From Chitinophagaceae bacterium DXS (GTDB lineage: Bacteria > Bacteroidota > Bacteroidia > Chitinophagales > Chitinophagaceae), in NCBI GenBank assembly GCA_030345135.1, contig CP128386.1, positions 589,129 through 653,128 on the forward strand: DNA of 64,000 nt, given 5' to 3'. A program made the translations under genes and the position numbers. Below the pieces are notes generated by a model that saw nothing but the letters and a program-made list of their open reading frames with translations, was not told where the DNA came from and searched no databases. Positions 1-64,000 of the stretch are shown here, piece by piece; position 1 is the stretch's first letter, and each line of letters opens with the position of its first letter.

Positions 1-189
1 TTCAATAAGAAAGTCCAGTCAGCTGGATATTTTACGAAAAAGCCTTAGTGCTGCTTTATGTACTTTGTGACTTAGTGATTCAAAAAGGTTCTTAGCTGAT
101 ATTGCGTTCTGGAAATTTTTAAGCATCTCAATAACTTCTGCTGCATAATACCCCTGTTTTTGTTTAACTTGTACAATCAAAACTGCATT

Positions 190-1212
190 ATGAAGAAGAT
201 TGCTTTGTTTGCCTTTATTAGTTTTTTGATCTGCTCTTCAGCTTACCCGCAAAACATGGTAGCAGCCGCAAAAGGCTTTATCAGTACACTTACGAAAGAA
301 CAACAAGCCAAGACCATTTATCCATTTGATATCGATGAAAGATATAATTTTCATTTTTTTCCGATTGAGGACAGGAAAGGGATTTCCTTTAATGAACTGA
401 ATGAACAACAACAAAAAGCCGCATTCGATCTGCTGAAAACCTGTTTGAGTGAAGGCTCAATGAAAAAGGTAAAACAGATCATGCAGATGGAAGTGTTGTT
501 GAAGGCTATTGAAAAAAGAAAACCTGAAGATCATTTCCGGGATCCGGGAAAATACAATGTAACCATCTTTGGCATTCCAGGTGACAGTACAATTTGGGGT
601 TGGCGTTTTGAAGGTCATCATATTTGCTATAATTTTTCAGCTAACAAAAAAGAGCTGGTTGGTGGTACTCCCGGCTTCTTTGGTGCGAACCCGGGCATAG
701 TTTTAGATGGTCCATCCAAAGGATTGGAAGTTTTAAAAGATGAGACCAATGAAGGATTTGATTTGTTACATGCGCTAACTGGCACACAATTGAAGACTGC
801 GTTAATTGATTCTGTTGCTCCAAAAGAGATCATCACTTTTATTAACAGGAAAGCGATGATCGAACATCCTGCAGGAATATCATATAGTGGCATGACCGTT
901 AAACAGCAGCAGCAATTTTTACAACTGATCAGGCTGTATGTAAACCGTTATACAAAGATCTTTGCCGATGATATGCTGAAGACCATCCAGCAGGCAGGTT
1001 TGGAGAATCTTAAATTTGCCTGGGCCGGATCTCAGCAAAAGGTATTTGGTAACCCTTACTATTATCGCATCCAGGGACCCACTATTATAATTGAATACGA
1101 CAACACCCAAAACAATGCGAACCACGTTCATACGATAGTGCGTGATCTTAAAAATGATTTCGGCGGAGATCTTTTGCTGCAACATTATAAAGAATCACAT
1201 CAATCAAATTAG
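190..1212 (+). CDS. DUF3500 family exported protein
   Basis: The protein opens with a signal peptide (Met-Lys-Lys, then a hydrophobic run ending near SSAYPQ), so it is exported. The body matches the DUF3500 family as I know it: the stretch WGWRFEGHHICYNFS (about residue 140) followed by GGTPGFFGANPG is its recognisable core. The family has no established biochemical role that I can state. The reading frame is open 30 bases further upstream, but the ATG at 190 begins the signal peptide and is preferred. It is followed 55 bp later by a CBM9-like exported protein on the same strand, so the two may be co-transcribed. Confidence 0.8.
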   Translation: MKKIALFAFISFLICSSAYPQNMVAAAKGFISTLTKEQQAKTIYPFDIDERYNFHFFPIEDRKGISFNELNEQQQKAAFDLLKTCLSEGSMKKVKQIMQMEVLLKAIEKRKPEDHFRDPGKYNVTIFGIPGDSTIWGWRFEGHHICYNFSANKKELVGGTPGFFGANPGIVLDGPSKGLEVLKDETNEGFDLLHALTGTQLKTALIDSVAPKEIITFINRKAMIEHPAGISYSGMTVKQQQQFLQLIRLYVNRYTKIFADDMLKTIQQAGLENLKFAWAGSQQKVFGNPYYYRIQGPTIIIEYDNTQNNANHVHTIVRDLKNDFGGDLLLQHYKESHQSN

Positions 1213-1267
1213 AAAAGACGTATAACAAAATTGCTGGCGCGTAGTCTTGCTAAACAAAAACTGATGT

Positions 1268-1993
1268 ATGAGATTGTTATTATTGGCAATTGCCGTAGGC
1301 ATAAATATAATTTCGTTCTCTCAGACGCGCAGCGGCAACATAAATGCAACCCCGTTATCTGTGTCCAAAAGCAGCGACTTTGAAGTCAACGGAAAAGGAG
1401 ATAATAATGAGTGGGATAAATGCGCGTGGAATGTGATAACAAAACTGGATAGCGGCGGACAGGCTTACAATACGAAATTTAAAATGCTGTATAGCGAGAA
1501 AGGCATTTATGTTTTGTTTAAAGGTGCAGATGATCATATCACCACCAGCTCAACCAAAGATTTTGACGCACTGTTTAAAGGAGATGTTTTCGAAGTATTC
1601 TTCCAAACAGATACTGCAACTTCCATCTATCTCGAATACGAAATCAATCACCTGAACAAAGAACTTGTTTTGCTGGTGCCTAACTTTAACGGCAGGGCTT
1701 TCGGATGGCAGCCTTTTGCTTATGTCAACAATCGAAAAGTTCAAAAAGCTGTTTCAATAGAAGGCGGTAAAGCAGAGGTTAACACCGCCATAACCGGCTG
1801 GGCGGCGGAAGTATTTTTTCCTTATGCTTTATTTAGCCCCTTATTAAATGTGCCTCCAAAAGCCGGTACTGTTTGGCGTGCTAATTTTTACCGACTTGAT
1901 TATGATAGCGGCCAAATGATCAAATGGGCATGGTCGCCTATTGAGAAAAATTTTCATGAATACAAAAAATTCGGCACCATCATCTTTAAATAA
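1268..1993 (+). CDS. Carbohydrate-binding family 9-like exported protein
   Basis: A short signal peptide (MRLLLLAIAVGINIISFSQ) leads a protein of about 220 residues with the pattern of the CBM9-like fold: an early NEWDKCAWN segment, then GIYVLFKGAD, then GDVFEVFFQTD, and later WAAEVFFPYALF and WRANFYRLD. In Bacteroidota such stand-alone domains are exported and are thought to bind glycans or glycan-active partners. No catalytic residues are evident. It lies 55 bp after the DUF3500 gene and is followed by a strong hairpin, so it probably ends a two-gene unit. The ligand cannot be told from sequence. Confidence 0.75.
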   Translation: MRLLLLAIAVGINIISFSQTRSGNINATPLSVSKSSDFEVNGKGDNNEWDKCAWNVITKLDSGGQAYNTKFKMLYSEKGIYVLFKGADDHITTSSTKDFDALFKGDVFEVFFQTDTATSIYLEYEINHLNKELVLLVPNFNGRAFGWQPFAYVNNRKVQKAVSIEGGKAEVNTAITGWAAEVFFPYALFSPLLNVPPKAGTVWRANFYRLDYDSGQMIKWAWSPIEKNFHEYKKFGTIIFK

Positions 1994-1995
1994 AA

Positions 1996-2024
1996 AAGCA
2001 CTATCGTTAACTCCGATAGTGCTT
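1996..2024. terminator. Hairpin terminator, probably bidirectional
   Basis: An 11 bp perfect stem (AAGCACTATCG with CGATAGTGCTT) around a 7-base loop starts three bases after the CBM9-like stop codon. A run of A on its left side would give a U tract for transcription from the right, so it could also stop the DUF1080 gene. Confidence 0.8.
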
Positions 2025-2059
2025 CCGTTTGCTTCAATCATTATCAATTATCAACTGTC

Positions 2060-2087
2060 CCCGCCTGAATGACTTCTGTCGGGCAGG
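2060..2087. repeat. 28 bp REP-like palindrome, copy 1 of 3
   Basis: It starts CCCGCCTGAATGAC and ends GTCGGGCAGG, an imperfect inverted repeat. Related copies lie at 5907-5934 and 26551-26579. The flanks (TTATCAATTATCAACTGTC on the left, AATTTTCAATTGAAC on the right) join into an AATTGACAATTGA-type word array, so the palindrome appears to sit inside such an array. Confidence 0.75.
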
Positions 2088-2104
2088 AATTTTCAATTGA
2101 ACAA

Positions 2105-2749
2105 CTATTTCAGCGGCTTAACCATTATATCTTTAAAATATACTTTGCTTTTTGGATCGTGGCCCTGTAAAGCAAATGTTCCGTTTGAGATCAATCTGCC
2201 TTTCATTCCTTCAGGACGTTCCGGATTTTCAGGCTCAGTATAATCAACAACTGTTTTGTCGTTTATTTTAATGATAACATGTTTGCCTTCTACCTTAATG
2301 TATTCTTCGTACCATACGCTGTCTTTTACATACACATCTTTTACATCCTGAATGGCATATAAGCTACCGGTTCTTCTCCAGTCAGTGTGCGAGTTGTTCA
2401 CCTGTACTTCGTAACCTTTTGCAGGCCATCCGGATTCCTGGTATTCTGTATGAAAATAAATACCGGAATTAGAACCAGGCATGGTCATCACCTTAGCTTT
2501 AAATTCAAAATTTTTAAAATCGTGATTGTTTACATCGCCTTCATAAAATAAGTGAGCAGTTTTACCATTTACGACTATAGCTCCGTCTTCAACTTTGAAG
2601 GTTTCGGCATTTTTCCCAACTTTCCATCCGTTCAGGGTTTTTCCGTCGAACAATGATTTCCAACCACCACGGCGGGCAAATGCATGCGTACTGGTGGCGC
2701 AGATAAGCAAGGTTAGTGCAATCGTGAAGAGAGAAGTGAAGCGTTTCAT
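2105..2749 (-). CDS. DUF1080 (3-keto-disaccharide hydrolase-like) exported protein
   Basis: After a signal peptide ending near HAFA comes the diagnostic opening SLFDGKTLNGWKV, then GSNSGIYFHTEY, GYEVQVNNSH and the closing FKDIMVKPLK. These are the landmarks of the DUF1080 domain, a concanavalin-like fold; some members hydrolyse 3-keto-glycosides and others are only thought to bind sugars. The domain fills the whole mature protein. The frame is open to 2785, but the Met at 2749 begins the signal peptide. Its 3' end faces the CBM9-like gene, and a REP-like palindrome and a shared hairpin lie between them. Confidence 0.85.
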   Translation of the reverse strand: MKRFTSLFTIALTLLICATSTHAFARRGGWKSLFDGKTLNGWKVGKNAETFKVEDGAIVVNGKTAHLFYEGDVNNHDFKNFEFKAKVMTMPGSNSGIYFHTEYQESGWPAKGYEVQVNNSHTDWRRTGSLYAIQDVKDVYVKDSVWYEEYIKVEGKHVIIKINDKTVVDYTEPENPERPEGMKGRLISNGTFALQGHDPKSKVYFKDIMVKPLK

Positions 2750-2958
2750 ATTTTTTTGGTAATTAGTGAAAAAACGATTTTGCAAGCATGAATGTAGTGG
2801 TTTTTAATGCACAAATGGCCCTTTTCTTTTAAAAAAATAATGTATATTGATAGGGCCGCGAAAAAATAACAGAACCAAAATCACTATCCTTGTTTATGGC
2901 AGGAAATTTGGCGGTGATCTGGATTATTATTTCGGTAAATCACTCATAAAGTATAGTT

Positions 2959-3432
2959 ATGTTAGCTGTAGGAACCAGGGCGCCTGAATTCACACTGCAT
3001 TCTACGCCCGATCAAAAAGTGTCTCTTAGTGAATTAAAAGGAAAGAAAGTAATACTTGCTTTTTATCCTGCAGACTGGAGTCCGGTATGTGGAGATCAGA
3101 TGGCATTGTATAATGAAACGTTGAAACTGTTTCATAAACACAATGCTGAAGTTGTTGGTATTTCAGTTGATGGTAAATGGTGTCATGCTGCTTTCAGGGA
3201 AAATCGCAAACTGCATTTCTCTCTGTTGGCAGACTTTGAGCCCAAGGGTGCTGTTTCCAGAATGTATGAAGCTTATGATGAAACAAAGGGATCTTCGCTG
3301 CGCGCTTTGTATGTATTGGATGAGGACGGCGTTATCCGCTGGAACTATCTTTCTCCTACCGGCGTTAATCCCGGGGCCGACGGCATTCTCGATGCGTTGG
3401 AAGAATTAGATAACGCAAAAATCAAACAATAG
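2959..3432 (+). CDS. Peroxiredoxin (AhpC/TSA family)
   Basis: This is a thiol peroxidase of about 157 residues that reduces hydroperoxides in the cytoplasm. The domain starts at once (GTRAPEFTLHS), and the active-site segment PADWSPVCGDQ (about residues 38-48) carries the peroxidatic cysteine, with Ser in place of the more usual Thr. A second Cys lies in GKWCHAAF (about residue 74). It resembles AhpE or BCP-like 1-Cys or atypical 2-Cys types, but the resolving partner is uncertain. The next gene, a DsbA-like thioredoxin-fold protein, starts one base after the stop, so the two are almost certainly co-translated and may work together in thiol redox balance. Confidence 0.9.
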   Translation: MLAVGTRAPEFTLHSTPDQKVSLSELKGKKVILAFYPADWSPVCGDQMALYNETLKLFHKHNAEVVGISVDGKWCHAAFRENRKLHFSLLADFEPKGAVSRMYEAYDETKGSSLRALYVLDEDGVIRWNYLSPTGVNPGADGILDALEELDNAKIKQ

Positions 3433-3433
3433 T

Positions 3434-3955
3434 ATGGCACTAAAACCAGCAGTTGGTGAGAACGATCATGTCCAGGGAAATGAAGACGCCTCTGTCGAAC
3501 TTGTGGAATATGGAGATTACGAATGTCCACATTGTGGAAGAGCTTACCCTATTATTAAGAACATTCAGGAAAAAATGGGCGATAAGCTGAAATTTGTTTT
3601 CAGGAATTTTCCGCTGGCAGAAATTCATCCCAATGCCATTACAGCCGCAATTGCAACAGAAGCCGCTGCATTACAGGGTAAGTTCTGGGAAATGCACGAT
3701 ATAGTTTTTGAGCACCAGAAATCATTGTCAGTCGAGCGCTTATTGGATTATGCAGCGGAACTGGGACTGGATATGCACCGGTTTTCAAAAGATTTTTCGG
3801 ACAAACAATCGCTGGCTAAAGTGGAGGAAGATTTTGAAAGTGGAATACGAAGCGGCGTAAACGGCACACCCTCTTTTTTTATCAACGGAAATAAATACGA
3901 AGGAGACTGGAGCGAGGAAATGTTGTTGGAGGTGTTGGTGGAAAAAACGAAGTGA
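3434..3955 (+). CDS. DsbA-family thioredoxin-fold protein (cytoplasmic type)
   Basis: A thioredoxin_4/DsbA-like oxidoreductase. The redox motif CPHC is at about residues 31-34 (YGDYECPHCGRAYP), and the conserved cis-proline loop is GVNGTPSFFING near residue 142, with a helical insert between. No signal peptide or membrane segment is present, so it should act in the cytoplasm, unlike classical DsbA. It sits one base after the peroxiredoxin stop. A plausible but unproven role is a disulfide reductase or partner for that peroxiredoxin. A long composite repeat region begins directly after the gene. Confidence 0.88.
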   Translation: MALKPAVGENDHVQGNEDASVELVEYGDYECPHCGRAYPIIKNIQEKMGDKLKFVFRNFPLAEIHPNAITAAIATEAAALQGKFWEMHDIVFEHQKSLSVERLLDYAAELGLDMHRFSKDFSDKQSLAKVEEDFESGIRSGVNGTPSFFINGNKYEGDWSEEMLLEVLVEKTK

Positions 3956-4445
3956 TGTTAAGTACGAAGTACGATTTACGAAGTACGAAATGGGCTGTCT
4001 GGCGAAGGAGAGCTGTGTGATGTAAGATGTTAGATGTACGGTGTACGATGTGAGGATGGACTGACTTGCGAGGGTGAGCTGAGTATAATGTACGATGTTA
4101 GATGTACGATGTTAGATGTACGGTGTACGATGTTAAGTACTAAGTATGATTTACGAAGTACGAAATGGACTGTCTGGCGAGGGTGAGCTGTTTGATGTAC
4201 GATGTTTGATGTAAGATGTACGATGTAAGTGCCAAGTACGAAATGAGTTGTCTTACGAGGATGAGTTTCCTGATGTACGGTGTACGATATGGAATGTATG
4301 TGATGTGCAATATGCATAAAGGCAGGGATATGGGATGGGGATTGAAACCTGACACCCGAAACCTGATACCTCAAATCTAATGCCTCTAGCTGAAAGCTAA
4401 TAGCTGATAGCTCGCAGCTTTTAGCTCACAGCTTATAGCTGTTAA
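3956..4445. repeat. Composite intergenic word-array region
   Basis: This gap contains no credible gene. It is built from four word families in order: TACGAAG words (3958-3993, again about 4136-4168), GATGTACG words (4018-4057, 4083-4135, 4191-4230, 4270-4293), CCTGATACC words (4344-4386) and TAGCTGATAGCT words (4387-4443). A spacer close to CTGTCTGGCGAGGGTGAGCTG recurs four times (near 3994, 4056, 4169 and 4248) between the first two families. Short frames crossing it are repeat translations, not proteins. Confidence 0.85.
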
Positions 4446-4538
4446 CAAATATGGAATTTCGCCGAATTCATGCACGCATTTGTTTGGCTGCGCTTAACTT
4501 GTGAAGATAACTTTTGAATAGTTAATAAAATTGAACAC

Positions 4539-5534
4539 ATGGAATATAGAAAACTAGGAACGTCAGATTTGGAAGTGTCGGCTATTACCTTTGGTGCCTG
4601 GGCCGCAGGAGGTTGGATGTGGGGTGGAACGGAAAGAAAAGACGCAGTGGAAGCCATCAGGGCGTCGTACGATCTGGGAGTAACTTCGATAGATACAGCA
4701 CCGATTTATGGACAGGGGTTAAGCGAAGAAATAGTAGGGGAAGCAATTAAGGAATTGCCAAGGGATAAAGTGCAAATCCTGACCAAGTTCGGCATGCGTT
4801 GGGATCTCGCTAAAGGCGATTTTGGCTTTGCCAGCAAAAACAATGACGGTACAGAAATAAACATTTATAAATACGCCGGCAAAGAAAGCATTATAAAAGA
4901 ATGCGAAGACAGTTTACGAAGACTCGGCACTGATTATATTGATCTTTACCAGATACACTGGCCCGATTCAACCACGCCCATCCAGGAAACGATGGAAGCG
5001 GTTGCGCAGTTAATTAAACAAGGCAAGGTCCGTTATGCCGGAGTATGCAATTACAATGTGGCTCAAATGAAAGAGGCTGCAAAATATATTGATCTTGTTT
5101 CTGACCAGGTGCCATATAGTATGGTAAAGCGTGATATTGAAAAAGAATTGGTTCCGTATTGCCTGGATCACGACAAATCAATATTGGCGTACAGCCCATT
5201 GGAGAGAGGTTTGTTGACAGGCAAAATGGCGCCTGGTTACAAATTCTCAGAAGGCGATCACCGTGCATCATTGTATTTTTTCACTGACGAAAATTTGAAA
5301 AGAACAAATGCATTCCTCAAAAAAATTCAACCATTAGCGGAAGAGAAAGATGCCACCGTTGGTCAGTTGGTTCTTCGCTGGACCATAGAACAACCGGGAA
5401 TTACCATAGGTCTTGTTGGCGCGCGCAATGCAGAACAGGCCATTCAAAATGCAGAAGCTATAAAGATCGATCTTACCAACGATGAGATCGATATTATTAA
5501 TGACGCGTTGGATGAATTAGAACTGGTTAAGTAG
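4539..5534 (+). CDS. Aldo/keto reductase
   Basis: An NAD(P)H-dependent oxidoreductase with a TIM-barrel fold acting on carbonyl substrates. The usual catalytic set is visible: Asp and Tyr in SIDTAPIYGQG (about residues 51-60), Lys in ILTKFG (about 84), His in YQIHWPD (about 120). The C-terminal cofactor loop GLVGARNAEQ is also present. Length (331 residues) is normal for the family. It starts at an ATG soon after the repeat region and ends at a strong terminator, so it is probably a single-gene transcript. The physiological substrate cannot be predicted. Confidence 0.92.
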   Translation: MEYRKLGTSDLEVSAITFGAWAAGGWMWGGTERKDAVEAIRASYDLGVTSIDTAPIYGQGLSEEIVGEAIKELPRDKVQILTKFGMRWDLAKGDFGFASKNNDGTEINIYKYAGKESIIKECEDSLRRLGTDYIDLYQIHWPDSTTPIQETMEAVAQLIKQGKVRYAGVCNYNVAQMKEAAKYIDLVSDQVPYSMVKRDIEKELVPYCLDHDKSILAYSPLERGLLTGKMAPGYKFSEGDHRASLYFFTDENLKRTNAFLKKIQPLAEEKDATVGQLVLRWTIEQPGITIGLVGARNAEQAIQNAEAIKIDLTNDEIDIINDALDELELVK

Positions 5535-5554
5535 TCTATCTCTCATCGAAATAA

Positions 5555-5587
5555 AAAAAGCACAGAATTAACTACTCTGTGCTTTTT
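5555..5587 (+). terminator. Strong intrinsic terminator after the aldo/keto reductase
   Basis: A 12 bp perfect stem, AAAAAGCACAGA with TCTGTGCTTTTT, around a 9-base loop, begins 20 bases after the stop codon. The A and T flanks make it usable from both strands. Confidence 0.88.
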
Positions 5588-5680
5588 GCGTTATTTGGAA
5601 CTATGTTGAGTTATATATTTCAACTCAACTTAAGCCTTTAGTCTCAATCATTGTCAGTTCAAGTCGTATAGTTAAGCAGG

Positions 5681-5844
5681 CATCGTCAACTTTGGGAGAT
5701 GTCTCCTATCGTCGACATGACGATCCAGGCTTATCAGAAAAAGTAGTCTCAGTAGCACCAGTAACAAGTGCATAATAATGTGCAAGTCTGGAACCGCATC
5801 GTCACGACGATGGGAGAGGTCTCCCGAATATCGATCTGATCGTT
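5681..5844. repeat. Two related palindrome-bearing repeat units
   Basis: Two segments, 5681-5724 and 5797-5844, share a CATCGTC start, a short palindrome (GGAGATGTCTCC at 5695-5706 and GGGAGAGGTCTCCC at 5812-5825) and an ending rich in CGATC or ATCG. The rest of the 5588-5906 gap shows no gene. I take these as copies of one dispersed intergenic repeat. Confidence 0.55.
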
Positions 5845-5906
5845 ACACTTAATAAGCGTTGGATATCGACAACTCAAAGCTAAATGACCTATCATTGCCA
5901 ATTTTC

Positions 5907-5934
5907 CCCGCCTGAATGACTTCCGTCGGGCAGG
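5907..5934. repeat. 28 bp REP-like palindrome, copy 2 of 3
   Basis: It differs from the copy at 2060-2087 at one base (CTTCCGTC against CTTCTGTC). The flanks GCCAATTTTC and AACTCTCCATTCTCCATT resemble word arrays of the CTCCATT kind. Confidence 0.75.
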
Positions 5935-5950
5935 AACTCTCCATTCTCCA

Positions 5951-7045
5951 TTACTCAAAAACTTCCACCACCTTAGTATTAGGCACACTCGCATTGCGAA
6001 TAGCGATATTTCTGATAGTTGTTGAGGCAAACTCTTCAAAAGCTTGTTTGCTTATGGGATCATCGCCGACCATTGCTGGGTATCCTTTGTCGCCACCTTC
6101 GCGTATGCTTTGTACGATAGGAATTTGGCCAAGGAAAGCCAGGTCATATTCATCAGCCAGTTTCTTGCCGCCCTCTTTGCCGAAAATGTAATATTTGTTT
6201 TCAGGCAATTCAGCAGGGGTAAAGTAGCTCATGTTTTCTACCAGTCCGATGATTGGCACATTGATCTGCGCCTGCCCGAACATCGCAATTCCTTTTTTAG
6301 CATCGGCCAGTGCAACATCCTGCGGTGTAGTTACAATTACCACACCCGTTACAGGTACTGTTTGCATTAACGTAAGATGTATATCACCCGTTCCGGGAGG
6401 CATGTCGATCACCAGGTAGTCCAGCTCACCCCATTCAACATCTGTAACAAATTGCCTGATAGCGCTGCTGGCCATAGGGCCGCGCCATACCACAGCATTT
6501 TTTTCATCTACCAGCAAGCCAATACTCATCAATTTGATGCCGAAGCGATCCAGTGGAATTATAAAGCCTTTTCCGTTAACATCTTTCATCATGGGTCTTT
6601 CGCCACGAACGCCAAACATCATCGGTACACTTGGTCCGTAAATGTCGGCATCCATAAGTCCAACTTTTGCGCCACCCTGGGCAAACGCAAGTGCCAGGTT
6701 TGCAGCCACGGTGCTTTTTCCAACGCCACCTTTACCACTTACCACTGCGATAATATTTTTTACGCCGGGCAGTATTTGGGCTACATCTTTTCTTGTAGTG
6801 TTTGTATTGGAAGTGAAGTTTACATGAACGTTGGCCTGTTTGTTTACCAATAGTTTAACGGCATTTACACAAGCCCTTTGTATCATGTCTTTCAGCGGGC
6901 AGGCCGGCGTTGTTAGAACAACAGTAAAAGAAACATCGTCACCACTTATCTTAATGTCTTTCACCATGTTAAGTGTTACTATGTCCTTTCCGAGATCAGG
7001 TTCCTCTACGTTGCTGAGTGCCTTAAGAATGTCAGATTCAGTCAT
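5951..7045 (-). CDS. mrp: Mrp/NBP35-family ATP-binding iron-sulfur carrier
   Basis: The N-terminal 90 residues form the MIP18/DUF59 domain (EEPDLGKDIVTLNMV), and the rest is a ParA-like P-loop ATPase with the deviant Walker A GKGGVGKST (about residue 106) and DADIYGPSVP. Proteins of this family carry and insert Fe-S clusters. The paired cysteines usual after NMSYF are absent: the sequence reads ENMSYFTPAELPENKYYIFG. I recall the same loss in other Bacteroidota Mrp proteins, so it is probably a lineage trait, not damage. The ATG at 7045 is preferred over the GTG at 7048. It is transcribed convergently with the aldo/keto reductase. Confidence 0.92.
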   Translation of the reverse strand: MTESDILKALSNVEEPDLGKDIVTLNMVKDIKISGDDVSFTVVLTTPACPLKDMIQRACVNAVKLLVNKQANVHVNFTSNTNTTRKDVAQILPGVKNIIAVVSGKGGVGKSTVAANLALAFAQGGAKVGLMDADIYGPSVPMMFGVRGERPMMKDVNGKGFIIPLDRFGIKLMSIGLLVDEKNAVVWRGPMASSAIRQFVTDVEWGELDYLVIDMPPGTGDIHLTLMQTVPVTGVVIVTTPQDVALADAKKGIAMFGQAQINVPIIGLVENMSYFTPAELPENKYYIFGKEGGKKLADEYDLAFLGQIPIVQSIREGGDKGYPAMVGDDPISKQAFEEFASTTIRNIAIRNASVPNTKVVEVFE

Positions 7046-7182
7046 CACACATATTTTTGTTAAAAAAGAAAATCCCGGACAAAGTTAACTGCTCAGGAGG
7101 TTATTTTGTTGTTATGTAGGCAAAGTAATTGCGTATTTAGTAAATTGTAGTGCCAATTGGTTGTTCTAAAAAGGTATTTTGA

Positions 7183-7827
7183 ATGAGGAAATTTTTACAA
7201 TACTGCCTGGTCCTTTTAGCAATATTATTTTCTGCAAAATCATTTTCTCAAAGCGCGCAGAAAGATTCTGTTGTCCAGTTGTTTGGTATAGTTATGACAG
7301 CCGATAGCTTGCAGGCGATTCCTGCAGCGAGTGTTATCGTGGAAGGAAAGGGCAGGGGCACACTAACCAATGAACAAGGGGTATTCTCCATAGTTGTATT
7401 AAAGGGGGATAAGATCAGGTTTTCCTGTGTCGGATTTAAAGATCAGGTAGTTGTTATTCCGAGGTCACTGGAAGGCGATCAGCATAGTATGATCAAATTA
7501 ATGATCAATGATACGGCGTATCTGCCTGCTACGATCTTAAAGCCAAGGCCTACAAGAGAACAATTTGAACGGGATTTTGTGTCAACACCGGTTCCGGACG
7601 ACCAGATTGAAATAGCCCGTCAGAATCTTGACGAACAAAAACGCCGCGTCTTGATGGCAACATTACCGCCTGATGGCCGTGAAGCGATCAACATGCAATT
7701 CCGCCAGCAGGCAGCTAAATATTATTATCAGGGTCAACAACCACCAATCAACCTGTTTAACCCCGCCGCCTGGGCAGACTTCATTAAGGCATGGAAGCGA
7801 GGGGATTTTAAGAAGAAAGACTATTAG
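7183..7827 (+). CDS. Exported protein with carboxypeptidase-like regulatory domain
   Basis: A signal peptide (ILFSAKSFSQ) is followed by one CarboxypepD_reg-like beta domain at about residues 33-110: GIVMTADSLQAIPAASVIVE, then GRGTLTNEQGVFSIVVLKGD and IRFSCVGFKDQVV. This is the domain found at the N-terminus of TonB-dependent receptors, but no plug or barrel follows. The remaining 100 residues are polar and proline-rich, with many Arg and Gln. It is probably a periplasmic protein of unknown function. It faces mrp across a short gap with independent promoters likely. Confidence 0.8.
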   Translation: MRKFLQYCLVLLAILFSAKSFSQSAQKDSVVQLFGIVMTADSLQAIPAASVIVEGKGRGTLTNEQGVFSIVVLKGDKIRFSCVGFKDQVVVIPRSLEGDQHSMIKLMINDTAYLPATILKPRPTREQFERDFVSTPVPDDQIEIARQNLDEQKRRVLMATLPPDGREAINMQFRQQAAKYYYQGQQPPINLFNPAAWADFIKAWKRGDFKKKDY

Positions 7828-7830
7828 GAG

Positions 7831-8039
7831 CTGAGAGCTTAAAGCCTAAAGCTTAAAACTAAGTTTTGTGGCACACTCAAATTATTTCATTCGATATAGC
7901 ATAAATAGGTTATGAAATAATATCCATTTGGAGGAGTATTTAAAATTAGATCTTAGGCTGCGACATTATTAAAAAACAAGAAACATTATCCGGAAACAGT
8001 ACTGGCTTTAAGCTTTGGGCTTTAGGCTTTGAGCTTAAC
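7831..8039. repeat. AAAGC word arrays in inverted orientation
   Basis: The left array (7831-7861) reads GAGCTTAAAGCCTAAAGCTT; the right array (about 8003-8039) is its reverse complement, GGCTTTAAGCTTTGGGCTTT. About 140 bp of unrelated AT-rich sequence lies between. The right array overlaps the end of the SprT-like gene and encodes its last residues and stop. Confidence 0.85.
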
Positions 8040-8645
8040 AACCTCATACACCGGGCTAAACAAATAAATCAACCCGGTTTTTAGTTCCTCACACCTGTAA
8101 CGTTTACGCAATTTATCACCGCGGCGAAATATCCTGCCATCATTTGTTTTAAAAAGATCGCCTTCGGACAGGTCTTCAATAAGCGTTATGCCATCTTTGT
8201 GTGGATCGTATTTTCTCAGCACGCGCATCAGATCTTCTTCGGCGCAACTGCTTGCAGCCGGGTTATGCAAAGATTTTTTTAGCGCCAGCGTAATATCATG
8301 CGGAAAAATATCTTTTAAAATAAAGTCTGCGAGCAAACTGCTGTAAATCGTCTTCCACTCCTTACCGTGCGCGGCGACCTTATGCTTGTATTGTTCATAA
8401 GTGAGTAAATGCGCCAGTTCATGAAGAAGAGTAATAAGGAAGGCGTATTTATTCAGATTACTGTTTACACTGATTCGATGATTTTTTCCGTGAACCGCAT
8501 TCCGGTAGTCCCCCAAGACACTTTTTCGTGCACGCGTAACAGTAAGGTGCACCTGGTATTTGTGGAGGTAATCCACAACAAGATCAAAAGTTCCGTCCGG
8601 GATAAATGCGGCCAGTGCCTGCATTGGATGCTCAGTTGCCGCCAT
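8022..8645 (-). CDS. SprT-like zinc metalloprotease domain protein
   Basis: The motif HELAHLLTYEQY with a third histidine in AAHGKEW is the zinc site of the SprT-like/WSS1-type fold (about residues 78-105). Bacterial SprT-like proteins are poorly characterised; eukaryotic relatives cut DNA-protein crosslinks. The start at 8645 lies 14 bases inside the end of the upstream membrane-protein gene, suggesting translational coupling; an internal Met at residue 8 is an alternative. The last residues (KLKA and stop) are encoded by an AAAGC word array, so the native C-terminus may have been replaced. It is the last gene of the bactofilin operon. Confidence 0.85.
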   Translation of the reverse strand: MAATEHPMQALAAFIPDGTFDLVVDYLHKYQVHLTVTRARKSVLGDYRNAVHGKNHRISVNSNLNKYAFLITLLHELAHLLTYEQYKHKVAAHGKEWKTIYSSLLADFILKDIFPHDITLALKKSLHNPAASSCAEEDLMRVLRKYDPHKDGITLIEDLSEGDLFKTNDGRIFRRGDKLRKRYRCEELKTGLIYLFSPVYEVVKLKA

Positions 8646-9048
8646 GCGTGTTTTTCTTGTTAAGAGAAGAAGTGCTTTTCACCTCTATTGCCGTGTAAAT
8701 AATATAAAGTGCCATGCATATGAGTATGCCTGCGATGTTTTTTTGCTGTCCCATCAAAAAAAGATAGATAATAACTGCGGCAGCAATTACAAACAGTTTC
8801 ATTACCATGGCGCCCATAACGCTGCGAACGAATGCGTTAGGATTGGGATCTTTCAGGGCTTTTGCATGCATAAATGAGGAAACTATAGTGAGCAGGAACA
8901 ACAGTATATTTCCTCCCAGCACAACATTTGTGTCAATGCTTTTTTGGGCAAGGGTAGATTTGAAAATAATGCAAATAGCGGTAACAATAATGAAAATCAG
9001 GATAGCTGGAACCGGGATAGAAACGCTTCTTTCTTGCTTAGTGTTCAT
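8632..9048 (-). CDS. Four-helix inner-membrane protein of the AtpZ/bactofilin cluster
   Basis: A protein of 138 residues with four strong hydrophobic segments: IPVPAILIFIIVTAICIIF, VVLGGNILLFLLTIVSSF, VMKLFVIAAAVIIYLFL and AGILICMALYIIYTA. Two polar loops (KALKDPNPNAFVRSVMGA) separate them. In other Bacteroidota a protein of this size and layout sits between atpZ and atpB, so an accessory role near the ATP synthase is possible; I do not recognise a named family. It starts two bases before the end of the AtpZ-like gene and overlaps the SprT-like gene by 14 bases, showing a compact operon. Confidence 0.7.
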   Translation of the reverse strand: MNTKQERSVSIPVPAILIFIIVTAICIIFKSTLAQKSIDTNVVLGGNILLFLLTIVSSFMHAKALKDPNPNAFVRSVMGAMVMKLFVIAAAVIIYLFLMGQQKNIAGILICMALYIIYTAIEVKSTSSLNKKNTHGGN

Positions 9049-9049
9049 A

Positions 9050-9268
9050 TTATTTTTTCTTTGACGTGTCCTTAACCACTTTATAAAATGTAGCGGCCAA
9101 TATCAGCAAAGGTAAAATCCAGATCAATAAGGGAGTCTTCAGATTCCATTTTTCATCCAGCCATTTTCCGGCATACAAAGCAAGGGCGAGGCTAATTAAT
9201 AATTGAAAGCCTAAACCAAGATATCTTAATAAAAGTGAATAATTACTTTGCTTTTGCTTGTCGTTCAT
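9050..9268 (-). CDS. AtpZ/AtpI-family small membrane protein
   Basis: A protein of 72 residues with two membrane helices, LGLGFQLLISLALALYAGKW and LLIWILPLLILAATFYKVV, joined by a short LDEKWNLKTP loop. This is the AtpZ/AtpI (F0F1-ATPase accessory) pattern; members help assemble the c-ring or carry Mg2+ and Ca2+. The ATG at 9268 is preferred over 9277. It overlaps the end of the bactofilin gene. Unusually, no ATP synthase subunit gene follows: the operon continues with one membrane protein and a SprT-like protein. Confidence 0.8.
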   Translation of the reverse strand: MNDKQKQSNYSLLLRYLGLGFQLLISLALALYAGKWLDEKWNLKTPLLIWILPLLILAATFYKVVKDTSKKK

Positions 9269-9659
9269 TGGTTTCATACGTTATCTCAACCACCTGCGTG
9301 CCACTGCTCATGGAACATTTTCCGTTAAAGTAAACTGTAGGTTCTATAGAGATTTTCTGCGCGTTAATGTTGCCGTACAATTCAGCTTTTTCACGCATGT
9401 TCAACAAATCCCCTACAGTTATGTTCCCATTGATCTTTCCTGTGGTATCAACCTGCTGGGCAGTAATATTGCCCTCTACATAACCTTCAGGTCCGATCAC
9501 AACTTTTGCACTGCTGGAAATATTGCCGATAAGTGTGCCGTCAATACGGATATCGGCGTCTGTAATAACTTCTCCGGTAATTTTAAGACCTGCGGCAATA
9601 ATGCTGGTATTGCCAGAAACGGAACCCGCTCCGTTCAATTTTTGTTTGGGGCTAAACAT
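9243..9659 (-). CDS. Bactofilin (polymer-forming cytoskeletal protein)
   Basis: The middle of this 138-residue protein is the right-handed beta-helix of the bactofilin family: repeats such as ITGEVITDADIRIDGTLIGN, ISSSAKVVIGPEGYVEGN and TTGKINGNITVGD each with the glycine and valine spacing of one turn. Short unstructured tails flank it. Bactofilins polymerise without nucleotide under the inner membrane and place cell-wall or motility machinery. It starts 13 bases after the stop of an upstream membrane-anchored coiled-coil protein and overlaps atpZ, the order seen next to sprE in other Bacteroidota. Confidence 0.92.
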   Translation of the reverse strand: MFSPKQKLNGAGSVSGNTSIIAAGLKITGEVITDADIRIDGTLIGNISSSAKVVIGPEGYVEGNITAQQVDTTGKINGNITVGDLLNMREKAELYGNINAQKISIEPTVYFNGKCSMSSGTQVVEITYETNERQAKAK

Positions 9660-9672
9660 AAAAAATGGATTT

Positions 9673-10068
9673 TTAGTCGTTGGATATTTCCGGTTTTGGA
9701 ATATTCAATGTTGTCGTGTCGCGATTCAAGGTTGTTGAACCTCCGAGCACTTTTTTAATATTATCCAGGTATTGGTCTTTTTGTTGCAGTGCCTGTTCAA
9801 GAGAGTCCGTTCTTATTTTTAGCTCCTGCAATTCTTTCCTTCCCTGAAGAGAACCATATCCAGGTACGTAGTATTTTAACGGGGTTAAGGTTAGCAAGGC
9901 CACGGTTAAACCAACCAGTAAAACAAAAACAGAACAAAGGCCAATATAAACGCTCATCCTGGAAAGTTTAAATGTTGTAACCTCTTCATAGGTGTCATCA
10001 TTCATAACAACCAATCTGTACCGATTTCTTAATCGCCTGAAACTCGTATTTTCTGTTTCCTTACTCAT
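9673..10068 (-). CDS. Membrane-anchored coiled-coil protein upstream of bactofilin
   Basis: About 131 residues: a polar cytoplasmic N-terminus (TSFRRLRNRYRLVVMNDDTYEE), one membrane helix (VYIGLCSVFVLLVGLTVALL) and a periplasmic part with a coiled coil (LQELKIRTDSLEQALQQKD). It looks like the N-terminal anchor half of the Bacteroidota M23 peptidases that accompany bactofilins, but no LytM domain follows, so the peptidase part is missing here or was never present. The Met at 10068 is preferred to the upstream one. It opens the operon and is divergent from the porW/sprE-like gene. Confidence 0.7.
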   Translation of the reverse strand: MSKETENTSFRRLRNRYRLVVMNDDTYEEVTTFKLSRMSVYIGLCSVFVLLVGLTVALLTLTPLKYYVPGYGSLQGRKELQELKIRTDSLEQALQQKDQYLDNIKKVLGGSTTLNRDTTTLNIPKPEISND

Positions 10069-10363
10069 TTTTTTAACCGAAGCGTGGTAAAGGTAAAAAA
10101 CTAAATACATCCTTACTACCCTGACGGAAAATTACTTGTATTTTTAAAAATAAAATAATCAGCTTTGCAGTTATTGCGGTAACTGTTCAACAATGCAAAG
10201 GCGAGGAAATTGAATAGGCTGCCTGATGATCCCGAAGCGTTGAATATAGCTGATTTTTAATACATAAGTACACAACCCTGATTAACTTTGTTGTAAGTTT
10301 CCGGATATTCTTAGTAATAATAAGGCTATGTTCCGGCAAAGCAACGCTCATAAAGACATTTGC

Positions 10364-13309
10364 ATGAATAGCAGAATACTAAAATTGTTATGTTGTATAG
10401 TTTTCACATTTGTTACCGGTATCACTTTTGCCCAGCCATATTCTTCAATTGACCTTGATAAGCAGAAACCTAAGAAATATGAAAACAGGAAGCTTGCTTC
10501 AGAAAAAACGAGCGAGCAGAAATATACTTTCACCAGGAGGGTTTTCCAAAATACATTTTCTCATTTCAACTACTATTTCAACGCAAATAATAACCTGACT
10601 GATCTTGTCTCAAATGCAAAAGCGGCTTTCAAAGACGATTTTACCCAGCCTGTTATACCTTTTTATAACTATTCTCTCGATGTAACCGCACAGGACAAAC
10701 GCAACATAGATTCTATAATGTACCATTGCACAGCGGGAATTTTGTTGCACGATTTACGAACAAACTGGGTGGATAATTTATATATGCTCATTGGGAAGGC
10801 TTATTTTTTTAGCAAGCGGTTCGATTCGGCGATGGCAACTTTTAGTTATATCAACTATGCATTCGCTCCTAAAGATGAAGGATATGATATTCCGATAGGA
10901 AGCAACGAGAGTAATACCAACGGTGAATTTACGGTAGCGACAAAAGAGAAGAAAAATATTATAGCCCATAAACCCAGCCGCAATGAGGCATTATTGTGGA
11001 TGACCAGGACGCTGATTGACAGTGGTGAAACAAGTGGGGCCAGCGGACTTATTCAAATATTGAGAAATGACCCCAATTTTCCGTCCCGCCTGAAAACAAG
11101 CCTCAACGAAGTAATTGCTTATTGGTTCTATACTGACAAGAGGTATGATAGTGCGGCTTTTTATCTAACCAAGGCACTCGACAATGCTTCGGGAAAGTTG
11201 GAAAGAGCCAGGTGGGAGTTTCTGATAGGCCAGCTATATGAGCGTGCGGCAAACAATGAACAGGCAATAAAATGGTATGGTAAATCTGCATCGACTACGC
11301 CCGATCCGATTATGGAAGTGTACGCTACATTAAATTCTGTAAAGCTCAATAAAGCTGAAGGTGCTGATGTGGCCCAGGAGAAAATTAACAGCCTGACTAA
11401 ACTGGCCAAAAAGGAAAAATATTATTTCTATCGTGATATCATTTACTATGTAGCAGCCCAGGCAGAGCTGGAAAGAGCCAGCAAAAAAGGCGCAATGCAG
11501 TTTTTGGAGAAAAGTGTAAAGTACGCGGAGCCATCATCTCCACAAAAAAGCCTGTCATTTCTGCTGGCAGCTGATATTAGCTATGGCAGCAAGCAATTTG
11601 ATCTCGCAAATGCATTGTACGACAGTATAGATGTAAATAACCTATTAAAACCCGAAGATAAAGACAGGGTGGAGGCCCGGAAAGGTGCTCTGCGTATAAT
11701 AAATGAAAATGACCACATTGTAAAACGGGAAGACAGTCTGCAAAATGTTGCTCGTATGCCTGCGGCAGAACGCGATGCTGTGATAAACAAAATAGTTAAA
11801 CAGCAGCGTAAAGCTTTAGGAATAAAAGAACAATCATCCGGCGGAGAAAACAGCAATCCTGCCGTTCAGCAGAATGCCAACGCAGGGACCTTATTTAATG
11901 CAGACAACAAAAGTGAATGGTATTTTAATAATAATTCATTGCGGTCCAGCGGTTTTACCGAGTTCAAGCAAAAATGGGGGGACAGGCCGAATGTTGATAA
12001 CTGGCGCAGGGCATCGGATCTGAACAAAATCTCATCGCTGAGAAAAGAAACGGCAATTTCAGATAGTGCGAATCTTGAAAGGGCGACAGGCGACTCCGCA
12101 AAAGAAGAGGAGGTGAGTTATGAGTCGTTGCTGAATAGTCTTCCGCTTACTCCGGATAAAATTCAGAAATCGAATGACGCCATTGCAAAAGCGCTGTTTA
12201 CAATAGGAAAAACTTTCCAGGATAAACTGGAAGAATATCCCGATGCCATTCATAATTACGAAACGCTGAATCATCGTTTTGCAACTTATCCTAACAAAGA
12301 AGAAACACTCTTCAACTTATATTATTGCTACAATAAAATAGGGCAGAAGTATAGCGCCGATTCCTCGAGACAGGCGCTTGAACGGGAATATAAGGACAGC
12401 AAATTTGTAGAATCGCTCAACAAACCTGCCGAAGTTGTGAGTGAGACGAGCAACAAAAATCCTGCAACAAAAAAATACGATGACATTTACCGGTTGTTCA
12501 TAGAAGGCGATTTTGAAAGAGCCGAGGCAGAAAAGCGGGCGGCAGACAGTGTTTACGGTAAAACTTATTGGTCTCCTCAATTATTGTATATAGAAGCGGT
12601 ATACCATGTGTCGCGTAGAGAAGATAGTTCTGCGATACACAATTTGAATGATTTGGTGGACAATTACGCGTCATCTCCCCTGGCGGATAAAGCCCGGACA
12701 ATGATTGATGTACTGGGCCGCAGATCACAGATCGAAGACTATCTTACCAACCTTAACATCAAAAGAAATGAGGATGAAGGATCGCAGGTAGTGAATCTTG
12801 AAGAATCCAAAGTGGTTAAGAAAGTTGAGATTCCAAAGGCGGATTCCATCGTTACCAAACCTGCAGAAAAACCTGTTGCAATTAAAATAGATACCGTTAA
12901 AACAGCGCCTGTTCCCACGGAAAAACACTTTACATTTAATGTGAATGATAAGCAGTTTGTGTTGCTGCTATTAGATAAAGTAGCGCCTGTATTTGTTAAT
13001 GAGGCAAAAAATGCATTTACAAGGTTTAACAGGGATAAATACAGCGGCGAAAAATTGGAAATAACTTCTGTTAAGCTGGATGACCGCTTTAATCTAATGC
13101 TGATCGGGCCATTCTCTGATGCAGCGGTTGCCATGGATTATGTAGATAAAACGCGACCGTTTACACAAGGAAGGATCTTGCCCTGGCTCACGCCTGATAA
13201 GTATAGTTATATGATGATCAGCCAGTCCAATCTCGATCTGCTGAATGAAAATAAAGATGTTGAAGGCTATCGCAAGGTGTTGCAGGCCGCTATCCCGAAT
13301 AAATTCTAG
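10364..13309 (+). CDS. porW: Type IX secretion system protein PorW/SprE-like, TPR-rich
   Basis: A large exported protein of about 981 residues. The signal peptide ends near ITFAQ, and the opening KTSEQKYTFTRRVFQNTFSH with FNYYFNANNNL is typical of the PorW/SprE family. Helical TPR-like repeats fill the middle (for example YMLIGKAYFFSKRFDSAMAT and FLIGQLYERAANNEQAIKWY). The C-terminal 130 residues form a small domain ending KYSYMMISQSNLDLLNENKD. PorW links the T9SS trans-envelope complex to the outer-membrane part. F. johnsoniae SprE is a lipoprotein; no lipobox is evident here. It is divergent from the bactofilin operon, an arrangement shared with other Bacteroidota. Confidence 0.9.
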   Translation: MNSRILKLLCCIVFTFVTGITFAQPYSSIDLDKQKPKKYENRKLASEKTSEQKYTFTRRVFQNTFSHFNYYFNANNNLTDLVSNAKAAFKDDFTQPVIPFYNYSLDVTAQDKRNIDSIMYHCTAGILLHDLRTNWVDNLYMLIGKAYFFSKRFDSAMATFSYINYAFAPKDEGYDIPIGSNESNTNGEFTVATKEKKNIIAHKPSRNEALLWMTRTLIDSGETSGASGLIQILRNDPNFPSRLKTSLNEVIAYWFYTDKRYDSAAFYLTKALDNASGKLERARWEFLIGQLYERAANNEQAIKWYGKSASTTPDPIMEVYATLNSVKLNKAEGADVAQEKINSLTKLAKKEKYYFYRDIIYYVAAQAELERASKKGAMQFLEKSVKYAEPSSPQKSLSFLLAADISYGSKQFDLANALYDSIDVNNLLKPEDKDRVEARKGALRIINENDHIVKREDSLQNVARMPAAERDAVINKIVKQQRKALGIKEQSSGGENSNPAVQQNANAGTLFNADNKSEWYFNNNSLRSSGFTEFKQKWGDRPNVDNWRRASDLNKISSLRKETAISDSANLERATGDSAKEEEVSYESLLNSLPLTPDKIQKSNDAIAKALFTIGKTFQDKLEEYPDAIHNYETLNHRFATYPNKEETLFNLYYCYNKIGQKYSADSSRQALEREYKDSKFVESLNKPAEVVSETSNKNPATKKYDDIYRLFIEGDFERAEAEKRAADSVYGKTYWSPQLLYIEAVYHVSRREDSSAIHNLNDLVDNYASSPLADKARTMIDVLGRRSQIEDYLTNLNIKRNEDEGSQVVNLEESKVVKKVEIPKADSIVTKPAEKPVAIKIDTVKTAPVPTEKHFTFNVNDKQFVLLLLDKVAPVFVNEAKNAFTRFNRDKYSGEKLEITSVKLDDRFNLMLIGPFSDAAVAMDYVDKTRPFTQGRILPWLTPDKYSYMMISQSNLDLLNENKDVEGYRKVLQAAIPNKF

Positions 13310-13885
13310 TGAAGCTTAAAGCCTAAAGCTCAAGCTTAAAACTGACCGTTGCGAAGGCATTTCACGCGGCGGACGCAACGAGGCGGCGCAGCAGCGATAA
13401 AAAGCTTAAAGCCTAAAGCTCAAAGCTTAAACCTGACCATTGCGGAGACATTTCACGCGGCGGACGCAACGAGGCAGCGACGCAGCGGCGATAAAGAGCT
13501 TAAAGCCTAAAGCCCAAAGCCTAAAACTGATGGTTCGCGCGAGTTAGAATTGTTTCACGCAGTAAAACGCAAGGGAGCGGCGACTCATCGGTTAAAAATT
13601 ATTACGCAAAGGGACAACAGTTACCGGCTTTGTGTTTGCACCGTTTAATTACTCGCTTAGATTAGTTCTGGGCTTTACGCTTTAGGCTTTAAGCTGGCAT
13701 TCCCTCCGCGCCGCCGCTTCTCCGCGTCCGCTGCGTGAAACCAACTTCGCTACAATCAGTTTTAGGCTTTACGCTTTAGGCTTTAAGCTGGCATTCCCTC
13801 CGCGCCGCCGCTTCTCCGCGTCCGCTGCGTGAAACCAACTTCGCTACAATCAGTTTTACGCTTTGGGCTTTAGGCTTTAAGCTTG
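13310..13885. repeat. Large inverted AAAGC and GC-rich word-array element
   Basis: The whole gap between porW and sucC is repeat. The left half (13310-13590) alternates AAGCTTAAAGCCTAAAGCTC blocks with GC-rich blocks like TTCACGCGGCGGACGCAACG. The right half (13668-13885) has the same two block types in reverse complement (CCGCGTCCGCTGCGTGAAAC and CTTTAGGCTTTAAGC). Within it, 13671-13764 and 13765-13858 are a perfect 94 bp tandem duplication. No gene is present. Confidence 0.88.
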
Positions 13886-13912
13886 TTCTTTACCTGTAAT
13901 CCCCTATCTTCG
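13883..13912 (+). promoter_or_regulatory. Putative Bacteroidota promoter of sucC
   Basis: TTG at 13883-13885, a 19 bp gap, and TATCTTCG at 13905-13912 fit the Bacteroidota sigma pattern (TTTG, about 19 bp, TAnnTTTG). The sucC start codon is 20 bases downstream. The -33 part lies at the very end of the right word array. Confidence 0.6.
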
Positions 13913-13931
13913 CTTCTCAAATTTTTATTCA

Positions 13932-15143
13932 ATGAACCTTCACGAATATCAAGCTAAAGAGTTACTGAAGAAATACAATGTCCCTGTACAGGATGGCATT
14001 GCAGTAGAATCTGTTATGGCCGCGGAAGAAGCGTATCGCCAGATAAAAACTCAAACAAATAACAATTTTGCAGTTGTAAAGGCGCAGATTCATGCTGGCG
14101 GCCGTGGTAAAGGAAAAATTCAGGAAACCGGCGTTAATGGAGTGAAGGTGGGTAAAAGCATGGAAGAGATCAGTGACTTTGCCAAAGGCATTTTGGGCGG
14201 TACACTGGTTACCATTCAGACTGGTCCTGCCGGTAAAAAAGTAAACAAAGTGCTTGTTGCACAGGATGTTTACTATCCAGGTCCAAATCAAGTAAAAGAA
14301 TTTTATTTATCTATATTATTAGACAGGAGCAAAGGCCAGAACGTTATCATGTACAGCACCGAAGGTGGTATGGACATTGAGGAAGTTGCACACAACACTC
14401 CTGACAAAATATTTAAAGAGTGGGTTCACCCATCAGGTGGATTGTTACCATTCCAGGCTAAGAAAATTGCGTTCAACCTGGGACTTACCGGTGAAGCATT
14501 TAAAAACTGCACAAAATTCGTTACCAACCTGTACAACGCATATGTTGGATTAGAGTGCAGCATGCTTGAAATCAACCCGCTGTTCAAGACAAGTGATGAC
14601 AAGATCATTGCTGTTGACTGTAAAATGAACCTGGATGAAAACGCTTTGATGCGTCATCCGGACCTGGCAGCTTTAAGAGATATCACTGAAGAAGATCCTA
14701 CAGAAGTAGAAGCAGGCCGTTATAATCTGAACTTTGTTAAGCTGGACGGTAACGTAGGCTGTATGGTTAACGGTGCCGGATTGGCGATGGCTACCATGGA
14801 TATGATCAAATTAAGTGGCGGTGAGCCTGCAAACTTCCTGGACGTAGGCGGTACTGCAAATGCCCAGACAGTTGAAGCTGGTTTCCGCATCATCATGAAA
14901 GACCCGAATGTAAAAGCTATCCTTATCAACATCTTCGGCGGTATCGTACGTTGCGACCGTGTTGCTGCGGGTGTTATTGAAGCTTACAACAAACTTGGAA
15001 ACATTAATATTCCAATCATTGTTCGTCTGCAAGGAACCAACGCGGAAGAAGCTAAGAAGCTGATCGATGAAAGCGGCCTGAAGGTACAGTCAGCGATCCA
15101 GTTAAGTGAAGCGGCTGAATTGGTTAAAGCAGCCGTAGCATAA
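13932..15143 (+). CDS. sucC: Succinate-CoA ligase, ADP-forming, beta subunit
   Basis: The TCA-cycle enzyme subunit that binds nucleotide and succinate. The family opening NLHEYQAKELLKKYNVPVQD is intact, followed by the ATP-grasp stretch KAQIHAGGRGKGK (about residues 52-64), EINPLF and AVDCKMNLDENALMRHP, and the ligase part IFGGIVRCDRVAAGVI. Length, 403 residues, is slightly longer than the E. coli protein but normal for Bacteroidota. The alpha subunit gene sucD is not adjacent in this window, a usual situation in this phylum. It has its own promoter and terminator. Confidence 0.97.
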   Translation: MNLHEYQAKELLKKYNVPVQDGIAVESVMAAEEAYRQIKTQTNNNFAVVKAQIHAGGRGKGKIQETGVNGVKVGKSMEEISDFAKGILGGTLVTIQTGPAGKKVNKVLVAQDVYYPGPNQVKEFYLSILLDRSKGQNVIMYSTEGGMDIEEVAHNTPDKIFKEWVHPSGGLLPFQAKKIAFNLGLTGEAFKNCTKFVTNLYNAYVGLECSMLEINPLFKTSDDKIIAVDCKMNLDENALMRHPDLAALRDITEEDPTEVEAGRYNLNFVKLDGNVGCMVNGAGLAMATMDMIKLSGGEPANFLDVGGTANAQTVEAGFRIIMKDPNVKAILINIFGGIVRCDRVAAGVIEAYNKLGNINIPIIVRLQGTNAEEAKKLIDESGLKVQSAIQLSEAAELVKAAVA

Positions 15144-15167
15144 TTTATAGCAAAACGTTTTTTATAC

Positions 15168-15198
15168 AAAGCTCCTGGAAATCTCCGGGAGCTTTTTT
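15168..15198 (+). terminator. Intrinsic terminator of sucC
   Basis: An 11 bp stem with one G-U pair, AAAGCTCCTGG with CCGGGAGCTTT, followed by T residues, starts 24 bases after the stop codon. Confidence 0.85.
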
Positions 15199-15305
15199 AT
15201 TTATCGTAAAAAAATAACCCGCTCTCCGGTTATTTAAGAAATCCTTTATATCAGCTAGCATAGTTTTTGCGTTCTGGTGTCAATCGCAAACTTATCCTTG
15301 AATAC

Positions 15306-15884
15306 ATGAAAAAAATACTGATCGCTGGTTTGGTTGTAGTCCTTTCGTCATTTACTTTCCTGAGCAATAAACCTGTACCTGAAAAAGCTGAAGCAAAGGC
15401 AGCGTTTGAATTAATCAATGCAATGCGTCATAATCCCCGTGCATTTTCAAAAGCACTCGGTGTAAGCCTGAACAATGTTAAAGCAATGCCAGCCCTTGTG
15501 TGGAACGATACGCTGGCTAAAGTTGCAGAGGCCAAGGCGATTGATATGTGTTCAAGAAATTATTTCGGGCATGTAAACCCGGAAGGCTTCGGCATGAATT
15601 ATTACATTAACAAAGCTGGCTACAAGTTAAATGCTTACTGGCTGAAACAAAAATCAGCAAACTACTTCGAGTCGATCCAGGCCGGAGCCTCTAACGGAGA
15701 AGATGCCGTAGGCTACCTGGTCGTCGATGAAAATATCCCAAGTCTTGGTCACAGAAAACATCTGCTCGGAATTGGTGACTGGAATGCATCTTTGACAGAC
15801 ATCGGTATAGGCTTCGTTAAAAACCCCAACCCAAACTCGATGTATAAATCGTTTATGTGCGTGCTTATTGCGAGACATGAATAG
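15306..15884 (+). CDS. CAP (SCP/PR1) domain exported protein
   Basis: A signal peptide (KKILIAGLVVVLSSFTFLSN) is followed by a CAP domain of about 160 residues: AFELINAMRHNPRAF, PALVWNDTLAKVAEAKAIDM, then the conserved GHVNPEGFGMN and later GHRKHLLG with the domain's histidines and glutamate. CAP proteins are secreted; bacterial roles are mostly unknown, with some thought to bind lipids or act on the wall. The frame opens at 15267, but the ATG at 15306 begins the signal peptide. A 79 bp tandem array begins eight bases after its stop. Confidence 0.88.
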   Translation: MKKILIAGLVVVLSSFTFLSNKPVPEKAEAKAAFELINAMRHNPRAFSKALGVSLNNVKAMPALVWNDTLAKVAEAKAIDMCSRNYFGHVNPEGFGMNYYINKAGYKLNAYWLKQKSANYFESIQAGASNGEDAVGYLVVDENIPSLGHRKHLLGIGDWNASLTDIGIGFVKNPNPNSMYKSFMCVLIARHE

Positions 15885-15891
15885 GGAAACT

Positions 15892-16405
15892 GATTAAGTA
15901 CGAATTACGAAGTACGAAGTACCTGGTTCGAACAGGTCTGTTTTTATTGGACGGCACAAATAGAGGGAGTGATTAAGTATGTGTTACGAAGTACGAAGTA
16001 CCTGGTTCGAACAGGTCTGTTTTTATTGGACGGCACAAATAGACAGAGTAATTAAGTACGAGTTACGAAGTACGAAGTACCTGGTTCGAGCAGGCTCTAT
16101 TTTCTTTGGACGGCATAAATAGAGGGAGTGATTAAGTACGAGTTACGAAGTACGAAGTACCTGGTTCGAACAGGTCTGTTTTTATTGGACGGCACAAATA
16201 GAGGGAGTGATTAAGTACGAATTACGAAGTACGAAGTACCTGGTTCGAACAGGTCTGTTTTTATTGGATGGCATAAATAGAGGGAGTGATTAAGTACGAG
16301 TTACGAAGTACGAAGTACCTGGTTCGAGCAGGCTCTATTTTCTTTGGACGGCATAAATAGAGGGAGTTATTAAGTACGAGTTACGAAGTACGAAGTACTC
16401 CTGGT
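15892..16405. repeat. 79-80 bp tandem array, seven copies, with TACGAAG words
   Basis: Copies start at 15892, 15971, 16050, 16130, 16209, 16288 and 16368, the last one diverging after about 35 bases. Each contains GATTAAGTACG, TTACGAAGTACGAAGTACCT, GGTTCGAACAGG and a GGACGGCACAAATAG tail. Two subtypes occur: CAGGTCTGTTTTTATTGG (79 bp) and CAGGCTCTATTTTCTTTGG (80 bp); the second appears in copies 3 and 6. GGTTCGAACAGG resembles a T-arm sequence, but there is no tRNA. Confidence 0.92.
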
Positions 16406-16486
16406 TCAACACCGTCATTTTTTTTTCAACATCTTCCTTTCGATTCAGTTATCTTAAGATGTTGAAAAGAAATTAACCAGCTCAAG

Positions 16487-16532
16487 ATTGAGTACTTCGT
16501 ACTTCGTACTTTGTAATTCGTACTTCTTACTT
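16487..16532. repeat. Inverted TACGAAG word array before hbd
   Basis: GAGTACTTCGTACTTCGTAC and the following CTTTGTAATTCGTACTTCTT are the reverse complement of the words in the 79 bp array on the other side of the gap. The gap 16406-16486 holds no gene. A -7-like TACATTTG follows at 16547-16554. Confidence 0.85.
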
Positions 16533-16573
16533 GCCCCGGCCTTCCTTACATTTGTTATCTAAACATTCAGGCC

Positions 16574-17476
16574 ATGAATCAAACGATTGCAGTAATAGGA
16601 GCCGGAACAATGGGGAATGGTATTGCGCACGTTTTTGCACAGGCAGGTTTCCAGGTTTCCTTAATAGATCTGAATCACGACCAGCTTACAAAGGCGCTGG
16701 CTCAAATACAGAAAAACTTTGACAGGCAAATAAGTAAAGGCACTGCTACCGAAGAGCAGAAAAAACATTCTCTTTCAAATATCAGTATTCATACCAACCT
16801 GATATCAGGAATTGGAAATGCAGGATTAATCATCGAAGCAGCCACAGAAAATACGGACACAAAGCTGGAGATTTTCAAAAAGTTGGATGCAATAGCGGCG
16901 ACGGATGCAATTCTCGCGTCTAATACATCATCCATTTCTATTACAAAAATTGCCGCCGCAACTTCACGTCCTCAGCAGGTGATTGGAATGCATTTTATGA
17001 ACCCGGTTCCGGTAATGAAGCTGGTAGAAATCATCAACGGGTATGCAACTTCTGCAGAAGTTACCAAAACAATAACTGAACTCACCCTTCAATTGAATAA
17101 GGTTCCCTGTGTTGTAAACGACTATCCCGGCTTTATTGCCAACAGGATACTTATGCCGATGATTAATGAAGCTATATATAGCTTGTATGAGGGCGTGGCT
17201 GGTGTTGAAGAGATTGATACTGTCATGAAGCTCGGTATGGCACATCCAATGGGACCGCTGCAATTAGCTGATTTTATTGGTTTGGACGTCTGCCACAGTA
17301 TTTTGAAAGTGCTGCAGGATGGTTTTGGCAATCCTAAATATGCGCCTTGCCCACTCCTCGTTAATATGGTAACTGCCGGAAAGCTTGGCGTAAAAAATGG
17401 TGAAGGATTTTACAGTTATTCATCGGGAAGCAAGGAACTGGTTGTGAGCGACAGGTTTAGGAAAGCGGCAAAGTGA
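16574..17476 (+). CDS. hbd: 3-hydroxybutyryl-CoA (3-hydroxyacyl-CoA) dehydrogenase
   Basis: An NAD-dependent dehydrogenase that oxidises 3-hydroxyacyl-CoA. The Rossmann motif GAGTMGNGIAHVFAQAG begins at residue 9. The catalytic region IGMHFMNPVPVMKLVEII (about residue 139) holds the active-site His. The C-terminal dimer domain carries DYPGFIANRILMPMINEAI and KLGMAHPMGPLQLADFIGLD. At 300 residues it is slightly longer than the clostridial Hbd family (about 280). It stands alone, with no thiolase or hydratase gene next to it, so its pathway (beta-oxidation, butanoate or phenylacetate) cannot be fixed. Its stop codon TGA is itself part of a GTGAATGGTGAA word array. Confidence 0.93.
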   Translation: MNQTIAVIGAGTMGNGIAHVFAQAGFQVSLIDLNHDQLTKALAQIQKNFDRQISKGTATEEQKKHSLSNISIHTNLISGIGNAGLIIEAATENTDTKLEIFKKLDAIAATDAILASNTSSISITKIAAATSRPQQVIGMHFMNPVPVMKLVEIINGYATSAEVTKTITELTLQLNKVPCVVNDYPGFIANRILMPMINEAIYSLYEGVAGVEEIDTVMKLGMAHPMGPLQLADFIGLDVCHSILKVLQDGFGNPKYAPCPLLVNMVTAGKLGVKNGEGFYSYSSGSKELVVSDRFRKAAK

Positions 17477-17690
17477 ATGGTGAACGGTGAAGAGTGAATG
17501 GTGAATAGTGAATAGTGAAAGACAGCAGCAGTTATACTTATTTCAAAAAGTGACAATTGCGGAAAGGGTAGGGACTCTCTGTGAAACTCAGTGTCTCCTC
17601 CGTGCCCCGCCGTGTAACCACTCTCACACAAAACAGCAGAAAACCATAAAACGCAATGATACAAAAACGTACAACGTATAACGTACAACT
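17473..17690. repeat. GTGAATGGTGAA and CTCTGTGAAAC word arrays
   Basis: From the hbd stop to 17520 the sequence is copies of GTGAATGGTGAA or GTGAATAGTGAA. At 17576-17625 come words of the CTCTGTGAAACTCAGTGTCT type, and at 17663-17690 CGTACAACGTATAACGTACA. No gene is present. Confidence 0.8.
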
Positions 17691-17692
17691 CA

Positions 17693-18304
17693 TCACTGTT
17701 TTACCTCTCCTACATCAATCCCCCTCAAATCCTTCAGTATTTTAACCAGCTCGCCCAAACGGCTTTTTGGGGCGTTGATTTTAATTGAGCAAAAAAGCTG
17801 CATCTCCTGTTCAATCACTTCGCAGTTAAATGCCTTGACCCAACGCATTACTTCGTTCATCTGGGTGTAATCAAAGCTGATCTGAAGCTTAACGGTCACC
17901 GGTTTAGGTACAATCGGCATCAGCTGAAGCGCCATGGTGGTAGCTGTTTTGTACGCATTGATCAAACCCGGAACACCCAGTAGTGTACCACCAAAATAGC
18001 GCACAACAACAACGAGTACATTGGTTAAACCCTTACTGTCGATTTGCCCGAGAATAGGTTTCCCCGCGGTTCCTGACGGCTCCCCGTCATCACTTGACCG
18101 AAAGTTGTTATTATCCAGTCCCAGCCTGTATGCGAAGCAATGGTGCACCGCTTTGGGATGTTCTTTTTTTAGTGCCTGTAATTTTTCTTTGAAATCGTTA
18201 GTGGTTTCAATAGGATACGCGTAGGCAATAAAACGGCTGCCCCTGTCTTTAAATTCAGCCATTGAAGGCTGGCTGATCGTATTGTAAAATTCCTGTTCGC
18301 TCAT
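17693..18304 (-). CDS. YigZ/IMPACT family protein
   Basis: A cytoplasmic protein of 203 residues. The UPF0029 (IMPACT N-terminal) half carries the family signature region: HHCFAYRLG, SSDDGEPSGTAGKPILGQID and VVVRYFGGTLLGVPGLI (about residues 53-115). The second half is the DUF1949 ferredoxin-like domain. Eukaryotic IMPACT regulates translation through GCN1; the bacterial role is not established. It lies 35 bp from ribD on the same strand and is likely downstream in the same transcript. Confidence 0.93.
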   Translation of the reverse strand: MSEQEFYNTISQPSMAEFKDRGSRFIAYAYPIETTNDFKEKLQALKKEHPKAVHHCFAYRLGLDNNNFRSSDDGEPSGTAGKPILGQIDSKGLTNVLVVVVRYFGGTLLGVPGLINAYKTATTMALQLMPIVPKPVTVKLQISFDYTQMNEVMRWVKAFNCEVIEQEMQLFCSIKINAPKSRLGELVKILKDLRGIDVGEVKQ

Positions 18305-18349
18305 TTAAATTATCGTGTTTTCCGGAAAGTTGCAGCTCTAAATTTTTGG

Positions 18350-19414
18350 CTATTTCCTGAAGTAATCAATCCGGTCATTGAAGACCTGTTCCGTAAAAAC
18401 ATGGTGCCCTGTCACAGCCGGAGCCGGCAGTCCTGTCTCTACAAATAAATGCTCATTTGTAATAATACGCGTTTCATCCCAATACCCCTCATCAATAAAA
18501 GATTGCAGCAATTTGGCACCGCCTTCCACAAGAATGCTTTGAATATTTAATTGATAGCATGCTGTAACGATCTGGTGTACCAGGCTACTGTCATTGCTAA
18601 CCCGGTAGTATGCAACTTCATCATTTTGCAGGCTGTTTGCTTTGCTGTTTACTTCCAATGAATGCATGTGTAAATTAAAAATGATGGTGTGTTGTTTTTT
18701 GTTATAAATGTTTAAAGATTCCGGCAGCCTAAGGTCCATATCAATAACCATACGAATAGGTTGCACATCATTCCAAAACCGATTATTCAGCGAAGGGTTA
18801 TCCAGCAACGCGGTATTTGTACCAACGAGAATTGCAGCTTCTTCACTTCTCCATTTATGCACTTTCCTGTTTGAATAGTCATTTGAAATAAGCAATCTTT
18901 CCGCAGACTCTGAAGCAATTTTACCGTTCATGCTTTGCGCCCATTTTAATACAATATAGGGACGATGCTGGGTGTGGAAGGTAAAGAAACGCTTATTCAG
19001 ATCAAGACAAGCTTTTTCCTTAACGCCGGTGATTACCTGAATGCCTGCTTTTTCTAATTTCTCAATCCCTTTTCCATTTACTTCATTAAAAGGGTCGCGG
19101 CATCCCACTACAACAACTGGAATATTGTTCCTGATGATAAGATCAGCACACGGTGGTGTTTTACCATAATGTGCGCAAGGCTCCAGGGATACATAAAGGG
19201 TAGATCCGTTAATCAGGTGCACATCCTCCCTTGCAACGCTGTTTATGCAATTAACTTCTGCATGCGCCTGGCCATAAAGCTGATGGTATCCTTCACCAAT
19301 GATCCTGTCATTGTGTACGAGTACAGAACCCACCATTGGGTTAGGCGCTACATGACCCGCGCCAAGCCTGGCCAGTTCAATGCAGCGGAGCATGTATTTG
19401 TCGTGTTGCGTCAT
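18350..19414 (-). CDS. ribD: Riboflavin biosynthesis protein RibD (deaminase/reductase)
   Basis: A bifunctional enzyme for two early steps of riboflavin synthesis. The N-terminal deaminase has HAEVNCI and EPCAHYGKTPPC, the zinc ligands (about residues 52-88). The C-terminal reductase domain starts near PYIVLKWAQSMNGKIA and contains ILVEGGAKLLQSF. Of three in-frame Met codons, the one at 19414 (MTQHDKYM) fits homologues best. It faces away from prmC with an 82 bp gap; no FMN riboswitch was recognised there. No other rib gene is in the window. Confidence 0.95.
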   Translation of the reverse strand: MTQHDKYMLRCIELARLGAGHVAPNPMVGSVLVHNDRIIGEGYHQLYGQAHAEVNCINSVAREDVHLINGSTLYVSLEPCAHYGKTPPCADLIIRNNIPVVVVGCRDPFNEVNGKGIEKLEKAGIQVITGVKEKACLDLNKRFFTFHTQHRPYIVLKWAQSMNGKIASESAERLLISNDYSNRKVHKWRSEEAAILVGTNTALLDNPSLNNRFWNDVQPIRMVIDMDLRLPESLNIYNKKQHTIIFNLHMHSLEVNSKANSLQNDEVAYYRVSNDSSLVHQIVTACYQLNIQSILVEGGAKLLQSFIDEGYWDETRIITNEHLFVETGLPAPAVTGHHVFTEQVFNDRIDYFRK

Positions 19415-19496
19415 TCGTTTACAGAAAATGGACATGATATGCCTTATCGGCTGTATCAATTTGCAAATGTAACAGAAATGGTGCTATCATTGCAGT

Positions 19497-20372
19497 ATGA
19501 CTGTCCAGAATGCTTATTTGCAGCAGGTTACAACGCTCTCCACAGTGTACGAACAAAGAGAGGCTGCAACCATTGCCGGCTGGGTGATGGAAAATGTCAC
19601 CGGCATGAGGCGTGTAGACCGGCTTATTCACAAGGACCGGCTGTTAACTGCAGCCGAGCTTGACCAATTGAATTCTTACACTCAAAGATTATTGCAGCAT
19701 GAGCCCGTACAATATGTGTTGAACGAAGCGTGGTTTGCAGGGATGAAATTTTATGTGGACAACAATGTGCTGATCCCTAGACCGGAAACAGAAGAACTGG
19801 TCGAATGGATTCTGCAGTATGTAGCAGCCACTCATGGACCTGAAACCAGAGTATCAATAATTGACATAGGAACAGGCAGTGGTTGCATACCCGTTTCTTT
19901 AAAAAATGAACTGCCTTTCTCAACTGTTTATGCCGTGGATGTATCTGAAGGGGCATTAACGGTGGCCCGTAAGAATGCAGACTCCCTGAACACTGCTATC
20001 GTTTTTTTGCAACAGGATATTCTTGAAGTAGATCTATGGCAAAATATTCCGGAGGCAGATATCATTGTAAGCAATCCTCCTTATATAAAAGAAAGTGAAG
20101 CAGAGCAGATGCATAAAAATGTATTGCAGCATGAACCGCATCTGGCATTGTTTGTGCCAAATGAAGACGCGCTGATCTTTTACAGGAAAATTGCTGATAT
20201 GGCTTTGCAGAGGCTAAAACCTCAAGGTGCGCTGTTTTTTGAGATCAATGAAGCGCTGGGCAGGGAGGTTTGTGAAATGTTGACACAGAAGGGATTCACC
20301 AAAGTTGAGCTAAGGAAGGATCTGCAACAAAAAGACAGAATGGTAACGGCTTTGTTGCCACTTAGAAACTAA
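19497..20372 (+). CDS. prmC: Peptide chain release factor N5-glutamine methyltransferase
   Basis: PrmC/HemK methylates the GGQ glutamine of release factors with S-adenosylmethionine. The N-terminal helical domain (residues 1-90) is followed by the SAM motif DIGTGSGCIPVSL and the substrate motif SNPPYIKESE (about residue 190). RF2, a substrate, is encoded at 48 kb. A -7-like TATCATTG at 19485-19492 with a TTG 21 bp upstream would place the transcript start almost on the ATG, so the mRNA may have little or no leader. It is followed 11 bp later by a racemase-family gene on the same strand. Confidence 0.93.
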   Translation: MTVQNAYLQQVTTLSTVYEQREAATIAGWVMENVTGMRRVDRLIHKDRLLTAAELDQLNSYTQRLLQHEPVQYVLNEAWFAGMKFYVDNNVLIPRPETEELVEWILQYVAATHGPETRVSIIDIGTGSGCIPVSLKNELPFSTVYAVDVSEGALTVARKNADSLNTAIVFLQQDILEVDLWQNIPEADIIVSNPPYIKESEAEQMHKNVLQHEPHLALFVPNEDALIFYRKIADMALQRLKPQGALFFEINEALGREVCEMLTQKGFTKVELRKDLQQKDRMVTALLPLRN

Positions 20373-20383
20373 AATGATCAGGA

Positions 20384-21079
20384 ATGAAAATAATTGGATT
20401 AATCGGAGGCATTAGTTGGATCTCAACCGTAGAATATTATAAACTTATTAATGAAGGGATAAACCAGGAGCTGGGCGGATTAAATTTTTCAAACTGCATT
20501 ATTTATTCGTTTAATTATGCTGATATAAAGCGTAACAATGATAAAAATGACTGGGAAAGCACATTGAACATGCTGAGTTCGGCTGCGCTGCACCTGCAAA
20601 ATTCGGGGGCTGACTGTATATTGCTTTGTGCGAATACAATGCACATGATAGCAGATGCTCTGCAGGAAAGAATCGATGTGCCGCTTATCCATATAGCTGA
20701 TGAAACAGCAAAAGTGATTGAACAATGCGGTTTAAAAAGAGTTATATTGTTAGGGACGAAGTTTACAATGGAGAATAGCTTTTTTAAAGACAGGCTATTA
20801 CAAAAAGGGATTGAAGCAATAGTACCAAACGATGAAGACAGGGCATTTATACATTATACAATTTTTGAAGAATTGGGGCGGGGATTGCAGAAAGAGGAAA
20901 CCAAAGAAAAATACCTGTCTGTTATTAACGAAATGATAGGCAAAGGTGCAGAGGGCGTAATATTGGGTTGTACCGAAATTCCTTTATTAATAAAGAAAGA
21001 GGATGTGGATGTTCCGGTATTTGATACAACTGCAATACACGCAGATGCCGCTGTGAGATTCTCATTAGGGAAAGGTTGA
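20384..21079 (+). CDS. Aspartate/glutamate racemase family protein
   Basis: A two-domain pseudo-symmetric fold of the Asp/Glu/hydantoin racemase superfamily. The two catalytic cysteines are in LLCANTMHMIAD (about residue 85) and VILGCTEIPLLI (about residue 198); the opening IIGLIGGISWISTVEYYKLI is typical of the YgeA/aspartate racemase branch. It most likely converts L- and D-amino acids, perhaps aspartate, in the cytoplasm. The spacing (11 bp after prmC) suggests co-transcription, although no functional link is obvious. Confidence 0.9.
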   Translation: MKIIGLIGGISWISTVEYYKLINEGINQELGGLNFSNCIIYSFNYADIKRNNDKNDWESTLNMLSSAALHLQNSGADCILLCANTMHMIADALQERIDVPLIHIADETAKVIEQCGLKRVILLGTKFTMENSFFKDRLLQKGIEAIVPNDEDRAFIHYTIFEELGRGLQKEETKEKYLSVINEMIGKGAEGVILGCTEIPLLIKKEDVDVPVFDTTAIHADAAVRFSLGKG

Positions 21080-21155
21080 ACAGAATAGCCGGACTCGTGT
21101 TATTGCTATACAAAGCGCTTGCTAAAATGATTATTTTGCAATAAAATCAAGGTGC

Positions 21156-23648
21156 ATGTTTTCAGTTAAGGTCACCCGTTGCATCACGAAGGTGTTCTTT
21201 TTATTCACCGCGTTTTTATTAACGCTGCAGGTTTATTCACAAAAGAAACAAAAAGAAAAACCAAAGGAAAAACAGCCGCAGGTAAACTTTGTAGATACTT
21301 CATTAGCCAACAAACATTTGAGTGATACCGTAAAAGAACAGTTAGCGGATACTATTTTGCCGAAGATTGCCAATAAACTCGAAACATACTCACTCGAGTT
21401 AAGCAGGTATTCCAACTTCTTTAAAAGACGCGTCGACACCATGCAGATATCTTCGGCACTCCCCTCCATGGAAAAAGCAATGTTTTTCTTTAAGGGAAGG
21501 CTCGAAAAGAATGATGCTCAGATGAATCTGCGAACATTGAATACCTATACCATATTGTTACAGGAGGCTTTGCAGGAACTAACTCACTGGGAAGGCGTTC
21601 TGGAGGATTATGGAGATAGACTTAATAAGAGCAATAGTGCAGTGCAGCATATTCTTGTGGATCCTTACCTGCATACAGAACTGGATGATACTGCCTTAAA
21701 TTCTCAAATTAAAAGTTTGATAAAACGCGCGGTACAAATTGATTCCTTGCAGTTAATTACGCTGGCAAAGGTTAACAAGTGGCGCAATAGAATATCTGTC
21801 AACAGTCTGCTTGCAACAGATATGCTAGCCGATCTTGGCTATCGCACCATTAATGCAAAGGCGGCGATGTGGGGCAGGGAACAACCCGCGCTGTATAATG
21901 CGCGGGCAACAGATTATAAACAAACATTGTGGCAAAGTATTCTTGTTACGGGAAAGCGTTCCTTCAAAGTGCAGGCTATTTACATTATGATGACCTGGGA
22001 TCAAAGGGCCATCAATCTTTTCATTTTTGGAGTTTTCACTATCTGGTGTTTCATTAATTACAGAAAGGTCAAAAGATCTGATGCTGCATTGGACGAACTT
22101 GCTCCGCTGCATTTTATGAATCGTTCCGTATTGCTATCCTGTATTGTTGCAGTATTATGTATTACACCTTACTTGTATGCGAACCCGCCGATGGTATATA
22201 TGCACTTCAATGAGTTGGTGCGGACCTTAGGTGTTAGTATCTTGTTGTGGCCCTATCTTACCCGAACCTGCAAACGGTACTGGAGTATCATGTTCGTCAT
22301 ATGGACATGTTTTGCAATCGATGATCTTTTCCTGGAAACATCTTTTGGTGAACGCTGGTTGTTGCTGCTTCTCCCTCTTGCAGGAGGTATAATAGCTGCC
22401 ATAATCCTGCGTAAAAAACCGAAGCTGTTTTCCGGTTTGGAAGAGTCCCCGGTAACCAGGTCTCTCGCAATCTTTACTGTTTTTTTCTGTTTAGTTTCCG
22501 TTTTGTTTAATGTCTTTGGAAGAATAACCCTTGCCAAACTGTTTGGCATGTCTGCCGTTCAGGGATTTGTGTATGCAATGACGTTAAAGGCGTTCAGCAG
22601 TATTATACTTGAAGCTGTTTACCTGCAATCCGAAGCGTATAAGAATAGCAGCTTTTCTGCTTTTTTAAATTATGATGAGCTTAAAATAAAACTGCGAAGA
22701 ATGTTGTGGGTTGTCACAACAATACTTTGGCTGATTGCCCTGACCAAAAGCCTTACCATTTATGATTTTCTGCTGAGAACTGTGGAGCAATTCTTTAATA
22801 AAAAGCGCAGTATTGGTAATATGCAGTTCAGCTTTATGAGTGTGGCCATTTTTGTTTTCGTTATCTGGATATCAACGATTATATCCCAGTTCATCAGTTT
22901 CTTTTTTGGTTCCAAAATGTCAGAAAATACCAATAAAAGAAGCAATATGGGTTCCGTTATGTTGTTGGTAAGACTTGCTGTGTGGGCAATAGGTTTCCTG
23001 ATAGCTATTGCAGCAGCGGGTATTCCACTGGATAAAATTTCTTTGATGATCGGCGCACTCGGAGTGGGTATCGGTTTTGGCCTGCAGAACATTGTAAACA
23101 ACCTGGTGTCAGGTATCATATTGGCTTTTGAACGGCCGATACAGGTGGGAGACCTCATTGAAGTAGGCGGGAAAACCGGAACCGTAAAAGAGATTGGCGT
23201 GCGCTCCAGCAAAATAAGTAATTATGAAGGAGCTGATATTATCGTTCCTAACGGGGATCTATTGTCGCAGCACTTAATCAACTGGACATTACACAACAGG
23301 AACAGGCGTATTGAAATTGTAGTTGGAATTTCCTATTCCGCTGATCTCAGGAAAGCGAAAGAAATCATCGAAAACATTCTGCGGGATGAAGCGAACGTAA
23401 TGCAGGTGCCGGCTCCCCTGGTTTGGGTAAATAATTTTGGTGACAATTCTGTTGATTTCAGGATCTTATTTTGGACCTATGATCTTGGTGACGCCGGAAC
23501 GTTGCGCAGTGACATGATGATATTGATATTTGAAAACTTTGCAAAAGAGGGTATTGAGATCCCGTATCCCCAAAGGGATATTTATATAAAGAATATGGAT
23601 GAGGCTTTGTTGAAGATGAAAGAAAAAGAAGGAGTGAATGGTGAATAG
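21156..23648 (+). CDS. Mechanosensitive ion channel, MscS family, large periplasmic type
   Basis: 830 residues. A signal peptide (FLLTLQVYSQ) and a 270-residue periplasmic helical region precede about ten membrane segments. The MscS pore helix region GALGVGIGFGLQNIVNNLVS leads into the beta domain AFERPIQVGDLIEVGGKTGT and RSSKISNYEGADIIVPNGDL, then the alpha/beta domain. It resembles the MscK/MscM-like long channels that release solutes on osmotic downshock. The last residues (GVNGE) and the stop are encoded by a GTGAATGGTGAA word array, so the natural C-terminus seems altered. Confidence 0.93.
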   Translation: MFSVKVTRCITKVFFLFTAFLLTLQVYSQKKQKEKPKEKQPQVNFVDTSLANKHLSDTVKEQLADTILPKIANKLETYSLELSRYSNFFKRRVDTMQISSALPSMEKAMFFFKGRLEKNDAQMNLRTLNTYTILLQEALQELTHWEGVLEDYGDRLNKSNSAVQHILVDPYLHTELDDTALNSQIKSLIKRAVQIDSLQLITLAKVNKWRNRISVNSLLATDMLADLGYRTINAKAAMWGREQPALYNARATDYKQTLWQSILVTGKRSFKVQAIYIMMTWDQRAINLFIFGVFTIWCFINYRKVKRSDAALDELAPLHFMNRSVLLSCIVAVLCITPYLYANPPMVYMHFNELVRTLGVSILLWPYLTRTCKRYWSIMFVIWTCFAIDDLFLETSFGERWLLLLLPLAGGIIAAIILRKKPKLFSGLEESPVTRSLAIFTVFFCLVSVLFNVFGRITLAKLFGMSAVQGFVYAMTLKAFSSIILEAVYLQSEAYKNSSFSAFLNYDELKIKLRRMLWVVTTILWLIALTKSLTIYDFLLRTVEQFFNKKRSIGNMQFSFMSVAIFVFVIWISTIISQFISFFFGSKMSENTNKRSNMGSVMLLVRLAVWAIGFLIAIAAAGIPLDKISLMIGALGVGIGFGLQNIVNNLVSGIILAFERPIQVGDLIEVGGKTGTVKEIGVRSSKISNYEGADIIVPNGDLLSQHLINWTLHNRNRRIEIVVGISYSADLRKAKEIIENILRDEANVMQVPAPLVWVNNFGDNSVDFRILFWTYDLGDAGTLRSDMMILIFENFAKEGIEIPYPQRDIYIKNMDEALLKMKEKEGVNGE

Positions 23649-23740
23649 TGAATTGTGAATAGTCAATAGTGAAAGTTATAAGCTCGCAACAATTTAGAAG
23701 ATCAAAATTTCAGATTTCAAATTTCAAATCCAAATCTTTG
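23634..23740. repeat. GTGAATAGTGAA and ATTTCAAATTTC word arrays
   Basis: The array starts inside the mscS-like gene's last codons and runs to about 23672, followed by TTTCAGATTTCAAATTTCAA words at 23705-23737. Two different word families thus follow one another. Confidence 0.8.
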
Positions 23741-24265
23741 ATCCTTTTTCATTCTTTTAAGCATCATTTGATCTCCATTAGGGAGTGGTTGCGCACAAAT
23801 ACAGGAGCGTGGAATAATGAATTGCAAAGGAAACTGCTGACGATAGGTTCATCGCAACTTGACTTGTATACCGGGCAACTATCTGTGGCATCGATAGAAG
23901 GTTTTGTGACAAATTTTCTTCAACAAAAAAATCTTTTGGATAAACAGGCTTATAAGAACTGGATCTATGAAGAGTCCGATTATAAAATGATTTCCCTGCC
24001 TGATGACTCAAACTGGACATTGCGTTTTCTTGATGAGGAGCAATTTGCTCACCTTCATCCTTCAAGATATTCGCTGAATACTATTCGCGTAAAAGCCAAT
24101 GTGCTTAAGAGTTGTCTTTGCGTGTTGCTGTTTGAGAAGGAGGATGAAATTAATAATGCCGTCATTAATCACTATCGTAAAAAATATTTGCAATTGCCTC
24201 CGGTTAATGAAAAGTTTACTCATGCAGAAATAGAAAAAGTATTGCGCCTTCTTGCCGCTGCATAA
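23669..24265 (+). CDS. Hypothetical protein, start uncertain
   Basis: An open frame of 198 codons from a GTG; I do not recognise the family. The first 30 or so codons run through two word arrays and are unlikely to be real protein, so the true start is probably further in, perhaps the TTG at 23768. The rest reads like a normal cytoplasmic protein: ELQRKLLTIGSSQLDLYTGQ, DDSNWTLRFLDEEQFAHLHP and a helical C-terminus FTHAEIEKVLRLLAAA. No membrane helix, signal or known motif is seen. It lies between an ion channel and a ferredoxin reductase, which says little about its role. Confidence 0.55.
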   Translation: MKVISSQQFRRSKFQISNFKSKSLILFHSFKHHLISIREWLRTNTGAWNNELQRKLLTIGSSQLDLYTGQLSVASIEGFVTNFLQQKNLLDKQAYKNWIYEESDYKMISLPDDSNWTLRFLDEEQFAHLHPSRYSLNTIRVKANVLKSCLCVLLFEKEDEINNAVINHYRKKYLQLPPVNEKFTHAEIEKVLRLLAAA

Positions 24266-24333
24266 CATGTCTGCGACAAGGCCTTCAATTACCGTTGGAT
24301 CTTTTGTGTAACTTACCGTTTTATTGCGTATTT

Positions 24334-25374
24334 ATGGACGATAAATCTTTGTTCAGGAAGGTGAAAGTGTTACAGGTGATTAGCGAAACGGGCGACACAA
24401 AAACATTTGTACTTAAACCTCTTGATTGGCAACCGGATTATAAAGCAGGTCAGTTTATTACATTTGTCTTTTTGCACAGAGGTAAAGAGTTCCGGAGATC
24501 ATATTCCTTCTCATCGTCACCGTTGCTGAATGAACCGTTGAGTGTAACTATCAAGCGGGTTGAGAACGGCGAATTTTCCAGGTTTATGTTGTCCCATGTA
24601 AAGGAAGGCGACGAGCTGATCACTTCCGGTGTCTCAGGATATTTTCAATTGCCTGAGGATTTAACCAACATTGGGCAACTAATATTTTTTGCTGCAGGTA
24701 GCGGTATTACGCCTGAATATTCTTTGATAAAGACAGCTTTGGCAACAACCTCGCTACCGGTCACTTTAATTTATAGCAACAAGTCCGTTACCGACACCAT
24801 TTTTTTTGAAGAGATCATTCGTTTGCAGGAACAATATTCCGGGCGTCTACACACCGAGTTTCTTTACAGTACCAATATTGATATTAAACACCGGAGACTA
24901 AGCAACTGGTTGCTTCCCCAATTGTTGTATCCTTCCCTAAAAGTCCCTTTGCAACGCTGTATGTTCTATTTGTGCGGTCCTTTCGATTATATGCAAATGA
25001 TCACCATTACTTTACTCACTGAAGGTGTAGATGCAAAGAACATTAAAAAGGAAAATTTCAATACGTTGCAGCCGGTAAGAAAAGCAACGCCGCCCGATAA
25101 AGAACCACACAAGGTTGCTATTCATATCAACGGCAATGATTATTCATTAACTGTTCAATATCCTGATTCCATACTTGCGCAGGCAAAGAAAGAAGGAATA
25201 GAACTGCCTTACAGTTGCGAAGCCGGCCGGTGCGGAAGCTGTTCGGCTACCTGCATAAAAGGAAAAGTCTGGATGGCTTATAACGAAGTGTTACTCGACG
25301 ATGAAATAGCCAAAGGCCGTGTTCTCACCTGCCAGGGATTTCCCGTTTGGGGAGATGTGGAGTTGGAGTTCTGA
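24334..25374 (+). CDS. PaaE-like flavin reductase with C-terminal 2Fe-2S ferredoxin domain
   Basis: A flavoprotein that passes electrons from NAD(P)H through FAD to a 2Fe-2S centre. The FAD motif RRSYSFSSSP is at about residue 54, the NAD(P) region FFAAGSGITPEYSLI at about residue 115, and CGPFDYM in the C-terminal part of the nucleotide domain. The last 90 residues are a plant-type ferredoxin with SCEAGRCGSCSATC and a final Cys in LTCQG. Relatives serve phenylacetyl-CoA epoxidase (PaaE) or other oxygenases and desaturases, but no such partner is nearby. The ATG at 24334 is preferred to an upstream TTG. Confidence 0.9.
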   Translation: MDDKSLFRKVKVLQVISETGDTKTFVLKPLDWQPDYKAGQFITFVFLHRGKEFRRSYSFSSSPLLNEPLSVTIKRVENGEFSRFMLSHVKEGDELITSGVSGYFQLPEDLTNIGQLIFFAAGSGITPEYSLIKTALATTSLPVTLIYSNKSVTDTIFFEEIIRLQEQYSGRLHTEFLYSTNIDIKHRRLSNWLLPQLLYPSLKVPLQRCMFYLCGPFDYMQMITITLLTEGVDAKNIKKENFNTLQPVRKATPPDKEPHKVAIHINGNDYSLTVQYPDSILAQAKKEGIELPYSCEAGRCGSCSATCIKGKVWMAYNEVLLDDEIAKGRVLTCQGFPVWGDVELEF

Positions 25375-25646
25375 AGCTGTTAGCTGTGGGCTATTAGCTA
25401 TTAGCTGCCAGGAAGGGTATCAGGTATCAGGTGTCAGGTGTCAGGTTTGAGGCGTAAGGCATAAGATAAAAGCCTGGCAGTGTGATATATCCCGGTGGAT
25501 AATAAGATTAAAAAATCAACGTCACTAAATCAACATCAGCTATTCATTAGTCGTTAATTACTATATGCGATATTAAACTTTCTTTTTATGCCTTATACCT
25601 CACACCTTAAACCTGATACCTTATACCTGACGCCTGATACCTCACC
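25375..25646. repeat. TAGCTATTAGC and inverted GGTATCAGG word arrays
   Basis: AGCTGTTAGCTGTGGGCTAT words begin right after the reductase stop (25372-25405). GGTATCAGGTATCAGGTGTC words follow (25407-25470). The reverse complement family, CCTTATACCTCACACCTTAA and CCTGATACC, fills 25590-25645 just before truB. About 120 bp of AT-rich sequence without a gene lies between. Confidence 0.87.
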
Positions 25647-25655
25647 GCATTGTTC

Positions 25656-25663
25656 TATCTTCG
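25656..25663 (+). promoter_or_regulatory. Putative -7 element of truB
   Basis: TATCTTCG lies 21 bases upstream of the truB ATG, directly after the last CCTGATACC word. It is the same octamer as at sucC and prfB. No clear -33 TTTG is visible. Confidence 0.45.
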
Positions 25664-25684
25664 CCGCCATATTAGGAAAGAAAA

Positions 25685-26428
25685 ATGAAGCAAAAGCCTA
25701 TTCATCCTGCATTAGAGCCATTTCTTGAAGGTAAAGTTCTGCTGATTAACAAGCCTTTAGACTGGACGTCTTTTGATGCAGTAAAAAAAATCAGAATACT
25801 TACACGCATTTCTAAAATAGGACACGCCGGCACGCTTGATCCGTTGGCTACAGGATTATTGATCATCTGTACGGGAAAGTTTACTAAAAAGATCAATGAA
25901 TACATGGGGATGGAAAAGGAGTACACCGGCACGTTTACGCTGGGAGCTGTAACACCAACCTATGATCTTGAAAGCGAACCTGAGAATGAGCAGGACACAA
26001 GCCACTTAACTGCTGATATGATCAGGAACGCGACCGCAGCATTTACCGGAGAAATAATGCAGGTTCCCCCAATCCATTCTGCTATAAAAAAGGATGGCAA
26101 GCCGGTATATATAATGGCGCGTAAAGGGCATGACGTTGTGCTGGAGCCAAGACCAATTACCATTCACTCCTTCGAAATTACCCATATTGAAATGCCTGTT
26201 GTTCATTTCAGAGTGAGATGTTCTACAGGTACCTACATACGTAGTCTTGCAAATGATTTTGGAAAGGCATTAGGAGTAGGGGGGCATTTGAGCAAACTCT
26301 GCAGAACCCGCATTGGTGAATTTTTACTGGAAGATGCCATTTCGCTTGATGAATTCGAACAGGAGGTCATCAATATCAAAAAAAGTTACGACGAGCCCAA
26401 TCCCTCAGAAGTAGCTGAAAATTTTTAA
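25685..26428 (+). CDS. truB: tRNA pseudouridine(55) synthase
   Basis: TruB isomerises U55 in the T-loop of tRNAs. The catalytic motif GHAGTLDPLATGLLI with its Asp is at about residues 46-60, preceded by NKPLDWTSFDAV. Later motifs include PPIHSAIKKDGKPVY and CSTGTYIRSLANDFG. Length (247) is near the shorter family members, without a PUA domain. It has its own promoter-like octamer and terminator. Confidence 0.95.
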   Translation: MKQKPIHPALEPFLEGKVLLINKPLDWTSFDAVKKIRILTRISKIGHAGTLDPLATGLLIICTGKFTKKINEYMGMEKEYTGTFTLGAVTPTYDLESEPENEQDTSHLTADMIRNATAAFTGEIMQVPPIHSAIKKDGKPVYIMARKGHDVVLEPRPITIHSFEITHIEMPVVHFRVRCSTGTYIRSLANDFGKALGVGGHLSKLCRTRIGEFLLEDAISLDEFEQEVINIKKSYDEPNPSEVAENF

Positions 26429-26447
26429 TACTTTAATCTATCCGCAT

Positions 26448-26486
26448 AAAAAAGCCTCCTGCTGTAAAAACCGGAGGCCTTTTTTA
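26448..26486 (+). terminator. Intrinsic terminator of truB
   Basis: AAAAAAGCCTCC pairs with GGAGGC followed by CTTTTTT, starting about 20 bases after the stop; the core stem is six GC-rich base pairs. Confidence 0.8.
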
Positions 26487-26540
26487 TTTTAGAACTTATC
26501 TATTTAAGCTGTTCAATCCAGGATACCTGCTCAAAATTAG

Positions 26541-26597
26541 GTACTTCGTACCCGCCTGAATGTATTCATAACGGGCAGGCTTCGTAAATCGTACTTG
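26541..26597. repeat. TACGAAG word array split by a 29 bp palindrome (REP copy 3)
   Basis: GTACTTCGTA at 26541-26550 and CTTCGTAAATCGTACTTG from 26580 would join into an ordinary inverted TACGAAG array. Between them lies the 29-base palindrome starting CCCGCCTGAATG and ending ACGGGCAGG (26551-26579). The break is clean, with at most a one-base ambiguity. Confidence 0.9.
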
Positions 26598-26612
26598 TTC
26601 CGGTTTCTCCTT

Positions 26613-27407
26613 CTACTTGATCTCGTACCCCGCAAGCTCAGATGTAATCGTAATATCTGCTGTGCCGAGAGAATCGATCAGATCCTGGTATTGGCTCAGG
26701 TCTTGTCCGAGTGCCTCCAGTTGATCAAACAGCGCTTTTAATGTGCCAGTCGTTACTTTGGTATCAATCTTAATGATACCTACACCCTGGGCAACATATA
26801 CATCATAGGTTAAAAGCGTAATGGTCTGCAAAACCACAGTGAAACCTGCAGTTACCTGTGAGTGAATTACGTTGGTATAAGTTTTACCCTGAACATCTTT
26901 TGTAATGTTTTTTTCCAGGATCTTACCATTAAATGTCAGCGGCAAGCCAGATATGTTTCCCCCGCTATAAGTCCAGGTGTACCCGGCATTTTGTTTGGTG
27001 TTGGTGTAAAGAATTTCCAGTGTGTTTGCTCCCAACGCGGTGTCACTTATGTCAGAAAGCAGGTACATATTGCCATCGCCATCAGTGCGCATATAACTTT
27101 CAGAAGCACTTCCTGTTCCGTCGAGTGAGCCGCTGAAAATATCATAAGTATGACCGTTGAAATCTTTTGTATTTCCGGTTGCCCTCAGCGTATCAGCGCT
27201 GGTGGTGTCAGAATCAGTGCTGGTTGATTTATAAGCCCAGTAAGAATCTTTTGTTGCCGGTTGAAAACTGGTGTCTTTGCTGGTTGGCGGATTGGTTGTA
27301 GTGTCTGGTCCGCCGCCCGGAGTGGGGCCTGAGCCGTTGCTAACTTCTTTCTGACAACTGATGAAAAGCAACGATGCAAATAATGAAGCAGTAAGTAGTT
27401 TATACAT
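26613..27407 (-). CDS. Lipoprotein of unknown function
   Basis: 264 residues with a clear lipoprotein signal, SLFASLLFISCQKE, the Cys being lipidated. A flexible Pro/Gly/Thr-rich linker (residues 22-48) is followed by a beta-rich domain that begins near ATKDSYWAYKS and includes YLLSDISDT, GYTWTYSGG and YVAQGVGIIKIDT. The layout resembles small surface or periplasmic lipoproteins common in Chitinophagaceae. No enzyme motif is visible. It lies between truB and an esterase gene on opposite strands, with independent expression likely. Confidence 0.75.
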   Translation of the reverse strand: MYKLLTASLFASLLFISCQKEVSNGSGPTPGGGPDTTTNPPTSKDTSFQPATKDSYWAYKSTSTDSDTTSADTLRATGNTKDFNGHTYDIFSGSLDGTGSASESYMRTDGDGNMYLLSDISDTALGANTLEILYTNTKQNAGYTWTYSGGNISGLPLTFNGKILEKNITKDVQGKTYTNVIHSQVTAGFTVVLQTITLLTYDVYVAQGVGIIKIDTKVTTGTLKALFDQLEALGQDLSQYQDLIDSLGTADITITSELAGYEIK

Positions 27408-27572
27408 GGATTTAAGATGAATTAACCGTTAAAACAAAAGTAAATTATTCTACGTAATATCACCCTTAAGATTTAAGATACGCAAAACGCATTTCCCGCT
27501 GCTTTTAGATGCCATATTGTAATAATACGAAACAAAATCTGCTTACATTTATCCATACAAACAGCCATCAAT

Positions 27573-28460
27573 ATGAAAATATCAAAACTAATGCCTTGCT
27601 TAGGCCTGCTGCTGCTCATGTTCGGTAGCTCCTATGCCCAATCTAACGGAAAAGTGATTGAGGAAAAACGCTTGAAAAGTTCGGTTCTCGGAAAGGATGT
27701 ACGTTATACTATTTATCTGCCGGCAGATTATGACCGTTCCAGCCGCACTTATCCCGTAGTTTACCTTTTACATGGTTATACGGACGATAACACCGGATGG
27801 TTGCAATTTGGGGAAATAAACCGGTACGCAGATAAAGCTATTTCCGAGGGAACCATTCCTCCGATGATTATTGTAATGCCAAATGGTGATTCGAGCTTCT
27901 ACATCAATTCTTATGATGGTAAAGAAAAGTATGAGGATTTTTTTATCAATGAATTTATGCCTGCAATTGAAAAAGAATATAGAATTAAAGCAGAAAAAAG
28001 ATATCGGGGTTTAGCCGGTCTTTCGATGGGAGGTTACGGTACATTGATTTATTCCCTGAAACATCCTGAATTGTTTGCGGCGGCTGCCCCATTCAGTGCA
28101 GCGGTCTGGGATGATTCTACAATCGCAAAAATGCCGCAGGAAAACTGGGACAGAACTATGGGGCAGCTTTTTGGAAGGAATCTCAAAGGATCTGACAGGT
28201 TGGGTAAAGCGTGGCATGACAATTCTCCCCTTAAAATCGTAGATACAAAAACTGCAGATGAGTTAAAACAGGTGCGTTACTGGATTGATTGCGGTGATGA
28301 TGACTTTCTTACAAGAGGCAACTGTTTGCTCCATATAGCACTCACTGAAAAACGTGTACCTCATGAATACCGCGTTCGTGATGGCGGCCACACATGGACA
28401 TATTGGAGAACAGGGATAACAGACGCTTTGCAATTCATAGGACAAAGTTTTCATCAGTAA
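27573..28460 (+). CDS. Exported esterase D/CE1-type alpha/beta hydrolase
   Basis: A secreted serine esterase. A signal peptide ends at SSYAQS. The alpha/beta hydrolase core has VVYLLHGYTDDNTGW, the nucleophile elbow GLSMGGYGTLI (about residue 150), an acid in DCGDDDF (about 248) and the His in RDGGHTWTYWR (about 270). It belongs with the tributyrin esterase, feruloyl esterase and antigen 85-like group. The natural ester, perhaps an acetyl or feruloyl group on a glycan, is unknown. A related two-domain protein is encoded at 54.9 kb. An AAAGC word array starts directly after its stop. Confidence 0.9.
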   Translation: MKISKLMPCLGLLLLMFGSSYAQSNGKVIEEKRLKSSVLGKDVRYTIYLPADYDRSSRTYPVVYLLHGYTDDNTGWLQFGEINRYADKAISEGTIPPMIIVMPNGDSSFYINSYDGKEKYEDFFINEFMPAIEKEYRIKAEKRYRGLAGLSMGGYGTLIYSLKHPELFAAAAPFSAAVWDDSTIAKMPQENWDRTMGQLFGRNLKGSDRLGKAWHDNSPLKIVDTKTADELKQVRYWIDCGDDDFLTRGNCLLHIALTEKRVPHEYRVRDGGHTWTYWRTGITDALQFIGQSFHQ

Positions 28461-28461
28461 A

Positions 28462-28650
28462 AAGCTTAAAGCTTAAAGCCCAAAGCCCAAAGCCTAAAGC
28501 CTAAAGCCCAAAGCTTAAAGCCTAAAGCCTAAAGCCTAAAGCCTAAAGCTTAAAACTTAGGCGAACGGATGATCTCTGGTAAATTAGTATAATTATCCTG
28601 GTGTTTTTTTTCAGTTTTAGGCTTTAAGCTTTGAGCTTTCAGCTTTGCTT
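28462..28650. repeat. AAAGC word arrays in inverted orientation
   Basis: The left array (28462-28557) is an almost unbroken run of AAAGCTTAAAGCCCAAAGCC variants, about 13 words. The right array (28613-28650) reads TTTTAGGCTTTAAGCTTTGA, the reverse complement. About 55 bp of unique sequence separates them, and the right array ends about 30 bases before the SPFH gene start. Confidence 0.9.
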
Positions 28651-28680
28651 CGAAAACTATACCTTCATAAAAAAAATAAT

Positions 28681-29601
28681 ATGAACTTCATTTCCTATTG
28701 GTGGCTCCTGGTTGTGCTGATTATCGTATTCAGCGGCCTGTTTACAGTAACACAGGGCACCGTCGCTGTTATTACCCGGTTGGGTAAATATCAGCGGATC
28801 CTTAGACCCGGTCTTAACTTTAAAATCCCGCTCATTGAGCAGATATACAGGCGCATCAGTATCCAAAACCGTTCTGTGGAGCTTGAGTTTCAGGCGGTTA
28901 CACAGGACCAGGCAAATGTTTACTTTAAAAGTATGTTGCTGTATGCGGTAATGAATGCTGAGGAAGAAACCATAAAAAAAGTAGCCTTCAAATTTATCAG
29001 TGATAAGGACCTTATGCAGGCGCTTGTGCGTACCATCGAGGGGAATATCAGGTCATTTGTAGCAACAAAACGTCAGGCTGAAATTCTTGGTCTTAGAAAA
29101 GAAATTGTGGAAAGTGTTAAGCTTGAAGTGGATCATGTACTGGAAGATTGGGGCTATCATCTGCTTGATTTGCAGATCAATGACATTACGTTTGATAAGC
29201 AGATCATGGACAGCATGAGCAAAGTTGTAGCAAGTAACAACCTGAAAGCTGCAGCAGAAAACGAGGGCCAGGCGTTATTGATCACCAAAACAAAAGCTGC
29301 AGAAGCGGAGGGTAATGCCATAAAAATTGCCGCGGAAGCAGAGAGGGAGGCAGCAAGACTCCGCGGACAGGGGGTTGCGTTGTTCCGCGCGGAGGTAGCA
29401 CACGGTATGACACAGGCTGCTGAGCAAATGAAACAAGCCAACCTGGATACCAATGTGATCCTTTTCAGCATGTGGACAGAAGCCGTAAAGAATTTTGCCG
29501 AAGCCGGCAAAGGCAATATCATCTTCCTTGACGGAAGCAGTGAAGGTATGCAACGAACCATGAAACAGATCATGGCTCTAATGCAGATGGATAAGCAATA
29601 G
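28681..29601 (+). CDS. SPFH/Band 7 domain membrane protein
   Basis: A stomatin/prohibitin-like scaffold. One N-terminal membrane helix (WWLLVVLIIVFSGLFTV) is followed by the Band 7 domain (VAVITRLGKYQRILRPGLNF, then VTQDQANVYFKSMLLYAV) and a coiled coil rich in Ala and Glu (KAAEAEGNAIKIAAEAEREA). Such proteins organise membrane microdomains and can regulate FtsH-like proteases; no NfeD partner is adjacent. The ATG at 28681 follows the word array; an open frame upstream of it is repeat-derived. The stop TAG lies inside a TAGCTATCAGCTG word array. Confidence 0.9.
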   Translation: MNFISYWWLLVVLIIVFSGLFTVTQGTVAVITRLGKYQRILRPGLNFKIPLIEQIYRRISIQNRSVELEFQAVTQDQANVYFKSMLLYAVMNAEEETIKKVAFKFISDKDLMQALVRTIEGNIRSFVATKRQAEILGLRKEIVESVKLEVDHVLEDWGYHLLDLQINDITFDKQIMDSMSKVVASNNLKAAAENEGQALLITKTKAAEAEGNAIKIAAEAEREAARLRGQGVALFRAEVAHGMTQAAEQMKQANLDTNVILFSMWTEAVKNFAEAGKGNIIFLDGSSEGMQRTMKQIMALMQMDKQ

Positions 29602-29632
29602 CTATCAGCTGTCAGCTATTAGCTTTCAGCTT
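29599..29632. repeat. TAGCTATCAGCTG word array
   Basis: TAGCTATCAGCTGTCAGCTA and the following TTAGCTTTCAGC start on the stop codon of the SPFH gene. The family is the same as at 4387, 25372 and 43361. Confidence 0.8.
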
Positions 29633-29662
29633 ATCGATCCGGGTTTGAAAAATTATCGTTTT

Positions 29663-29698
29663 GCGCCAGTCTTTTTATAAGGCTGGCGTATTTTTTTG
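29663..29698 (+). terminator. Intrinsic terminator after the SPFH gene
   Basis: CGCCAGTC pairs with GGCTGGCG, followed by TATTTTTTTG. It ends the SPFH transcript before the ExbB gene. Confidence 0.8.
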
Positions 29699-29838
29699 CA
29701 TTTTATGGATAAACAGGGCTGAAAAGCTGCCAAATCTTTGTAAAATCTTTGATAAAATCAGCGCTGCCCGTAATTTATTCACAGGGTGCGCGTTGTTTTG
29801 CAATAGAACATACTTTAGCTTTTTTAAACCAACCAACA

Positions 29839-30528
29839 ATGGGTATTTTACTACAGATTGACAGTGCTAAAATGATAAATGCGGCAGCAGCTGCAGTCCA
29901 GGCCCCTGAAAAAATGAACCTGTGGAGCTTACTGGATAAAGGGGGATGGTTGATGTATCCGCTGTATTTTTTGTTTGCTGCAACCATTTTCGTGTTTTTT
30001 GAACGTTTTATAGCTATAAACAAGGCATCTAAAATTGATGGCAATTTCATGAGCATTATCCGGGATAACATTATCACCGGAAATATTTCTGCTGCCAGAA
30101 GTCTTGCGCGCAACAATTCGAGTCCTGTTGCCCGGATGATCGATAAAGGCATTCAGCGCATTGGCAAGCCCATTGATGCAATTGAGAAAAGCATGGAAAA
30201 TGTCGGCAAGCTGGAAATGTATAAAATGGAGCGTAATCTTTCCATTTTGTCATTGATAGCAGGCGTTGCACCAATGTTCGGATTCCTTGGTACCATTATC
30301 GGGATGGTTCAGCTGTTTTACAATATCAATAGCACCGGTAACTTCGAACTAAGCGTTATTGCAGGTGGTATATATGTAAAGATGATCACTTCTGCCAGTG
30401 GGCTTATTACAGGTTTGATTGCTTATGTGGCACATAATTTCCTTACCACCCAGGTTGATAAAACTGCCAACAGAATGGAAGCCGCCAGTGCCGAATTCAT
30501 TGATATTTTGCAGGAGCCGACAAGGTAA
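29839..30528 (+). CDS. exbB: MotA/TolQ/ExbB proton channel family protein
   Basis: The membrane channel subunit of a proton-motive-force energy transducer. Three membrane segments are visible: LMYPLYFLFAATIFVFFERF near residue 35, LSLIAGVAPMFGFLGTIIGM near 135, and MITSASGLITGLIAYVAHNF near 180. The ExbB/TolQ signature GFLGTIIGMV is intact. The ATG at 29839 is preferred; the open frame extends 90 bases upstream without Bacteroidota-like protein. A single exbD gene follows after 42 bp. TonB is not in the window, so the partner (TonB, Tol or gliding) is undetermined. Confidence 0.9.
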   Translation: MGILLQIDSAKMINAAAAAVQAPEKMNLWSLLDKGGWLMYPLYFLFAATIFVFFERFIAINKASKIDGNFMSIIRDNIITGNISAARSLARNNSSPVARMIDKGIQRIGKPIDAIEKSMENVGKLEMYKMERNLSILSLIAGVAPMFGFLGTIIGMVQLFYNINSTGNFELSVIAGGIYVKMITSASGLITGLIAYVAHNFLTTQVDKTANRMEAASAEFIDILQEPTR

Positions 30529-30570
30529 TTTATCCATTTAACCAGTACTCGAAACAAATAAGTTGCAGGA

Positions 30571-30969
30571 ATGAACATAAGAAGAAGATTAAGGTCAAAC
30601 ACAGAAATGCACACGGGAGCATTAAACGATATATTATTTATATTGTTGCTATTCTTTCTTATTGTATCAACACTGGCCAATCCTAATGTGATTAAGGTGA
30701 ACAATCCTTCCGGTAAAAAAGATACCAAGGCCAAACAAAATATTGTTGTTTCAATCGATAAAGAACAAAAGATCTACATAGGTCAAAAACCGGTGGATAT
30801 TAACCTGCTGGACACATTGCTGAAGCAGGAGGTGATGAAAGCAAAAGCTACCATTGATACACCATCTGTAGTAATCAACGCGGATACTATTTCTTATTAT
30901 GGCGAAGTCTTCCGGATCATGCAGGCTGCTAAACGGGCAGGCGCAAAAGTGGTTGCCAACGTTAAATAG
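30571..30969 (+). CDS. exbD: ExbD/TolR biopolymer transport protein
   Basis: 132 residues with a short cytoplasmic start (IRRRLRSNTEMHTGALNDIL), one membrane helix (LFILLLFFLIVSTLA) and a periplasmic domain ending VMQAAKRAGAKVVANV-like. The Asp of the ALNDILFILLLFF segment is the conserved proton-carrying residue. It is paired with the ExbB gene 42 bp upstream. Together they form the stator that powers an outer-membrane or envelope process. Confidence 0.9.
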   Translation: MNIRRRLRSNTEMHTGALNDILFILLLFFLIVSTLANPNVIKVNNPSGKKDTKAKQNIVVSIDKEQKIYIGQKPVDINLLDTLLKQEVMKAKATIDTPSVVINADTISYYGEVFRIMQAAKRAGAKVVANVK

Positions 30970-31180
30970 GCTGAACCGACGCGATATAACTACTGATGTG
31001 ACAGCCGAAAAATATTAACCGGTTTATTGCATACAACTTTTTTAAATTCGCATTGCGTTGCTGTGATCAACCAAATTGGAACAGGCTAAACGTACCGTGA
31101 AATGCGATCGGCACACCTTTGGTATCTGTTTATTTCCGGAAAGACAGCATGGACTTCCCTTACAAATTTTAGAAAGCATT

Positions 31181-33583
31181 ATGTCAAAAGCGATAAAAAT
31201 ACTGTGGCGGATATTCTTCATTGGAGTAGGAGCGGTGATACTCATCGTTCTCCTGGCTAACTGGGGCGTATTCGGAAAAATGCCTTCCATCGAAGAACTT
31301 GAAAACCCTTCGGCATCGCTTGCCAGCCAGGTATATGCCGATGACGGTACACTGATGGGAAAGTATTACCTCGAAGACAGGGTAAATGTGAAATACAAGG
31401 ATATCAGTCCTAATATCATTCACGCCTTAGTAGCTACGGAGGACGAACGTTTTTATGAGCACAGCGGTATTGATATGCGTTCACTGGGGCGCGCTGTAAC
31501 TTCTCTCGGGCGCGACGGTGGAGCAAGTACTATTACCATGCAGACTGCCAAAAACCTGTTTACCGAGAACTGGGACACCCGCAATTTTCTGCTTCGTGTA
31601 TTGCAGAAAGTAAAGGAGTGTATTATAGCAGTTAAACTGGAAAGAAATTTTACCAAAGAAGAAATTGTAACGCTTTACCTGAACACTGTTGCCTTTAGTG
31701 ACAATGTATTCGGGATAAGAAATGCGGCTAAGACTTTTTTCCAGAAAGAGCCTGACAGGGTTAGTGTGGAAGAAGCTGCCGTTTTGATCGGCATGCTAAA
31801 AGGCGCTACGATATACAACCCTAAGCGCAACCCGAAACTAGCGCTTGACAGAAGGAACACTGTACTTAATCAAATGGTGAGAAACAATTTCCTGGCAAGC
31901 AGTGAGGCAGATGTTTTAAAAAGAAAACCAATTGAGCTGAATTATAAGAAGCTTGATGAAACCGCCGGTCTGGCACCATATTTTAGAATGGTGCTTGGCG
32001 AAGAAATGAAAAGATGGTGTAAGGAGCACAAGAATCCAACAACCGGTGAGTCTTACAACTTATATAAGGATGGTTTAAAGATCTACACCACGCTTAGTCC
32101 GCGTATGCAACTATATGCAGAAGAAGCAGTAGGTAAGCATATCAGCTACATGCAGAAGATCCTGAATTCACAGGATAACATAAAAAATGGCTCTGTGTGG
32201 AAAGGATACGAAAATGTTGTAGAGGCTGCTATGAAACAGAGCGATCGCTGGAAGAACATGAAGAAAGATGGCGTCAGCGAAGCGGATATAAAAAAGTCAT
32301 TTCATGCTAAAGTCCCCATGAAGGTTTTTGCATGGAACAACAAACGTGAAAAAGATACTGTGATGACGCCTTATGATAGTATTAAATATTCACGCCAGAT
32401 GTTGCAGGCCGGCTTTATGGCAATGGATCCGATGAGTGGTGAAGTAAAGGCCTGGGTAGGTGGTATCGACTTTAAAACCTACAAATATGACCACGTAAAT
32501 GTAAATACAAAAAGGCAGGTGGGTTCAACCATTAAGCCATTGTTGTATAGCCTGGCGATAGAAGATGCCGGGTTCACGCCTAATACACCGGTTGATGATA
32601 TTCAGCAAAGCTTCGGTACTTACGGAATGGTTCCCGCCACCGGCGCATCGTGTACTGGCGAAACCATGCCGATGGCCCAGGCATTGGCTATGTCTCGCAA
32701 CTGTGCTACAGCATACATTATGAAACAACTTGGCCCTAAAGGAAATGACGGAGCCAAGCGGTTTGCTGACTTTTTGAAGAACTGCAATATCTCATCCAAA
32801 ATAGAGCCTTATCCTTCTATCGCATTGGGTAGTGCTGAAATATCATTGATTGAAATGATGCAGGCCTATAGCATGTTCCCGGGCCTGGGCTTTAATGTAA
32901 AGCCGATGTACATTACCCGCATCGAAGATCGTAATGGTAATGTGTTACAGACCTTCCTTCCTCAACGCAAAGAGGTGATCAGTGATGTTACGGCCTATTC
33001 TGTTATCAGCATGATGCAGGGTGTAATGAAATATGGAACCGGCCGCCGTATGTGGAGCTATGGCATTGATGCCGATGTTGCTGGCAAAACCGGTACTACA
33101 AACGATAACAGTGATGCCTGGTTCATGGGCTATACACCGCAGTTGCTTTGCGGCGTATGGACCGGTTGTGATGACAGATTCATCCGTTTTAACAGCACAT
33201 CAGTTGGTCAGGGTTCTTCTGTGGCATTACCCATCTGGGCTTACTTCTTTGATAAATGTGTAAGTGATAAAAACATTGTTCTTGATAATAACGCTCATTT
33301 TGTCAAACCTGAAGTAATGAGCAACGATATTATCTACGACTGGATCAACAATGTACCTGTTCAGTTAGGAGCAGAAGGCGCAGACGTAGGTAATGGCAGC
33401 CGTGCCGATTATGGTGACATTCCTGCGGATGCAAAACCGGAAGAAATAGCACCGGAAAGCGAAATCATTCCAGACACTAACAAACAAAAGCCTGTACGCA
33501 AGGAGCAACAGAATCCACCGGCTGCGCCCGTCACCCCGGGCCAGCACCCGACGCCAAAAGCGGTAATGCCAAAGAAACAATAA
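31181..33583 (+). CDS. Penicillin-binding protein 1A (bifunctional)
   Basis: A class A PBP of about 800 residues that polymerises and crosslinks peptidoglycan. One N-terminal membrane helix is followed by the GT51 transglycosylase with the catalytic Glu in VATEDERFYEHSGIDMRSL (about residue 88) and GGASTITMQTAKNLF. The transpeptidase has GSTIKPLLYS (SxxK), SRN and VAGKTGTTND (KTG). The C-terminus is a Pro/Lys-rich tail. The ATG at 31181 directly precedes the anchor helix and is preferred over the open upstream frame. The ExbB/ExbD genes upstream are probably separate. Confidence 0.95.
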   Translation: MSKAIKILWRIFFIGVGAVILIVLLANWGVFGKMPSIEELENPSASLASQVYADDGTLMGKYYLEDRVNVKYKDISPNIIHALVATEDERFYEHSGIDMRSLGRAVTSLGRDGGASTITMQTAKNLFTENWDTRNFLLRVLQKVKECIIAVKLERNFTKEEIVTLYLNTVAFSDNVFGIRNAAKTFFQKEPDRVSVEEAAVLIGMLKGATIYNPKRNPKLALDRRNTVLNQMVRNNFLASSEADVLKRKPIELNYKKLDETAGLAPYFRMVLGEEMKRWCKEHKNPTTGESYNLYKDGLKIYTTLSPRMQLYAEEAVGKHISYMQKILNSQDNIKNGSVWKGYENVVEAAMKQSDRWKNMKKDGVSEADIKKSFHAKVPMKVFAWNNKREKDTVMTPYDSIKYSRQMLQAGFMAMDPMSGEVKAWVGGIDFKTYKYDHVNVNTKRQVGSTIKPLLYSLAIEDAGFTPNTPVDDIQQSFGTYGMVPATGASCTGETMPMAQALAMSRNCATAYIMKQLGPKGNDGAKRFADFLKNCNISSKIEPYPSIALGSAEISLIEMMQAYSMFPGLGFNVKPMYITRIEDRNGNVLQTFLPQRKEVISDVTAYSVISMMQGVMKYGTGRRMWSYGIDADVAGKTGTTNDNSDAWFMGYTPQLLCGVWTGCDDRFIRFNSTSVGQGSSVALPIWAYFFDKCVSDKNIVLDNNAHFVKPEVMSNDIIYDWINNVPVQLGAEGADVGNGSRADYGDIPADAKPEEIAPESEIIPDTNKQKPVRKEQQNPPAAPVTPGQHPTPKAVMPKKQ

Positions 33584-33585
33584 TA

Positions 33586-33777
33586 TTAAACCACGGAGAC
33601 AGTGCGACACAAAGCTTCACAGCGATGCTTTGTGTCGTTTTGTTTCTGTGGTTTTTAGTTTAAATCTCCGCGTTGGAGGAATGTTGTAAGTAAACTTACA
33701 TTTCGTGTCGTCGTGACTCTGTGGTTTTGAAAACCATCGTCGTGTCTCTCCGTGTCATTGTGCCTCCGTGGTTTAAA
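33586..33777. repeat. TCTGTGGTT word arrays, inverted, with a strong hairpin
   Basis: AAACCACGGAGACAGTGCGA begins three bases after the PBP1A stop; the reverse-complement words CTCCGTGGTTT and CTCTGTGGTT fill 33710-33777. Inside the left part CGACACAAAGC pairs perfectly with GCTTTGTGTCG (about 33604-33637), which could act as terminator. The right array contains the stop codon of the TamL gene. Confidence 0.82.
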
Positions 33778-36166
33778 ACGGTAGGTTGATCCCTAATTGG
33801 AACGCATAGTTATTCCTGTTAATCGTGCGTCCATTCGCGTCTTTTATCAGGAATTCTTTATTCCGCCACGTGAAGTCACTCAACTGCATCCATCCGTTGT
33901 TTTCCAGCCTGGCAGGATCCTTCCATTTAATACCAAAATCAAGGCGGATCAGAAAATAGGTGAAGTCAAATCGAAGACCGGTTCCAAGACCGATCGCAAT
34001 ATCTTTTCCCAGCCTGCTAATATCAAATTCAGAACTAGGCAACGCTGAGTCTTTTTTAATATTCCACACGTTACCTACGTCAGCAAATAGGGCGCTACCT
34101 ACTTTTACGCCGGCTATCGTCATCAATTGAAAGCGATACTCCATGTTCGCTTCCAACTGCATGTCGCCGTAGCGGTCGCGGTAAGTTGCGCTCGTATCAC
34201 TCGCCAAAGACGATCCAAGTCCCAGTTGCCGCAATGTCCAGGCACGCATACTGTTTGGTCCGCCGCCGACAAACTGCTTGTAAAAAGGAAGTGTTTGTCC
34301 AAGAGCGCTGTTGCCATAATTGTAGCCAATGCCCGCAAATGCGCGGAACGCAAGGGATGTGCTGTTATGTAATGGTATATTTTTCCGGTACTCGGCTTCG
34401 CCCTTGATATATTGGAATATGTTTTTTTGCAGCCCCGGAAACCGGCCAAAAATGGCGCCGGCTTCTTCTACGGCGAACCGCAGATAGTTGGTGTTTTTCT
34501 TGTTTTTGCCGGGGAAAGTGGTAGTAGCACTCAATGTCATGCTGATCACATTGCCGGTATTGAATGCTGTTTTTAGGAAAGGGTTGGTATGAATGGCTTC
34601 TTTCAATCCATTAAGAGAGTCAAGTCCGTAAAACTCCAGGTTCACCGGTTTAAACTGCCACAATATTTTCTTGCGCGTCACCCATTCATAGCCAAAACCT
34701 GTTACGAATGAGCGCAACCTGAAAAAGTCGGTACGTTCTGAATATGCTGCATTTAATCCCACAATGGTCTTAACTCCATCAAGGCGTCCAACTCTTTTAG
34801 GTTTGATAGGAGAAATAAATCTTGGTATGCTGTAATTATGCCCGAATGAAGTATAAAATGTTTGCAGCGGCGGCCTATCCTTTTCAAGCGTAAACTCTAT
34901 CCCTGTACGTACGTTAGTGAAAGATTGAATGGCTCTCTTCCATACGTTACGGTCACGGTATGTAACATTCAATGCCAGGCCGAATAGGTTGCCGGAGCTG
35001 AGGAAGTCGCCAGTATTGCGGCTTGTCTCAACATCAAAAGTCACGTTTTGCTTGGGATATGGCACAAGGAACAAGTGCATGTCAACCGTATCGGCACGAA
35101 GTACGGGACGGGCATCAACCTGCCGCCATGCGCCAATTTGCGAAAGATTATTGATGGTCTTAAAATATAAATTTTCGTTATATGGGCTACCGCGGCGCAT
35201 ATAGGTATGTTCACGTAATGGTTTAACTACAAACTTGCCATCCTTGTCAAGCATATAGTAATTGTTGAATGTGGATGAGTACCGCTGAACCCGGAATGAC
35301 TCGTGTGCGTTTATAAGACTGTCAAATATGTCAAACGATGAAGTTTCCGGATAATAATAAATATCGCCTATATAGTATTTCCTTAATGCGGATGAATCAA
35401 CCAGCGAAGAGTCTGCATTTCGCCTTTCCATGATGCTTACTGTTGCCTTCGGGTTTTCCTGTCTTTTCTTAAGTGCATTTGCAGCAAGTTCCGCCTGTAA
35501 AAACGGGTCAGTTGTTATTTGCAGCAAGCTGACATCAGTTGTGTCGACTTCCGCGATTACATTGTCTCTCGACATCTTCAGATAACCTCTAACCTTAAAT
35601 GTGTCCACTATGCGATCCAGTTCGCCCGCTATCACCTGCTTTGCAAAATGAGTAGCACCTGGTTTGATCAGTGATTGTTTTGCACCGTTTTGGGTGAGTT
35701 GTTGCAATGAAGTATCCGCAAAATTGTAGGCAACAGAGTCAAGAATTGTTGCTTTTCCCGGGTCTATGGTCATAGTGATATAAGCCCGTTGCTGATTATT
35801 ATGTTTCTTGATATAAAAAGTGTCTGAAAAAGAAGGATAATAATATCCCTGTGATTTTAGGTATCCTCTCATCAGGTTCTTCGACCTTCCAATATTGACC
35901 GTATCAAACGTCGGTGGATTGCGAAGCCTGTAGAAGAGCACCAACTGCTGAACTTTGCGCGTGGATAAGCTGTCATCCCAATAATTGGGTAATTCGGCCT
36001 GGAGCTTTTTCTTGTCCTCGTGCGTAATATTGGTTTTTTTTATGATAACCTTATTTTCGTAGACGAAGGGTTTGTTCGGGAATTCCTGCTTTCCGCACGC
36101 GGAAAGAATGCAAACCATTATCAGAAAAAGTACCGGTATATTTGCTGGTTTGCTGCTCAAATTCAT
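33773..36166 (-). CDS. tamL: TamL-type BamA-family outer-membrane lipoprotein
   Basis: About 797 residues. The N-terminus is a lipoprotein signal with lipobox ILSACGK, which marks the Bacteroidota TamL branch of the BamA/TamA family. POTRA-like domains occupy roughly residues 40-400 (KNLMRGYLKSQGYYYPSFSD, YIGDIYYYPE). The 16-strand barrel follows, with the conserved region FVGGGPNSMRAWTLRQLG and the end NNYAFQLGINLPF. It probably works with TamB in building the outer membrane. Its ATG is only four bases from the ATG of the divergent methyltransferase gene. The stop codon lies in a word array. Confidence 0.92.
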   Translation of the reverse strand: MNLSSKPANIPVLFLIMVCILSACGKQEFPNKPFVYENKVIIKKTNITHEDKKKLQAELPNYWDDSLSTRKVQQLVLFYRLRNPPTFDTVNIGRSKNLMRGYLKSQGYYYPSFSDTFYIKKHNNQQRAYITMTIDPGKATILDSVAYNFADTSLQQLTQNGAKQSLIKPGATHFAKQVIAGELDRIVDTFKVRGYLKMSRDNVIAEVDTTDVSLLQITTDPFLQAELAANALKKRQENPKATVSIMERRNADSSLVDSSALRKYYIGDIYYYPETSSFDIFDSLINAHESFRVQRYSSTFNNYYMLDKDGKFVVKPLREHTYMRRGSPYNENLYFKTINNLSQIGAWRQVDARPVLRADTVDMHLFLVPYPKQNVTFDVETSRNTGDFLSSGNLFGLALNVTYRDRNVWKRAIQSFTNVRTGIEFTLEKDRPPLQTFYTSFGHNYSIPRFISPIKPKRVGRLDGVKTIVGLNAAYSERTDFFRLRSFVTGFGYEWVTRKKILWQFKPVNLEFYGLDSLNGLKEAIHTNPFLKTAFNTGNVISMTLSATTTFPGKNKKNTNYLRFAVEEAGAIFGRFPGLQKNIFQYIKGEAEYRKNIPLHNSTSLAFRAFAGIGYNYGNSALGQTLPFYKQFVGGGPNSMRAWTLRQLGLGSSLASDTSATYRDRYGDMQLEANMEYRFQLMTIAGVKVGSALFADVGNVWNIKKDSALPSSEFDISRLGKDIAIGLGTGLRFDFTYFLIRLDFGIKWKDPARLENNGWMQLSDFTWRNKEFLIKDANGRTINRNNYAFQLGINLPF

Positions 36167-36170
36167 GATT

Positions 36171-36887
36171 ATGATTAGTAAAAACGAGATCAAATATATT
36201 CAAAGTTTATACCATAAAAAAAATCGCGACATTGAAAACACGTTTATCGCAGAAGGTGCAAAAATCGTGGATGAAATATTGCAACAGTCATATCATGTAA
36301 AGAAAATTTTTGCAACAGAAGGATGGAGTAACGCCGATCTGAAACAAACAGCATTTGCGCAAATAGCAGAACACGAGTTACAAAAGATTTCACAGCTTCA
36401 AACCCCTAACCATGTGTTGGCTCTGGTGGAGAAAAAGAAGTTGCCGGAGAGTCCTGACTTAAACAACAAACTCACGCTGGTTTTAGACGGCATCCAGGAT
36501 CCGGGTAATTTAGGAACGATTATCCGCATTGCTGATTGGTTTAATATCACACAGATTGTCGCCGCCCCTGATACGGTAGATGTATATAATAGTAAGGTAA
36601 TACAATCCACGATGGCCAGCTTTATGCGGGTGAATGTGTGGTATAAGGATCTTCCGGGTTTCCTGGCCGGTTGTAAACTTCCGGTTTACGGAGCCATGCT
36701 TGACGGAGAAAATGTGTATTCAAAAAAAATTAAGGAAGGGTTGTTGGTGATAGGCAATGAATCAAAGGGGATAAGGACAGAAATTCAATCTTTCATTCAA
36801 CATAAATTGACCATTCCGAAAATTGGCGCGGCTGAATCTTTAAATGCTGCCGTTGCAACCGGAATAATATTGTCACACATTTTGTAA
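36171..36887 (+). CDS. TrmH/SpoU family RNA 2'-O-methyltransferase
   Basis: A SAM-dependent trefoil-knot methyltransferase of about 238 residues. The N-terminal substrate-binding domain (RDIENTFIAEGAKIVDEIL) precedes the SpoU motifs: LVLDGIQDPGNLGTIIRIAD (motif 1, about residue 105), LLVIGNESKGIR (motif 2) and IPKIGAAESLNAAVATGIIL (motif 3). The target, rRNA or tRNA, is not certain. The ATG at 36171 is preferred over another six bases upstream. It is head-to-head with tamL, so its promoter must lie within the tamL coding region. A strong terminator follows. Confidence 0.92.
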   Translation: MISKNEIKYIQSLYHKKNRDIENTFIAEGAKIVDEILQQSYHVKKIFATEGWSNADLKQTAFAQIAEHELQKISQLQTPNHVLALVEKKKLPESPDLNNKLTLVLDGIQDPGNLGTIIRIADWFNITQIVAAPDTVDVYNSKVIQSTMASFMRVNVWYKDLPGFLAGCKLPVYGAMLDGENVYSKKIKEGLLVIGNESKGIRTEIQSFIQHKLTIPKIGAAESLNAAVATGIILSHIL

Positions 36888-36895
36888 CCAAATGA

Positions 36896-36926
36896 AACAG
36901 GCCGGATAAGCATCCGGCCTGTTTTT
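36896..36926. terminator. Strong bidirectional terminator between convergent genes
   Basis: A perfect 12 bp stem AACAGGCCGGAT with ATCCGGCCTGTT around an AAGC loop, followed by T residues, lies between the convergent methyltransferase and OmpA-lipoprotein genes. Confidence 0.92.
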
Positions 36927-36943
36927 TAATTTCTTTTAAAGCG

Positions 36944-37600
36944 CTATTCTTTGATTTCTCCTTTGTTGGCTTTTTCTTTCATTTTGTCATCAGCATAAAC
37001 GCCAATTTCCACCCTGCGGTTTTTTACGCGGTTGGCTTCACTATCGTTCGGAAACTTGGGCTGTGTTTCGCCATACCATTTTTTGATAAGTCTGGCCGTA
37101 TCAACGCCCTGAGTAGCGAGATAGTCGGCTACAGATTCGGCTCTCTTTTTAGACAGGTCCATATTAAAATCATCAGGACCTGTATCATCGGTATGACCTT
37201 CCAGCAAAATTTTGGTGTCGGGATATTTGTTGAATACGCCCGCTACTTTAGTAAGATCCTGTTTTGCGCTGTCGCTTAAATTAGCTGAGTTGATTTTGAA
37301 TAGTAAGCCAGAATTAAAAGTCAGGTTGATGCCTTCTCCCACTCTTTCTACTTCAGCGTTGGGTACTGCTTGTTTCAATTCTTTGGATTGCTTGTCCATA
37401 TCCTTGCCAATAAAATAACCAGCCGTTCCGCCAACAGCCGCGCCCACAAGTGCACCTACAACGCTGTTCTTTGCCACCAATGCGCCAATGGCCGCACCGC
37501 CCGCAGCGCCAATTCCAGTGCCTTTCTGCGTATTATTCATGCTTTTGCAACTGCCTAAAACAATGATGGTTATTGGAATGCTCCAGAATATTTTTTTCAT
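36944..37600 (-). CDS. OmpA-family lipoprotein with glycine zipper
   Basis: 218 residues. A lipoprotein signal ends IIVLGSCKSM. A glycine-zipper segment follows (GIGAAGGAAIGALVAKNSVV, then GAAVGGTAGYFIGK), which may sit in a membrane. The last 120 residues are the OmpA C-terminal domain that binds peptidoglycan: LLEGHTDDTGPDDFNMDLSK and RAESVADYLATQGV, with NRRVEIGVY at the end. It probably tethers the outer membrane to the wall. It lies 13 bp after the stop of a TPR protein on the same strand and is likely in its operon. Confidence 0.92.
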   Translation of the reverse strand: MKKIFWSIPITIIVLGSCKSMNNTQKGTGIGAAGGAAIGALVAKNSVVGALVGAAVGGTAGYFIGKDMDKQSKELKQAVPNAEVERVGEGINLTFNSGLLFKINSANLSDSAKQDLTKVAGVFNKYPDTKILLEGHTDDTGPDDFNMDLSKKRAESVADYLATQGVDTARLIKKWYGETQPKFPNDSEANRVKNRRVEIGVYADDKMKEKANKGEIKE

Positions 37601-37613
37601 ATTTGATGTTTTA

Positions 37614-38438
37614 TTATTTACAAATCATTGCAGCAAAAAAATCAAGCTGCATATTTTTCATGCCAAGTTCGTTTGCTTTATTCAGCTCTTTGCAGATAAG
37701 CGATTTATCATTCGAACTCATCTTGGATGCAAGTTCATTTGCATTGGTTGTATTGTATTTGCCCTGCATCTGTCTTATTCGCGTGTTGGTTCTGATCTGG
37801 TACATGGATACATCATTTTTCCCAAGAGAAACTGCGGTGTCATAGTTGGTAAAAGCCTCATCATAGTTTTTTTCTTTTGCATATATATCGCCCTTCAGAA
37901 CGTAGAAGTCCGGGTTCTTGCTGTCAAGTTGTATGGCAGTTGCTACATTGTTCTTTGCATCTTCAAACATGCCATCCTGAAGATCCATATTAGCCATGTC
38001 TGCAAACATGGTGGCCCTGGCTTTTACATTTTTATTTTTGGCTGTCAGTTCTGTCACTTTTTGCAGATCGGCTTTGGCTTCATCCTCCTGGCCAAGTTTT
38101 CTATAAGCATAACTTCTGTTGTAGTATGCCATTACATTGGTGCTTTTACTTACAGTGATAGCGTTGGAAGAAGCTTCAACTGCTTCGTTATAGCGTTGCA
38201 GCCCGTTTAGGGCTCTGGCTTTTCCAACCTGTCCCTGTTCTTTGGCGTCCTTGGTGGTACAGTTGGCCAGCACATCGGTGAATATGGTAAGGGCATCATC
38301 GAACCTGGTGCTATCGAGCAGTTGGTTGCCTTTCTTTACCTTGTCGTAGCATTTGTTTGACATGGTAAATAACTGCGCGGATACCATCAGCGGGGCCATA
38401 AAAAAGAAAAAGATAACTGGTAGAGGTTTTGGTTTCAT
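37614..38438 (-). CDS. Exported TPR-repeat protein
   Basis: About 274 residues. A signal peptide (PVIFFFFMAPLMVSAQ) precedes helical repeats over nearly the whole chain, such as NGLQRYNEAVEASSNAITVS, AYYNRSYAYRKLGQEDEAKA and YVLKGDIYAKEKNYDEAFTN, with the TPR spacing of Ala, Gly and Tyr. It should serve as a periplasmic protein-protein interaction module. The Met at 38438 is preferred over the frame start at 38471. The OmpA lipoprotein gene follows 13 bp downstream, suggesting a common envelope role. Confidence 0.85.
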   Translation of the reverse strand: MKPKPLPVIFFFFMAPLMVSAQLFTMSNKCYDKVKKGNQLLDSTRFDDALTIFTDVLANCTTKDAKEQGQVGKARALNGLQRYNEAVEASSNAITVSKSTNVMAYYNRSYAYRKLGQEDEAKADLQKVTELTAKNKNVKARATMFADMANMDLQDGMFEDAKNNVATAIQLDSKNPDFYVLKGDIYAKEKNYDEAFTNYDTAVSLGKNDVSMYQIRTNTRIRQMQGKYNTTNANELASKMSSNDKSLICKELNKANELGMKNMQLDFFAAMICK

Positions 38439-38517
38439 GAATGAAGGTTTTATTGCTATCAGTATTAACAAGTTGAGCCCTTGTTTGTTTTGGCGGAGAA
38501 AGAAAAAAAGAAGCCAA

Positions 38518-38566
38518 AGTACGAAGTACAGAATATAAGTACGAAGTACGAATTACGAAGTACGAA
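38518..38566. repeat. TACGAAG word array upstream of the TPR gene
   Basis: AGTACGAAGTACAGAATATA, AGTACGAAGTACG and AATTACGAAGTACG lie about 80 bases upstream of the TPR protein start. The rest of 38567-38727 is AT-rich without a recognised feature. Confidence 0.8.
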
Positions 38567-38727
38567 TGTGCAACTGCGAAATTTTAATGAGGCAGGATGA
38601 TGGTGCGGTTAATATCCAAGGATAAGATCGATTTATTCGAATTAAATTTCTATTGATATTAACTGTGCTGCTGGAAAGAGAAGCAGGTAGGAAATACGAC
38701 ATTTTTGAAGGATGTGCTGGCTCGCGT

Positions 38728-38768
38728 GTAGATCTGTCCTACACTTTCAAAGTGTAGGACAGATCTAC
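38728..38768. repeat. Perfect 41 bp palindrome, first copy
   Basis: Two 20 bp arms, GTAGATCTGTCCTACACTTT and its exact reverse complement, flank a single C. It stands at the outer edge of the duplicated lolE-tail unit. Compared with the second copy it carries GATC in place of AATC and the change is mirrored in both arms. Confidence 0.92.
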
Positions 38769-38897
38769 CCGGGGAAGTACACGTCGACCAAATTCCAGAA
38801 TTCTCCCGTATCCTTGCCCGTAGGGCATTAAGCTCAATAGAAATAAATGATTAGCTTAATATTATTGTCCGTAGGACATTAACAGTATTAGTTCTCT

Positions 38898-39157
38898 CTA
38901 CCTGAACTGAATCGCCTTCACCGGCGAAATGTTCTTTACAAAAAGCGTTGGTAACAGCAACGATAAATGCAGACAAACAAGGTTGCAATACACACCAGCA
39001 ACACCTGCCACCAGATAATATCAACCGGCGCGGAACGGACATAATATGCACTTTCATCCAATTTTATAAAGCCGGTGTATTGTTGCAGCAAACAAATGCC
39101 CAGGCCAAAAAGCAACCCAATGCCAATGCCTCTCACGGCAATAATAGCCGAGTTATA
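38898..39157 (-). pseudogene. Truncated duplicate of the LolC/E permease C-terminus
   Basis: This copies the last part of the gene at 39331-40563, from MRGIGIGLLFGLGICLLQQY on. It has lost the 5' part at GAGTTATAAAG, where the second palindrome begins, and one A in AACGATAAAATGC, which shifts the frame so the end reads CIYRCCYQRFL. The stop is TAG in place of TAA. It cannot make a functional permease. Confidence 0.88.
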
Positions 39158-39159
39158 AA

Positions 39160-39204
39160 GTGTAAATCTGTCCTACACTTTCAAAGTGTAGGACAGATTT
39201 ACAC
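39160..39204. repeat. Perfect 45 bp palindrome, second copy
   Basis: Two 22 bp arms, GTGTAAATCTGTCCTACACT plus TT and its exact reverse complement, flank a single C. It marks the boundary between the two duplicated units. Confidence 0.92.
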
Positions 39205-39330
39205 GGGAAATACACGTCGGCCAGATTCCAGAATTCTCCCGTATCCTTGCCCGTAGGGCATTAAGCTCAATAGAAATAAATGATTAGCTTAATATTATTG
39301 TCCGTAGGACATTAACAGTATTAGTTCTCT

Positions 39331-40563
39331 TTACCTGAACTGAATCGCCTTCACCGGCGAAATATTCTTTACAAAAAGCGTTGGTAACAGCAACGATAAA
39401 ATGCAGACAAACAGGGTTGCAATACACACCAGCAACACCTGCCACCAGATAATATCAACCGGCGCGGAACGGACATAATATGCACTTTCATCCAATTTTA
39501 TAAAGCCGGTGTATTGCTGAAGCAGGCAAATGCCCAGGCCAAAAAGCAACCCAATGCCAATGCCTCTCATGGCAATAATAGCCGAGTTATAAAGGAATAT
39601 TTTCTGAATGGTCCAATCTCTTGCGCCCACCGCTTTTAAAACGCCGATCATCCTTGTTCTCTCCAGCACAAGGATCAACAAGCAGGTGATAAGATTAATA
39701 ATGGCCACAACGGACATTACTGTAAATATTACATCCCTGTTTACGTCCTGTATATTCAGCCAGTCAAAAATATTGGGGTAGATCTCCTTAATTGTTTTAC
39801 TGATCCAGGCATCCGGTAGCTTGTTAAACAACATGGAATTTACTGTGTCCAGCTTTTTGTAATCTTTTATAAAGATCTCATAGCCGCCGATCTCGTCAGG
39901 CTGCCAGTTGTTAATCCGTCTTATCAAACGGATATCTGCCAGCGCAAAAAGTTTGTCGTACTCTTCAATGCCACTTTTAAATATGCCACTTACTACAAGC
40001 TTTCTAAATGTGCTTTTACCCTCGGAGGGAGAAATAAAATGCACGATAACCGAATCACCCATTTTAATCTGTAATTCGTTAGCAATTGGTTGGGATATAA
40101 TAATATTCCGGCTATACAGACTATCACCGAAATTCAACCACCAGCCTTCCTGCATAAACGATTCAAAATTGGTGGAATCGTATGCCTGGTCAATTCCCTT
40201 TATCAGCACTCCTTCAATTTCCTTGTTCTTTTCAATTACGGCAGACTTTGTTGCAAAAGGCTGAACGGACCGGATCTCGGGTATTTGTTTTAAGATATGA
40301 ATAACGGAGTCATTTTCTTTGAGGGCCGTCTCCTCAGCAACAATGGCCTTGGCAGGCTCATACTGCTGAACACGGATATGTCCCCAGAAATTAAACACCT
40401 TGCCGCTTACTTTTTGCTGAAAGCCATTCACAAAAGCCAGTGTAATGATCATAGCGGCGACGCTCAGCGCTGTGGCTGCTGTTGCCAGTTTTATTATAAA
40501 TGCTGAAAATGACTTCTGGCCCTTAAATGCTATGCGGTTTGCTATAAATGAGGCAATGTTCAT
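39331..40563 (-). CDS. ABC transporter permease, LolC/LolE (FtsX) family
   Basis: About 410 residues with the lipoprotein-release permease layout: an N-terminal helix (ATALSVAAMIITLAFVNGFQ), a 220-residue periplasmic MacB-like domain, and three C-terminal helices starting FTVMSVVAIINLITCLLILV, with the FtsX motif MIGVLKAVGARDWTIQKIFL. It probably moves lipoproteins from the inner membrane towards the outer membrane. The ATG at 40563 is chosen; the frame upstream (HPHIYTFAHPPIS) is translated word repeat. The gene tail and downstream region are duplicated. No ATPase gene is adjacent. Confidence 0.9.
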   Translation of the reverse strand: MNIASFIANRIAFKGQKSFSAFIIKLATAATALSVAAMIITLAFVNGFQQKVSGKVFNFWGHIRVQQYEPAKAIVAEETALKENDSVIHILKQIPEIRSVQPFATKSAVIEKNKEIEGVLIKGIDQAYDSTNFESFMQEGWWLNFGDSLYSRNIIISQPIANELQIKMGDSVIVHFISPSEGKSTFRKLVVSGIFKSGIEEYDKLFALADIRLIRRINNWQPDEIGGYEIFIKDYKKLDTVNSMLFNKLPDAWISKTIKEIYPNIFDWLNIQDVNRDVIFTVMSVVAIINLITCLLILVLERTRMIGVLKAVGARDWTIQKIFLYNSAIIAMRGIGIGLLFGLGICLLQQYTGFIKLDESAYYVRSAPVDIIWWQVLLVCIATLFVCILSLLLPTLFVKNISPVKAIQFR

Positions 40564-40574
40564 AAAGGGTAAAA

Positions 40575-40680
40575 GTAATGAAATGGGCGGATGTGCAAAT
40601 GTGTAAATGTGCGGATGTGCGAATGTGCAAATTTGCGAATTTGAGAGAATTGACAATTGACAGGTGATAATTGAAAATGA
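40575..40680. repeat. GTGCAAATGTGC and AATTGACAATTG word arrays
   Basis: GATGTGCAAATGTGTAAATG and related words fill 40590-40640, and GAATTGACAATTGACAGGTG with ATAATTGAAAATGAA fills 40645-40680. They lie directly upstream of the permease start. The remaining 40681-41006 stretch has no supported gene. Confidence 0.8.
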
Positions 40681-41006
40681 AAGTGCGAAGCGGGTTTCTT
40701 ACACCTCATGCGAAATCTGCATACCTGCTTCATAATGCGTAAAGCTGATCGCATATTGACCACCAGGATTACCGGACGTTGAAGTGAGTGACACAACGGA
40801 CGATGATAGTAGCAGTGCTGCTGATGAATAAGAAAAAATGAAGATTTGATCTATCTACGGGATGAGGTTTTGTATGATTGTTGCATACAAATAACCACTC
40901 AATTGGCGTTGATTATAATTATATTAGCGGCATGAACGCCCTGCAGTCTTTTACTGCCTGGCTTGTTGCTGGCAGCAGGAAGCTGCAGTATGTTAAAAAT
41001 CTTGAG

Positions 41007-42293
41007 ATGAAAACAGTAAGAAAGTTAGCAGTATTGTTGATATTCTTTTTGCCATTTGCAGGTAAAGCTCAGTTAAGGGATAGTACTTATATGCCCAATG
41101 TGCGGGGGATAAAACTTTTTGTGACCGGCGATCAAATGACATATCCCATTATGAGCCTGGGAGCGTTGAATACACTTGAATTGCATTTTGATGATGCCGA
41201 TAACTATGTGAAAAATTTCAGCTACACATACCAGCTTTGTAACGCGGATTGGAAACCGGTGACGCTTGGCGCGCTGGATTTTATTCAGGGTTTTACGCAA
41301 AACAGGATAAGTGAGTACAGGCAATCTTCCATCGCCAAGGTTCCTTATGTACACTATGTAGCCCGCCTGCCGGAAAGAAGTTGTGTGCCTACCAAAAGCG
41401 GCAACTATATTTTAAAGGTTTTTTTGAATGGAGATACAACAAAACTGGCTTTTACAAGGCGCCTGCTGATCTTTGAAACTTTAACGGCAGTCTCGTCGCA
41501 GATAGTGCAACCTTACAATAGCGACCTGTTTCAGACGCATCAGAAGATCCAGTTTTTTGTTGATAAATCCAGGCTGAACCTCATAAATCCGCTGGACCAG
41601 CTAAAAGTGGTAGTGATGCAAAACTATCGTTGGGACAACGCGTCGTATATGTCGCAGCCTACCTTTATGCGCAATAATCTTTTTGAATACAGCAACGAAA
41701 CAAATTGTGTTTTTCCGGCAGGGAAGGAATTTCGCTGGGTTGACCTGAGGAGTTTTCGCTTTCAGAGCGAACGTATTAACAGTGTAGATAAAAATGCGAC
41801 ACCCTTTTCTGTAGTGTTGAAACCGGATGGCGACAGGGCTCAGTCAAGATTTCTTACCTATCGCGACCTGAATGGATTTTGGGAAATCAGCACGTCCGAT
41901 CTGATAAATCCGTGGTGGCAGGGAGATTATGCTAACGTTCGTTTTATCTACCGGCCAACGAGCGGTCAACCATATGATGGAAAGGATGTGTATATCATTG
42001 GACAGTTCACCAGCTATAAATTAAATGATTCAACAAAAATGACATTTAACGCGGCCGATGGCGTATATGAAAAAACTATGTTATTAAAACAGGGCTACTA
42101 TACATACACTTACGCAACAGCCAACACTGCGGACAAAAATAAGGTGGCGGATGTTTCGTTAACAGATGGTAATTATTGGGAAACAGAAAACGATTATACT
42201 GTACTCGTTTATTTTAGAGACCTGAGCGGAAGACATGACAGGTTGATTTGTGTTTCAACGATCAACTCAAAGGCTACACGGGTTGGTTTTTAG
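41007..42293 (+). CDS. Type IX secretion system plug protein (DUF5103)
   Basis: About 428 residues. A signal peptide (LLIFFLPFAGKAQ) is followed by the DUF5103 domain: TYMPNVRGIKLFVTGDQMTY, LELHFDDADNYVKNFSYTYQ, CNADWKPVTL and FIQGFTQNRISEY, then the second half with ETNCVFPAGKEFRWVDLRSF and GDYANVRFIYRP. The family includes the plug that closes the SprA translocon of T9SS. The ATG at 41007 is preferred over the long open frame upstream. With porW/sprE at 10 kb it shows that the genome encodes T9SS. Confidence 0.9.
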   Translation: MKTVRKLAVLLIFFLPFAGKAQLRDSTYMPNVRGIKLFVTGDQMTYPIMSLGALNTLELHFDDADNYVKNFSYTYQLCNADWKPVTLGALDFIQGFTQNRISEYRQSSIAKVPYVHYVARLPERSCVPTKSGNYILKVFLNGDTTKLAFTRRLLIFETLTAVSSQIVQPYNSDLFQTHQKIQFFVDKSRLNLINPLDQLKVVVMQNYRWDNASYMSQPTFMRNNLFEYSNETNCVFPAGKEFRWVDLRSFRFQSERINSVDKNATPFSVVLKPDGDRAQSRFLTYRDLNGFWEISTSDLINPWWQGDYANVRFIYRPTSGQPYDGKDVYIIGQFTSYKLNDSTKMTFNAADGVYEKTMLLKQGYYTYTYATANTADKNKVADVSLTDGNYWETENDYTVLVYFRDLSGRHDRLICVSTINSKATRVGF

Positions 42294-42451
42294 CTATCAA
42301 AGCATCATTAGAAGGTACACAGTGTTGTTAAAAGTTTTATTTGATTGATGTGAAAAGCCCTGAAAATCAGGTGTAGCGCGGGATTTGTAAAATAATTTTT
42401 AGCGCGAACAAAAAAAAATGAAAAAAAACGGATGAAAAAAGTGCCAACCCT

Positions 42452-42459
42452 TATCTTTG
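42452..42459 (+). promoter_or_regulatory. Putative -7 element of the SRP RNA gene
   Basis: TATCTTTG, a perfect TAnnTTTG match, ends four bases before the start of the SRP RNA at 42464. The -33 region is A-rich and not clear. Confidence 0.65.
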
Positions 42460-42463
42460 CGCC

Positions 42464-42558
42464 GGCAGGTCTTACACGACCAGCTCCTGCTGAACCCTCC
42501 CAGGGCAGGAATGCAGCAAGAGTAGGCGGTTGTAGCGGTGCGATGTAATCAGCCTGCC
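42464..42558 (+). ncRNA. ffs: Signal recognition particle RNA, small bacterial type
   Basis: The conserved apical part is seen: CAGCTCCTGCTGAACCCTCC, then CAGGGCAGGAATGCAGCAAG and AGTAGGCGGTTGTAGCGGTG. The ends GGCAGG and CCTGCC pair to close a 95-nt hairpin. A T run (42561-42566) and a second hairpin CCCCTTTCTTAAGAAGGGG provide termination. It works with Ffh to target proteins to the membrane. This form matches other Bacteroidota SRP RNAs that I recall. Confidence 0.93.
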
Positions 42559-42654
42559 ATTTTTTCCCCTTTCTTAAGAAGGGGTTTGTTCTTTCATAGC
42601 AGATGAGATCATATTGATCATATTCATTGCCTAAAGGCGTTAAAACTAACTATC

Positions 42655-43305
42655 ATGAAATTTTTTATCGACACGGGTAATCTCTCTCAAATTCAAGAAG
42701 CTCACGATCTGGGTATATTAGACGGTGTTACTACCAACCCATCTTTAATGGCAAAAGAAGGCATTAAAGGTGAAGAAGCTATTACTAATCACTATAAGGC
42801 TATTTGCGATATAGTTGATGGCGATGTAAGTGCTGAGGTGCTTTCTACTGATTTCAATTCTATTATTGAAGAAGGTAAAAAACTGGCTGCGATCCATCCG
42901 AACATTGTTGTTAAAGTTCCGATGATCAAAGACGGCGTTAAAGCTATCAAATGGTTTACTGATAACGGTATCAAAACAAACTGTACACTGGTATTCTCTG
43001 CTGGTCAGGCAATCCTGGCTGCAAAAGCGGGCGCTAAATATGTTTCTCCATTTGTTGGCCGTATTGACGACAGTGGTTGGGACGGTATGGAACTGATCGG
43101 TCAGATTTCACACATTTACCAGTTACAGGGCTTTACTACGCAAATCCTGGCGGCATCTATCCGTAGCGCTTTGCACATTGTGAAAGCAGCTGAGCTGGGT
43201 GCAAATGTTTGTACTTGTCCATTAGAGTCAATCTTAGGATTATTAAAACATCCGTTGACTGATATCGGTCTTGCAAAATTCCTGGAAGACGCAAAAAAAT
43301 TATAA
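42655..43305 (+). CDS. Fructose-6-phosphate aldolase/transaldolase-like protein
   Basis: A small (216 residues) class I aldolase barrel of the TalC/FSA type. The opening KFFIDTGNLSQIQEAHDLGI and GVTTNPSLMAKEG is typical; the Schiff-base Lys is in NIVVKVPMI (about residue 86), followed by GIKTNCTLVFSAGQAILAAK and SPFVGRIDD. Such enzymes transfer dihydroxyacetone units (transaldolase) or cleave fructose 6-phosphate; the two activities cannot be told apart here. Strong codon bias (CTGG, AAAG, GGT) suggests high expression. It has its own terminator. Confidence 0.93.
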   Translation: MKFFIDTGNLSQIQEAHDLGILDGVTTNPSLMAKEGIKGEEAITNHYKAICDIVDGDVSAEVLSTDFNSIIEEGKKLAAIHPNIVVKVPMIKDGVKAIKWFTDNGIKTNCTLVFSAGQAILAAKAGAKYVSPFVGRIDDSGWDGMELIGQISHIYQLQGFTTQILAASIRSALHIVKAAELGANVCTCPLESILGLLKHPLTDIGLAKFLEDAKKL

Positions 43306-43330
43306 TCAAAACAAATTTGTTATAGTAAGA

Positions 43331-43357
43331 AGACGCCCGTTGATCGGGCGTTTTTTT
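43331..43357 (+). terminator. Intrinsic terminator of the transaldolase-like gene
   Basis: ACGCCCG pairs with CGGGCGT over a TTGAT loop, followed by seven T residues, 27 bases after the stop. Confidence 0.88.
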
Positions 43358-43360
43358 ATT

Positions 43361-43490
43361 CCAGCTATTAGCTGTCAGCTATTAGCTTTTGGATTCGAGG
43401 CAAGAGTTAATCGTTAGTTGTCAATGAAGTATCGTGTTGGCATGCTCTGTGGTTCTCCTTGTGTTCTCTGTACGCCTCTGTAACTGTATT
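43361..43490. repeat. TAGCTGTCAGC and CTCTGTGGTTCTC word arrays
   Basis: CCAGCTATTAGCTGTCAGCT words at 43361-43391 directly follow the terminator, and CTCTGTGGTTCTCCTTGTGT words fill 43446-43487. No gene is present before 43595. Confidence 0.75.
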
Positions 43491-43594
43491 TAATTTGTTT
43501 ATAAAAAGCTGCCCACGTCGTAGGATAATGTTTTATTTTTAGTCATGCATTTACTTAATGCACCCTGTATGAATAAGGTTACGGTACCGGATTT

Positions 43595-44368
43595 ATGTTA
43601 CTTAATACCTACATACCAGCTCCACAATTAAGACCATTCATTAAATCTTTCCTGGTTATTGAAAGTTCTGATGATCTGGTGAACAGAATATTGCCCGGTA
43701 CTTCAATGGCTATTGCTTTTCGTTATAAAGGACAGGTGAATTATTTGAAGGATGATGCATATGATCATCTACCTGTTTCAACCATTACAGGGTTAAGAAA
43801 ATCAGTCCGGTTAATTAACTATCAAAAAGATTCAGCAAACATTATCGTCGTGTTTAAAGAAGCAGGTGCAAGTGCTTTTTTCAGAGAGCCACTGAATGAA
43901 CTGTTTGAAGAAAGTATTTCGTTGGATAATTTGATTCCGCGACAGGAAATTCTGGATATAGAGGATCGGTTAGCGACCGCATTCGATACGCCACAACGGA
44001 TTGCCATTGTTGAAGCTTTTTTATCGTCAAAATTGAAAGCGCAGGAGACTGATAAACTCGTGCAGACTGCTGTAGAAAAGATTTACAATACTGCAGGAAT
44101 TATCAGGATGAAAGAACTAGCTGATATTCTCTACATCAGTAAAGATGCTTTTGAAAAGCGATTCAGGAAAACTGTAGGCGCTTCGCCAAAACTCTTTTCT
44201 TCTGTTGTAAGAATGAACGCTGCAATTCATCACCACAAGCCTATACATACTATGCTTGATATTGCACTCGATGCCGGTTATTACGATCAGGCGCATTTTA
44301 ATAAAGCGTTTAAGCTTTTCACCGGACAAACACCGCTAGACTTTTTCAAATCTCCTCCTTCCTGGTAA
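43595..44368 (+). CDS. AraC-family transcriptional regulator
   Basis: 257 residues. The N-terminal 150 residues form a small beta-rich sensor of the DUF6597 type (PAPQLRPFIKSFLVIESSDD, PGTSMAIAFRYKG). The C-terminal AraC helix-turn-helix pair is at about residues 160-250: RMKELADILYISKDAFEKRF and IALDAGYYDQAHFNKAFKLF with the usual GQTPLDF end. It should bind DNA and respond to a small ligand. The YciI-like gene 225 bp downstream on the same strand is a plausible target, which is an inference from position. Confidence 0.92.
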   Translation: MLLNTYIPAPQLRPFIKSFLVIESSDDLVNRILPGTSMAIAFRYKGQVNYLKDDAYDHLPVSTITGLRKSVRLINYQKDSANIIVVFKEAGASAFFREPLNELFEESISLDNLIPRQEILDIEDRLATAFDTPQRIAIVEAFLSSKLKAQETDKLVQTAVEKIYNTAGIIRMKELADILYISKDAFEKRFRKTVGASPKLFSSVVRMNAAIHHHKPIHTMLDIALDAGYYDQAHFNKAFKLFTGQTPLDFFKSPPSW

Positions 44369-44517
44369 ATCACTGATTTTTTACAATGATCCGGTTCTCT
44401 TGTTTTTGATCTTTGTTCAAGAATACAAGACAATCAGTGTACTGCCAATCGTTGTGATTCAAATATTCGTTTCTTAAGATTTTAAGAAGATGAACTTTGT
44501 TAACAATGTTGGATCTA

Positions 44518-44566
44518 ATCTCTGTGCAACTCAGTGCCTTCTTCGTGCATCTCTGTGTAACTGTAT
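44518..44566. repeat. CTCTGTGCAACTC word array
   Basis: TCTCTGTGCAACTCAGTGCC, TTCTTCGTGCATCTCTGTGT and AACTGT lie just upstream of the YciI-like gene. Its family is the same as at 17576 and 33586. Confidence 0.7.
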
Positions 44567-44593
44567 TTTTAAACAATCATTAAATAATTCATT

Positions 44594-44941
44594 ATGAAAG
44601 AATTTATGTTGTTGGTAAGAGTGCCATTAAGTTACTCATCTGAATTAGCAAAAGCAGTCGGTCCGAAATGGGACAAAGTTCTTGAAAACTGGAAAGCAAA
44701 TGATGTTTATGTCACAAGCTTCCCTTTTCCTCCTGAAGGCTTCTCTATTACCGGTATCGAGCGGACTATTAAGAAAGAATGGATAATTGCAGACGATCGG
44801 AAAGTTGTGAGTGCTATTGTCCTCCGCGCGGCCACATTTGAAGCTGCGTTGGAATTAGCTAAAGATTGCCCTATTCTTGATCATGACGGATCAGTTGAGG
44901 TAAGAGAAATAATGCCAAGAGTAGTGACGGTTAAAAATTGA
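44594..44941 (+). CDS. YciI-like (YCII/DGPF family) protein
   Basis: 115 residues with the alpha/beta plait of the YciI family: a first strand KEFMLLVRVP, a helix around GPKWDKVLENWKAND, the FPPEGFSITGIERTI turn, and a final strand region EVREIMPRV preceded by CPILDHDGSVEV. The family has no firm common function; some members act as small dioxygenase-like or degradative enzymes. It starts 225 bp after the AraC regulator. The match is judged from the first and last strands, so it is moderately sure. Confidence 0.7.
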   Translation: MKEFMLLVRVPLSYSSELAKAVGPKWDKVLENWKANDVYVTSFPFPPEGFSITGIERTIKKEWIIADDRKVVSAIVLRAATFEAALELAKDCPILDHDGSVEVREIMPRVVTVKN

Positions 44942-45216
44942 ACCGACTTAATTGGTTTTGTACATTTTCTTTTTAAGTTTCGGATGCAAGATGAAGATGT
45001 CCCTAATGGAGGAGGTTTCGTTCGATTTCAGACAGAAATTGTTCGTTTGCGGACATCTTTTTAAGACAAACTTCCTCAACTTCCTTATCCCTATTGTGTT
45101 ATAATATTGGCATAAGCCTTGAGGATTTATAATACAGCCAGTTATTTTGGTAGTGCTACACTCGTCGCATTTGTCCCAACACCTACGTGACTTTGTGCTT
45201 TCCAAACTGAAGAATT

Positions 45217-47655
45217 ATGCTCAAAAACTATTTTACAATTGCCTGGCGCAATATTGTGAAGAATAAGACATTTAGCCTGATCAATATTGTAGGTCTCGCC
45301 GTAAGCATGTCCGTCTGTTTTTTAATCATGCTCATCATTGCCGATCAAAAAGGATATGACCAGTTTCATGCTAACAGAGACCGTATTTATAGAATTGAAA
45401 CGGCCGGTAAAAATGGCAATGAAATGAAAACAGCCACATCGGCAATGCCATTGGCTGATGCATTGCAAAAGGATTATACGGGTATAGAGGCCAGTGCGAG
45501 ATTGGTCAAAAACATAGGTGGAGATGTTTTGTATAAAGATAAAATAGCATCCGGCGGCGGTTATTTTGCTGATGGCAACCTGTTTAAAGTAATGGATTTT
45601 AAATTAAAGCAGGGAGATGTTCAGTCTGCACTGGAAAATCCGTATTCGATGGTCATATCAGAAGAAATGGCTGCCCAGTTGTTTCCAAATGAAAATCCTT
45701 TAGGCAAAACGATAAAATTTAATGATACCGGCATTAACCCGGGCGGCCCTGAAACCGGCAATAAAGAAACTCCTTACGGAACGTTTAACATAACCGGCGT
45801 ATTAGCTTCAAATCCTGGCAAAACAACTTTGCCATTTAAGCTGCTGGCTTCATTAAGTACGCTGAATGGCCTGGCAAGAGATTCTATCTTAAATTATGCA
45901 TCAAATGACTGGAACAATGTGTGGGCAAACTATACATATGTTTTATTGCAAAAGGGGCGGTCTAAGGCAGATCTGCAAAATACTCTCGACCGCATTTCCC
46001 AAAGACAATATCCTAAAGGAAACGACAATCAGTTTGCGTATAAGGCAAGGTCGATAACAGATATTACCCCAGGCGATTTAATCAGCAATCCTACAAATAC
46101 TGCGGTGCCTAAAATGGTGCTGATTGTTCTAAGTGTTTTGTGCACGATAGTAATGCTTTCTGCCTGTCTCAATTATACCAATCTTTCTATCGCCAGGTTG
46201 TTGACAAGAGCTAAGGAGGTAGGTGTACGTAAAGTTTCGGGTGCCACACGTAAGCAGATATTTACACAGTTTATAACAGAAGCTGTTGTTGTTGCATTGG
46301 TGTCATTGGTTCTTTCGTTGTTTATTCTGCTACTGCTGCAGCAATTGTTCTCCGGCTTATGGCTTAACACGATCTTCAATATTTCATTTAACCACAGTCC
46401 GAAGCTTTACCTGGCATTTATCGGCTTTAGTATTTTGGTTGGGATTATTGCAGGATTATTGCCTTCTATTTATGTATCACTGTTTAAGCCGGCAGATATC
46501 TTTAAAAAATTAAACAACATTGTTCTTTTCAAGCGCCTCACGCTGCGAAAAGTACTGCTGACTATTCAGTTTTGTGTTTCCTTAATTTTCATCATAACCA
46601 CAAGTCTGATTTATCTGCAGGGCAAGCATGTGCTGAATTTTGATTATGGATTTAATAAAGAGAATGTCGTAAATATTAAACTATTTAAAAGCGGGAATTA
46701 CAGCAGGTTTGCGCAGGCGGTTTCAGCCGAAAAGAATATTCTTACTGTTTCGGCATGTGCTTCTTTGCCTTCTGCCGGCGCTCAGAATTCGACGATTGTG
46801 TACAAAAGTGAGAACCTCAAGGATAGCATAAGGTCAAATTATTTAGATATTGATGCCGGTTGTCTGAATGTGTGGGGACTGCAATTGATTGCAGGTAAAA
46901 ACCTTCCAGCTATTCCAACCGAAGCGACAGATCACTATGTACTGATCAATGAAAAAATGGTGAGTGATTTTGGCTATGCGTCTGCTCAGCAGGCAGTCGG
47001 TAATCATATGTTGCTTGATGGTAACGATGTAGAAATTGTTGGCGTTGTAAAAGATTTTCAGTTTTTAGATGTGAGCCGGGCAATTGCGCCGCTCATGCTG
47101 CGTAATCGTCAGGGTCAGTTTGGTTATGCGACGGTACGGATCAGCGGTAGCAATATTCCATCCTCGGTTGCTTTTCTTCAAAGCGCATGGAAAAAAGTAA
47201 ATCCGGACACGAAATTTGAATACCAGTTTTTTGATGAGCAATTGTCGGCTACATATTCTCTGCTTGGCGATGCTGCGTCTATAATTAGCATGTTGTCTTT
47301 CCTGGCCGTATTGATTTCCTGCATGGGATTATTGGGCATGGCAACCTATACGGCCGAAACACGGCAAAAAGAAATAGGCATCCGCAAAGTGCTTGGCTCC
47401 AGCGTTACGCAAGTGATTGTGTTGCTGTCAAAAAGTTATTTGATCTTGCTTGCCATTGCTGTGGTAATCGCAGTTCCTATTGCTTTTATAATAAATACTG
47501 TGTGGTTGCAGGCATTTGCGTCAAGAGTAACAATAAGCCCCTTGTTGTTGCTGATAAATGTTCTGTTGTTAACTGTAATTAGTTTGGCTATCGTTTTATC
47601 GCAGGCATGGCGCGTGTCCGTAGCAAACCCAGTGAAAAGTTTGAGAACGGAATAA
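45217..47655 (+). CDS. ABC transporter permease, MacB/FtsX family (double module)
   Basis: 812 residues arranged as two MacB-FtsX modules. The first starts NYFTIAWRNIVKNKTFSLIN, followed by a helix, a periplasmic MacB core (about residues 45-275) and three helices with the motif EVGVRKVSGATRKQIFTQFI. The second repeats the pattern and ends with AETRQKEIGIRKVLGSSVTQ and SLAIVLSQAWRVSVANPVKS. Such Bacteroidota permeases export peptides, lipids or antimicrobials with a separate ATPase, which is not adjacent. About 50% of the chain is periplasmic. A word array region follows. Confidence 0.92.
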   Translation: MLKNYFTIAWRNIVKNKTFSLINIVGLAVSMSVCFLIMLIIADQKGYDQFHANRDRIYRIETAGKNGNEMKTATSAMPLADALQKDYTGIEASARLVKNIGGDVLYKDKIASGGGYFADGNLFKVMDFKLKQGDVQSALENPYSMVISEEMAAQLFPNENPLGKTIKFNDTGINPGGPETGNKETPYGTFNITGVLASNPGKTTLPFKLLASLSTLNGLARDSILNYASNDWNNVWANYTYVLLQKGRSKADLQNTLDRISQRQYPKGNDNQFAYKARSITDITPGDLISNPTNTAVPKMVLIVLSVLCTIVMLSACLNYTNLSIARLLTRAKEVGVRKVSGATRKQIFTQFITEAVVVALVSLVLSLFILLLLQQLFSGLWLNTIFNISFNHSPKLYLAFIGFSILVGIIAGLLPSIYVSLFKPADIFKKLNNIVLFKRLTLRKVLLTIQFCVSLIFIITTSLIYLQGKHVLNFDYGFNKENVVNIKLFKSGNYSRFAQAVSAEKNILTVSACASLPSAGAQNSTIVYKSENLKDSIRSNYLDIDAGCLNVWGLQLIAGKNLPAIPTEATDHYVLINEKMVSDFGYASAQQAVGNHMLLDGNDVEIVGVVKDFQFLDVSRAIAPLMLRNRQGQFGYATVRISGSNIPSSVAFLQSAWKKVNPDTKFEYQFFDEQLSATYSLLGDAASIISMLSFLAVLISCMGLLGMATYTAETRQKEIGIRKVLGSSVTQVIVLLSKSYLILLAIAVVIAVPIAFIINTVWLQAFASRVTISPLLLLINVLLLTVISLAIVLSQAWRVSVANPVKSLRTE

Positions 47656-47703
47656 AGCTGCGGTTGCAGTCTTGTTTTTCACCGGTCGGCAGCGTTATAT
47701 TTT

Positions 47704-48010
47704 AAGTACGAAGTACGATTTACGAAGTACCTGGTCGATGTATGATGTACGGTGTTAGATGTACGATATAGGAGAATTCGTTTACTTCTCGTAGTCTCTT
47801 ATGTTGATAGATTGATTAGCGCTCGAATCGCTATCCATTAAATCAGCGATCTCCAAATCAGCCATCGGACATCACACATCCGGCTTCCGTCAAATCAGCG
47901 ATCCTCAAATCAGACATCAGACATCAACCACATCTGCCTCACCAGGCATTTGCATATCCGCACATTCACACATCTGCATATTTGCACATTCACACATTTG
48001 CACATTCTCA
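47704..48010. repeat. Composite word-array region before prfB
   Basis: In order: TACGAAG words (47704-47732), GATGTACG words (47738-47770), CAAATCAGACATCAGACATC words (47840-47932), and CATTTGCACATTCACACATC words (47945-48010). The last array ends at the prfB -7 element. Apart from 47771-47835 nothing but repeat is present. No gene is supported here. Confidence 0.87.
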
Positions 48011-48011
48011 T

Positions 48012-48019
48012 TATCTTCG
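48012..48019 (+). promoter_or_regulatory. Putative -7 element of prfB
   Basis: TATCTTCG lies six bases before the prfB ATG. If used like other Bacteroidota promoters, the transcript would start within a few bases of the start codon and have almost no leader. Confidence 0.5.
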
Positions 48020-48025
48020 CACGCT

Positions 48026-49115
48026 ATGACACAAGAACAAATCAAAGTTTTAAGGGACCGCGTTAGTGTCCTAAGGAGGTTTCTTTGACGTCAATAACCG
48101 CACTCAAAAAGTAGAGAACGACCGTCAGCTTTCAGTTTCGCCCGGCTTTTGGGACGACAACACCCGGGCTACCGGGATTATGAAAGAGATAAAAATCAAT
48201 GAATATTGGCTGAAGCTTTATAAAGAAGTTGAAACGGCAGTAGAGGATTTTGCCGTGCTGTTCGATTTCTGGAAGGGAGGAGATGCTACGGAAGACGAAA
48301 CCAAACAGTCTTATGACCGTGCTTTGCAGTTAATAGAAGATGCTGAATTCAAGAGTACATTGAATAAGCCGGAAGACGAGCTTCCTGCCGTTCTGCAGAT
48401 CAACCCGGGCGCCGGTGGTACCGAAAGCCAGGATTGGGCAGAAATGTTGCTGCGTATGTACCGCATGTATGGCGACAAGCAAGGCTGGAAAGTTACCGAA
48501 CTGGACTACCAGGAAGGTGATGGGGCAGGTATAAAAACCGCAACGTTGCAGTTTGATGGTCCTTTTGCTTATGGCTTCCTCAAAGCAGAGAGTGGGGTTC
48601 ACCGCCTGGTTCGTATTTCTCCGTTCGACAGCAACGCCCGCAGGCATACCTCTTTCGCCAGTGTGTTTGTATATCCATTGATTGATGACAGCATCGAAAT
48701 AGAGGTAAACAACGCCGATCTGGAATGGGAATTCTATCGCAGTGGCGGTAAAGGCGGACAGAACGTAAACAAGGTGGAAACAGCGGTGCGTTTAAAACAC
48801 ATCCCCAGCGGAATTATTGTTGAATGTCAGCAGAGCCGTACACAAGGGGAGAACAGGGAACTGGCGCTAAAGATGCTGAAAAGCCGCTTGTATGAAGAAG
48901 AATTGCGCAGGAGGGAAGAGGCCAAGAATGCGACCAACGCCAACAAGAAGAAAATAGAGTGGGGCAGCCAGATCCGCAGTTATGTTTTCCATCCTTACAA
49001 AATGATCAAGGATCATAGAACCGATTTTGAAGTGGGTAATGTTCAACCGGTGATGGATGGCGAGCTGGATGGGTTTATAAAGGCATACTTGATGGCTAAT
49101 GTTGAGAGTAATTGA
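48026..49115 (+). CDS. prfB: Peptide chain release factor 2, with programmed +1 frameshift
   Basis: RF2 releases peptides at UGA and UAA. Translation starts at 48026; after 20 codons there is an in-frame TGA at 48086-48088 in the context CTAAGGAGGTTTCTTTGAC, with an internal Shine-Dalgarno AGGAGG three bases before the CTT slippage codon. A +1 shift joins 48026-48085 to 48087-49115 and gives 362 residues. The recognition tripeptide is in [15 protein letters not shown] and the catalytic GGQ is in [18 protein letters not shown]. PrmC at 19.5 kb should methylate that Gln. Its stop TGA belongs to an AATTGACAATTGA word array. Confidence 0.97.
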
Positions 49116-49190
49116 CAATTGAAAATGGATAATTGAAAATGAAGGAGGATTTGCGAATGAGGAGATGTGCAAATATGCGAATGAGTGGGA
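49108..49190. repeat. AATTGACAATTGAAAATGG and GATGTGCAAATATGC word arrays
   Basis: AATTGACAATTGAAAATGGA and TAATTGAAAATGAAGG start on the prfB stop codon, then AGATGTGCAAATATGCGAAT words follow. Confidence 0.8.
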
Positions 49191-49270
49191 GAGATGTCTG
49201 ATTTATTGATCCCTGATTTGAACGAGGAAACTGGTAGGGAAAAGATTTTTTGAAAAAGTTTCAAAAAAGT

Positions 49271-49303
49271 TTTGTTTCGAAAAAACAATTCCCCTTATAT
49301 TTG
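49271..49303 (+). promoter_or_regulatory. Bacteroidota promoter of tRNA-Asp
   Basis: TTTG at 49271-49274, a 21 bp gap, and TATATTTG at 49296-49303. This is a near-ideal match to the -33/-7 pattern. The tRNA starts about 93 bases downstream of the -7 element. Confidence 0.7.
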
Positions 49304-49396
49304 CACTCCCAAACGATACAGCGGTAACGTTGAAAACGGAAAAAGGGAAGAATAAATAACTGGTTAATAGCTAATTAAATATTCTAAAAAGTTCTT

Positions 49397-49470
49397 GGAT
49401 CGGTAGTTCAGTTGGTTAGAATGCCGCCCTGTCACGGCGGAGGTCGCGGGTTCGAGTCCCGTCCGGTCCG
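49397..49470 (+). tRNA. tRNA-Asp (GTC anticodon)
   Basis: A full cloverleaf: acceptor GGATCGG with CCGGTCC, D-arm around GTTCAGTTGGTTAGAAT, anticodon stem CCGCC and GGCGG around the loop with GTC, and T-arm CGGGTTCGAGTCCCG. The discriminator is G and CCA is not encoded. A hairpin terminator follows at once. Four GIY-YIG genes lie directly downstream. Confidence 0.97.
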
Positions 49471-49471
49471 C

Positions 49472-49501
49472 AAAGAGCCTCACAGAAATGTGAGGCTTTT
49501 T
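49472..49501 (+). terminator. Terminator of tRNA-Asp, repeated in the downstream units
   Basis: AGCCTCACA and TGTGAGGCT pair perfectly across a GAAA tetraloop, then TTTTT. The same hairpin, slightly altered, starts each GIY-YIG repeat unit (near 49855, 50235, 50616 and 50997). Confidence 0.92.
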
Positions 49502-49530
49502 CGTTATCCTAAACCTCAAACCCTTCTCCC

Positions 49531-49797
49531 ATGTTTTACGTCTACATTATCCGAAGCGAAATTGATAATTCGTTCTACAAAGGTTACTCTGAAAATCCAG
49601 CCCAGAGACTTATTCAACACAATAACAAAGAATCACATTATACCTCTTCAAAAGTTCCATGGAGACTAGTGTATGTTGAATTGATGTCGTCCAAACGGGA
49701 GGCATTGATCAGAGAGAGAAATCTGAAGAAAGCAACCCGTGAAAGATTACGAGCTTTAATTGCGGGTCCTAAAAATATTGTCGGGCAATTTCTATAA
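49531..49797 (+). CDS. GIY-YIG domain small nuclease-like protein, copy 1
   Basis: 88 residues, essentially one GIY-YIG domain of the YhbQ/UPF0213 type. The first strand MFYVYIIRSEID carries the Tyr of the GIY equivalent, FYKGYSENPAQRLIQHN the second motif with the catalytic Arg, and SSKREALIRERNLKKATRER the Glu of the metal site. These short proteins are common in Bacteroidota; their DNA targets and role are unknown. It starts 30 bases after the tRNA-Asp terminator. It differs from copy 2 at only a few bases. Confidence 0.9.
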   Translation: MFYVYIIRSEIDNSFYKGYSENPAQRLIQHNNKESHYTSSKVPWRLVYVELMSSKREALIRERNLKKATRERLRALIAGPKNIVGQFL

Positions 49798-49910
49798 TTG
49801 TAAGAATGCCCCAACAGTACTGTTGGGACGGTCCTCCCCACAATACTGTGGGGACTCACAGAAATGTGAGGCTTTTTCATGTAATAGTATTACCCTTCAA
49901 ACCCAACCCC

Positions 49911-50177
49911 ATGTTTTACATCTACATTATCCAAAGCGAAATTGATAATTCGTTCTACAAAGGTTACTCTGAAAATCCAGCCCAGAGACTTATTCAACAC
50001 AATAACAAAGAATCACATTATACCTCTTCAAAAGTTCCATGGAGACTAGTGTATGTTGAATTGATGTCGTCCAAACGGGAGGCATTGATCAGAGAGAGAA
50101 ATCTGAAGAAAGCAACCCGTGAAAGATTACGAGCTTTAATTGCGGGTCCTAAAAATATTGTCGGGCAATTTCTGTGA
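49911..50177 (+). CDS. GIY-YIG domain small nuclease-like protein, copy 2
   Basis: The sequence is the same as copy 1 except for Ile for Val at residue 4 and Gln for Arg at residue 8 (MFYIYIIQSEID). All presumed catalytic residues (Tyr, Arg in PAQRLIQHN, Glu in KREALIRERN) are kept. The Met at 49911 is the equivalent of the other copies; the open frame extends upstream through the hairpins and is not protein-like there. Confidence 0.88.
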   Translation: MFYIYIIQSEIDNSFYKGYSENPAQRLIQHNNKESHYTSSKVPWRLVYVELMSSKREALIRERNLKKATRERLRALIAGPKNIVGQFL

Positions 50178-50290
50178 TTGTAAGAATGCCCCCACAGTAC
50201 TGTTGGGACGGTCCTCCCCACAATACTGTGGGGACTCACAGAAATGTGAGGCTTTTTCATGTAATAGTATTACCCTTCAAACCCAACCCC

Positions 50291-50557
50291 ATGTTTTACA
50301 TCTACATTATCCAAAGCGAAATTGATAATTCGTTCTACAAAGGTTATTCTGAAAATCCAGCCCAGAGACTTATTCAACACAATAACAAAGAATCACATTA
50401 TACCTCTTCAAAAGTTCCATGGAGACTAGTGTATGTTGAATTGATGCCGTCCAAACGGGAGGCATTGATCAGAGAGAGAAATCTGAAGAAAGCAACCCGT
50501 GAAAGATTACGAGCTTTAATCGTGGGTCCTAAAAATATTGTCGGGCAATTTCTGTGA
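50291..50557 (+). CDS. GIY-YIG domain small nuclease-like protein, copy 3
   Basis: Like copy 2, with Pro for Ser in VELMPSKREAL and Val for Ala in ALIVGPKNIVG. The catalytic set is intact. The gene starts at 50291, at the same point of the repeat unit as the others. Keeping an open frame in every copy suggests selection or very recent duplication. Confidence 0.88.
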   Translation: MFYIYIIQSEIDNSFYKGYSENPAQRLIQHNNKESHYTSSKVPWRLVYVELMPSKREALIRERNLKKATRERLRALIVGPKNIVGQFL

Positions 50558-50671
50558 TTGTAAGAATGCCCCCAACAGCATTGTTGGAACGGTCCTCCCC
50601 ACAATACTGTGGGGACTCACAGAAATGTGGGGCTTTTTCGTGTAATATTATTACCCTTTAAACCCAGCCCC

Positions 50672-50938
50672 ATGTTTAACGTCTACATTATCCAAAGCGA
50701 GATTGATAATTCGTTCTACAAAGGTTATTCTGAAAATCCAGCCCAGAGACTTACTCAACACAATAACAAAGAATCACATTATACCTCTTCAAAAGTTCCA
50801 TGGAGACTAGTGTATGTTGAATTGATGTCGTCCAAACGGGAGGCATTGATCAGAGAGAGAAATCTGAAGAAAGCAACCCTTGAAAGATTACGAACTTTAA
50901 TCGTGGGTCCTAAAAATATTGTCGGGCAATTTCTATGA
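50672..50938 (+). CDS. GIY-YIG domain small nuclease-like protein, copy 4
   Basis: The most diverged of the four: MFNVYIIQSEID at the start, LTQHNNKESH, and KATLERLRTLIVGP near the end, where Leu replaces the Arg of KATRERL. The Tyr, first Arg and Glu positions are kept. It starts at 50672 and closes the array. Confidence 0.87.
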   Translation: MFNVYIIQSEIDNSFYKGYSENPAQRLTQHNNKESHYTSSKVPWRLVYVELMSSKREALIRERNLKKATLERLRTLIVGPKNIVGQFL

Positions 50939-51044
50939 TTGTAAGAATGCCCCCAACAGCATTGTTGGGACGGTCCTCCCCACAATACTGTGGGGACTCA
51001 CAGAAATGTGGGGCTTTTTCGTGTCTGTTATTATCTTTTAAATC

Positions 51045-51072
51045 GGATCAAGTTGAAAATCTGGGATCAAGT
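51045..51072. other. Paired GGATCAAGT motif, possible remnant of an IS end
   Basis: GGATCAAGT occurs at 51045-51053 and 51064-51072, 19 bp apart, exactly where the truncated lipoprotein copy stops resembling the full gene. Regularly spaced GGATCAA motifs occur in ends of IS21-like elements in Bacteroidota as I recall. No transposase gene is present. Confidence 0.3.
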
Positions 51073-51252
51073 CAAATTTATGTCTCCAAACCTGCAATAA
51101 TGGAATAATGTGTCACCAAGCCGGGTCGTATCACTGGCCGGTGTAATTGTAAAAGGTGTTATGAACTTAAGCTCTACAAAATCATCCTTTTTATGTGGAG
51201 GAGTACAGCTAACAATAATAAGTGCGATAACCGCTATCAAATACTTTGTCAT
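51067..51252 (-). pseudogene. Truncated copy of the adjacent lipoprotein gene
   Basis: About 61 codons. The first 49 match the gene at 51284-51958 closely: lipobox region ALIIVSCTPPHKKDDFVELK against ALITVGCTPPHKKDHFIELK, and the shared FITPFTITPASDT. After LGDTL the sequences part and this copy reads FHYCRFGDINLT and stop. It is a broken duplicate. It might still encode a short lipopeptide. Confidence 0.8.
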
Positions 51253-51283
51253 GAACAACTTTTAAAGCTGGGTTGTTAAGCTT

Positions 51284-51958
51284 CTACTTTACAACAAAAG
51301 TATATGTGGCTTCTTTCTCGTAATTATATTCATCGTTAAAAGCGGGGGGATTATAAATACTTCCAACTTTTGTATGTTGTTCATACAGACAAAAATTGGT
51401 ATTGCCGTCATTGATTATATTCCAGATGTTATTTAGATAGGCAATTTTCTTGCCTCCTTTATCAGACGGGCCGAGATGGATATTCTCAAGTCCTACTCCT
51501 TTACCAAGGAGTCCATACAAAAAACTTATTGCATGAATACCCCTTTTCTTTGGAACAATCTTTATCCGTAGTTTATAATGGCTATCCTGGTATACATATC
51601 TAACAAAGCCCCAAGAGCCAGCGTTTACGATCTTACCGACCTCATTAAAAATATTAAAATCGTTTATGTTCCAAAGTTGGTCAGTAATACACTTACTTGA
51701 ATCAACCAATTCACGAAAAATTACTGTTTCATTAAAATCAAAATTTTCCAGCCTGTAGTATTTTCCACTCAAAATGTCCTTCACAGAATCTGAAAAGTTT
51801 GCTCCGAGCGTTAATGTGTCGCCAAGCTGAATTGTGTCACTTGCCGGTGTAATAGTAAAAGGCGTTATGAATTTAAGCTCTATAAAATGATCTTTCTTGT
51901 GCGGTGGAGTACAGCCAACGGTAATCAGTGCGGCAATTGTAATAAAATACTTTGTCAT
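51284..51958 (-). CDS. Lipoprotein of unknown function, paired with metalloprotease-like gene
   Basis: 224 residues. A lipoprotein signal (ITIAALITVGCTPP) precedes a beta-rich domain: FIELKFITPFTITPASDTIQ, TLGANFSDSVKDILSGKYYR, and later YKLRIKIVPKKRGIHAISFL and a final strand YNYEKEATYTFVVK. I do not recognise the family. It begins 38 bp after the end of the metalloprotease-like gene on the same strand, so they are probably one operon. A truncated copy of its start lies directly downstream. Confidence 0.72.
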   Translation of the reverse strand: MTKYFITIAALITVGCTPPHKKDHFIELKFITPFTITPASDTIQLGDTLTLGANFSDSVKDILSGKYYRLENFDFNETVIFRELVDSSKCITDQLWNINDFNIFNEVGKIVNAGSWGFVRYVYQDSHYKLRIKIVPKKRGIHAISFLYGLLGKGVGLENIHLGPSDKGGKKIAYLNNIWNIINDGNTNFCLYEQHTKVGSIYNPPAFNDEYNYEKEATYTFVVK

Positions 51959-51995
51959 AAACAAGTTTTAAGGCTGCGTTTGCAGCTTTGAATAG

Positions 51996-53969
51996 TTAGT
52001 ACCGATAAGAAGATACAAGTTGGTTAACCTGTGTGGACTGCACGTTTCCATTATTTGACAAAACAGCTGATCTAAAATCCTGTACGGATGACACAGAAAT
52101 TGTCATTCCATTATACAATTGCCTGATGGTAAAATTTGAAGCATTGTCTATCACTCCTGTTGCCAATGGCTCTCCGTTATCCATCATATCGTGAAACATA
52201 CCTGCTGGAATCCATCCACGTGAGGTGTTATCACTATTGAGAATAAAATCAACATTGTCAACAGGTGTTTCGAATTCCAATTGTTTAGTAAAGGCATCAG
52301 CACTTGAATTCCAATTTAACGCTCTATATTTTCTCGCTGCATATGTATTTCCAATAAAATATGCCCAAGCTTCCGATATGGCTATCCTTCCGGATCCGCT
52401 TGTCGTTTTTTCACCATATCCATTATTAAGGACAACATAGGTAATGTATTTATTCCAGAAGTCTGTTCCTGCCTGGCGGTAGTGCACACTGTGAGCCAGT
52501 TCATGAAATAGTACATTGTTTACTTCCTGACTGCTTTGTGTTAATCCGTTACTGGTAGTATACCTATATGTAACATCGGGCAAAATACTTTGTACTATTT
52601 TCTTTATTTCTGTAGTGACCTGAAAGCGTGCATTTGAGAAAAACCTGTCGACGACTTGTGTAACCAATGACGGCGCTCCTATATATCCTAACATTGGGGT
52701 AGAGGCATTGTTTGTAACAGCAGATGAAAGCCAGATGGAAAGACGAGCCGGTGGAACGGCTATGCCATCTGCCTGGCAATATTGATACATATCCCAAAGA
52801 CTATTCATTGCAGAGGCGCCAGCCCAAGTCATAGCCTCAGTGCTACCAGCGTTGCTGTTATAGCTGAACGTATATGAAATATTTTCCATGCCGGTTGAAC
52901 TGTACAGGCCGATGTTCTTTTTTATTGGGAAGACGTACTGCCATACTTTTAAAGCGCCGTTAATGCCCCTTACTGATGCAGCGCCGCTTTTCATCTTAAC
53001 CAATACTGTAGCCTTTTTACGATAGCTTCTATTAACCTGAAAACGTCCGTTTGCATCTGTAGTTGTATTAACCAGGTTGAACCAACGGCGAGTTTTTACG
53101 GTTACTCCACGCAATGGTAAATCCATTCCTATAGTATTATCCTGTACTCTTATAATTCCCGCCGGTTTGTACTTTCTGCTATTTGTAATTACTTCTTGTG
53201 TTAATGTTTCGTCCTCATTACCTGTTATACGCATAGCTTCATTATACAAATCGAACGGGCTTATGCCAGCATGTTTCAAATTTTCGGTTGCCTTGCGTAT
53301 GGCGCTGTTAACCTTTCTATAGTTAAGTCCGCAATCATATGGCATTCCACTAGCATCATAACACGGGCCAGTATATCTATCCCATGGATTCGGATCAGGC
53401 TCCCACGGATCAGCGTCCTGCGTATCACCGTCATAAGTATCTGTGTTTTCTTCTGTAAATAAATACAGATCTGCCAGCTTAGTAACCATTATGCCATTGG
53501 GTAATGGTTCGTCTATAGGCAAAACGGTATATAAGTAGGTTGGTTGGTCAGCAGGTATTGCAGGATCCTGGTACCAGTCGCCCAGATATTCGATTTCAGA
53601 GTCAAACGGCACATCCGAGAGTTCGTATCCCAATAATTCTAGCCTTGTTACATCTTCGGTAGAAGCGGGTTTAAAGCGCAGGTATTTGTGCGTTGCAGTA
53701 ATTACGCTATTTGCGACGACTGCATTTGTTCTGGAGCCATTTGATTTTGATTGAAGGCTAACAACTGCGCGACGAATATTTTCAACTGTGTATGGATTCT
53801 CCATTTTATTACCTAAGATGGTTGCAGTACCTGCATTAGATGGCTCTTGGGTAACAGAGGCATGGTCGGGTTGTGGGATTTGCTCATTTGACATTTTGTT
53901 ACAGCTATTTATCATTGCTGTAAATAGCAACAGTGCAGCGATCCTCACCAGTGAAGTTTTGGGAGTCAT
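51996..53969 (-). CDS. Lipoprotein with HELAH zinc-metalloprotease-like domain
   Basis: About 657 residues. The lipobox is LFTAMINSCNKM. An N-terminal region of about 240 residues ends in an Asp/Pro-rich stretch (DGDTQDADPWEPDPNPWDR). A carboxypeptidase-regulatory-like domain follows near 270-330 (LPLRGVTVKTRRWFNLVNTT with TDANGRFQV). The C-terminal half has a zinc site NNVLFHELAHSVHYRQAGTD (about residue 495) and a candidate third ligand Glu in AISEAWAYFIGNTY. It is likely an outer-membrane or surface protease, or a relative without activity. The family is not one I can name. Confidence 0.75.
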   Translation of the reverse strand: MTPKTSLVRIAALLLFTAMINSCNKMSNEQIPQPDHASVTQEPSNAGTATILGNKMENPYTVENIRRAVVSLQSKSNGSRTNAVVANSVITATHKYLRFKPASTEDVTRLELLGYELSDVPFDSEIEYLGDWYQDPAIPADQPTYLYTVLPIDEPLPNGIMVTKLADLYLFTEENTDTYDGDTQDADPWEPDPNPWDRYTGPCYDASGMPYDCGLNYRKVNSAIRKATENLKHAGISPFDLYNEAMRITGNEDETLTQEVITNSRKYKPAGIIRVQDNTIGMDLPLRGVTVKTRRWFNLVNTTTDANGRFQVNRSYRKKATVLVKMKSGAASVRGINGALKVWQYVFPIKKNIGLYSSTGMENISYTFSYNSNAGSTEAMTWAGASAMNSLWDMYQYCQADGIAVPPARLSIWLSSAVTNNASTPMLGYIGAPSLVTQVVDRFFSNARFQVTTEIKKIVQSILPDVTYRYTTSNGLTQSSQEVNNVLFHELAHSVHYRQAGTDFWNKYITYVVLNNGYGEKTTSGSGRIAISEAWAYFIGNTYAARKYRALNWNSSADAFTKQLEFETPVDNVDFILNSDNTSRGWIPAGMFHDMMDNGEPLATGVIDNASNFTIRQLYNGMTISVSSVQDFRSAVLSNNGNVQSTQVNQLVSSYRY

Positions 53970-54367
53970 GTTTAAGGATTTAAAGATTAAGCATGGAAGG
54001 TAGAGAGGCGAATTTTTATTTGGTTGTCGAGCCAATCAAAAAAATAGCCCGAAAAATGTGCCTTGCGAAGGTGTTATATTAATAATTTCCGGTGGTTCGT
54101 GTATGCAATAATATCATCTATTCATTTTAGACAAAAAATCGCTTTCGTTATTGTTCTGGATGTTTGGCAGGGGATGTCGAATTAATGATGAAGCGATGTT
54201 AATCCCAATATATGTAGGTCTTGTAAAGCATGTTATATCTGGCCGTTTCAAAGGCAGCTTTTAGTTGGCAGCAGTAAAAATGACAAAGAGAGAGGCGGAA
54301 TAATGCTTGTCAAAGGCAGCTAGAGCTAGTAGAAGAAAGATCGACTAACATTGATGACGGATTGCAA

Positions 54368-54457
54368 ATGTTACTCAGAAAATCGTGTTCACAGACTTAT
54401 TCAACACAATAACAAAGAATCACATTATACCTCTTCAAAAGTTCCATGGGGACTAGT
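54368..54457 (+). pseudogene. Relic of a fifth GIY-YIG unit
   Basis: From ACAGACTTATTCAACACAAT to GTTCCATGGGGACTAGT the sequence matches the inside of the GIY-YIG genes almost base for base, in the same orientation; the first 25 bases are a weaker match. It is cut at both ends, without start or stop. The surrounding gap (53970-54953) has no other feature that I can support. Confidence 0.88.
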
Positions 54458-54917
54458 AATTTCTCAAAAAAAATTTTTGAGAAATGAATATTAATTGTCA
54501 AATTTACAATTGAATGCTTGCCGGTTGTGTTTTGCGCTGCAAAATTTTCGATTTGCTGGCTGTAGCTTTTATGCGCATTGATTTTTGATGCATTCTTTAA
54601 AACGAGCTGTTGTGTGGGCTTATTCACTTCATGTTTAATGGCGAAGGGTAATTGGATACAATTAGGCAGAACATGCAAAGCACTGCGAAGGCTTGATGGG
54701 GGAGCAACAGATTTGGAGACGTGATAGCGAAATTTTATAGCACAGTGTTAAACATTCGCAGTTTTGTTGTTCTACTGGTTCGGCTTATGCGAGACATTTA
54801 TACAAGCCTGAATATTCTGCAGAATGATTCCGCGAATTTTCATTCTGCGGTTAAAATTTATATTGATGCACTTGAGTGGGGAGTATCGGTTTGATAAAAT
54901 CAGGCACAAGCTGGTGA

Positions 54918-56885
<1,968 letters not shown>

Positions 56886-57013
56886 ACCTTGTGCTATGAA
56901 ATAAAATACATGTACTTGATTATAAAAGAAACACATTTTACGATAAGCGGGCAGACTCAGCTGTCTAAGATTGACAGTTAGATGTTTTAGAAATAATTCC
57001 GAAAAAGCCAACC

Positions 57014-58651
57014 ATGATTCGAATCTATTCTCCACTATTGATCCCGGTTGTATCCTTTATCAAATGGACCGGACAGAGCCTGTTTTATTTTTTTAGATCG
57101 ATAGCTGGGCTGTTCTTTCTTTCATCAATGTTTAGCGTTGCGCATGCACAAACAGCGCATAACCCTATCATATTCGCGGATGTTCCGGATATGTCCATGA
57201 TTCGCGTGAACAATACTTACTACATGAGTAGTACGACGATGCACATGAGTCCCGGCGTGCCCATAATGAAATCAAAAGATCTTGTCAACTGGCATATTGT
57301 TTCTTACGCCTGTAATGTTTTGGACGGCACTGATGAATTAAACCTTGAAAACGGTAAAACTGCTTATGGAAAAGGTTCCTGGGCCAGCAGTCTGCGTTTT
57401 CATAATGGTACTTTTTATGTCAGCACGTTCTCCGGCACTACCGGTAAAACCTATATTTTTTCAACAAAAAATATTGAAAAAGGGCCCTGGCAGAAAGTTA
57501 GTTTCAAACCGGTTCTGCATGATCACTCTCTTTTTTTCGACGATGATGGCAGGGTGTATATGGTATATGGCAGTGGCAGGATAATGCTTGCAGAGCTGGC
57601 AGATGACCTCTCCGGTATTAAGCCCGGTACAACAAGCCAGACACTTATAGAGAATGCAAGTAAACCAGCAGGCTCTAATATAGGGCTCCCGGCGGAAGGC
57701 TCGCAGTTGTTTAAAGTCAACGGGAAATATTACCTCTTCAACATTTGCTGGCCTAAGGGTGGTATGCGCACTGTAACCATACACCGGGCAAACAACCTCG
57801 CGGGGCCATGGGAAGGAAGGGTGGCTCTGCAGGACCGGGGAATTGCGCAGGGCGGACTGATAAGTACCCAGACTGGAGAGTGGTATGCTTATCTGTTCCG
57901 CGATTTTGGATCGGTAGGACGTATTCCTTACCTGGTACCTGTAAATTGGATAGATGGTTGGCCTGTCCTGGGCATCGATGGTATTGTGCCGGATACACTT
58001 CCTCTGCCTGCCAGCCATGGCCTTAATCCGGGTATTGTCATCTCCGATGAGTTTAGCCGTAACGCTTCTAAAGCAACACTGCCGGCCGCCTGGCAATGGA
58101 ATCATAATCCGGACAATGAACACTGGTCGCTGTCTCAAAGGCCAGGTTTTTTACGACTTACTACCAGCAGGGTTGATACTTCTGTGCTTCTGACCCGGAA
58201 TACGCTAACGCAACGCACCTACGGGCCGGCATGCACAGGCGAGACAGCTATCGATATCTCCAACATGAAGGACGGCGACTGCGCAGGCCTTATACTGTTG
58301 CAAAAAAAATTCGGATGGGTAGGGGTAAAAGCAGAAAATGGGAAAAAGAATATCGTTATGGTTAGTGCTGAATCAGGAGATCCCAAAGAGATTGCACGTG
58401 TGCCTCTCGAACAACAAACAATTTGGCTAAAGGCGACATGCAATTTTGAAAACCAGGAAGACCGGGCCCTGTTCTATTACAGCACGGATGGTAAAGCGTG
58501 GAAGGCCATCGGTCAGCCGCTTCATATGTCCTATACATTGCCTCATTTTATGGGGTACAGGTTCGGCCTTTTCAATTATGCAACAGATCAGCCGGGAGGT
58601 TATGTGGATTTTGATTTTTTTCATACGTTTCACGGTATTTCAGAAAAGTAA
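57014..58651 (+). CDS. GH43 family glycosidase (beta-xylosidase/arabinofuranosidase-like)
   Basis: 545 residues. An uncommonly long N-terminus with a signal segment (LFFLSSMFSVAHAQ) precedes the five-bladed propeller: the base Asp in IIFADVPDMSMIRVNNTYYM, the modulating Asp in VLHDHSLFFDDDGRVYMVYG and the acid Glu in GLPAEGSQLFKVNGKYYLF. The last 190 residues are a concanavalin-like XynB/DUF1349 domain (GDCAGLILLQKKFGWVGVK, FGLFNYATDQPGGYVDFDFF). It likely releases xylose or arabinose from xylan side chains and is the partner of the double esterase upstream. Confidence 0.93.
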   Translation: MIRIYSPLLIPVVSFIKWTGQSLFYFFRSIAGLFFLSSMFSVAHAQTAHNPIIFADVPDMSMIRVNNTYYMSSTTMHMSPGVPIMKSKDLVNWHIVSYACNVLDGTDELNLENGKTAYGKGSWASSLRFHNGTFYVSTFSGTTGKTYIFSTKNIEKGPWQKVSFKPVLHDHSLFFDDDGRVYMVYGSGRIMLAELADDLSGIKPGTTSQTLIENASKPAGSNIGLPAEGSQLFKVNGKYYLFNICWPKGGMRTVTIHRANNLAGPWEGRVALQDRGIAQGGLISTQTGEWYAYLFRDFGSVGRIPYLVPVNWIDGWPVLGIDGIVPDTLPLPASHGLNPGIVISDEFSRNASKATLPAAWQWNHNPDNEHWSLSQRPGFLRLTTSRVDTSVLLTRNTLTQRTYGPACTGETAIDISNMKDGDCAGLILLQKKFGWVGVKAENGKKNIVMVSAESGDPKEIARVPLEQQTIWLKATCNFENQEDRALFYYSTDGKAWKAIGQPLHMSYTLPHFMGYRFGLFNYATDQPGGYVDFDFFHTFHGISEK

Positions 58652-58709
58652 TTAACTGCGCTTTGCTCAAAATGTAAACATTATATTTGTCGCAACATAA
58701 CCTACAATT

Positions 58710-59129
58710 ATGGCACAACAAACTACACACCTGGGCGAAAAAATAAAGCGCGTAAGAGAAATGATGGGAGTGAAACAAGATGCCCTGGCAATAGAACTGG
58801 GTGACGATTGGAATCAGAAAAAAGTATCGATGCTGGAAGCCAAAGCTGAAATAGATCCCGCATTGTTAGAACAGGTTGCAAACGCTCTTAAAGTACCCAA
58901 AGAAGTAATAGAGAATTTTGATACGGAAAAGGTGTTTAATGTTTTTTCCAACCACAACACCTATAACGATGCCTCTTTCATCGTAAATGGAACTAATAAT
59001 TATGCGGCCAATGACTATTTGGATAAAATAATTGAGTTGCATAAAGAGAAAGAAGCATTATTTGAAAGAATGCTGAAAGAAAAAGATGAGATGATTGCGA
59101 GGTTAGAACGGATGATGGAAAATAAATAG
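58710..59129 (+). CDS. XRE-type helix-turn-helix regulator
   Basis: 139 residues. The HTH is at about residues 8-65 (LGEKIKRVREMMGVKQDALA, then KVSMLEAKAEIDPALLEQVA). A linker with the motif FSNHNTYNDASFIVNGTNNY follows, and the end is a charged coiled coil (KEALFERMLKEKDEMIARLE). This exact layout is widespread in Bacteroidota. Its target is unknown. It lies 58 bp after the GH43 gene, so it may be co-transcribed by chance or may control it. Confidence 0.88.
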   Translation: MAQQTTHLGEKIKRVREMMGVKQDALAIELGDDWNQKKVSMLEAKAEIDPALLEQVANALKVPKEVIENFDTEKVFNVFSNHNTYNDASFIVNGTNNYAANDYLDKIIELHKEKEALFERMLKEKDEMIARLERMMENK

Positions 59130-59182
59130 TCCTGATAGAGGAATACATACAGATCTACAAATAGACATCCCACTATGCGCCT

Positions 59183-59296
59183 TTAAAAATCGTATGATGC
59201 ATAAGACTTGTTGTAAGTTTTACCATCACCATCGTTGTCATTATTGATGCCAATACTTTTTTGCGCATAATCGCATTTTATTATTTTTGGCAAATA
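59183..59296 (-). pseudogene. Possible 3' remnant of a gene with Asp-rich end
   Basis: A minus-strand frame of 37 codons without start ends in IGINNDNDGDGKTYNKSYAS and YDF, then stop. The NDNDGDG stretch resembles calcium-binding Asp boxes of exported proteins. It lies in the 344 bp gap 59130-59473, in which nothing else is seen. It could be chance. Confidence 0.3.
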
Positions 59297-59473
59297 TTAA
59301 TTATGAACAGAAATACCTGTCCTCCGCCGGCAGAATTTTAATTCTTCTTCCCATCATCAAAGAAGAGAACGTGTAGCGGTGATATCTCATCGGCACGTTA
59401 TACTATGCTTTAAATTTTCAACTTTTTTAATTGCGGTTAAATTTTGCTTCCTTAGAAATGGAGTTCATTCTTT

Positions 59474-60343
59474 ATGAAAAAATCATATTTTCTATTGCAT
59501 ACTGCTGTGCTATTTCTTGGGCTTTCTCCCGTGTTTGGTAAAATTATCTCGCTTAATGAGGGATTGCTTACCTGGTACAGAGTATGTTTCTCTGCGGTTA
59601 TTCTGTTTCTAGTTTTGAAGCTATTTAAGGTAAATACCCTTATCAGTTTTCGGGAGAAGTTTGATATTGCAAAAATTGGAATGCTCCTTACCTTATCCTG
59701 GGTATTCTTTTATGCGGGTATCAAATACTCCAACATTTCTATTGGCGTGGTTTGTTATTGCGCGGCGAGTTTCATTACGGCTGTATTAGAGCCTTTGATT
59801 AATAGACAAAAATTCAGGTTGTCGGAGTTTTTGTTGAGTGCCTTAACAATAGTAGGTATTGGTTTGATTTTCCATTTCGACACCTCTTACCGGTTGGGAA
59901 TTGCATTGGGTGTGATTTCCCCAATATTTTATGCGCTTTATTCGATTTACAACAAACGGCTGGCCGGACGCTATGACAGTAAACTCATCAGCTATTATCA
60001 AATGGTTGGAGGAACGGTTGGTTTGGGAATTTTGCTCCCGGTTTACCTGTTTTTCTTTCCTACAGAAACCGTTATTCCCGATTTGAAGAATACTGTTTAT
60101 CTGCTTTTATTATCATTGTTCTGCACGGTGCTTGTTTATGTTTGTCTTACAGAAGCACTTAAAAAGATCTCAGCATTTACGGCAAATCTTAGTATGAACC
60201 TGGAACCGGTTTATGCGATTATTGTGGCGTTTTTATTCTTTGGAGAAAGCAAAGAAGTGAACTTTTCATTTTATGCCGGATTGTTTTTTATAGTTCTTTC
60301 CGTTGTTTTGCAAACGCTTATTTCTGCCCGGAAGGTCAAATAA
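59474..60343 (+). CDS. EamA/DMT-superfamily transporter
   Basis: 289 residues with ten hydrophobic segments in two five-helix EamA halves. Recognisable parts are FLGLSPVFGKIISLNEGLLT at the start, SWVFFYAGIKYSNISIGVVC in the first half and LSMNLEPVYAIIVAFLFFGE in the second, the last being the EamA signature. It probably exports a metabolite or amino acid through the inner membrane. The substrate cannot be predicted. It is a single gene with a long hairpin after the stop. Confidence 0.92.
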   Translation: MKKSYFLLHTAVLFLGLSPVFGKIISLNEGLLTWYRVCFSAVILFLVLKLFKVNTLISFREKFDIAKIGMLLTLSWVFFYAGIKYSNISIGVVCYCAASFITAVLEPLINRQKFRLSEFLLSALTIVGIGLIFHFDTSYRLGIALGVISPIFYALYSIYNKRLAGRYDSKLISYYQMVGGTVGLGILLPVYLFFFPTETVIPDLKNTVYLLLLSLFCTVLVYVCLTEALKKISAFTANLSMNLEPVYAIIVAFLFFGESKEVNFSFYAGLFFIVLSVVLQTLISARKVK

Positions 60344-60348
60344 AAGTT

Positions 60349-60387
60349 GCAAAGAAGGCACAGGTTTTACGCTTGTGCTTTCTTTGC
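60349..60387 (+). terminator. Long hairpin after the EamA gene
   Basis: A 14 bp stem with one G-U pair, GCAAAGAAGGCACA with TGTGCTTTCTTTGC, starts five bases after the stop. No T tract follows, so it may stabilise the 3' end rather than terminate alone. Confidence 0.65.
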
Positions 60388-60599
60388 AGTTCATGTGGGA
60401 TTATGCTTTCGTTTCAAGCTTTTTGATTCAATGAAGATGTTAACCTGGAATGGCTATTGTTTGTTTAGAAAAGGCTGTGAGCTCGCGAATAGTGAATCAA
60501 CTTCAATCTAGGAGCAGGTCTGTCATCGATTTTAATCTATAAATCTTTTGTAATATTTTGATTTTAAATCTTCGCATTGTACCTTATCAAAAAACTCTT

Positions 60600-61508
60600 A
60601 TGAACAAAAGCATCTTAGGTTACGCCCTAGCCCTAATTGTGACCCTGAGTAGTACAAGTTGTAAAAAACTAATAGATTTTGTAAATCATCCGCCTAGTCA
60701 GGCCGGCACTAGCGGGTGTAAGGTTGTTAGTACAACGGAAATGGTTAGGTTTTACATCTTTGAGAATGGCGCCGCTTGTGGCTATGGGCCTGATTGTGTT
60801 AAAGACATTGTCGCGCTACCGGTTGTTTATAAAGTTTATTACAATGCACAGGGAAATCCCGACAGTATAACATGGAAGCCATTTGGGGTAGATACTGTGG
60901 CTCAGGCCCAGCCTCAAAATCACGGTGGCTTTAGAAACCGGTATTTTAAGTACGACGCGCAGGGAAGACTCATTGCCTATGTAACGAAAGGCAGTTATAG
61001 TACCGCTCCCATTAGTTCTTTAAATTGGGAAAATTATACATATCCTGATGCGCATACGATGAAAGTTAATGGCACCGGAACGATTAAGTTAGATGATTCA
61101 ATGCGGGTAATTTCTGATGTCACTAGAACATTTGAGTATGATAGTAATGGCAACTTAGAACTCAACCCTGCTAATGAGTTCCAAAGCAACGAGTATATGT
61201 CTCAAGTCTGGGGTGACAATCAGCGCCTGACTTATTCTTTAGATAAAAAAACACCAAGGCAGCTTAATTGGGTGTTTATGTTTATAGACCGGGATTTTAG
61301 TAAGAACGCTTCCAATGAATTATGGTTCAATTTTAATTCAAACGGCTATCCGGAGGAAATGGATGGAGACGGACCTAATGCAAATTATCTGCCCGGTTAC
61401 CAAGAAATACTTTTTGGCGCTTATTCAAATATTTTGTCTTACGAGGAACTTATGGGCCATCATAGTATTCAATATGCATGCACAGAAACGCCTCCTTCAA
61501 AGAAGTAA
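60600..61508 (+). CDS. Lipoprotein of unknown function with RHS-like turns
   Basis: About 302 residues. The lipobox is LSSTSCKKL. The mature protein has internal motifs of the form YYNAQGNPDSITWKPFG, FKYDAQGRLIAYVTKG and FEYDSNGNLELNP, that is, Y-D-x-x-G-R/N-L turns like those in RHS/YD proteins and related DUFs of Bacteroidota lipoproteins. Three such turns suggest a beta repeat structure. No catalytic motif is seen. The ATG at 60600 is preferred over the one at 60558. A clear terminator follows. Confidence 0.75.
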   Translation: MNKSILGYALALIVTLSSTSCKKLIDFVNHPPSQAGTSGCKVVSTTEMVRFYIFENGAACGYGPDCVKDIVALPVVYKVYYNAQGNPDSITWKPFGVDTVAQAQPQNHGGFRNRYFKYDAQGRLIAYVTKGSYSTAPISSLNWENYTYPDAHTMKVNGTGTIKLDDSMRVISDVTRTFEYDSNGNLELNPANEFQSNEYMSQVWGDNQRLTYSLDKKTPRQLNWVFMFIDRDFSKNASNELWFNFNSNGYPEEMDGDGPNANYLPGYQEILFGAYSNILSYEELMGHHSIQYACTETPPSKK

Positions 61509-61537
61509 GAACAATGTTTCTGACAACTGATTTTGTT

Positions 61538-61570
61538 AAACCCACCTCTTTATACAGGTGGGTTTATTTT
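61538..61570 (+). terminator. Intrinsic terminator of the lipoprotein gene
   Basis: AAACCCACCT pairs perfectly with AGGTGGGTTT over CTTTATAC, then ATTTTT, 30 bases after the stop codon. Confidence 0.88.
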
Positions 61571-61728
61571 TATAATTGCATGTGTTGCTGGACGTATCCT
61601 TTGCCCAGATTAATATCAGACAATCATCTATAAACCGCTACAAAGCGAGAAGCAAATATGTTTTATGAACAGGCATATCGTATGTGTAAACTGGAATATA
61701 CACTGGCAAAAAATTAAATCTTTTCCCC

Positions 61729-61759
61729 AAAAAAAGACCTCACCTATAAAGATGAGGCC
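61729..61759 (-). terminator. Terminator for a lost minus-strand gene
   Basis: On the minus strand GGCCTCATC and GGTGAGGTC pair around TTTATA (two or three wobble pairs), then TTTTTTT. It lies 44 bases after the stop of the T9SS sorting-domain remnant. Confidence 0.7.
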
Positions 61760-61802
61760 AACTCTAAATCATATTTCCTAAATCCTTTTTTGTTTGATCG
61801 CT

Positions 61803-62045
61803 TTACTGCTTAACTATTTTCTTTGTTTCTTTTATTGATCCAATTTGCGTTTGTACCAAGTAAACCCCTGCAATATAAATGAAAGAGGAAAAATGCAAAT
61901 TAAAATTTAAGCCCAACATAAAAATGTCAGGCTTCACCAAACTGACTGCCGGGAGATAAACTGCAAGTTGTATTTTTCCGTAACAAAGAATATAGTGCAG
62001 TCGCCACGCAAAGCTGTCGCTAAGCCCAAACTGCTGTACCAGTTC
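61803..62045 (-). pseudogene. Orphan T9SS type A C-terminal sorting domain
   Basis: An 80-codon open minus-strand frame, with no start at its head, ends GVYLVQTQIGSIKETKKIVK plus Gln and stop. That end and the earlier GKIQLAVY segment are the hallmark of the type IX secretion sorting domain, about 75 residues long. The part upstream that would be the cargo protein is gone: a TAA precedes the frame. A matching terminator follows. It is the remains of a secreted protein gene. The rest of the 61571-62158 gap shows nothing. Confidence 0.72.
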
Positions 62046-62158
62046 AATTTAACAAGACGCTCTCTTTACAATAATCACTACGTATTTTCAAAACTCAGTA
62101 CCTCTACTTAGAAAAGCCCGTGCCGGTGCGGATAGTTTTGCTGCATAATAAAACTACT

Positions 62159-62755
62159 ATGATCAGAAAAAAATCAACACGACTTATGCTGGCTATGTCG
62201 TGCATAACTATTCTGCTTCTTTCTGCTGCCTGTAGAAAGCACAATGACCTTGAAACAAATAAAAGCCCGTATCAGAATTTTCCGTCAAGCCCTATACCCG
62301 ATGAGCTCGAAGACGTCTTATGGTTTTGGGGCGGTCTGGGCCCTATTGAATATTATGACCGCGATGGACATGAGGTAGGCAACGGCACCGAATCTGCCCG
62401 CCAGTATAGTTTTACAGAAGTAGGAGGACAGGGTAGATTGGAATTCACCCAATACCTTGGACTGCGTAATGCCTCTGATTGCGTAACAGAGATTTATACA
62501 ACGAAGAAGGCGACTGTGAAATTTGAAGGCAATGATAAGTTCACCTTCTATCCCGTGGAAGGCAATTTTAAGACAGTGAAGAAAGGGTATTCAGATAACG
62601 GCACTACCACACGCAAAGCTGAAGGCGATGATCTGAAAGCAGAAACGTATTTGTGGGAAGTAAAAAGCTTTGATGGTCTTCCGCTGCTTTATATCTACAA
62701 TGAAACTGACGTCGCTAAGCTCGATCCCGTCTTTGTGTACGATTTTACGAGATAA
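62159..62755 (+). CDS. Lipoprotein of unknown function
   Basis: 198 residues with the lipobox ILLLSAACRKHND. The mature part begins with PSSPIPDELEDVLWFWGGLG, then GRLEFTQYLGLRNASDCVTE and ATVKFEGNDKFTFYPVEGNF, and ends LPLLYIYNETDVAKLDPVFV. It has the look of lipocalin-like or DUF4488-type small beta barrels in Bacteroidota, but the match is loose. The ATG at 62159 is used; a GTG at 62120 is less likely. The OmpA-family pseudogene starts 27 bp downstream. Confidence 0.7.
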   Translation: MIRKKSTRLMLAMSCITILLLSAACRKHNDLETNKSPYQNFPSSPIPDELEDVLWFWGGLGPIEYYDRDGHEVGNGTESARQYSFTEVGGQGRLEFTQYLGLRNASDCVTEIYTTKKATVKFEGNDKFTFYPVEGNFKTVKKGYSDNGTTTRKAEGDDLKAETYLWEVKSFDGLPLLYIYNETDVAKLDPVFVYDFTR

Positions 62756-62782
62756 AATTTCTTGCAATCAAATTAGTATAAC

Positions 62783-63404
62783 ATGAAAAAGATTATTTTC
62801 CTGCTTGTTATTGCCTTGCCTGTTGCAGGCTTTGCGCAATCAGGACTGCTAAGTAAACTCAAGCAAAAAGTAAAAGACCGTATAGAGCAGCGCACCGATG
62901 AAGGGATGGATAAAGCCATCGATAAAACGGAAGAGGGCGTAAAGAAAACAACAACTGCAAAATCGAAAGACGCGAACAAAGACGAACCAACAGCAACAAC
63001 AGAGGCAACATCCACAGACCCGCAGTCATCATTTGCAAGTTATTCGCATTACGATTTTATTCCGGGCGATAATATTGTGTATGCAGAAGATTTCTCTCAG
63101 GATGTGATTGGCGAGTTTCCATTGAAGTGGGCCACTAGCAGCCGTGGCGAAACCGTTACCATCAAAGGAACTGAAGGGAAATGGCTGCGCATGTTTCAAA
63201 ATGGATTGTTTCTTTCACCTTACATTAAAAACCTTCCTGAAAATTTTACCGCCGAGTTTGATCTTGTATCTCAATGTTAGTGAAGCCACGGAGAGTGATG
63301 TTTTTCCTGAAATAGATGTATTCCTGCTGAATGACGCTGCGGGTGATGAAAAAGGGAAAAACTTTTTCAGCTCGCAATCGGGGATCAGCGGTAATTTGAG
63401 ATAA
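62783..63404 (+). pseudogene. Frameshifted and truncated OmpA-family protein gene
   Basis: The first frame encodes a signal peptide, a coiled-coil segment (KLKQKVKDRIEQRTDEGMDK) and a domain SHYDFIPGDNIVYAEDFSQD, DVIGEFPLKWATSSRGETVT and NFTAEFDL, then stops at 63280. One extra base near 63270 has shifted the frame; the other frame carries on with LNVSEATESDVFPEIDVFLL and ends at 63404. Intact relatives continue for 150 or more residues into an OmpA peptidoglycan-binding domain, which is absent here. It is dead unless frameshifting occurs, and even then lacks its end. Confidence 0.78.
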
Positions 63405-63519
63405 CATATTAATAAATTTTGGTAGCATACCGGTAATTTCGGGCGGACTACAGTTAGAAAACAGGGTTGTTTAAGTTTTACCGCTTTTAGATAGATGCTT
63501 AGCGCTATGCCTGACGTAA

Positions 63520-64000
63520 TCAGCGGCTGAACCGAGTCGCTCCAAAGGTAAAGCCACTCATTTTTTTGCACACTGGCATTTGTTTGTAAAAGTCACTATT
63601 CACATGGATCACAGGATTTGCATATAATCTGGTATATAGTTTCGTTGTTCCCGAAAGTATAGAATCAGAAGCATTTTCGAGCGCAAGAGCTACAACTAAA
63701 ACAGAGTCAGACTGCCATGTGTTTTCGAATTTCCAATAATCATACTGATTATTTCTATAATAAACAGAATTGTAAGATGTTGCCGGCATGTGTTGATAGT
63801 ATATATATTTTGACGCTGCCTGATAAGAGTCAAGGAAATAAACAGGATATCCTTTTGCTTTTTCTTTTATTTGAGCAGTTCGCATTTCATTGCCGTGCAG
63901 TTCCCCGTTAAGGCCTATTTTATCACTAACAAAATCCCAGATAAAAGCCGCGCGTATCAACAATATTAATCCCAATGAAAGCGGAAATAATTTATATAAG
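63520..64000 (-). CDS. C-terminal part of a membrane protein, perhaps glycosyltransferase 39-like (runs off the window)
   Basis: The minus-strand frame is open to the edge of the window. It begins within a membrane helix (FPLSLGLILLIRAAFIWDFV) and continues as a soluble domain with MRTAQIKEKAKGYPVYFLDS, YQAASKYIYYQHMPATSYNS and a final beta part. A C-terminal soluble domain after a last helix is the layout of ArnT/PMT-type (GT39) glycosyltransferases in Bacteroidota, but the catalytic part is outside the window, so the assignment is tentative. Confidence 0.5.
   Translation of the reverse strand, partial: LYKLFPLSLGLILLIRAAFIWDFVSDKIGLNGELHGNEMRTAQIKEKAKGYPVYFLDSYQAASKYIYYQHMPATSYNSVYYRNNQYDYWKFENTWQSDSVLVVALALENASDSILSGTTKLYTRLYANPVIHVNSDFYKQMPVCKKMSGFTFGATRFSR

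Follow-up and report, generated by a model that had tools for sequence, protein, structure and literature searches.

A tandem array of small GIY-YIG genes behind tRNA-Asp in a Chitinophagaceae genome and its tRNA-attached relatives

The array behind tRNA-Asp

In the window, by which we mean the whole 64,000-nucleotide stretch of Chitinophagaceae bacterium DXS DNA analysed here, an intact tRNA-Asp gene is followed by four GIY-YIG genes in tandem (Table 1). A first-pass annotation of the same sequence had described this arrangement at 49503-51022, and direct repeats, open reading frames and the PF01541 profile all confirm it, with the correction that its bounds were slightly too narrow and the array runs from 49479 to 51024. 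The unit, estimated there at about 380 bp with an intact GIY-YIG gene and the hairpin of the tRNA terminator, measures 376-381 bp, carries the terminator repeat in every case and holds a frame of 88 codons that is open in all four copies, as had been proposed. A direct-repeat search of the window returned the four copies at spacings of 380, 380 and 381, together with five copies of a 26-nt terminator repeat, and the array has the highest Tandem Repeats Finder score in the window (2789). Over 300 nt, units 2, 3 and 4 are 98, 94 and 93% identical to unit 1, and pairs of units are separated by 1-4 synonymous and 2-6 non-synonymous differences. Because the units differ from one another, the copies are real and not an assembly echo of a single one.

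Table 1. Features of the tRNA-Asp locus and the dispersed fragment (window coordinates)
Feature	Position	Strand	Evidence
Intact tRNA-Asp (GTC), the associated tRNA	49397..49471	+	ARAGORN; Rfam RF00005, 68.1 bits
tRNA terminator hairpin and T run, first of five repeat copies	49479..49504	+	Direct repeats
GIY-YIG gene, unit 1, 88 aa	49531..49797	+	ORF, PF01541; AlphaFold2 model, mean pLDDT 96.1
Putative tRNA-Asp copy remnant, 10/11 identical, weak alone	49800..49810	+	Mainly collinearity with L068 tail
Palindrome 1, unit 1, within tRNA remnant	49810..49827	.	Palindrome/repeat search
Palindrome 2 (TCCCCACA-n4-TGTGGGGA), unit 1	49835..49854	.	Palindrome search
Terminator repeat, opens unit 2	49855..49880	+	Direct repeats
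GIY-YIG gene, unit 2, 88 aa	49911..50177	+	ORF, PF01541
Palindromes 1 (one mismatch) and 2, unit 2	50190..50234	.	Palindrome/repeat search
Terminator repeat, opens unit 3	50235..50260	+	Direct repeats
GIY-YIG gene, unit 3, 88 aa	50291..50557	+	ORF, PF01541
Palindromes 1 (imperfect) and 2, unit 3	50571..50615	.	Palindrome/repeat search
Terminator repeat, opens unit 4	50616..50641	+	Direct repeats
GIY-YIG gene, unit 4, 88 aa	50672..50938	+	ORF, PF01541
Palindromes 1 (imperfect) and 2, unit 4	50952..50996	.	Palindrome/repeat search
Last terminator repeat, closes array	50997..51022	+	Direct repeats
Dispersed 93-bp unit fragment (unit positions 104-196, 91% identical)	54365..54457	+	Equals G000:C1:643493-643585

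Between gene and terminator lies what appears to be a decayed remnant of a second tRNA-Asp copy, split by two palindromes. Taken by itself the remnant is weak, with an equal or better score in 56 of 2000 shuffles, and we accept it mainly because the order of palindrome, CGG..TCC, palindrome and terminator is that of a related locus (L068). The earlier suggestion that the shared terminator shows the array to have grown from the tRNA 3' flank fits this layout and is incomplete, in that the repeated segment of the relatives also includes part of the tRNA gene. In the 2.5 kb surrounding the dispersed fragment we find no tRNA. Another array in the window, at 38726-39594, is a different thing: there 434 bp from the end of a permease-like frame are duplicated, with long palindromes and without any GIY-YIG frame.

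Two familiar arrangements can be dismissed at this locus. A group I intron carrying a GIY-YIG gene is rejected: the tRNA is uninterrupted, within 49300-51200 the tRNA alone reaches its Rfam gathering score with no intron match at the locus, and the gene is a separate ORF outside any intron or intein. An integrase-type element at the tRNA, such as a phage or ICE, is rejected because the repeat units of 325-418 bp fit a GIY-YIG gene only.

The four proteins score 58.9-62.2 bits against PF01541 (cut-off 22.6). In an alignment of 11 sequences, four of them from the window, Tyr5, Tyr16, Gly18, Arg26, His30, Asn31 and Glu62 are invariant, and we take these to be the catalytic positions of GIY-YIG enzymes. 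The AlphaFold2 model has two PDB matches below an E value of 0.001, UPF0213 and Slx1, followed by the I-TevI domain at 0.29; the nearest solved sequences and folds are 1zg2, 1ywl and the Slx1 entries. The window protein consists of the bare domain and lacks a separate DNA-binding part; no homing enzyme is among its closest solved relatives. Its tRNA-linked relatives are likewise small, at about 80-100 aa. The gene is under purifying selection, with a median omega of 0.28 over 36 Asp-clade pairs whose synonymous distances are near saturation.

Association with tRNA genes and a broken second copy

The window array has counterparts elsewhere. Two more tandem GIY-YIG pairs occur in the same genome, at tRNA-Arg(CCT) and tRNA-Lys, and arrays of 15, 4, 3, 3, 3 and 2 copies are found in six other genomes. 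The first-pass annotation had reasoned that a chance event would be indicated if further units near tRNAs were absent and every relative had just one; the tRNA-linked arrays contradict that expectation. A broader sample of 38 related genomes gave 56 stand-alone GIY-YIG loci; it leaves out the window's own loci and frames above 200 aa, which by their length are presumably mostly of the UvrC and polymerase types. A tRNA lies within 520 bp of 32 of these, on the same strand in all 32, and four further loci have tRNA pieces; the remaining 20 show no tRNA link, and 12 of the 20 fall in a separate GIY-YIG clade.

The recurring element consists of one small, intron-less GIY-YIG gene between an intact tRNA and a broken second copy of that tRNA, usually broken by a palindrome. 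A second copy lies across the gene at 29 of the 32 tRNA-linked loci, compared with none of 27 control stretches. The same holds for two further sets, the sets overlapping in a few places: relatives of the window protein within the family (20/22 against 0/21 controls) and relatives of a Met-linked protein (20/21 against 0/21). The Met set repeats first-sample places at L142 (L031), L145 (L035), L150 (L055), L162 (L060) and L167 (L041), and the scoring left out L090, the same place as L057, and L134, which by its length is on L067's contig. The copy falls below the test at six of the 75 scored places: L058, L106 (at a contig edge), L107, L073, L091 and L152. At L141 a tRNA-Val stands 209 bp away without a copy. 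The proteins of L133 and L066 are identical. With an intact tRNA on one side of the gene and a partial copy on the other, the layout matches that of the fungal mitochondrial mobile ORFs that carry a host-gene end. It occurs in both upstream and downstream arrangements, and in both the unit that holds the gene also holds the broken copy, on the same strand.

Most spare copies examined are broken, as a rule by a GC-rich palindrome, and palindromes occur at 3.66 per kb on the far sides, compared with 0.20 per kb in the rest. In the Asp copy the break runs from tRNA position 38 or 41 to position 51 at 29 of 34 Asp-type loci (29 from the family and five named); L075 and L085 carry broken Asp copies. 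The break site varies by clade among the D loop, anticodon arm, variable region and T loop. The palindromes stay paired although their sequence varies among loci.

Clades of the protein largely keep to one tRNA isotype. In the Asp set the adjoining tRNA is Asp in 22 of 22 cases. For the Met set, which was searched to test a prediction, the 21 tRNAs comprise 20 Met and one Phe; without the three seen before (two Met and the Phe), the new tRNAs are Met in 18 of 18. On a protein tree in which half of the inner branches lack resolution, isotype labels change 29 times, compared with a mean of 52.4 after shuffling and a value as low in none of 200 shuffles. The tree omits proteins shorter than 60 aa, L100, L109, L111, L112 and the 30 Met loci of the prediction search; proteins were cut to 100 aa, and some labels at contig edges were taken from tRNA pieces. 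Fidelity has exceptions: L139, placed among the Asp proteins, carries tRNA-Ser pieces, L141 has the tRNA-Val mentioned above as its neighbour, and the members of small groups, Leu, Phe, Glu and Pro among them, fail to come together on the tree.

The distribution is patchy. A close relative of the window protein occurs in 37 of 294 genomes of the family, and a close relative of the Met protein in 64 of 396 genomes of the order. One uninvaded site was found within a genus, where G014 has an intact tRNA-Asp without the element and is collinear on both sides with G248, which carries it. Other proposed pairs of empty and filled sites were set aside: alignment reached only upstream to the tRNA end in G022/G133 and G306/G174, covered only the upstream side and the tRNA in G001/G188 and G020/G202, and gave no help in G007/G121, G021/G132 and G004/G241. 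G075 was rejected as an empty genome, having a weaker GIY-YIG match of its own. We also reject the idea that the window protein came from a phage or a plasmid, since one scan of viral contigs for close relatives was empty and three phage and four plasmid records hold weak relatives only (35-40% identity).

The proposal that the unit is tied to tRNA genes is therefore strongly supported by the linkage, the one-isotype clades, the duplicated broken copy, the patchiness, the uninvaded site and the recurrent arrays. The family of tRNA-attached GIY-YIG elements is apparently widespread and undescribed. Literature searches, judged by titles and abstract openings of the papers listed and with preprints and most subscription journals outside their scope, gave no account of such elements in bacterial chromosomes, and in the accessible part of the 2006 GIY-YIG superfamily survey mentions of "tRNA" concern matters other than tRNA gene neighbours.

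How the element may spread

We favour, with moderate confidence, a joint explanation in which the gene encodes a putative free-standing homing endonuclease of the SegB kind acting at bacterial tRNA genes, the broken tRNA copy serves as portable homology, and the window array represents, in expanded form, a minimal element of the chromosome that resides at tRNA genes. The enzyme would cut within or close to the stretch of the tRNA gene at which the copy is interrupted, and the break would be repaired by recombination with a piece holding the gene between two tRNA segments. Because the repair piece carries the gene in this way, the tRNA would supply portable homology arms that match the same tRNA in whatever species, and a working tRNA would always remain. 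Later breaks between the direct repeats, each made of a tRNA end and the terminator, would let an array grow or shrink by unequal recombination, as with phage SegB. The palindrome, which has family members scattered through the host genome, would abolish the spare copy's cut site and also lower loss through recombination between two identical tRNAs. At the window, the tRNA part would have decayed to the remnant with its two palindromes, leaving the terminator to space the array. The words "selfish" and "self-expanding", used in the first-pass annotation, can be kept in qualified form: judged from sequence, the element is probably selfish and seems able to multiply in tandem.

Several observations count against this explanation: the bare-domain build with no homing enzyme among the nearest solved relatives, the exceptions to isotype fidelity, the empty scan of viral contigs for close relatives, the six places where the copy falls below the test and the 20 loci with no tRNA link. 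In addition, since the tRNA-Asp core is unchanged whether or not a genome has the Asp element, an enzyme cutting intact tRNA-Asp would be expected to cut its own host, and self-protection through a recoded intact tRNA is not seen. In the accessible part of their paper, the SegB authors name the same problem (PMC13096335).

The palindromes suggest another reading, which we consider unlikely, of a RAYT/REP-like system whose enzyme recognises or processes its own palindrome as a hairpin or cruciform; scattered copies would be non-autonomous offspring and the broken tRNA the home site, not a side product. Palindrome type does go with clade, TCCGCC-n-GGCGGA lying within 200 bp of the gene at 25 of 30 Met-set loci, and the fold resembles that of Slx1, which cuts branched DNA. 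The Arg-array palindrome occurs at 40 places in the window's own genome, two of them within its array, and window palindrome 2 at four places outside the array. With the Met locus itself subtracted, dispersed TCCGCC palindromes have a median of 7.5 in 26 genomes with a Met-type gene and of 1 in another 26 treated as lacking it, the "without" set (p = 3e-6). In these counts the genomes are not independent draws, the "without" set comes from one family, and palindromes beside further GIY-YIG genes of these genomes are included. Six of those "without" genomes (G000, G001, G099, G133, G248 and G298) are not listed as matchless, the weak matches of G000 being its Lys genes; against the 20 that are, the medians are again 7.5 and 1 (p = 2e-5). 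Inside the window's own family the comparison gives 6 against 1 (p = 5e-5, or 1e-4 with matchless genomes only), and the count is higher with the gene in five of five genera having both states. A control palindrome, TCCCGA, gives 2 against 2 (p = 0.10), or 2 against 1.5 (p = 0.06) with the matchless set. Against this reading, the Asp clade tolerates many different palindromes, and no common insertion site is seen, because 19 of 20 stretches around dispersed TCCGCC palindromes in three genomes lack a tRNA or tRNA piece.

Three further accounts are less probable. Purifying selection on the Asp-clade gene would suit a nuclease that serves the host at tRNA genes, through tRNA dosage, through repair, or as a defence against phages or integrating elements in which tRNA genes are used or carried, and is amplified when useful; a dosage benefit has been described for phage SegB amplification of a tRNA, in the part of that paper accessible to us (PMC13096335). 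We hold this improbable in view of the patchy distribution and the mostly broken spare copies, because of which tRNA dosage would not rise. It is very improbable that the unit works as RNA, with a tRNA-like hairpin of the gene's transcript controlling or neutralising the enzyme (an RNA antitoxin or attenuator) or shielding the mRNA. The broken tRNA on the gene's strand and the persistent pairing of the palindromes agree with such a role, but the break position differs between clades, so no common RNA fold is kept, and at the window only the intact tRNA exceeds the Rfam threshold. We give scarcely any credence to chance amplification, in which slippage between terminator repeats duplicated an ordinary gene behind a tRNA and the enzyme has no role. 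Any direct repeat is able to do so, and unit 1 is closest to its neighbour, as unequal crossing-over gives; the presence in a single genome of three arrays, each at a different tRNA, the arrays in six other genomes and the recurring plan of tRNA, gene and broken tRNA speak against it.

Homing and palindrome spread may also be combined. It is conceivable, though we advance it only tentatively, that homing into tRNA genes and the rise of REP-like palindromes go back to one mechanism, and that these elements form a new selfish class in Bacteroidota: an 80-100-aa GIY-YIG nuclease, with one isotype per clade, that would home via tRNA homology, rebuild a working tRNA, mark the spare copy with its own palindrome and seed that palindrome genome-wide.

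Comparison with known systems

Among solved proteins, UPF0213 and Slx1 are closest to the window protein in sequence and fold. On the tree, a clade of 14 rows made up of other GIY-YIG proteins, which lack tRNA linkage, stands apart. tRNA genes are well known as landing sites of large integrase-bearing elements. The element described here, roughly the length of one gene, appears to rely on a nuclease of the homing type in place of an integrase, and its clades largely keep to one tRNA across genera. Given how little tRNA genes vary among species, homing over wide distances would in principle be open to a nuclease directed at one of them, and the break points in the spare copies are candidate cut sites, clade by clade.

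REP/RAYT systems comprise short dispersed palindromes whose number tracks a chromosomal gene for an enzyme; that gene has one of the palindromes too. The elements described here may share that pattern, with a GIY-YIG nuclease instead of a Y1 HUH transposase, so that membership through a Y1 transposase of the IS200/IS605 type does not apply; they are moreover tied to tRNA genes, and the link between gene and palindrome number is correlative. A link between a gene clade and its dispersed palindrome would make palindrome origin directly testable in these bacteria.

Some fungal mitochondrial mobile ORFs carry a duplicate 3' end of their host gene, among them those at Allomyces atp6 and at Glomus atp6, atp9, cox2 and nad3, as the accessible part of the account describes (PMC3630166). 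They too place an endonuclease gene at a gene's end, with a hybrid host gene on one side and a displaced remnant on the other (PMC3630166). The elements here differ in having a tRNA as host gene, in bacteria, a palindrome-interrupted remnant, tandem arrays, and both upstream and downstream arrangements.

The closest parallel is with SegB and the free-standing GIY-YIG homing endonucleases of T-even phages, which, in the accessible part of the SegB study, are intron-less genes beside tRNA genes, with tandem amplification of a segment that holds tRNA and nuclease gene; SegB cuts inside tRNA genes and is required for tandem amplification of the phage tRNA segment (PMC13096335). As would be expected of a SegB-like gene, the genes described here adjoin their preferred putative target, and that target is intact in a relative without the gene (G014). 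They differ in residing in bacterial chromosomes, in encoding proteins of about 80-100 aa and in a unit that includes a second, palindrome-broken tRNA copy. Their clades also keep largely to one isotype, whereas no isotype preference was seen for SegB in the portion of the study accessible to us (PMC13096335). Arrays of up to 15 units may represent a natural bacterial counterpart of SegB-driven phage amplification.

Array and companion loci in the DXS genome

Directly behind tRNA-Asp(GTC) and its terminator, the four units of the array follow one another at spacings of 380, 380 and 381 bp. There are five terminator repeats, the first behind the tRNA and the others each closing a unit. Every unit carries an intact 88-codon gene with a clear GIY-YIG domain on the same strand as tRNA-Asp, and identity to unit 1 is 98% for unit 2, 94% for unit 3 and 93% for unit 4. 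The tail of each unit has the order GAATGCC, palindrome, CGG..TCC, palindrome, terminator. The order is similar in three related loci (L066, L068 and L069), where a tRNA-Asp copy is better preserved than in the window, and the window tail aligns with that of L068 over its full length. On these grounds, we read the tail as a decayed tRNA-Asp copy containing two palindromes, so that a unit would consist of terminator, gene and remnant. Compared with tRNA-Asp alone, the remnant gives a weak match, with 56 of 2000 shuffles equally good.

A protein search of the 7.29-Mb genome returned two further tandem GIY-YIG pairs beyond the four copies and a fragment in the window. One, with a repeat of 418 bp, is located immediately upstream of an intact tRNA-Arg(CCT), and each unit is preceded by pieces of this tRNA with a palindrome inserted in the D loop. 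The other, with a repeat of 326 bp, is set among tRNA-Lys and tRNA-Lys-like copies, the latter with the anticodon arm replaced by TCCCGAT..ATCGGGA. Of the four stand-alone GIY-YIG loci in this genome, three are thus in tandem and linked to a tRNA; L017, the fourth, belongs to a different subfamily and has no tRNA. Features and side observations are collected in the table.

Features of the window, with one region elsewhere in the same genome
Feature	Position	Strand	Description
tRNA-Asp(GTC)	49397-49471		followed by its terminator, then the array
GIY-YIG unit fragment	54365-54457		93 bp, 91% identical; isolated, some 3.3 kb past the array, with no tRNA
Two related frames	51067-51964	minus	directly behind the array; 63 aa and 226 aa in succession, sharing an 87-nt direct repeat (84% identical)
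434-bp segment, two copies	38726-39594		gene-end duplication with palindromes and no nuclease gene; includes the 3' end of the permease-like frame; one near-perfect palindrome of 41-45 bp per copy
Permease-like frame	39331-40656	minus	
Arrays of 7-bp units and multiples	4088-4440, 16492-16532, 17472-17519, 28461-28554 and others		
79-bp array	15891-16411		
tRNA-Lys region (L011)	G000:C1:4956500-4961500		several head-to-tail tRNA-like copies with replaced anticodon arms beside two GIY-YIG units; two copies are called by ARAGORN as tRNAs with a TTA anticodon

Linkage to tRNAs and the broken copy

We searched 39 genomes, this one included, for PF01541 and sampled 56 stand-alone loci with frames below 200 aa from the other 38. 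Of the 56, 32 have a tRNA no further than 520 bp away, always on the same strand as the gene (32/32); the gene follows the tRNA in 21 and precedes it in 11. A copy of the linked tRNA is present across the gene in 29 of these 32 loci, versus none of 27 control stretches about 1 kb away. Four more loci (L026, L035, L056 and L097) hold tRNA pieces without a recognized tRNA, and the other 20 sampled loci show no tRNA link. On the tree, 14 proteins (12 from this sample) form a clade entirely free of tRNA links, which serves as an internal control. Several tRNA-linked genes lie at contig ends, as with collapsed repeats.

As a rule in the far sides that we read, a short GC-rich palindrome splits one of the two tRNAs and the other is intact, whether the gene stands downstream (e.g., L065, L072 and L086) or upstream (L082, L088 and L089) of the intact tRNA. 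With the pattern sought anywhere within each fetched stretch, 29 of 34 Asp-type loci have a copy that runs to position 38 (18 loci) or 41 (11 loci), enters the palindrome and resumes at position 51. The copy in L071 resumes further on, that in L092 is cut by a contig end, L073 and L091 show no broken Asp copy and L083 is beyond judging. Met loci commonly read CTCATA, TCCGCC-n-GGCGGA and CG; in 25 of 30, this palindrome is no more than 200 bp from the gene. Arg loci of one genome have their palindrome in the D loop, and Glu loci have theirs in the T loop. In a separate set of 56 loci, taken from all these sets and restricted to those with a tRNA within 160 bp, perfect GC-rich palindromes reach 3.66 per kb on the far sides versus 0.20 per kb at distances above 800 bp in the same loci; under this strict definition, 32 of these tRNA-linked loci have one.

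Isotype fidelity and dispersed palindromes

The window protein has matches at E 1e-14 or better in 37 of 294 genomes of the family. Among the 29 loci fetched (L090, the same place as L057, was left out of the scoring), 22 have a tRNA within 520 bp, and in all 22 it is tRNA-Asp. Of the other six, with none in range, L064, L070, L074 and L092 hold tRNA-Asp pieces, and L075 and L085 a broken tRNA-Asp core. As a prediction, a protein of the tRNA-fMet group was searched in 396 genomes of the order and matched in 64. Among 30 loci, a tRNA is present within 520 bp at 21, with Met at 20 and Phe at one; once three known earlier (two Met and the Phe) are set aside, all 18 new ones are Met. By eye, Met tRNA pieces are present at six more (L145, L156, L161, L162, L165 and L168) and absent at L164, L169 and L170, which belong to a single genus.

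In a quick tree built from 87 proteins, in which 42 of 83 inner branches are unresolved, the isotype labels require 29 changes, compared with a mean of 52.4 after shuffling, and none of 200 shuffles gave so few; for the Asp label alone, the values are 4 and 25.2 (none of 500 shuffles). No clustering is seen on this tree for Leu, Phe, Pro, Lys and Glu, each represented by two or three rows. Fidelity of the clades to an isotype is large but not absolute: L139, from a Chryseobacterium MAG, falls among the Asp proteins yet holds tRNA-Ser pieces. In named records, some of them MAGs, which can be mis-binned, the plan extends past a single family and recurs at tRNA-Asp in Chitinophagaceae, Ferruginibacter, a Sphingobacterium, a Flavobacteriales and an unplaced Bacteroidetes MAG, and at tRNA-Ser in the Chryseobacterium MAG. 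The GIY-YIG locus of a Methylococcaceae MAG has no tRNA, and that of a Lentisphaerae MAG has a tRNA-Val 209 bp away and no tRNA copy.

The palindromes also occur elsewhere. The second palindrome of the window units is found at eight places in its own genome, four of them outside the array; the 1.4-1.5 kb fetched around those four contain no tRNA, and by eye, one of the four resembles an insertion into a different repeat. When up to three mismatches are allowed, the Arg-array palindrome is found 40 times, two of these within the Arg array. We counted TCCGCCN{2,5}GGCGGA in 26 genomes that have a Met-type gene and in 26 assumed to lack it. After subtraction of the Met locus, the medians are 7.5 with the gene and 1 without (p 3e-6), or 6 and 1 within the own family (p 5e-5), and the count is higher with the gene in all five genera having both states; the counts still include palindromes at other GIY-YIG loci, and they come from related genomes. 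A control palindrome of the same shape gives medians of 2 and 2 (p 0.10). Six of the 26 genomes assumed to lack the gene were not listed as matchless in the Met-protein search; with the 20 that were, the values are 7.5 versus 1 (p 2e-5), 6 versus 1 within the family (p 1e-4) and 2 versus 1.5 for the control (p 0.06). These counts support a link between gene clade and palindrome, whichever way it runs. Stretches around dispersed TCCGCC palindromes in three genomes lack a tRNA in 19 of 20 cases, the exception being a Met tRNA locus (L183).

In the same genome as L183 (G008), L176 and L177 hold mixed palindrome clusters, with TCCGCC-n-GGCGGA beside ACCGGTCGGGTG types, resembling REP clusters. L183 itself holds three TCCGCC palindromes within broken tRNA-Met copies.

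Uninvaded site, protein and known systems

Two genomes of the same genus differ at this site: tRNA-Asp is bare in G014 and is followed by three full 325-bp units in G248. On one side, the two loci align as far as the end of the tRNA, and on the other they align past the array; the intervening 228 bp of G014 do not align. The ATG of the first G248 gene directly follows the last tRNA base, and there is no terminator between tRNA and gene (L128, around 1611). This arrangement suggests that the gene may be expressed from the tRNA promoter, with tRNA 3' processing yielding a leaderless mRNA. Arrays elsewhere have 15, 4, 3, 3, 3 and 2 copies, and one gene of a three-copy array holds a stop. Presence of the element is patchy within genera, and the intact host tRNA has the same core whether or not the element is present.

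An AlphaFold2 model of the first window protein, built from an alignment with the other three and seven relatives, has a mean pLDDT of 96.1. Its two PDB matches with E below 0.001 are a UPF0213 protein and Slx1, and the I-TevI catalytic domain comes next (E 0.29). UPF0213 and Slx1 entries were also found by sequence profile. The protein is under constraint, with a median omega of 0.28 over 36 pairs that are near saturation. The data establish the anatomy, largely faithful clades, arrays, one uninvaded site and protein constraint. By the mechanism that we propose, the enzyme would cut DNA, the element would home and the array would expand.

SegB of phage T6 is a free-standing GIY-YIG enzyme that adjoins tRNA genes and cuts inside them; tandem amplification of a tRNA segment via recombination requires it, and its reported motif is RAWTSGAAC (PMC13096335). 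Phages are known to have free-standing homing endonucleases that target tRNAs. On the other strand this motif reads GTTCSAWTY, which we take to fit the T loop of tRNA genes. The Glu copies described here are broken at that same loop. The other half of the analogy comes from mobile ORFs of fungal mitochondria, which combine an endonuclease gene with a duplicated end of the host gene (PMC3630166). The literature searched gives no account of such elements in bacterial chromosomes, and those passages of a 2006 survey of the superfamily that contain "tRNA" do not concern them. Relative to these systems, what looks new is the chromosomal form, in which clades hold to an isotype and a palindrome breaks the spare tRNA.
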